Origin: Armatimonadota bacterium
Lineage (GTDB): Bacteria > Armatimonadota > Armatimonadia > Armatimonadales > Armatimonadaceae
DNA: 15,430 bases
Assembly: GCA_014381035.1 (NCBI GenBank)
Contig: JACMIS010000600.1
Location: 1 to 15,430, forward strand
Direction of reading: 5' to 3'
A model generated the notes under the pieces. The model saw only the letters and a program-made list of their open reading frames with translations. It had not been told where the DNA came from and did not search any database. Below are positions 1 through 15,430 of this stretch, piece after piece (the first letter of the stretch is position 1; each line of letters begins with the position of its first letter). The position numbers were made by a program, and so were the translations under genes.

Positions 1-1863
1 CAGCACTTCATCGGAGTAGAGTTGCTTCTGACGGAAGCCGACGACTTGCGAGGTGACCGTCACTTCGCCGAAATAGGCGACGGTCTCGCCCCACTCTTTC
101 GTCGCGACGACGCGCCGGATTTCGGTGAACGACTCCGACCGTGGCTCGGTGAAATACCCGGCGGACGCCGGGCGCACATGGGCACGGAAGTTCGCGGTAT
201 CCAGGTCCTCGACCAGGAATGTTTCGCCCATGTGCAGGTAGACCGCGCCGGGATGCAGGGTCTCGAACACCTTGCCCTCGTCCTCGTTCCCGATCACTTT
301 GTTGCCCCGGCTGGCATCGAGGATGCTGTATTGGTTGCCCGACGCCGAACGGATATTAACGAGACTCGCCGGGTACACCTGCCCGGCGTATACGAAACGG
401 TCCCCACAGTCGGAACCGGAGGTTCCGCGACGTGCGGACAACGCCTCCTCCTCGCAAAGTCGGTTGGCGACGGAACGGGCTTTCTCGCCGCCGAAAAGTC
501 GGAGATCGTCGTCGTCGAGGGGGCGTTCGTAGGCGGCGCAGAGCAGGTGCCCGCCCAAGATATGCCGGTTGGTCTGGTCGAGTGCCGCATGTTCGTGTGC
601 TTTACCGAAGAAGTAATCCGGGCGGCGCATCAGAAACTGATCGAGCGGATTATCGGCGGCGATCAGCACCGCGAGTGACCCCTCCTTGCCGCGCCCGGCA
701 CGCCCGGCTTGTTGCCACGTAGACGCCACGGTACCGGGGTAGCCCGTCATCACACACGCGTCCACGCCGCCGATGTCCACGCCCAGTTCGAGCGCGTTGG
801 TCGCGGTGACGCCTAACAGTTCGCCGTTGAACAGCCGCCGCTCGATCTCGCGGCGTTGCTCCGGCGTATATCCGGCGCGGTACGACATGATCCGTCCCGC
901 CGTTTCGGGTTTCGTGGTGCGTTCCAGCGCGGCTTTGCTGTACGACAGGAGCAGTTCGGCGGTCTTCCGGGCTCGGGTGAACGCGATGGTGCGTACATTG
1001 TCGCTGACGAGTGTTGTGAAAAGCGTCGTCGCCTCGGCGTTTGTGGAGCGGCGCGTCCCGGTCGCGGTGTCAATGATCGGCGGATTCCAGAACACGAACT
1101 GCTTCTTCCCGGTCGGTGCGCCGGTCCCGGAAATCGCCTCGGCGGTCAGACCGGTCAGCTTCGTGAATAGTTCGCCGGGATTCGCAATCGTCGCCGAACA
1201 CGCGAAAAACTGCGGCGATGCGCTGTAATGCTCGGCAATGCGGCGCAACCGGCGCAGGATGTTGGCGACGTGTGCCCCAAACACGCCACGGTAAATATGC
1301 GCTTCATCGATCACGACGTAGCGCAGGTTGCGAAAGAAGGTCCCCCAACCGGTGTGATAGGGGAGGATGCCCATGTGGAGCATGTCGGGGTTCGTAATCA
1401 CGACCCGTGCCATCCGCTTGACCCAGCCACGTTCCTCCTTGGGCGTATCGCCGTCATAGGTCGCTGTTGTGATGCCGGGAAGTTGCAAGCCGTCAATCTT
1501 GCCGCGCTGATCCTGCGCCAACGCTTTGGTCGGGAAAAGGTACAGGGCACGGGCGTGCGGCTCGGTAATCAAGGTTTCCAGAACCGGTGCGTTATAACAA
1601 AGTGACTTTCCCGACGCCGTCGGGGTCGTAATAATCCAGTGAAAACCGGATCGGGCAAGATCGATCGCCTCGGCTTGGTGGCGATACAAACCGTTGATCC
1701 CCTGCGCGGCGAGTGCGTCGGTCATGCCTTTCGGCAAAGGCGTGTCTAACGTGCCGTACTCCGCGCTCCGCTCGGCGAGCGTTTCGGAATGTACCATCTG
1801 CCCTTTGTACTCGGGGTGTCGCTTGATGCGCTCGATAAACCGGCTCGCGTCCATACCCATCAT
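1..1863 (-). CDS. DEAH-box DNA helicase, YprA/MrfA/Hrq1-like (3' end off window)
   Basis: I translated 621 codons without a stop on the minus strand; the C-terminus lies beyond base 1. Superfamily 2 motifs are all visible: a Q-motif-like YRHQ near residue 60, Walker A TPTASGKS at 80-87, motif Ia FPTKALAQDQ near 110, DEAH at 186-189, SAT at 223-225, a motif V-like TNALELGVDIG near 364-375 and QAGRAGR at 385-391. This pattern and the long region after motif VI match the YprA/MrfA/Hrq1 family of 3'-5' DNA helicases. Members normally end in a cysteine-rich DUF1998 (MZB) domain, which would be off-window here. Bacillus MrfA works in mitomycin-lesion repair, so a DNA-repair role is a family-level inference. 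The start is one of three in-frame ATGs (1863, 1860, 1854); an in-frame TGA lies just upstream at 1876-1878 and no strong Shine-Dalgarno is seen. Expected full length is about 750-800 residues. Confidence 0.9.
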   Translation of the reverse strand, partial: MMGMDASRFIERIKRHPEYKGQMVHSETLAERSAEYGTLDTPLPKGMTDALAAQGINGLYRHQAEAIDLARSGFHWIITTPTASGKSLCYNAPVLETLITEPHARALYLFPTKALAQDQRGKIDGLQLPGITTATYDGDTPKEERGWVKRMARVVITNPDMLHMGILPYHTGWGTFFRNLRYVVIDEAHIYRGVFGAHVANILRRLRRIAEHYSASPQFFACSATIANPGELFTKLTGLTAEAISGTGAPTGKKQFVFWNPPIIDTATGTRRSTNAEATTLFTTLVSDNVRTIAFTRARKTAELLLSYSKAALERTTKPETAGRIMSYRAGYTPEQRREIERRLFNGELLGVTATNALELGVDIGGVDACVMTGYPGTVASTWQQAGRAGRGKEGSLAVLIAADNPLDQFLMRRPDYFFGKAHEHAALDQTNRHILGGHLLCAAYERPLDDDDLRLFGGEKARSVANRLCEEEALSARRGTSGSDCGDRFVYAGQVYPASLVNIRSASGNQYSILDASRGNKVIGNEDEGKVFETLHPGAVYLHMGETFLVEDLDTANFRAHVRPASAGYFTEPRSESFTEIRRVVATKEWGETVAYFGEVTVTSQVVGFRQKQLYSDEVL

Positions 1864-2289
1864 TATGCGCCCGAATCAGCGCGGGGGCAAACTTTCGTTT
1901 CACGGAAAGCAGAACTTATACAGCGGGGATATTCGACATGCTCGCCGCTCAGATGCGGTCGAATGCACCGAGGAGTTTGAGGAATCGTTTGTGGTGAACA
2001 GACCGGAAACAAGTACCTCCGAAGTCCGCGTCAGTTTGTAGAACACCCTACCCTGCCTGTAAAATCGGATTGTCTCTGAATATAAAGAGCCTTGCAAAGT
2101 CATTCAGGAGAAAAACGTATTCAATTAATCGAATTGCCCGGTTTATTCTGAAAGATCCTTGGGTAAAGTAAATATACTTCGTCCGTCCTTAGCGGGTGAA
2201 GGACGGATGTTGTTGCCTGTAGCGGCAAAAAGCTCCACAGTTATGGCCCACACACCCTCCGTCAATACATCAAGGCCCGGGTTCATCCT
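1864..2289. other. 426-bp intergenic region between divergent genes
   Basis: This gap separates the helicase (leftward) from the RsbW-like gene (rightward), so it should hold both promoters. Visible items are a TATACT hexamer at 2173-2178 on the plus strand with no good -35 partner, an orphan Shine-Dalgarno-like AGGAG near 2105 with no start codon behind it, a short CAATT/AATTG repeat near 2122, and the hairpin at 2180-2209. The short open frames here (for example 1900-2103 minus) have no ribosome binding site or recognisable sequence. Confidence 0.5.
2180..2209. repeat. Hairpin upstream of the RsbW-like gene
   Basis: The arms 2180-2190 and 2199-2209 pair over 11 positions (one G-T) around the 8-nt loop AGCGGGTG. 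No T-run follows, so it is not a canonical terminator. It sits 80 bp before the 2290 start and directly after a TATACT hexamer, so it would be near the 5' end of that transcript if the hexamer is a -10 element. Function unknown. Confidence 0.55.
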
Positions 2290-2709
2290 ATGAGATTTCA
2301 TTTGTCGGTTGAACTACCGGACGACCTGGCCTGCTTACCGCGCCTTCGGCGTACAGTCCGCGAATCGTTAATGTTATGCCAGGTCTGCGCGGAGGATATT
2401 GATACGATCGAACTTCTTTTGGGGGAACTCGCTACGAATGCCGCGTGTCACGCCAACGCAGGACACTATCTCGTTAATATGGAAATAACCGACAATAGTG
2501 TGATTCTCACCGTGACCGATAATGGAATCGGTTTTCAGCGTGACGACGTTTTGCCGCCGGTAACGTTGCGTTCCGGAGTCGATGGAGTTGACCGGATCGG
2601 TGGGATGGGATTGCCACTCGTCGAGATGCTCGCGGACGAAGTCGTATTTACCTCCATGAAACCACAGGGCACCAGCGTTCAAGCGGTCAAGTATATCAAT
2701 TTCCGTTGA
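2290..2709 (+). CDS. RsbW/SpoIIAB-like ATP-binding protein (GHKL, HATPase_c)
   Basis: This 139-residue protein is the size of a stand-alone anti-sigma-factor kinase and has the GHKL ATP-binding boxes. The N-box is ELLLGELATNAACHAN, with E46 and N50. The G1 box is TDNGIGF at 76-82, and the G2 box is GGMGLPLV at 104-111. The family (RsbW, SpoIIAB, RsbT) phosphorylates STAS-domain anti-anti-sigma proteins and often binds a sigma factor. No STAS protein, PP2C phosphatase or sigma-B-type gene is adjacent, so the partner is unknown. The ATG at 2290 has only a weak upstream purine stretch (AAGG about 14 nt away). It is transcribed alone, between two minus-strand repair genes. The domain call is firm; the role as a sigma regulator is inferred from family size and architecture. 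Confidence 0.87.
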   Translation: MRFHLSVELPDDLACLPRLRRTVRESLMLCQVCAEDIDTIELLLGELATNAACHANAGHYLVNMEITDNSVILTVTDNGIGFQRDDVLPPVTLRSGVDGVDRIGGMGLPLVEMLADEVVFTSMKPQGTSVQAVKYINFR

Positions 2710-3032
2710 CTGGGACTGCATCCCCCCGACGGCTGTTTTCTCGAGCAGCGATGGCATCCGGCACTCGTTTCATGGTCTGATAACGAGTGTGTTCGTCAGG
2801 ATTTTGTTGTCAAAAGGTGGATCCAACCGGTCGGGCGTTGAACATCTACGGTGCACGTGCGACTGCAAAACAGACAACGCAACACGCCATTACTGTAGCG
2901 GTGTCCTGGGTGATATTAGTTTACCCGCCTCTCAAAGAAATAGCGCACTTGCAACCGTATAAATACGTTCTGGAGATAATATTGTCTGGACAAAAGGGAG
3001 ACGCGGCACTTTTATTGCCATAGAACACCGTT
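2710..3032. other. 323-bp gap between convergent genes
   Basis: It lies between the ends of the RsbW-like gene and ogt. It holds an 8-bp perfect hairpin (2762-2769 with 2782-2789, 12-nt loop) that may end transcription of the upstream gene, but no T-run follows. A 78-codon GTG-initiated frame (2787-3023) has no Shine-Dalgarno and no recognisable motif. I see nothing else. The length is more than a simple convergent gap needs. Confidence 0.45.
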
Positions 3033-3533
3033 TTACAATGCAAGAACGTCACCAGCGCCCTTCTCATGCGCGAGTAGGAAGGCCTTTCGGGATTCGCCGC
3101 CCGCGTACCCGGTCAGTTTGCCGGACGCGCCGATGACGCGGTGGCAGGGGACGATGATCGAAACAGGGTTCCGTCCGTTCGCCGCGCCGACCGCCCGCGC
3201 GGCGTTCGCGTCCCCGATACGGCGGGCAAGCTCGCCGTAGGTGATGGTCTCGCCATACGGAATATCGCACAGTTGTCGCCAGACGGCGTGTTGGAAGGGG
3301 GTGCCGATCGGTGGCGCGACGGGAAGGTCGAACAATCTACGCGTCCCCGCGAAGTATTCCCCGAGTTGCCGCGTCGCTTCTGCGATAACCGGTGTTTCTC
3401 GTGCTACCCAATCGGTGCCGATCCCCACGCCGTTTTTATGCTCGTTCATGTAAACACCGGTAAGGGTGCCGCCCTGGACCGTGAGTAGCAACTGCCCGAT
3501 GGGGCTTTCTATATAGGCGTAATCGGTTGTCAT
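3033..3533 (-). CDS. ogt: Methylated-DNA--[protein]-cysteine S-methyltransferase
   Basis: This 166-residue protein transfers the methyl group from O6-methylguanine (and O4-methylthymine) in DNA to its own cysteine in a suicide reaction. The acceptor motif IVPCHRV is intact with C130. The preceding helix-turn-helix region ([17 protein letters not shown], then [14 protein letters not shown]) and the following GxLxGYxGG segment are as in Ogt/MGMT. The length is typical of the full family. The ATG at 3531-3533 has a good Shine-Dalgarno GAGGA seven bases upstream on the minus strand. The gene lies 142 bp downstream of the Ada-AlkA fusion on the same strand. That gap is filled by a nested palindrome, which may uncouple or modulate the two genes. 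Together the pair covers methylguanine and methyladenine damage. Confidence 0.96.
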
Positions 3534-3560
3534 ATCCGGGTCCTCATTTTGGAGTTCGCC

Positions 3561-3684
3561 GGGGCATGAACGCCCCGGTTATAGTTTTCAACGCCCGAGA
3601 AATCGGGCTGATGCGGAAAGCGCATTCCATTCCCATAGCCGGTTTTAACCGGGTCCTATCGAATAGCCGGGGCGTTTATGCCCC
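3561..3684. repeat. Nested palindromic element: outer stem with three inner hairpins
   Basis: The outer arms 3561-3578 and 3667-3684 are complementary over 18 positions with one G-T pair. Pairing continues inward to 3582/3663, giving about 22 bp. Inside are three separate hairpins: 3593-3608 (6-bp stem, GAAA tetraloop), 3611-3625 (5-bp stem, GAAAG loop) and 3639-3652 (6-bp stem), the last with a further 4-bp base pairing (3635-3638/3656-3659). The whole folds as a four-way junction. It occupies the alkA-ogt gap, and its right arm includes the last two sense codons and the TAA stop of alkA. It may be a dispersed REP/MITE-like repeat or a structured RNA in the alkA-ogt transcript; no target-site duplication was seen. 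Confidence 0.75.
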
Positions 3685-5148
3685 TGTGACGATGCCCCCG
3701 GTAGGTATTTCAGGGACTTCTTTTGGGTTTCCCAGCGACCGCCATAAGTGCATCACGGCATACGCCCGCCAGGGACGCCATTTCTCTGCCAATGCGAGCA
3801 CGTTCCGCGGGTTTGTCGTGCCGAGTGCGTTGTATAAGCCCAGATCGGTGTGTGGGAAGGCATCCGGGTCGCCGAGGGCACGCATGGCGACATATTGTGC
3901 GGTCCATTCTCCGATACCGGGTAGCGTTTTCAATTTCTCCGTCGTTTCGGAAATATCAGTGCCCGGTGTGAACGATATGCTCCCGGTCGCTACGGCGTTC
4001 GCGAGGGCGAGGATGCTTTTCGCTCGCGCCCCGACAATGCCGAGTGCGGCGACGCTATCCACGGTTTCCTGTGCGACCCGTTCCGGCGTCGGGGCAAGAT
4101 GTGTGAGATCCACATATGCGGTTTCCATCGGGGTCCCGAATGCCACGGTGAACCGACTGGCGAGTGTGGTCGCCGCCTTCACGGAAATCTGCTGACCAAG
4201 GATCGCCCGCACCGTCAATTCGAACGGGTCGAACGCGCCGGGGACACGCAAACCGGGACAGTCAGCGGCGAGATCACCAAGTCGTTCTGCGATTGCGACC
4301 GGGTCGACATCCAGGTCGAAAAGTCGCTTTACACGCGCCAGCACGGGTACCATGACGCCCGCCAGCGACGGTGATAACTCTACCACCAGTGCGTCCCGCC
4401 CCATGGCATGACTCACCGACACCACACCCGTTTTATCCTTCACGCGCACTGTCCGCCGGTACACGTCGCTGTCACGCGCTTCCGCGCCGCGTCCGGCTCG
4501 CCCGGTGACATACGCGAGCAATTCCTGCCAGGCAAGCGGCGGCCGGTAAGGCAGTTCGTAGCGCATCACATCCATTGCTTTAATCCCTTCCCGGCTCTTT
4601 CGCAAGTTCGTCGGGTTCAATCGGTAGCGTTCCTGAAACAATGTATTGAATCGCCGCACACTCCCGAAACCCGCCGCAAACGCGATCTCCGTCACGGGCA
4701 AATCGGTGTCGGTAAGAAGTCGCTTGGCGAGTAAGAGGCGTCCGGTCTGTGCCATCTCGACTGGCGAGACGCCAAACGCATCGGTGACGACCCGCCGCAA
4801 ATGTCGGTCCGAGGTATGTAAGTCGGCGGCAAGTTCGGCGACGCTTTTATCCTCCAGAGCACCATCCTCGATGCGACTCGCGGCGCGGGCGGCAAGTCGG
4901 CTTTCGGCATCCACGCGGGAGCGACCGGGCGCGAGTTCGGGGCGGCAGCGCAAGCACGGACGATACCCCGCACGCTCGGCGGACGCGGCATTCGGATAGA
5001 ACGTGCAGTTTTTCGCGCTGGGCAACTTGGCACGGCACACCGGGCGGCAATAGATTCCTGTGGACGACACCCCGACAAAGAAACGCCCATCAAAGCGGGG
5101 GTCATGCGTCGCGAGGGCTTGATAACAGGCGGCATCATTCAGGTGCAT
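3676..5148 (-). CDS. alkA: Ada-type methyl sensor / AraC HTH / AlkA DNA-3-methyladenine glycosylase fusion
   Basis: This 490-residue protein has three parts. Residues 1-75 are the Ada zinc domain with C34, C38, C65 and C68, where Ada accepts a methyl group from DNA phosphotriesters on the first cysteine. Residues about 85-185 are an AraC-type DNA-binding domain. Residues about 193-480 are AlkA: an N-terminal AlkA subdomain, then a helix-hairpin-helix (LPGIGEWTAQY), with the catalytic aspartate in FPHTDLGL (about D435). Such fusions excise N3-methyladenine and related bases and probably also activate transcription when methylated. The overall layout matches the Ada-AlkA proteins of actinobacteria. 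It lies upstream of ogt on the same strand. A TACAAT hexamer ends 5 nt before the ATG, suggesting a leaderless message. The last codons and the stop lie inside the arm of a palindromic element. Confidence 0.95.
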   Translation of the reverse strand: MHLNDAACYQALATHDPRFDGRFFVGVSSTGIYCRPVCRAKLPSAKNCTFYPNAASAERAGYRPCLRCRPELAPGRSRVDAESRLAARAASRIEDGALEDKSVAELAADLHTSDRHLRRVVTDAFGVSPVEMAQTGRLLLAKRLLTDTDLPVTEIAFAAGFGSVRRFNTLFQERYRLNPTNLRKSREGIKAMDVMRYELPYRPPLAWQELLAYVTGRAGRGAEARDSDVYRRTVRVKDKTGVVSVSHAMGRDALVVELSPSLAGVMVPVLARVKRLFDLDVDPVAIAERLGDLAADCPGLRVPGAFDPFELTVRAILGQQISVKAATTLASRFTVAFGTPMETAYVDLTHLAPTPERVAQETVDSVAALGIVGARAKSILALANAVATGSISFTPGTDISETTEKLKTLPGIGEWTAQYVAMRALGDPDAFPHTDLGLYNALGTTNPRNVLALAEKWRPWRAYAVMHLWRSLGNPKEVPEIPTGGIVTGA

Positions 5149-5153
5149 AGCTC

Positions 5154-5159
5154 ATTGTA
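5154..5159 (-). promoter_or_regulatory. Possible -10 element of the Ada-AlkA gene
   Basis: TACAAT on the minus strand, five bases before the ATG at 5148. Transcription would then begin at or next to the start codon, which fits the absence of a clear Shine-Dalgarno. No convincing -35 hexamer is visible at 16-18 bp, as would be expected if an activator such as methylated Ada is needed. Confidence 0.35.
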
Positions 5160-5386
5160 GCAGTTCATATTCGCATCCACTCGCCGTTTTCGGACATGGA
5201 AGTGAGTTCGGTTATAGGGAGTTGGGGATAAAGAGCAGTTCCGGAAGGGGGACGCAGCAGTCAAACGGCTACCGTTATTTCATTACCCCCCTGTCCCCCG
5301 TCCCCATAATCTAATACCGTCCGCTTAAAATTTCCGTGGAGCGGGTACACCGATAGCGTACAAAAAATGATTGAAGGAAACCCAAT

Positions 5387-5650
5387 ATGACACCTGAAAC
5401 ACCGGAAACCGAAGTGATTGACGAGATGGAAACCCCGGTTGAAATCACACAGGATGAGATGATTGATTCTCGCTACTCCTATGATTTGCCGCAGAACGAT
5501 GCCGGTCAAGGCGAAATGAAAACGGACGCAAATACGGCGACTCCCGCCCTGCCAGCCAGCGAGGCACCGGAGCAGGACAACCAGAGCGAGATTCCCGGCG
5601 ACCCTCGCGAGTCCCATCAGACACAACCGCCGACCAGCGAACAGTATTAG
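5387..5650 (+). CDS. Small acidic, probably disordered protein of unknown function
   Basis: This is an 87-residue protein rich in Glu, Asp, Pro, Thr and Gln, with no cysteine, no membrane segment and no recognised domain. It looks intrinsically disordered throughout. I call it a real gene because of its AAGGA Shine-Dalgarno eight bases before the ATG and because it ends at a TAG overlapping the strong AGGAGG of the DUF2231 gene, so the two are probably co-translated. Function unknown. A longer antisense frame crosses it but has random-looking composition. It has the look of a lineage-restricted companion of the membrane protein. Confidence 0.6.
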   Translation: MTPETPETEVIDEMETPVEITQDEMIDSRYSYDLPQNDAGQGEMKTDANTATPALPASEAPEQDNQSEIPGDPRESHQTQPPTSEQY

Positions 5651-5659
5651 GAGGTGACT

Positions 5660-6208
5660 ATGGAATCGCGTGCCAAGTTTCTGGGGCATTCGCTCCACCA
5701 AATGATGATCGTTTTCCCGCTCGGATTGCTGGTCACTTCCGTGCTTTTCGATGTCGCCGGTGCCCTTTCGAGCAGTGCCGAAATGTATCGCGTAGCGTAC
5801 TGGATGATCGCGGTCGGCGTCGTGTCCGGTCTGCTTGCGGCAGTGACGGGTTGGATCGATTGGGGAGCCATCCCGACGGGAACACGAGCGAAGGCGGTCG
5901 GTTTGTCGCACGGCTTGGCGAACACGGTCATGATCGCTGCATTCGGCTTGTCGTGGTGGATTCGCTATTCGACGAATCCGTCCAGCCCGTCTGTGCTGGC
6001 GATAGTTTTGTCGTTCCTCGCGCTCGGTATCGGGCTTTTCGCGGCATGGCTGGGGGGCGAACTGGTCAACCGTCTGGGAGTCGGCGTAGACAACGGCGCG
6101 CATTTGAACGCCCCTTCGTCGCTTTCCGGCAAACCCGCGACCGACACCCCGCTTCCGCTGGTAGAGTCGGCTTCCTCTGCCCCATCGCAGACGGAAAGCC
6201 ACGCATAG
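5660..6208 (+). CDS. DUF2231 family membrane protein
   Basis: This protein of about 182 residues has four predicted membrane helices. DUF2231 hallmarks are visible: an N-terminal GHSLHQMMIVFPLG, then LAAVTGWIDW, then AWLGGELVNRLGVGV after the fourth helix. The Pro/Ser/Thr-rich tail (about 40 residues) looks disordered. The family has no settled function; some relatives sit near redox or haem proteins, and the conserved histidine in the first helix suggests metal or haem binding (inference). The start is the ATG at 5660, with AGGAGG at 5649-5654 five bases upstream; an in-frame GTG at 5654 would overlap that site and is less likely. It is co-transcribed with the acidic protein just upstream. 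Confidence 0.85.
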   Translation: MESRAKFLGHSLHQMMIVFPLGLLVTSVLFDVAGALSSSAEMYRVAYWMIAVGVVSGLLAAVTGWIDWGAIPTGTRAKAVGLSHGLANTVMIAAFGLSWWIRYSTNPSSPSVLAIVLSFLALGIGLFAAWLGGELVNRLGVGVDNGAHLNAPSSLSGKPATDTPLPLVESASSAPSQTESHA

Positions 6209-6522
6209 GGTGATTTGTTTTTCTTTCCGGTTTTTCCTCGGATTCCGGGGCAAAACCGGAGGCTGTTTTAACTGACACCCACCATATTCATCTCTCCCGC
6301 TTTCTATTTCAGGACTTCTTGACGGACTGTCGCGATTACCATTGTCCTCGGAAGGGATCACAAGACAGCATGTCGCGAGGTCATCCTTGGAACCCGATAA
6401 AATAAGTGCCACGCCAGCCTCCCACGGAAACGTGTTTCCTGCAGAACTATCTGCCGTCTAAACAATACCCCTGTGGAAGACGACCACATACTATGGTCGC
6501 TTACTCGAGGAAAAAGCGTATC
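6209..6522. other. 314-bp gap between the DUF2231 gene and the ECF sigma operon
   Basis: It contains a probable terminator (6226-6269), a TTGACG hexamer at 6319-6324 without a matching -10, a TAAAAT hexamer at 6398-6403 and a small palindrome at 6426-6439 (GGAAAC/GTTTCC). The sigma frame is open back to 6406, so part of this gap could be coding if an upstream start (GTG 6406 or ATG 6493) is used. Confidence 0.45.
6226..6269 (+). terminator. Probable intrinsic terminator after the DUF2231 gene
   Basis: Arms 6226-6234 and 6252-6260 form a 9-bp stem (CCGGTTTT paired with AAAACCGG plus one outer pair). TTTT follows at 6266-6269, five bases after the stem. It lies 18 bases beyond the DUF2231 stop. 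The loop is long (17 nt) and the T-run short, so strength is uncertain. Confidence 0.45.
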
Positions 6523-7170
6523 ATGCACAGCGAAGTCATCAGCATATCCTCTTCAAACGACAACGGTCTCTGCGAAGCATCTTCCTGGCGTAGTCGGTGT
6601 GCGGCCGACGATGCAAACCTCATCCGCCAGTGCGGGCGCGGCGACAAGGACGCCTTGAAAGAGTTGGCGCAACGGTACGAATCCCCTTTGTTTCGGTTTC
6701 TGCTACATCAGATGGGGTCGGTCGAAGATGCGGAGGAGGCGGTACTGGAAGTGTTTGTGCGCGTCTGGCTTCACGCCGGGAGTTTCCGCTTTCAAGCAAG
6801 TGTGTCCACCTGGCTCTACCGTATTGCCGCGAACATCGCCCGTGACGCCTACGACCGGCGCAAGGCGCGTCCTCAGACGGCACCGCCCGATGCGTATGAT
6901 CTGGCGCGTCATGCGGTGGGGGATGCCGCCGCAGAAGCCATGGAACGGTTGGAAAGCGCGGACCGTTCCCGTATACTGCAACAGGCTCTCGCCCTGCTGG
7001 ATGCCAATGACCGGTTGGTACTCGTCCTGTATTATCTGGAGGAGCGCGACTATAAAGAGATGCAGACCATCACTGGCTGGATCTACCCGGTGTTGAAGAC
7101 ACGGCTGGTACGGGCACGTGTGCGACTACGTGGGCGCATGAAGGAGCTGGGCTTTGAAGCAATCTTATGA
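6523..7170 (+). CDS. ECF-type RNA polymerase sigma factor
   Basis: From the ATG at 6523 this is 215 residues, with the two sigma-70 regions of an extracytoplasmic-function factor. Region 2 runs from LIRQCGRGDKDALKELAQRY through the DAEEAVLEVFVRVW and STWLYRIAANIARDAYDRRK segments. Region 4 covers LLDANDRLVLVLYYLEERDYKEM and the recognition helix ahead of KTRLVRARVRLR. The region-4 turn reads TGWIYPVLKTRL, off the usual GxPxGTVKSRL, so promoter recognition may be unusual. The start is uncertain: GAGGA lies 11 nt before ATG 6523, and ATG 6493 or GTG 6406 are in frame. The stop overlaps the anti-sigma start by ATGA, so the pair is translationally coupled and the sigma factor is probably held inactive by that partner. 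Confidence 0.9.
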   Translation: MHSEVISISSSNDNGLCEASSWRSRCAADDANLIRQCGRGDKDALKELAQRYESPLFRFLLHQMGSVEDAEEAVLEVFVRVWLHAGSFRFQASVSTWLYRIAANIARDAYDRRKARPQTAPPDAYDLARHAVGDAAAEAMERLESADRSRILQQALALLDANDRLVLVLYYLEERDYKEMQTITGWIYPVLKTRLVRARVRLRGRMKELGFEAIL

Positions 7171-7661
7171 AATGCAAACAATTCCGCGAAAATCTGCCTG
7201 ACTGGCTTACAAACCGATTGGCACCCCGTTTCAACGCGGAAATGGGGGCTCACAGTGCTACCTGCTCGACCTGTGCCGATATTGAACAGGAAGAACGCCG
7301 TCTGCGGACTGTATGGCAAAACATCCCCAGTCTCCCTTCACCTGACCTGTTGCCGCGCCTGACGGATCGGTTGAACGCCATCCGCCCTGCCCCCGGTCCC
7401 CGTTGGAACGCCTATCTTACGGTTGCCGGAACGGCTTGTGCGATGGCGGCGGCGGCTTGGCTCTATGTCGGGGGAGTCGGTCGTCAGGCGATATCCTATC
7501 AAAGAGAGCCTATCGTCTCCCAGACTTTAAGCAGCCCGCCTTTAGAGGATATGTTGGAAGGAGTTCGCTGGCGTTCGTCCGACGAATGGGATGCAAGCCG
7601 GGAGCCACCGGTTTATGATGTACAGATGCGTTCGCTCCTACTGGTCAAGGAGATCGAGTAG
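7167..7661 (+). CDS. Membrane anti-sigma factor with zinc-finger (zf-HC2/ZAS) domain
   Basis: This 164-residue protein carries the ZAS signature near its N-terminus: C3, then H29-x3-C33-x2-C36 (HSATCSTC). This zinc-binding helical domain clamps ECF sigma factors. One membrane helix follows at about 82-101 (YLTVAGTACAMAAAAWLYVG). The remaining roughly 60 residues would be periplasmic and have no recognised domain. The ATG overlaps the sigma stop (ATGA), and its own stop abuts the next ATG, so all three genes form one unit. It should bind the sigma factor of 6523-7170 and release it on an envelope signal, perhaps by proteolysis. The direct pairing is a strong inference from position and domain. 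Confidence 0.88.
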   Translation: MKCKQFRENLPDWLTNRLAPRFNAEMGAHSATCSTCADIEQEERRLRTVWQNIPSLPSPDLLPRLTDRLNAIRPAPGPRWNAYLTVAGTACAMAAAAWLYVGGVGRQAISYQREPIVSQTLSSPPLEDMLEGVRWRSSDEWDASREPPVYDVQMRSLLLVKEIE

Positions 7662-8090
7662 ATGGACCGCAGGACGTTCACTCTTGTGGCAATGTTGACG
7701 ACGCTCTTCGGTTCAGTGGCTGCCGAGCGAGCCCATGCACAGGGAGATTTCGGGGGGCTGCGCCGCCGCTTAAACCTGTCGGACGAGCAACAAAAGAAGA
7801 TTCAGCAGCTCTACCGGGATAGCGACCGTCGAAAACGAGAGATCGGGGAGAAACTCCACAAACTGTACTCCGAACTTGACCGGTTGTACGACCGGTATGA
7901 ATTCGACTCGGCACGTGTCCGATCTGTTACGGATGAGATCACGGAGGTGCGTCGTCGCTCGCTGACCCTGTATATGGACAATGAGGAGGGATTACGGCGT
8001 ATCATTACCCGTGAGCAGTTCGACCGTCTCCGCGATATCACGAAAGTGCGCAAAGGGGAAAGAGAAAGCAAGGACAAAGACCGGGACTGA
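7662..8090 (+). CDS. Secreted Spy/CpxP-like (LTxxQ) periplasmic protein
   Basis: This 142-residue protein has an N-terminal signal peptide with cleavage likely after AHA (about residue 26). The mature part is all-helical and very charged. It has two LTxxQ-type motifs, LNLSDEQQKKI near 38-48 and ITREQFDRL near 115-123, as in the Spy/CpxP/CnrX/ZraP group. Spy is a periplasmic chaperone, CpxP inhibits an envelope sensor and CnrX senses metal for an ECF/anti-sigma pair. Here it directly follows the ECF and anti-sigma genes (AAGGAG nine bases before its ATG; the upstream stop abuts it). It has very few His, Met or Cys residues, so metal sensing is less likely than chaperone or misfolded-protein sensing. 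Confidence 0.78.
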   Translation: MDRRTFTLVAMLTTLFGSVAAERAHAQGDFGGLRRRLNLSDEQQKKIQQLYRDSDRRKREIGEKLHKLYSELDRLYDRYEFDSARVRSVTDEITEVRRRSLTLYMDNEEGLRRIITREQFDRLRDITKVRKGERESKDKDRD

Positions 8091-8125
8091 CTTGTCCGTC
8101 GCCCACGGATCATCGGATTCTTTCG

Positions 8126-8151
8126 CATACCCTCGGCGCGACGCGGGTATG
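8126..8151. repeat. Small hairpin between the Spy-like and SDR genes
   Basis: CATACCC (8126-8132) pairs with GGGTATG (8145-8151) around a 12-nt loop. There is no T-run after it. It may attenuate read-through from the sigma operon into the SDR gene. Confidence 0.4.
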
Positions 8152-8176
8152 ACAAAGCCAGAGGAGAATTCTGTCT

Positions 8177-9214
8177 ATGTCCCGTTTTCAGCCAAAGCCA
8201 CTGCAAGACCAGGTGGTCGTTATCACTGGTGCGTCATCCGGCATCGGGCGCAAAGCTGCCCACCTTTTAGCGGAGAAAGGCGCGTCCATCGTGCTCGCCG
8301 CACGCAACGAAGTCGCGCTGAATGAAACCGCCCGCGAAGTCACCGAGCGGGGCGGACGCGCCCTTGTTGTTCCGACCGATGTGTCCGACAAAGCGCAGGT
8401 CGAAGCACTGGCGGAGCAAGCCGTATCGCACTTCGGGCGCGTTGATACCTGGGTCAACAACGCCGCCGTTTCCACGTATGCCTATCTACGCACCCAACCG
8501 GTCGAGGACATCGAGCAGGTATTCGCGGTGAATGTCTTAGGCACGATCCATGGTAGCCGTGCCGCGATTCCCCACCTGTCGCGAAACGGGGGCACACTGA
8601 TCAATGTCGGCTCGATCCTGTCGGAGCGGGCAATCCCGCTTCAGGGCATTTATTGTGCGTCTAAACACGCCGTCAAGGGGTTTACCGAAGCCCTGCGTAT
8701 GGAACTGGATCACGAGGAGATTCCCATAAACGTGACGTTGATCAAGCCGTCCGTGATTGACACGCCGTTTTACACGCAGGCGAAATCGCTGACCGGACGA
8801 CGCCCGCGTGCCTTGCCACCGATCTACGATGTTTCGGTGCCCGCCGGGGCGATTGTGTCGGCGTGCGGGCAGTACCACCGCGAAATCTATGCGGGCGGTT
8901 CAGCAGCGGCATTGGGAGCGTTGCAACGATTGTCACCGGAAGCCCTGGATACGTTTATGAAGCATTCGGGCGGTTACTTCGGCTTTTTCGAGGGACAACT
9001 TTCCGACGAACCGGACGACGGTCGTTCGAACCTGTACCGCCCGGAACCGGGAACCGGCTCTACAACGGGGAACAATGCGCCCCGGAGTAAAAGCGTCGCC
9101 ATGCCCTCGGTCTATACCGCGGCTCTGGAACTACCCCCGGTCGTAAAACAAGGACTCGCCTGCGTCGCCGTCGGAGCCATCGCCGCGCTCTTATACAACC
9201 GGAAAGAGGCTTAA
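8177..9214 (+). CDS. SDR-family oxidoreductase with C-terminal membrane tail
   Basis: This 345-residue protein has a classical short-chain dehydrogenase core: nucleotide-binding TGASSGIG at 17-24, NNAA at 94-97, N119, and the catalytic set S146, Y159 and K163 (YCASK). R43 after the second strand suggests NADP(H) rather than NAD(H) preference. SDR cores are about 250 residues. The remaining 95 hold a Ser/Thr/Pro-rich stretch and a terminal membrane helix (VKQGLACVAVGAIAALLYN) ending in a short basic tail, so the enzyme is probably anchored to the inner membrane with its core in the cytoplasm. The substrate cannot be told from sequence. AGGAG lies ten bases before the ATG. It follows the sigma operon by 86 bp and may be a target of it or independent. 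Confidence 0.92.
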   Translation: MSRFQPKPLQDQVVVITGASSGIGRKAAHLLAEKGASIVLAARNEVALNETAREVTERGGRALVVPTDVSDKAQVEALAEQAVSHFGRVDTWVNNAAVSTYAYLRTQPVEDIEQVFAVNVLGTIHGSRAAIPHLSRNGGTLINVGSILSERAIPLQGIYCASKHAVKGFTEALRMELDHEEIPINVTLIKPSVIDTPFYTQAKSLTGRRPRALPPIYDVSVPAGAIVSACGQYHREIYAGGSAAALGALQRLSPEALDTFMKHSGGYFGFFEGQLSDEPDDGRSNLYRPEPGTGSTTGNNAPRSKSVAMPSVYTAALELPPVVKQGLACVAVGAIAALLYNRKEA

Positions 9215-9303
9215 CCACAAAGATCACAAAGTTTGGGAAGGATACGAATGTCTTCTAAGTGCAGGACCTTCGTATCCTTCCCAAACTTTGTGATCTTTGT
9301 GGT
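9214..9303. repeat. Perfect 34-bp inverted repeat between convergent genes
   Basis: Arm 9215-9248 is the exact reverse complement of 9269-9302, with one more A-T pair outside (9214/9303) and a 20-nt spacer. The spacer itself pairs for 5 bp more (9250-9254/9263-9267). It starts on the last base of the SDR stop codon and ends 12 bases from the stop of the converging C11 gene. It probably acts as a bidirectional terminator or mRNA end barrier, although there is no T-run. The length and perfection also suit a recently arrived palindromic mobile unit. Confidence 0.85.
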
Positions 9304-9314
9304 CGTATCGGTAT

Positions 9315-10772
9315 TTACTGTGGTCCCTGGGTCAGGAAGGATTGCCAGTTGGGCGCGTCTCGGGCGAAGAGCAACTCGGTGTAGCGTTGCCCGAAGCCGT
9401 TCGCCTGAGAAATATCGTCGCGCCGATAGGCGTTCGGCGACGGCAGGTAGATCGCGAGACCTTTCGCATTCGGGTGATCCTCGCCGTTTACTGTTTTGAC
9501 GATAGCGGCGCGGGCGGCTTCCTCGACTCGTGTCGCGCTCGCTTGAACCGCTGGATCACTGACCCGCTCCTTGATCAATCGGGCGAAGTCGAGCAGGTCT
9601 TTGTTCTCATCGTAATCGAACTGTTCGGAGTCCTCCCGAGCGTCGGCGATCTGGTTGCCGAATGCGCCTTTTGCCGCGAGCAAGGACGCGCCGAAACTGT
9701 TCACGGCGGATGCCAGCGGTGCGATCTTGCTGGCGTCGAGAAGCGACTCGGTGATATTGGAGTTGATGCCGTACCCCGCGATCATGGCGTCGCAGATCGC
9801 CTCGCCGACGAAGCGTCCGTCGGCATCGGGGTTTGCGATCAGTTTGTCTACCCAGCGGTCATAGGGATACCCGCGTCCCGGAGGAGACTCTTCGGACCCG
9901 ACGATCCAGTTGGTTTGATCCTTGATTTCATAGGCAACTTCCATCATCTGCATCAGGGATGAATCCCATGCGACGAGATCCCACTTCCGCCCGCTATCGA
10001 GGCGAATCGCCTCCGGTATTTCGATGGTATCGATGTGGGTCTCTTTTTCGTCATCGTAGGAGAAACCGCGTGTGACCGGTGACTTCGCACTTCGGCTACG
10101 CCATCCCGCGCCGTGGTTCCAGAGGACGATGGCGTATCGCTCCGCCGGGAATGTTTTGACGCCCCACTGGATAAACTCCTGGAGCGTTTCTTTGCTACCC
10201 ATGTCAATATCGGCACGGGTAGAGATGATCGGTGAGGTGACTGTGTTGCTATCGCTATCACGGCGTACCACGAAGCGGCGTGCCCCTGCCCAGTCCCCGT
10301 CGGATTTATCATCGTAACTTGCGCTCGATTGTATGCGCTTGAACTGCGCGACAAAGGTGATGTTATTATCGGAGCCGAACTGCTCCATCTGGTTGAGGTT
10401 CAGGTTGCCGTATTCTTCCAGATCGTTCGCGCCGTTCATGTAAAGCAAAACGGTCCATTTGCGAGTCGGCTGCACCGCGGTGCTACATTGCCCGCTCCAA
10501 CCCGGCTGGTTGATGACTGTCCCGCCACGGCTGCAACCGTCCGACAGCGCACCGCCGCGTCCCGGATCGCCAATGGAGGCAGAGGGGGATGGGGTGGGGT
10601 TACCGCCGGTTGTTGAACCACCACCGTTACCACCGGTTGTTGTGCCGCCAGTTGTAGAACCGCCACCGCCACCCCCACATCCGGATAGTGCGGCGACCGC
10701 ATAAAAACCGACAACGGCGGAAAAGGCAAGAAGCCGCGTTGCGGCAGAAAGGGAACGTGGTTTGTTTAACAT
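9315..10772 (-). CDS. Clostripain-family (C11) lipoprotein with Ser in place of catalytic Cys
   Basis: This 485-residue protein has a lipoprotein signal ending in LSGC (C32), a Gly/Ser/Thr/Asn linker with a long glycine run, then a pair of cysteines (SDGC and SGQC) and a C11 peptidase domain. Domain landmarks are KWTVLLYMNGANDLEEY, the histidine box VLWNHGAGW (H220), and VAWDSSLMQMMEVAYE. In C11 peptidases that last motif reads DACLM and its Cys is the nucleophile; here it is Ser272 (TCC, 9957-9959). The Asp before it, the following SEE segment and GYPYDRW are kept. It may be a serine variant, or an inactive binding or scaffold protein on the cell envelope. The start is the ATG at 10772, chosen because leader and signal peptide align without gaps to those of the paralogue; ATG 10781 is also possible. 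Confidence 0.85.
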   Translation of the reverse strand: MLNKPRSLSAATRLLAFSAVVGFYAVAALSGCGGGGGGSTTGGTTTGGNGGGSTTGGNPTPSPSASIGDPGRGGALSDGCSRGGTVINQPGWSGQCSTAVQPTRKWTVLLYMNGANDLEEYGNLNLNQMEQFGSDNNITFVAQFKRIQSSASYDDKSDGDWAGARRFVVRRDSDSNTVTSPIISTRADIDMGSKETLQEFIQWGVKTFPAERYAIVLWNHGAGWRSRSAKSPVTRGFSYDDEKETHIDTIEIPEAIRLDSGRKWDLVAWDSSLMQMMEVAYEIKDQTNWIVGSEESPPGRGYPYDRWVDKLIANPDADGRFVGEAICDAMIAGYGINSNITESLLDASKIAPLASAVNSFGASLLAAKGAFGNQIADAREDSEQFDYDENKDLLDFARLIKERVSDPAVQASATRVEEAARAAIVKTVNGEDHPNAKGLAIYLPSPNAYRRDDISQANGFGQRYTELLFARDAPNWQSFLTQGPQ

Positions 10773-10818
10773 GAAAGACATGATTCCATCTGAAAGGTTG
10801 AATATCGCTTTGAATTGG

Positions 10819-10872
10819 ATACTAACAGAACGCATCCCCTTCAAATAGTGTGACGATGCGTTCTGTTAGTAT
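10819..10872. repeat. Perfect 18-bp inverted repeat between the two C11 genes
   Basis: Arm 10819-10836 is the exact reverse complement of 10855-10872, with an 18-nt spacer. It lies between the stop of the upstream C11 gene (10890) and the start of the downstream one (10772). For leftward transcription the sequence after the hairpin has no T-run. It could separate the two transcripts, protect the 3' end of the first, or be a regulatory structure in the leader of the second. Confidence 0.8.
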
Positions 10873-10889
10873 AGCCCGAATTCAATAAT

Positions 10890-12311
10890 TTATGGGGACG
10901 TTTGCGTGAGAAAGGATTGCCAGTTGGGCGCGTCCCGCGCGAAAAGCAGCTCCGTGTAGCGTTGCCCAAAGCCGTTCGCCTGGATGATGTCGTCGCGCCG
11001 GTAGGTACCGGGCGAGGGAATATAGATGGCGATTCCCTCTGCGTTCGGATGATTCGAACCGCGAACGTTTTTAACGACAGCCGCCCGAACGGCAGCTTCT
11101 ACCTGAACCGCCGCAGCACGAACATCGGGGTCACTCACTTTTTGCTGGGTGATTCGAGCGAAATCGAGCAAGTCCTTGTTAAGATGTTCATGAACCATAT
11201 ATTCGCTTTCCTCGCGGGCTTCCTGAATTTCGTCGTTGAAACGATCCTTCGCCTGCGAAAGGGATGCGCCGAAACTGTTCACAGCGGACGCCAGCGGTGC
11301 GATCTTGCTGGCGTCGAGAAGCGACTCGGTGATATCCGGATCGTTCGGGTAGCCAGTGATCATGGCATCGCAGATCGCCTCGCCGACGAAGCGTCCGTCG
11401 GCATCGGGGTTTGCGATCAGTTTGTCTACCCAGCGGTCATAGGGATAGCCCTGCGCTGGCGGTGACTCCTCGGACCCGACGATCCAGTTGGTTTGATCCT
11501 TGATTTCATAGGCAACTTCCATCATCTGCATCAGGGACGAGTCCCACGCGACGAGGTCCCATTTGCGGTCATTGCCGAGGGTTATCGCCTCCGCGAATTC
11601 AATGGTTTCGATATGCGTGCCGGTTTCATCGTCGTACGAAACGCCCCGTGTTCCTTGTCTGGGTTTCTGACTGCGCCATCCCGCGCCGTGGTTCCAGAGG
11701 ACGATGGCGTATCGCTCCGCCGGGAATGTTTTGACGCCCCACTGGATAAACTCCTGGAGCGTTTCTTTGCTACCCATGTCTACATTTTTACGAGAGGCAA
11801 TAATCGGCGACGATACGTGGGTAAAATCGTTATCACGGCGGACGACATAACGGCGCGTCTCCGTCCAGTCGCCGTCGGATTTATCATCCCGCAACGGCTC
11901 CGCGTGTGCGCTCTCCGGGATTCTTTTGAACTGCGCCACGAAAGTAATATTTGCATCGGAGCCGAACCGCTCTATCTGGTTGAGGTTCAGGTTGCCGTAT
12001 TCTTCCAGGTTGTTCGCGCCGTTCATGTAAAGTAACACAGTCCATTTGCGGGTGGGTTGCACCGCGGTGCTACACTGCCCGCTCCAGCCGAGTTGGGTAA
12101 TAAAGGCACCCGCACGGCTGCAACCGTCCGATAGTGCTCCACCACGTCCTGGCTCACCGACCGGAACAAAGACAGAGGGTGACGGGTTGGGCGAAACTGT
12201 TTCGCTACCGCCACCACAACCGGAAAGTGTGCCAGCGATGCAGACACCGGCAAGAGCAAAAAAGGGAAGAAACCACGCCGCGGCGGAAAGAAAATATGAT
12301 TTTTGTGGCAT
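10890..12311 (-). CDS. Second clostripain-family (C11) lipoprotein, same Cys-to-Ser change
   Basis: This 473-residue tandem paralogue of the next minus-strand gene has the same order: lipobox LSGC (C32), a shorter Ser/Pro linker, two conserved cysteines, then the C11 domain. The histidine box NHGAGW is intact (H208). The nucleophile motif again reads VAWDSSLMQ, with Ser259 (TCC, 11535-11537) where family members have Cys. The two copies share long identical DNA tracts, including 107 bp around the histidine box. They differ in the linker, in the stretch before MGSKETLQ and near the region around 11180-11260. The start is the ATG at 12311 with weak ribosome binding; upstream in-frame codons are open but precede the signal peptide. 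The gene is divergent from the sigma-like gene at 12429, so their control regions lie close together. Confidence 0.85.
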   Translation of the reverse strand: MPQKSYFLSAAAWFLPFFALAGVCIAGTLSGCGGGSETVSPNPSPSVFVPVGEPGRGGALSDGCSRAGAFITQLGWSGQCSTAVQPTRKWTVLLYMNGANNLEEYGNLNLNQIERFGSDANITFVAQFKRIPESAHAEPLRDDKSDGDWTETRRYVVRRDNDFTHVSSPIIASRKNVDMGSKETLQEFIQWGVKTFPAERYAIVLWNHGAGWRSQKPRQGTRGVSYDDETGTHIETIEFAEAITLGNDRKWDLVAWDSSLMQMMEVAYEIKDQTNWIVGSEESPPAQGYPYDRWVDKLIANPDADGRFVGEAICDAMITGYPNDPDITESLLDASKIAPLASAVNSFGASLSQAKDRFNDEIQEAREESEYMVHEHLNKDLLDFARITQQKVSDPDVRAAAVQVEAAVRAAVVKNVRGSNHPNAEGIAIYIPSPGTYRRDDIIQANGFGQRYTELLFARDAPNWQSFLTQTSP

Positions 12312-12414
12312 AAAGGGGATGTCTCTATCTGTAGGGTCGAATCTCGCTCCGATTGGACACACTGTAGTGGTGCACACTTCAAAAGACGCAACATATATTC
12401 TTTTCGAGCGGTGG

Positions 12415-12420
12415 TAAAAT
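12415..12420 (+). promoter_or_regulatory. Possible -10 element for the sigma-like gene
   Basis: TAAAAT preceded by TGG, eight bases before the ATG at 12429. Transcription would start nearly at the start codon, consistent with the absence of a Shine-Dalgarno there. No -35 hexamer is seen. If the real start is GTG 12561, the leader would instead be about 135 nt. Confidence 0.3.
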
Positions 12421-12428
12421 AGACGGCG

Positions 12429-13250
12429 ATGAACGAAGCGATAGTCACCCCGCCGTCAGCCCGCGCCACTGCCTCCGGTAGTCCTGCGTGGCATAGTATC
12501 CGCCCACTCACCCGTGCCCGCAAAGACTCCGGCGAAGCCTATACGCGAGAGGGGAGCGTAGTGGCACAGATAACGCGCCTGGGAGGGATGACGAACGCGG
12601 AGCGACAGAGGGCACTGACCGTGATCTACGACGGCAAAGACCCGCTACGCCCTAAAGAGGAGACAATCGTTTATTTCGTACGTGAGTATGACCGGCGCGG
12701 GGATAAGAACGCGGCGTGGAGACTGCTGGAAACGCTGTTGAGCCGCATTCCCGGTCATGTCGGGCGGGAATTGGCGAAGTGGCGTCTGCCCGAATCGGAG
12801 CAGAACGAGTGCATGGAGGCCCTGGTCGTCGAGATGTATGAGGCGATCCTTTCGCATGAACCGCGACAGGAGTTCTGGGAAGTGCGATTCTGGGTGTGTT
12901 TGGACCGGCGAATTCATGCCCACGCGGAAAAGATGCAACGGGTCCGCGACCGCGAGGTACGCCCCGCCGATGATTTTGGTGCCGAGGAAGACAGTGCGCA
13001 CGGGGCGGAAGGGATCTTCGCTACCCTCGCCGATACCCATGCTTCCCCGGAGGTGATCGCCCTGCGAAAAGATTTACAAGCGCGCCTTTCCGAAACGGAG
13101 TGGCAAGCCGTATTCTTAAAGTACATAGAGAAAATACCGGAAGAATCGGGCGATGCGGACAAGGTGACTATCGCAAAAATACTGGGTGTCACCGGGCGGT
13201 CGGTACGCAACTATCTGCGCCGCGCTGAGAAGAAATTGCTGGACGCGTAG
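12429..13250 (+). CDS. Divergent sigma-70-like regulator
   Basis: This protein of up to 273 residues ends in a helix-turn-helix typical of sigma region 4 or a LuxR-like fold (VTIAKILGVTGRSVRNYLRRAEKKL). That is preceded by LSETEWQAVFLKYIE, a counterpart of the sigma segment before the HTH. Residues about 130-180 (EFWEVRFWVCLDRRIHAHAEKMQRVRDREV) resemble a region 2 helix pair. It would bind DNA and probably RNA polymerase core, but this is inferred. The helix between the two HTH halves carries an insertion (IPEESGDADK). The start is uncertain: ATG 12429 lacks a Shine-Dalgarno, whereas GTG 12561 has GAGGGGAG just upstream and would remove a low-complexity N-terminus. It heads the run of plus-strand genes to lptC and is divergent from the C11 lipoproteins. 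Confidence 0.65.
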   Translation: MNEAIVTPPSARATASGSPAWHSIRPLTRARKDSGEAYTREGSVVAQITRLGGMTNAERQRALTVIYDGKDPLRPKEETIVYFVREYDRRGDKNAAWRLLETLLSRIPGHVGRELAKWRLPESEQNECMEALVVEMYEAILSHEPRQEFWEVRFWVCLDRRIHAHAEKMQRVRDREVRPADDFGAEEDSAHGAEGIFATLADTHASPEVIALRKDLQARLSETEWQAVFLKYIEKIPEESGDADKVTIAKILGVTGRSVRNYLRRAEKKLLDA

Positions 13251-13260
13251 GTTGGTTTTG

Positions 13261-13298
13261 TTTTGTTTTCTGTCCTCTGCGGAGGACAGAAAACAAAA
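13261..13298. repeat. Perfect 17-bp hairpin after the sigma-like gene
   Basis: Arm 13261-13277 is the exact reverse complement of 13282-13298 around the 4-nt loop TGCG; two G-T pairs extend the base. The lower stem is T-rich on the left and A-rich on the right. It starts 10 bases after the stop codon at 13250 and ends 39 bases before the next ATG. No T-run follows the right arm, so it may be an attenuator or processing point rather than a full terminator. Confidence 0.8.
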
Positions 13299-13337
13299 TG
13301 CAAAGATTCGGGTAATGGAAACAGGTACAGGAAAACG

Positions 13338-13943
13338 ATGAACACGCAAGCAACTGTTGCGGAAAATTTTAATACGGAGGCAGACGCGATTGTCACCGCG
13401 TTCGCGGACGCTCTTGAAAACGGCGAGGCGAGTGTCGCCGATTGGAGCGGACGCTATCCCCAGCTCGGGCGCGACTTCGCTCGGATTGCCGCGCAAAACT
13501 TTGTCGGAGCGAACGGAGGCGAGGACAATGCCGTCACCCAGCGACTACAGCGTGTCGCACAGAGCGCGTTGGTGAAATACAGAACGGCGTATTTAGGGGT
13601 GCAGCCACTGACCTCGCTCGTGGATAAAGAGCGCGGCATCACGGCGGCGAATATCGCACAGGCGATCTCGCTCCCGCTTCCGTTTGTCGCCAAACTCAAT
13701 CAGCGGCTTTTCACGGCGGCTTCGGTGCCGGCAACGCTCGTCGGGCGGATCGCGGACGCCATCGGTCGCACAACGGACGAGGTGGTTGCATTTCTTGCCG
13801 GTCCACCGATGCTGGCGCGATCCGCCGCGTATCGCGCCGATGACGCGCCGGTGATCGGGGAGCAAGAGGATTTTCAGGCGGCACTCCTCGCCGACCGGTC
13901 GGTCTCGCAGGAGGCGAAGACGGCTTATAGCGGGAACGGATAA
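13338..13943 (+). CDS. XRE-like helix-turn-helix protein, probable partner of the upstream sigma-like protein
   Basis: This 201-residue protein has an N-terminal part with a WSGRYPQLGRDFARIAAQNF segment (residues about 32-51). A middle part fits an XRE/Cro-type HTH: GITAANIAQAISLPLPFVAKLNQR, then IPATLVGRIADAIGRT (with VP in place of IP here) and TDEVVAFLAGPP. The C-terminus has EDFQAALLADRSVSQEAKT. I recall this layout from proteins encoded next to sigma-factor genes in several phyla, but no function is established. The start is ATG 13338, with AGGA five bases upstream; the frame is open further back, but that would cross the hairpin at 13261-13298. It follows the sigma-like gene by 87 bp and probably modulates it or shares its targets. 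Confidence 0.65.
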   Translation: MNTQATVAENFNTEADAIVTAFADALENGEASVADWSGRYPQLGRDFARIAAQNFVGANGGEDNAVTQRLQRVAQSALVKYRTAYLGVQPLTSLVDKERGITAANIAQAISLPLPFVAKLNQRLFTAASVPATLVGRIADAIGRTTDEVVAFLAGPPMLARSAAYRADDAPVIGEQEDFQAALLADRSVSQEAKTAYSGNG

Positions 13944-13991
13944 TCGTTCTCACGATTTGCCGTTTTCCCCTTCTCTGGTGGACGCGATAAA

Positions 13992-14573
13992 ATGAGCGTT
14001 AGAAGCGAGGCGAATCAGGTAATGGCAATCACGCAAAAGCAGGTGCGGCAGTTTCTTCTTATCGGCGGTGGCATCTTCGCGTTAACGATGGCGTTCGGTA
14101 GCGGGATGCGGTGGCGAAGCCGCGAACTCAAGCACACTTACGAACTCTACAAGATTTATCGTCAGGAGGCGCGCGTCGCGCAACTCGCGGTGCAGGGAGG
14201 TGAGGCGCAGATTCACCAGTTGGAAGCGCGTCGGCTCCTTGATGTTGCGCAAAACGACCTCGGACGCAGCGACACGGACGCCGCGAAAGCGACGGTCGCG
14301 GAGCTTGTCACCCGTTTGCAAACCGCGCAGGCGGCCAACGCCGCGACGACGGCCGACTTCACCGGGCTGATCGCGGACATAAAAAACCTCTCCCTTGCGG
14401 ATAAAACCGCCGCGAAACTGTCTCTCGGGTTATTCGCCCTGGCGATGGACGAAAAATTATCGCAATCGGGTAGCCGTCTCGCGCCAAACGAACTTTCTAC
14501 CGTCAAGATCGCGCCGCCCACCGACAACGAAAAACCGACGCTGGGAAACGACCTGACCTTACGCGTCAAGTAA
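13992..14573 (+). CDS. Membrane-anchored coiled-coil protein of unknown function
   Basis: This protein of up to 193 residues has one N-terminal membrane helix (about residues 20-40, FLLIGGGIFALTMAFGSG). A long charged helical part follows (about 45-125), with alternating Ala/Leu and Glu/Arg/Gln likely to form a coiled coil, and then a Pro-rich tail. I do not recognise a family. It would be anchored in the inner membrane with the coiled coil outside. The start is ATG 13992 or ATG 14022; neither has a strong Shine-Dalgarno (GGTGG ten bases before the first). It lies 48 bp after the XRE-like gene and 29 bp before lptC, so it probably shares their transcript. A role in envelope assembly is suggested only by this position. 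Confidence 0.6.
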   Translation: MSVRSEANQVMAITQKQVRQFLLIGGGIFALTMAFGSGMRWRSRELKHTYELYKIYRQEARVAQLAVQGGEAQIHQLEARRLLDVAQNDLGRSDTDAAKATVAELVTRLQTAQAANAATTADFTGLIADIKNLSLADKTAAKLSLGLFALAMDEKLSQSGSRLAPNELSTVKIAPPTDNEKPTLGNDLTLRVK

Positions 14574-14602
14574 ACGCGGCGACTGCAAAAGGAGCGGTGA
14601 AC

Positions 14603-15262
14603 ATGAACCCGGACCGGGCGAGATCGTGGGCGACCATAACAGGAATCATCGTTGCTATCCTCGCGGTGGCGGCGGGGCTGCGCTACGCCATGACGCCGAA
14701 CCGTCCTTCTGCCATTAATCGACCGAATCCTGATGCACTTCCGCCTGGGGTGAGTATCCGTCACAGACGCTCCGTATTCACCGGGTATGATGAGCAGACG
14801 CGGAAAGCATGGGTAGTGCGTGCAGACACGGTAGAGTTCAGTTCCGACCGCTCGCGGGTGGAAGCACGCGGCAACGTGGAAGCCGAGCTATTCGACGCAC
14901 CGACGGGGAAGCGTCGGGCACTCATTACGGCGGGGACGTTTGTATTTACTCGAAACTCGAAATCGCTCCAGGTAGGCGGCAAGATCATCTGTCAGGCTCC
15001 CGGCAAAAACGACAAAAGCGATCTGCGCGTGGAAGCCGACATGTTGATCTGGAACGTAGGGGCAAAACAGATCATTTGTCCGGGAGAGGTGACGGCAGAG
15101 TTACCCAACGGTAAGGGGACGGCACGAGGGCGCGAATTGACACTGGACCTGCCCAGCCGGGAATGGACCCTGCAACAATTCCACGGCGAATTTGCCTTCC
15201 GTGAAGGCGAGGGAAGTGTCCCACCACCGTTCGTGAACCCGCTCAAGGGCTTACCGTTCTAG
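14603..15262 (+). CDS. lptC: LptC-like lipopolysaccharide export periplasmic protein
   Basis: This 219-residue protein has a short N-terminal membrane helix (about 13-29) and then an LptC/OstA-type beta-jellyroll region. The repeated pattern of AxxVEF, VEARGNVEAELF, LRVEADMLIWN and GKGTARGRELTLDL strands is typical. LptC links the inner-membrane LptBFG transporter to the periplasmic LptA bridge, carrying lipopolysaccharide outward. The length is near that of E. coli LptC (about 190 residues) plus a short tail ending in FVNPLKGLPF. The start is ATG 14603, eight bases after AAAGGAG; an in-frame GTG at 14597 lies too near that site. LptA and LptB, often next to lptC, are not seen before a strong hairpin 36 bp downstream. 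Confidence 0.78.
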   Translation: MNPDRARSWATITGIIVAILAVAAGLRYAMTPNRPSAINRPNPDALPPGVSIRHRRSVFTGYDEQTRKAWVVRADTVEFSSDRSRVEARGNVEAELFDAPTGKRRALITAGTFVFTRNSKSLQVGGKIICQAPGKNDKSDLRVEADMLIWNVGAKQIICPGEVTAELPNGKGTARGRELTLDLPSREWTLQQFHGEFAFREGEGSVPPPFVNPLKGLPF

Positions 15263-15297
15263 TTTCACGCGAGGATGGAAATCCCTTGAGCAAAGGC

Positions 15298-15333
15298 AAG
15301 GGCGGCTAACGAACCGTTTCGTTAGCCGCCCTT
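15298..15333. terminator. Perfect 16-bp hairpin after lptC
   Basis: Arm 15298-15313 is the exact reverse complement of 15318-15333 around the loop CCGT. It lies 36 bp after the lptC stop and is the likely end of the 12429-15262 run, but no T-run follows it. Confidence that it is a terminator is moderate; the hairpin itself is certain. Confidence 0.65.
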
Positions 15334-15398
15334 ACCGAACTCCGCCGTGACGAGGGGGCATCATCTCGCCACTGTCCGCCGTCCCGCCCGCGTCGCCG

Positions 15399-15430
15399 TC
15401 AAATAGCCGACGGCGTCGGCTACTATTTGA
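15399..15430. repeat. Second inverted repeat at the right edge
   Basis: TCAAATAG (15399-15406) pairs with CTATTTGA (15423-15430), and an alternative inner stem pairs 15404-15411 with 15415-15422 around GGC. The structure reaches the last base of the window and may continue beyond it. Confidence 0.6.

What the first reader, a model, noticed from the sequence alone, without database searches (positions are those of the whole stretch)
9315..12311. Two C11 (clostripain-family) lipoproteins with the catalytic Cys replaced by Ser in both copies
Both paralogues keep the histidine box NHGAGW and the surrounding C11 landmarks, but the nucleophile motif, known in the family as DACLM, reads DSSLM in each (codons TCC at 9957-9959 and 11535-11537). 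Because both copies share the change while other parts have diverged, it is unlikely to be random decay or a sequencing error. Either these are serine-nucleophile variants of a cysteine-peptidase fold, or cell-surface pseudoproteases that bind peptides or regulate an active relative. Their lipobox signals place them on the envelope.
Basis: partly seen in the sequence, partly recalled or inferred. Interest (0 to 1): 0.72.

Follow-up and report, generated by a model that had tools for sequence, protein, structure and literature searches.

The report
Serine-for-cysteine clostripain-family lipoproteins
Two neighbouring surface proteins look like the protein-cutting enzyme clostripain but carry serine where its active cysteine should be; the same swap, tied to one change in the substrate pocket, recurs in many related bacteria, so this looks like a maintained serine version of the enzyme, though whether it cuts protein is untested.

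Summary
Both ORFs (9315-10772, 10890-12311, minus strand) are PF03415 homologues with a predicted clostripain fold and Ser at the catalytic Cys position. It is not a local oddity: Ser fills that column in 119 of 120 listed proteins (two are the window's own), and 152 of 200 Armatimonadota-phylum genomes read carry a Ser type. The 120 proteins listed by an Elusimicrobiota query are all Cys.

(2) Nucleophile identity is coupled to the S1 loop: Ser283-Pro284 in 276 of 280 distinct Ser rows, 4 of 309 Cys rows. Six Cys lineages placed among Ser proteins lose it (five lose both residues, one the Pro); of 59 conserved columns no other departs as often.

Best reading: a serine-type, self-processing C11-fold lipoprotein peptidase (0.5). 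Main rival: a conserved pseudopeptidase (0.37), as reported for SERA5 and TbMCA4 with the same swap. A tree-based paired test of the coupling was not significant (six pairs). No activity was tested. New variant of a known kind.

The parts
9315..10772 (-). Copy A: Ser-type C11-fold lipoprotein, 485 aa, ATG start
   Evidence: PF03415 1.8e-40; Ser at nucleophile, His kept
10890..12311 (-). Copy B: Ser-type C11-fold lipoprotein, 473 aa, ATG start (residue numbers in this report are those of copy B)
9957..9959 (-). Nucleophile-position Ser codon (TCC), copy A residue 272
11535..11537 (-). Nucleophile-position Ser codon (TCC), copy B residue 259
   Evidence: aligned ungapped with PmC11 Cys179
10113..10115 (-). 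Dyad His, copy A (NHGAGW)
   Evidence: read; column invariant
11688..11690 (-). Dyad His208, copy B (NHGAGW)
   Evidence: read; 348 of 348 Ser rows
10068..10070 (-). Arg of TRG, autocleavage-site position, copy A
   Evidence: read
11646..11648 (-). Arg222 of TR|G, equivalent to PmC11 Lys147 and clostripain Arg190, copy B
   Evidence: B chains of three C11 structures start opposite model residue 223; clostripain alignment
9882..9887 (-). Ser-Pro of the S1 loop (EESPP), copy A
   Evidence: read
11460..11465 (-). Ser283-Pro284 of the S1 loop (EESPP), copy B; coupled to the Ser nucleophile
9214..9303 (.). Long inverted repeat (39-nt arms) between the convergent SDR gene and copy A; possible bidirectional terminator
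   Evidence: -67.4 kcal/mol, z -14
10819..10872 (.). 18-nt perfect inverted repeat between copy B stop and copy A start; possible terminator of copy B
   Evidence: -31.3 kcal/mol, z -6.95

Best explanation
These are two paralogous exported lipoproteins with a clostripain (C11, clan CD) fold in which the Cys/His dyad has become a Ser/His dyad. Proposed mechanism: (1) export and lipid anchoring (lipobox seen; anchoring inferred). (2) Self-activation by cutting after basic residues that bound a surface linker: position 222 (TR|G), the equivalent of PmC11 Lys147 and clostripain Arg190, and probably position 213, the equivalent of clostripain Arg181 (positions shown by alignment; cleavage inferred). 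(3) Ser259, assisted by His208 and by a remodelled S1 wall (Ser283-Pro284, where Cys proteins mostly have Thr/Asn followed by Glu/Val/Ile), attacks the bond after a P1 residue held by Asp257 and Asn100 (residues shown; catalysis inferred). Ser283, invariant in all Ser rows read, is the candidate extra element that lets a weaker nucleophile work, by hydrogen bonding to the nucleophile, the His or the oxyanion; that role is a guess. Ser and Cys have exchanged several times in this group; Cys as the starting state, with later returns to Cys, is inferred from the Cys outgroups, not shown.
Against: No activity is shown. In known cases the same swap goes with loss of function: T. brucei PNT1 (a C11) with C136S was not viable (PMC4850289, passages); SERA5 with a natural Ser had no detectable activity and S596A had no phenotype (PMC4671257, abstract and passages); TbMCA4, a clan CD natural Ser, is called a pseudopeptidase (PMC7475262 and PMC6657590, passages). 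Clan CD His is not known to activate a Ser (recalled). Residue 287, the PmC11 Asp207 position, is acidic in 229 of 348 Ser rows and is Gln and Arg in the window copies. The basic residues could be structural. The paired sign test on supported branches is not significant (six pairs: S283 4.4 same, 0 other way, p 0.125; P284 5 same, 1 other way, p 0.22). On the 45-row tree the Ser/Cys label is not clearly clustered (7 changes against 8.5 on shuffling, 42 of 500 shuffles as low). Serine codon classes gave no support. Four Cys rows have SP, so the pair is not exclusive to Ser.
Confidence: 0.5

Rival explanations
1. Conserved pseudopeptidase: the Ser group cannot cleave but binds peptides or an envelope ligand in the old substrate cleft; Ser259, Ser283 and Pro284 shape that binding site.
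For: Precedents: SERA5 (natural Ser, no detectable activity, Ala tolerated; PMC4671257), TbMCA4, pseudo-orthocaspases that keep the fold and an acidic pocket (PMC6426788, passages). PNT1 C136S is non-functional. Strict conservation of a motif can also reflect ligand binding.
Against: Reported cyanobacterial clan CD pseudo-variants scatter at both dyad positions (YS, YN, YR, HG and more; PMC7475262), whereas here His is 348 of 348 and the nucleophile only Ser or Cys. The basic residue at 222 is kept as well as in Cys proteins. Cys-type members appear among the Ser proteins. In 122 of 148 Ser-only genomes the Ser type is the sole PF03415 match, so no other C11 is there to regulate it or to be regulated. 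None of these excludes a SERA5-like case.
Confidence: 0.37
2. Active Ser enzyme with a different reaction: esterase, amidase or transpeptidase/ligase on envelope material rather than an endopeptidase.
For: Ser nucleophiles suit esters (general knowledge); the S1 wall is remodelled to Ser-Pro-Pro; residue 287 is variable.
Against: Asp257, Asn100 (325 of 348 rows shown as Asn) and the basic residue at the autocleavage site remain as in peptidases. No neighbour points to a substrate.
Confidence: 0.1
3. Trivial cause: misalignment, another Cys acting as nucleophile, sequencing error or gene decay.
For: Cys occurs at -1 (DCSLM) in 79 of 348 Ser rows; nothing else found.
Against: Ungapped alignment to PmC11 Cys179; the commonest Cys column in Ser rows is 32%; intact ORFs from many assemblies share it.
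Confidence: 0.03

Closest known systems
Clostripain (C. histolyticum, MEROPS C11, PDB 9cip)
   Different: Ser in place of Cys231; S1 loop Ser-Pro-Pro; lipobox
PmC11 (Parabacteroides merdae, PDB 3uws/4yec)
   Same: His133 and Asp177 equivalents; cleavage Lys147|Ala148 equals Arg222|Gly223
   Different: Cys179 is Ser; Thr204 is Pro; Glu203 is Ser; Asp207 is Gln/Arg in the window copies
Elusimicrobiota DACLMQ C11 proteins (P0123 etc.)
   Same: Closest Cys-type outgroup found by the genome scan; NHGAGW, DxxLMQ; basic residue at 222
   Different: Cys in 120 of 120 listed; EETEPGDG S1 loop; no basic residue at 213 in 69 of 69 representatives
T. brucei metacaspase 4 and pseudo-orthocaspases
   Same: Clan CD fold with natural Ser at the Cys position
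   Different: Metacaspase family, reported or presumed inactive; both dyad positions vary in cyanobacterial pseudo-variants; the sources seen differ on whether TbMCA4 keeps its His
Plasmodium SERA5
   Same: Natural Ser at the nucleophile position of a Cys protease fold, other catalytic residues kept
   Different: Papain fold; reported non-enzymatic role

Membership tests
Pfam PF03415 (C11 homologues) | Score over the curated cut-off over most of the profile | tested here: met
   140 and 138.5 bits against 25.8
Pfam PF03415 (C11 homologues) | Clan CD alpha/beta/alpha fold with C11 C-terminal domain | tested here: met
MEROPS C11 cysteine peptidase | Catalytic Cys in D(A/S)C | tested here: not met
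   Ser in both copies and in 119 of 120 listed proteins; so it is not filed as a C11 cysteine peptidase
MEROPS C11 cysteine peptidase | Catalytic His in H(G/A) | tested here: met
   His208 in 348 of 348 Ser rows
MEROPS C11 cysteine peptidase | S1 Asp two residues before the nucleophile | tested here: met
   Asp257 in 348 of 348
MEROPS C11 cysteine peptidase | Basic residue at the autocleavage site | tested here: met
   Arg in both copies; R or K in 332 of 343 Ser rows; position
MEROPS C11 cysteine peptidase | Arg/Lys-directed peptidase activity and autoprocessing | not testable with these tools
   needs protein
TIGR02806 clostripain equivalog | Score over 550 bits | tested here: not met
   58.3 and 59.5 bits
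Clan CD pseudopeptidases | Loss of catalysis | not testable with these tools
   no assay
Clan CD pseudopeptidases | Relaxed or scattered dyad residues, as in pseudo-orthocaspases | tested here: not met
   nucleophile only Ser or Cys, His invariant; this feature is not required of every pseudoenzyme

The most novel reading that the evidence does not exclude
A serine-peptidase branch inside the caspase/clostripain fold: a Ser259-His208 enzyme whose nucleophile switch evolved together with an S1-wall switch (Ser283-Pro284), and which has changed between Ser and Cys several times, each time moving both sites. It would be a natural example of nucleophile exchange in clan CD with its compensating change visible.
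Probability: 0.5. Interest if true: 0.86.

Novelty: new variant of a known kind. Interest (0 to 1): 0.72.

Why it matters
Clan CD is described by its His/Cys dyad (PMC4850288, PMC12445089, passages), and the natural Cys-to-Ser clan CD cases I found in the passages read were called pseudopeptidases or presumed inactive. A phylum-scale Ser group that keeps His, the S1 Asp and the autocleavage residues, and in which nucleophile and pocket change together, gives a direct test of what it takes to swap Cys for Ser in a caspase-like fold, with natural Cys relatives as controls. It also shows an annotation fault: Ser proteins P0066, P0087 and P0100 are named 'clostripain-related cysteine peptidase' by their sources.

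Tried and rejected
Serine codons (TCN against AGY) as a trace of passage through Cys: 79 TCN and 80 AGY at the nucleophile, with 5 switches on the tree against 4 to 7 at four other conserved serines, so not informative.

Gene neighbourhood: no constant partner. 18 of 67 Ser loci had a divergent gene whose example sequence I read by eye as GAF-GGDEF (no family search), and 8 of 68 sequences (67 loci plus the window) had the sigma-factor-like gene that flanks the window pair; too weak to assign a substrate.

An AU test that all Ser rows form one clade did not finish in two runs; I used branch support instead. Paired sign tests were under-powered. A second structure prediction was available and not used.

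Considered and rejected: an alternative Cys nucleophile; a regulator of a co-encoded active C11.

Sampling limits: one of three peptide patterns contains the Ser, so counts from L001-L080 lean to Ser; the PF03415 searches do not. Of 291 genomes, 72 had no match; of 219 with a match, 200 were read; some second matches were not fetched. Six of 679 rows had under 250 filled columns and were left out of the residue counts; the 673 others hold 589 distinct strings, and I give distinct counts where I can. One search uses 180 Ser and 141 Cys representatives thinned at 85% identity. The coupling was noticed before it was counted; only searches are a fresh test. The six Cys lineages were chosen by me. 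Other Cys rows of the FastTree set were left out of that scan: L095/L098/L100 (NV or NI at 283-284), L106/L191/L197 (PE) and L109 (ES as aligned; its AEESPG would read SP if shifted by one gap). Of the six, L184 is weakly placed (81/54) and L123/L186, long branches, were left out of the careful tree, as were other long-branch and Cys rows, which is why its label counts differ.

Full report
Observation. The two minus-strand ORFs are real: copy A 9315-10772 (485 aa from its ATG) and copy B 10890-12311 (473 aa). Both hit PF03415 far above its cut-off but fall well short of the clostripain equivalog TIGR02806 (58.3 and 59.5 bits against 550). Alignments to solved structures put this Ser, without gaps, on Cys179 of PmC11 and on the catalytic Cys of clostripain. 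Residue numbers below are those of copy B. A lipobox-like stretch was found in the first 60 residues of 98 of 109 proteins of 420 aa or more among the 120 listed homologues.

The swap is not local. In the homologue search 626 proteins passed and 120 were listed, two of them the window's own; in these 120 the nucleophile column is Ser in 119 and Cys in one, and His is kept in all. A scan of one genome per species found 373 relatives and kept the best 80, whose titles name mainly Armatimonadota and Elusimicrobiota. A search with an Elusimicrobiota protein gave Cys in 120 of 120 listed, its own entry included. PF03415 was then sought in 291 genomes of the phylum of G001, the genome that holds locus L049 (titled Fimbriimonadales, hence Armatimonadota): 219 had a match, 72 had none. 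I read C11 ORFs from 200 of the 219: 148 had only Ser types, 4 had both, 25 only DACLM-like Cys types, 22 only a more distant CY/CF type, and 1 a Cys type plus an unread fragment. Of the 148 Ser-only genomes 122 had a single PF03415 match. The assemblies may be incomplete. The window's own genome is not held; its place in Armatimonadota is inferred from its relatives.

Trees. The nucleophile column and its neighbour were left out of all trees. FastTree, 268 rows: 8 changes between Ser and Cys, 7 forced by supported branches, against 82.9 on shuffling; 160 of 163 Ser rows lie in one 173-row set with 13 Cys rows. IQ-TREE quick, 97 rows: 11 changes, 6 forced, against 27 on shuffling; here Ser rows fall in several groups with Cys groups between them. 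Careful tree, 45 rows without the long branches: 7 changes, 4 forced, 0% of 200 bootstrap trees with one change; in this thinned set the label is not clearly clustered (8.5 on shuffling, 42 of 500 as low). P0012 (DACLM) lies in a 100/99-supported set with five Ser proteins, both window copies among them; L195 and the L289 and L181/L255 lineages lie in two further 100/99-supported sets dominated by Ser rows. So Ser and Cys have interchanged more than once. Number and direction are not settled; Cys first is inferred from the Cys outgroups.

The coupled change. Lining up the S1 loop showed EESPPG in Ser rows, while the Cys rows among them read EELSP (P0012), EELTP (L289), EENTP (L181, L255), EDLVP/EDLTP (L123, L186), EDSTP (L195) and EEIVP (L184). 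Ser283-Pro284 is in 344 of 348 Ser rows (276 of 280 distinct; the other 4 read SE) and in 4 of 325 Cys rows (4 of 309 distinct). For these six Cys lineages, 59 columns conserved at 90% or more in 342 Ser rows were scanned: only columns 259 (by definition), 283 (5 of 6; L195 keeps the Ser) and 284 (6 of 6) departed in three or more; the expected number of columns with five or more departures is 0.002 if departures are independent, and the nearest Ser relative of each keeps SPP. Since I saw the pattern before counting it and chose the lineages, I used the last protein search as a fresh test: 119 new proteins, 6 Ser (all SP) and 113 Cys (3 SP). A strict paired test on supported branches has only six pairs and does not reach significance (p 0.125 and 0.22), with one pair going the other way at 284. 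Column 284 is PmC11 Thr204, which passages of PMC4850288 list as lining the S1 pocket; 283 is PmC11 Glu203.

Interpretation. The simplest account of an invariant His, an invariant S1 Asp, kept autocleavage residues, a nucleophile limited to Ser or Cys, and a pocket change that travels with the nucleophile is that the site still does chemistry, with Ser as nucleophile and Ser283-Pro284 as part of the adaptation. This is inference. The contrary precedents are strong: PNT1 C136S cells are not viable (PMC4850289, passages); SERA5 with a natural Ser had no detectable activity and tolerated Ala there (PMC4671257, abstract and passages); TbMCA4 is called a pseudopeptidase (PMC7475262 and PMC6657590, passages); pseudo-orthocaspases keep fold and acidic pocket (PMC6426788, passages). 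In cyanobacterial pseudo-variants both dyad positions scatter, unlike here, but SERA5 shows that a Ser at this place need not be catalytic. I therefore give 0.5 to an active serine peptidase and 0.37 to a pseudopeptidase.

What is not shown: activity, self-cleavage, substrate, the role of Ser283, and distances in the active site. Serine codon classes and gene neighbours gave no help. In print: searches for clostripain with C11, serine and catalytic cysteine, clostripain with peptidase family C11 or clan CD, with Armatimonadota or Armatimonadetes and with pseudoenzyme, caspase with catalytic cysteine, serine and nucleophile, serine nucleophile with caspase fold, metacaspase 4 with pseudopeptidase, and pseudoprotease or cysteine to serine with clan CD listed no paper that I could recognise as describing this group; I judged from capped listings and passages of eight papers, in an open-access library only.

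Noticed in passing
window 9315-12311: The two copies are 75% identical in DNA overall but share exact tracts of 107, 80 and 68 bp, one over the His motif and one starting at the nucleophile codon, as expected from gene conversion.
   Followed up: partly
window 9214-9303: A 39-nt, 97% complementary inverted repeat lies between the convergent SDR gene and copy A, folding at -67.4 kcal/mol; long for a terminator.
   Followed up: partly
window 10819-10872: Perfect 18-nt inverted repeat between copy B and copy A.
   Followed up: no
P0012: A relative (58% identical) with DACLM, SHASGW and EELSP: a probable natural return to Cys among Ser proteins.
   Followed up: yes
P0294, P0303, P0311, L205: The only Cys-type rows read with Ser283-Pro284; they may mark an intermediate order of changes.
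   Followed up: no
   Followed up: partly
L132-L154 (most): Distant C11-like proteins of the same phylum search with DCCY/DCCF/EACY-type motifs form a separate group on FastTree, possibly another clan CD subfamily.
   Followed up: no
L059, L062, L069, L072 (titled Elusimicrobia/Elusimicrobiales, or bacterium): Three or more Cys-type C11 genes side by side on one contig.
   Followed up: no
window 12429-13250 and 13263-13943: The weak sigma-region-4 gene and the gene after it have relatives near C11 genes in 8 and 5 of the 68 sequences compared, the window included.
   Followed up: no
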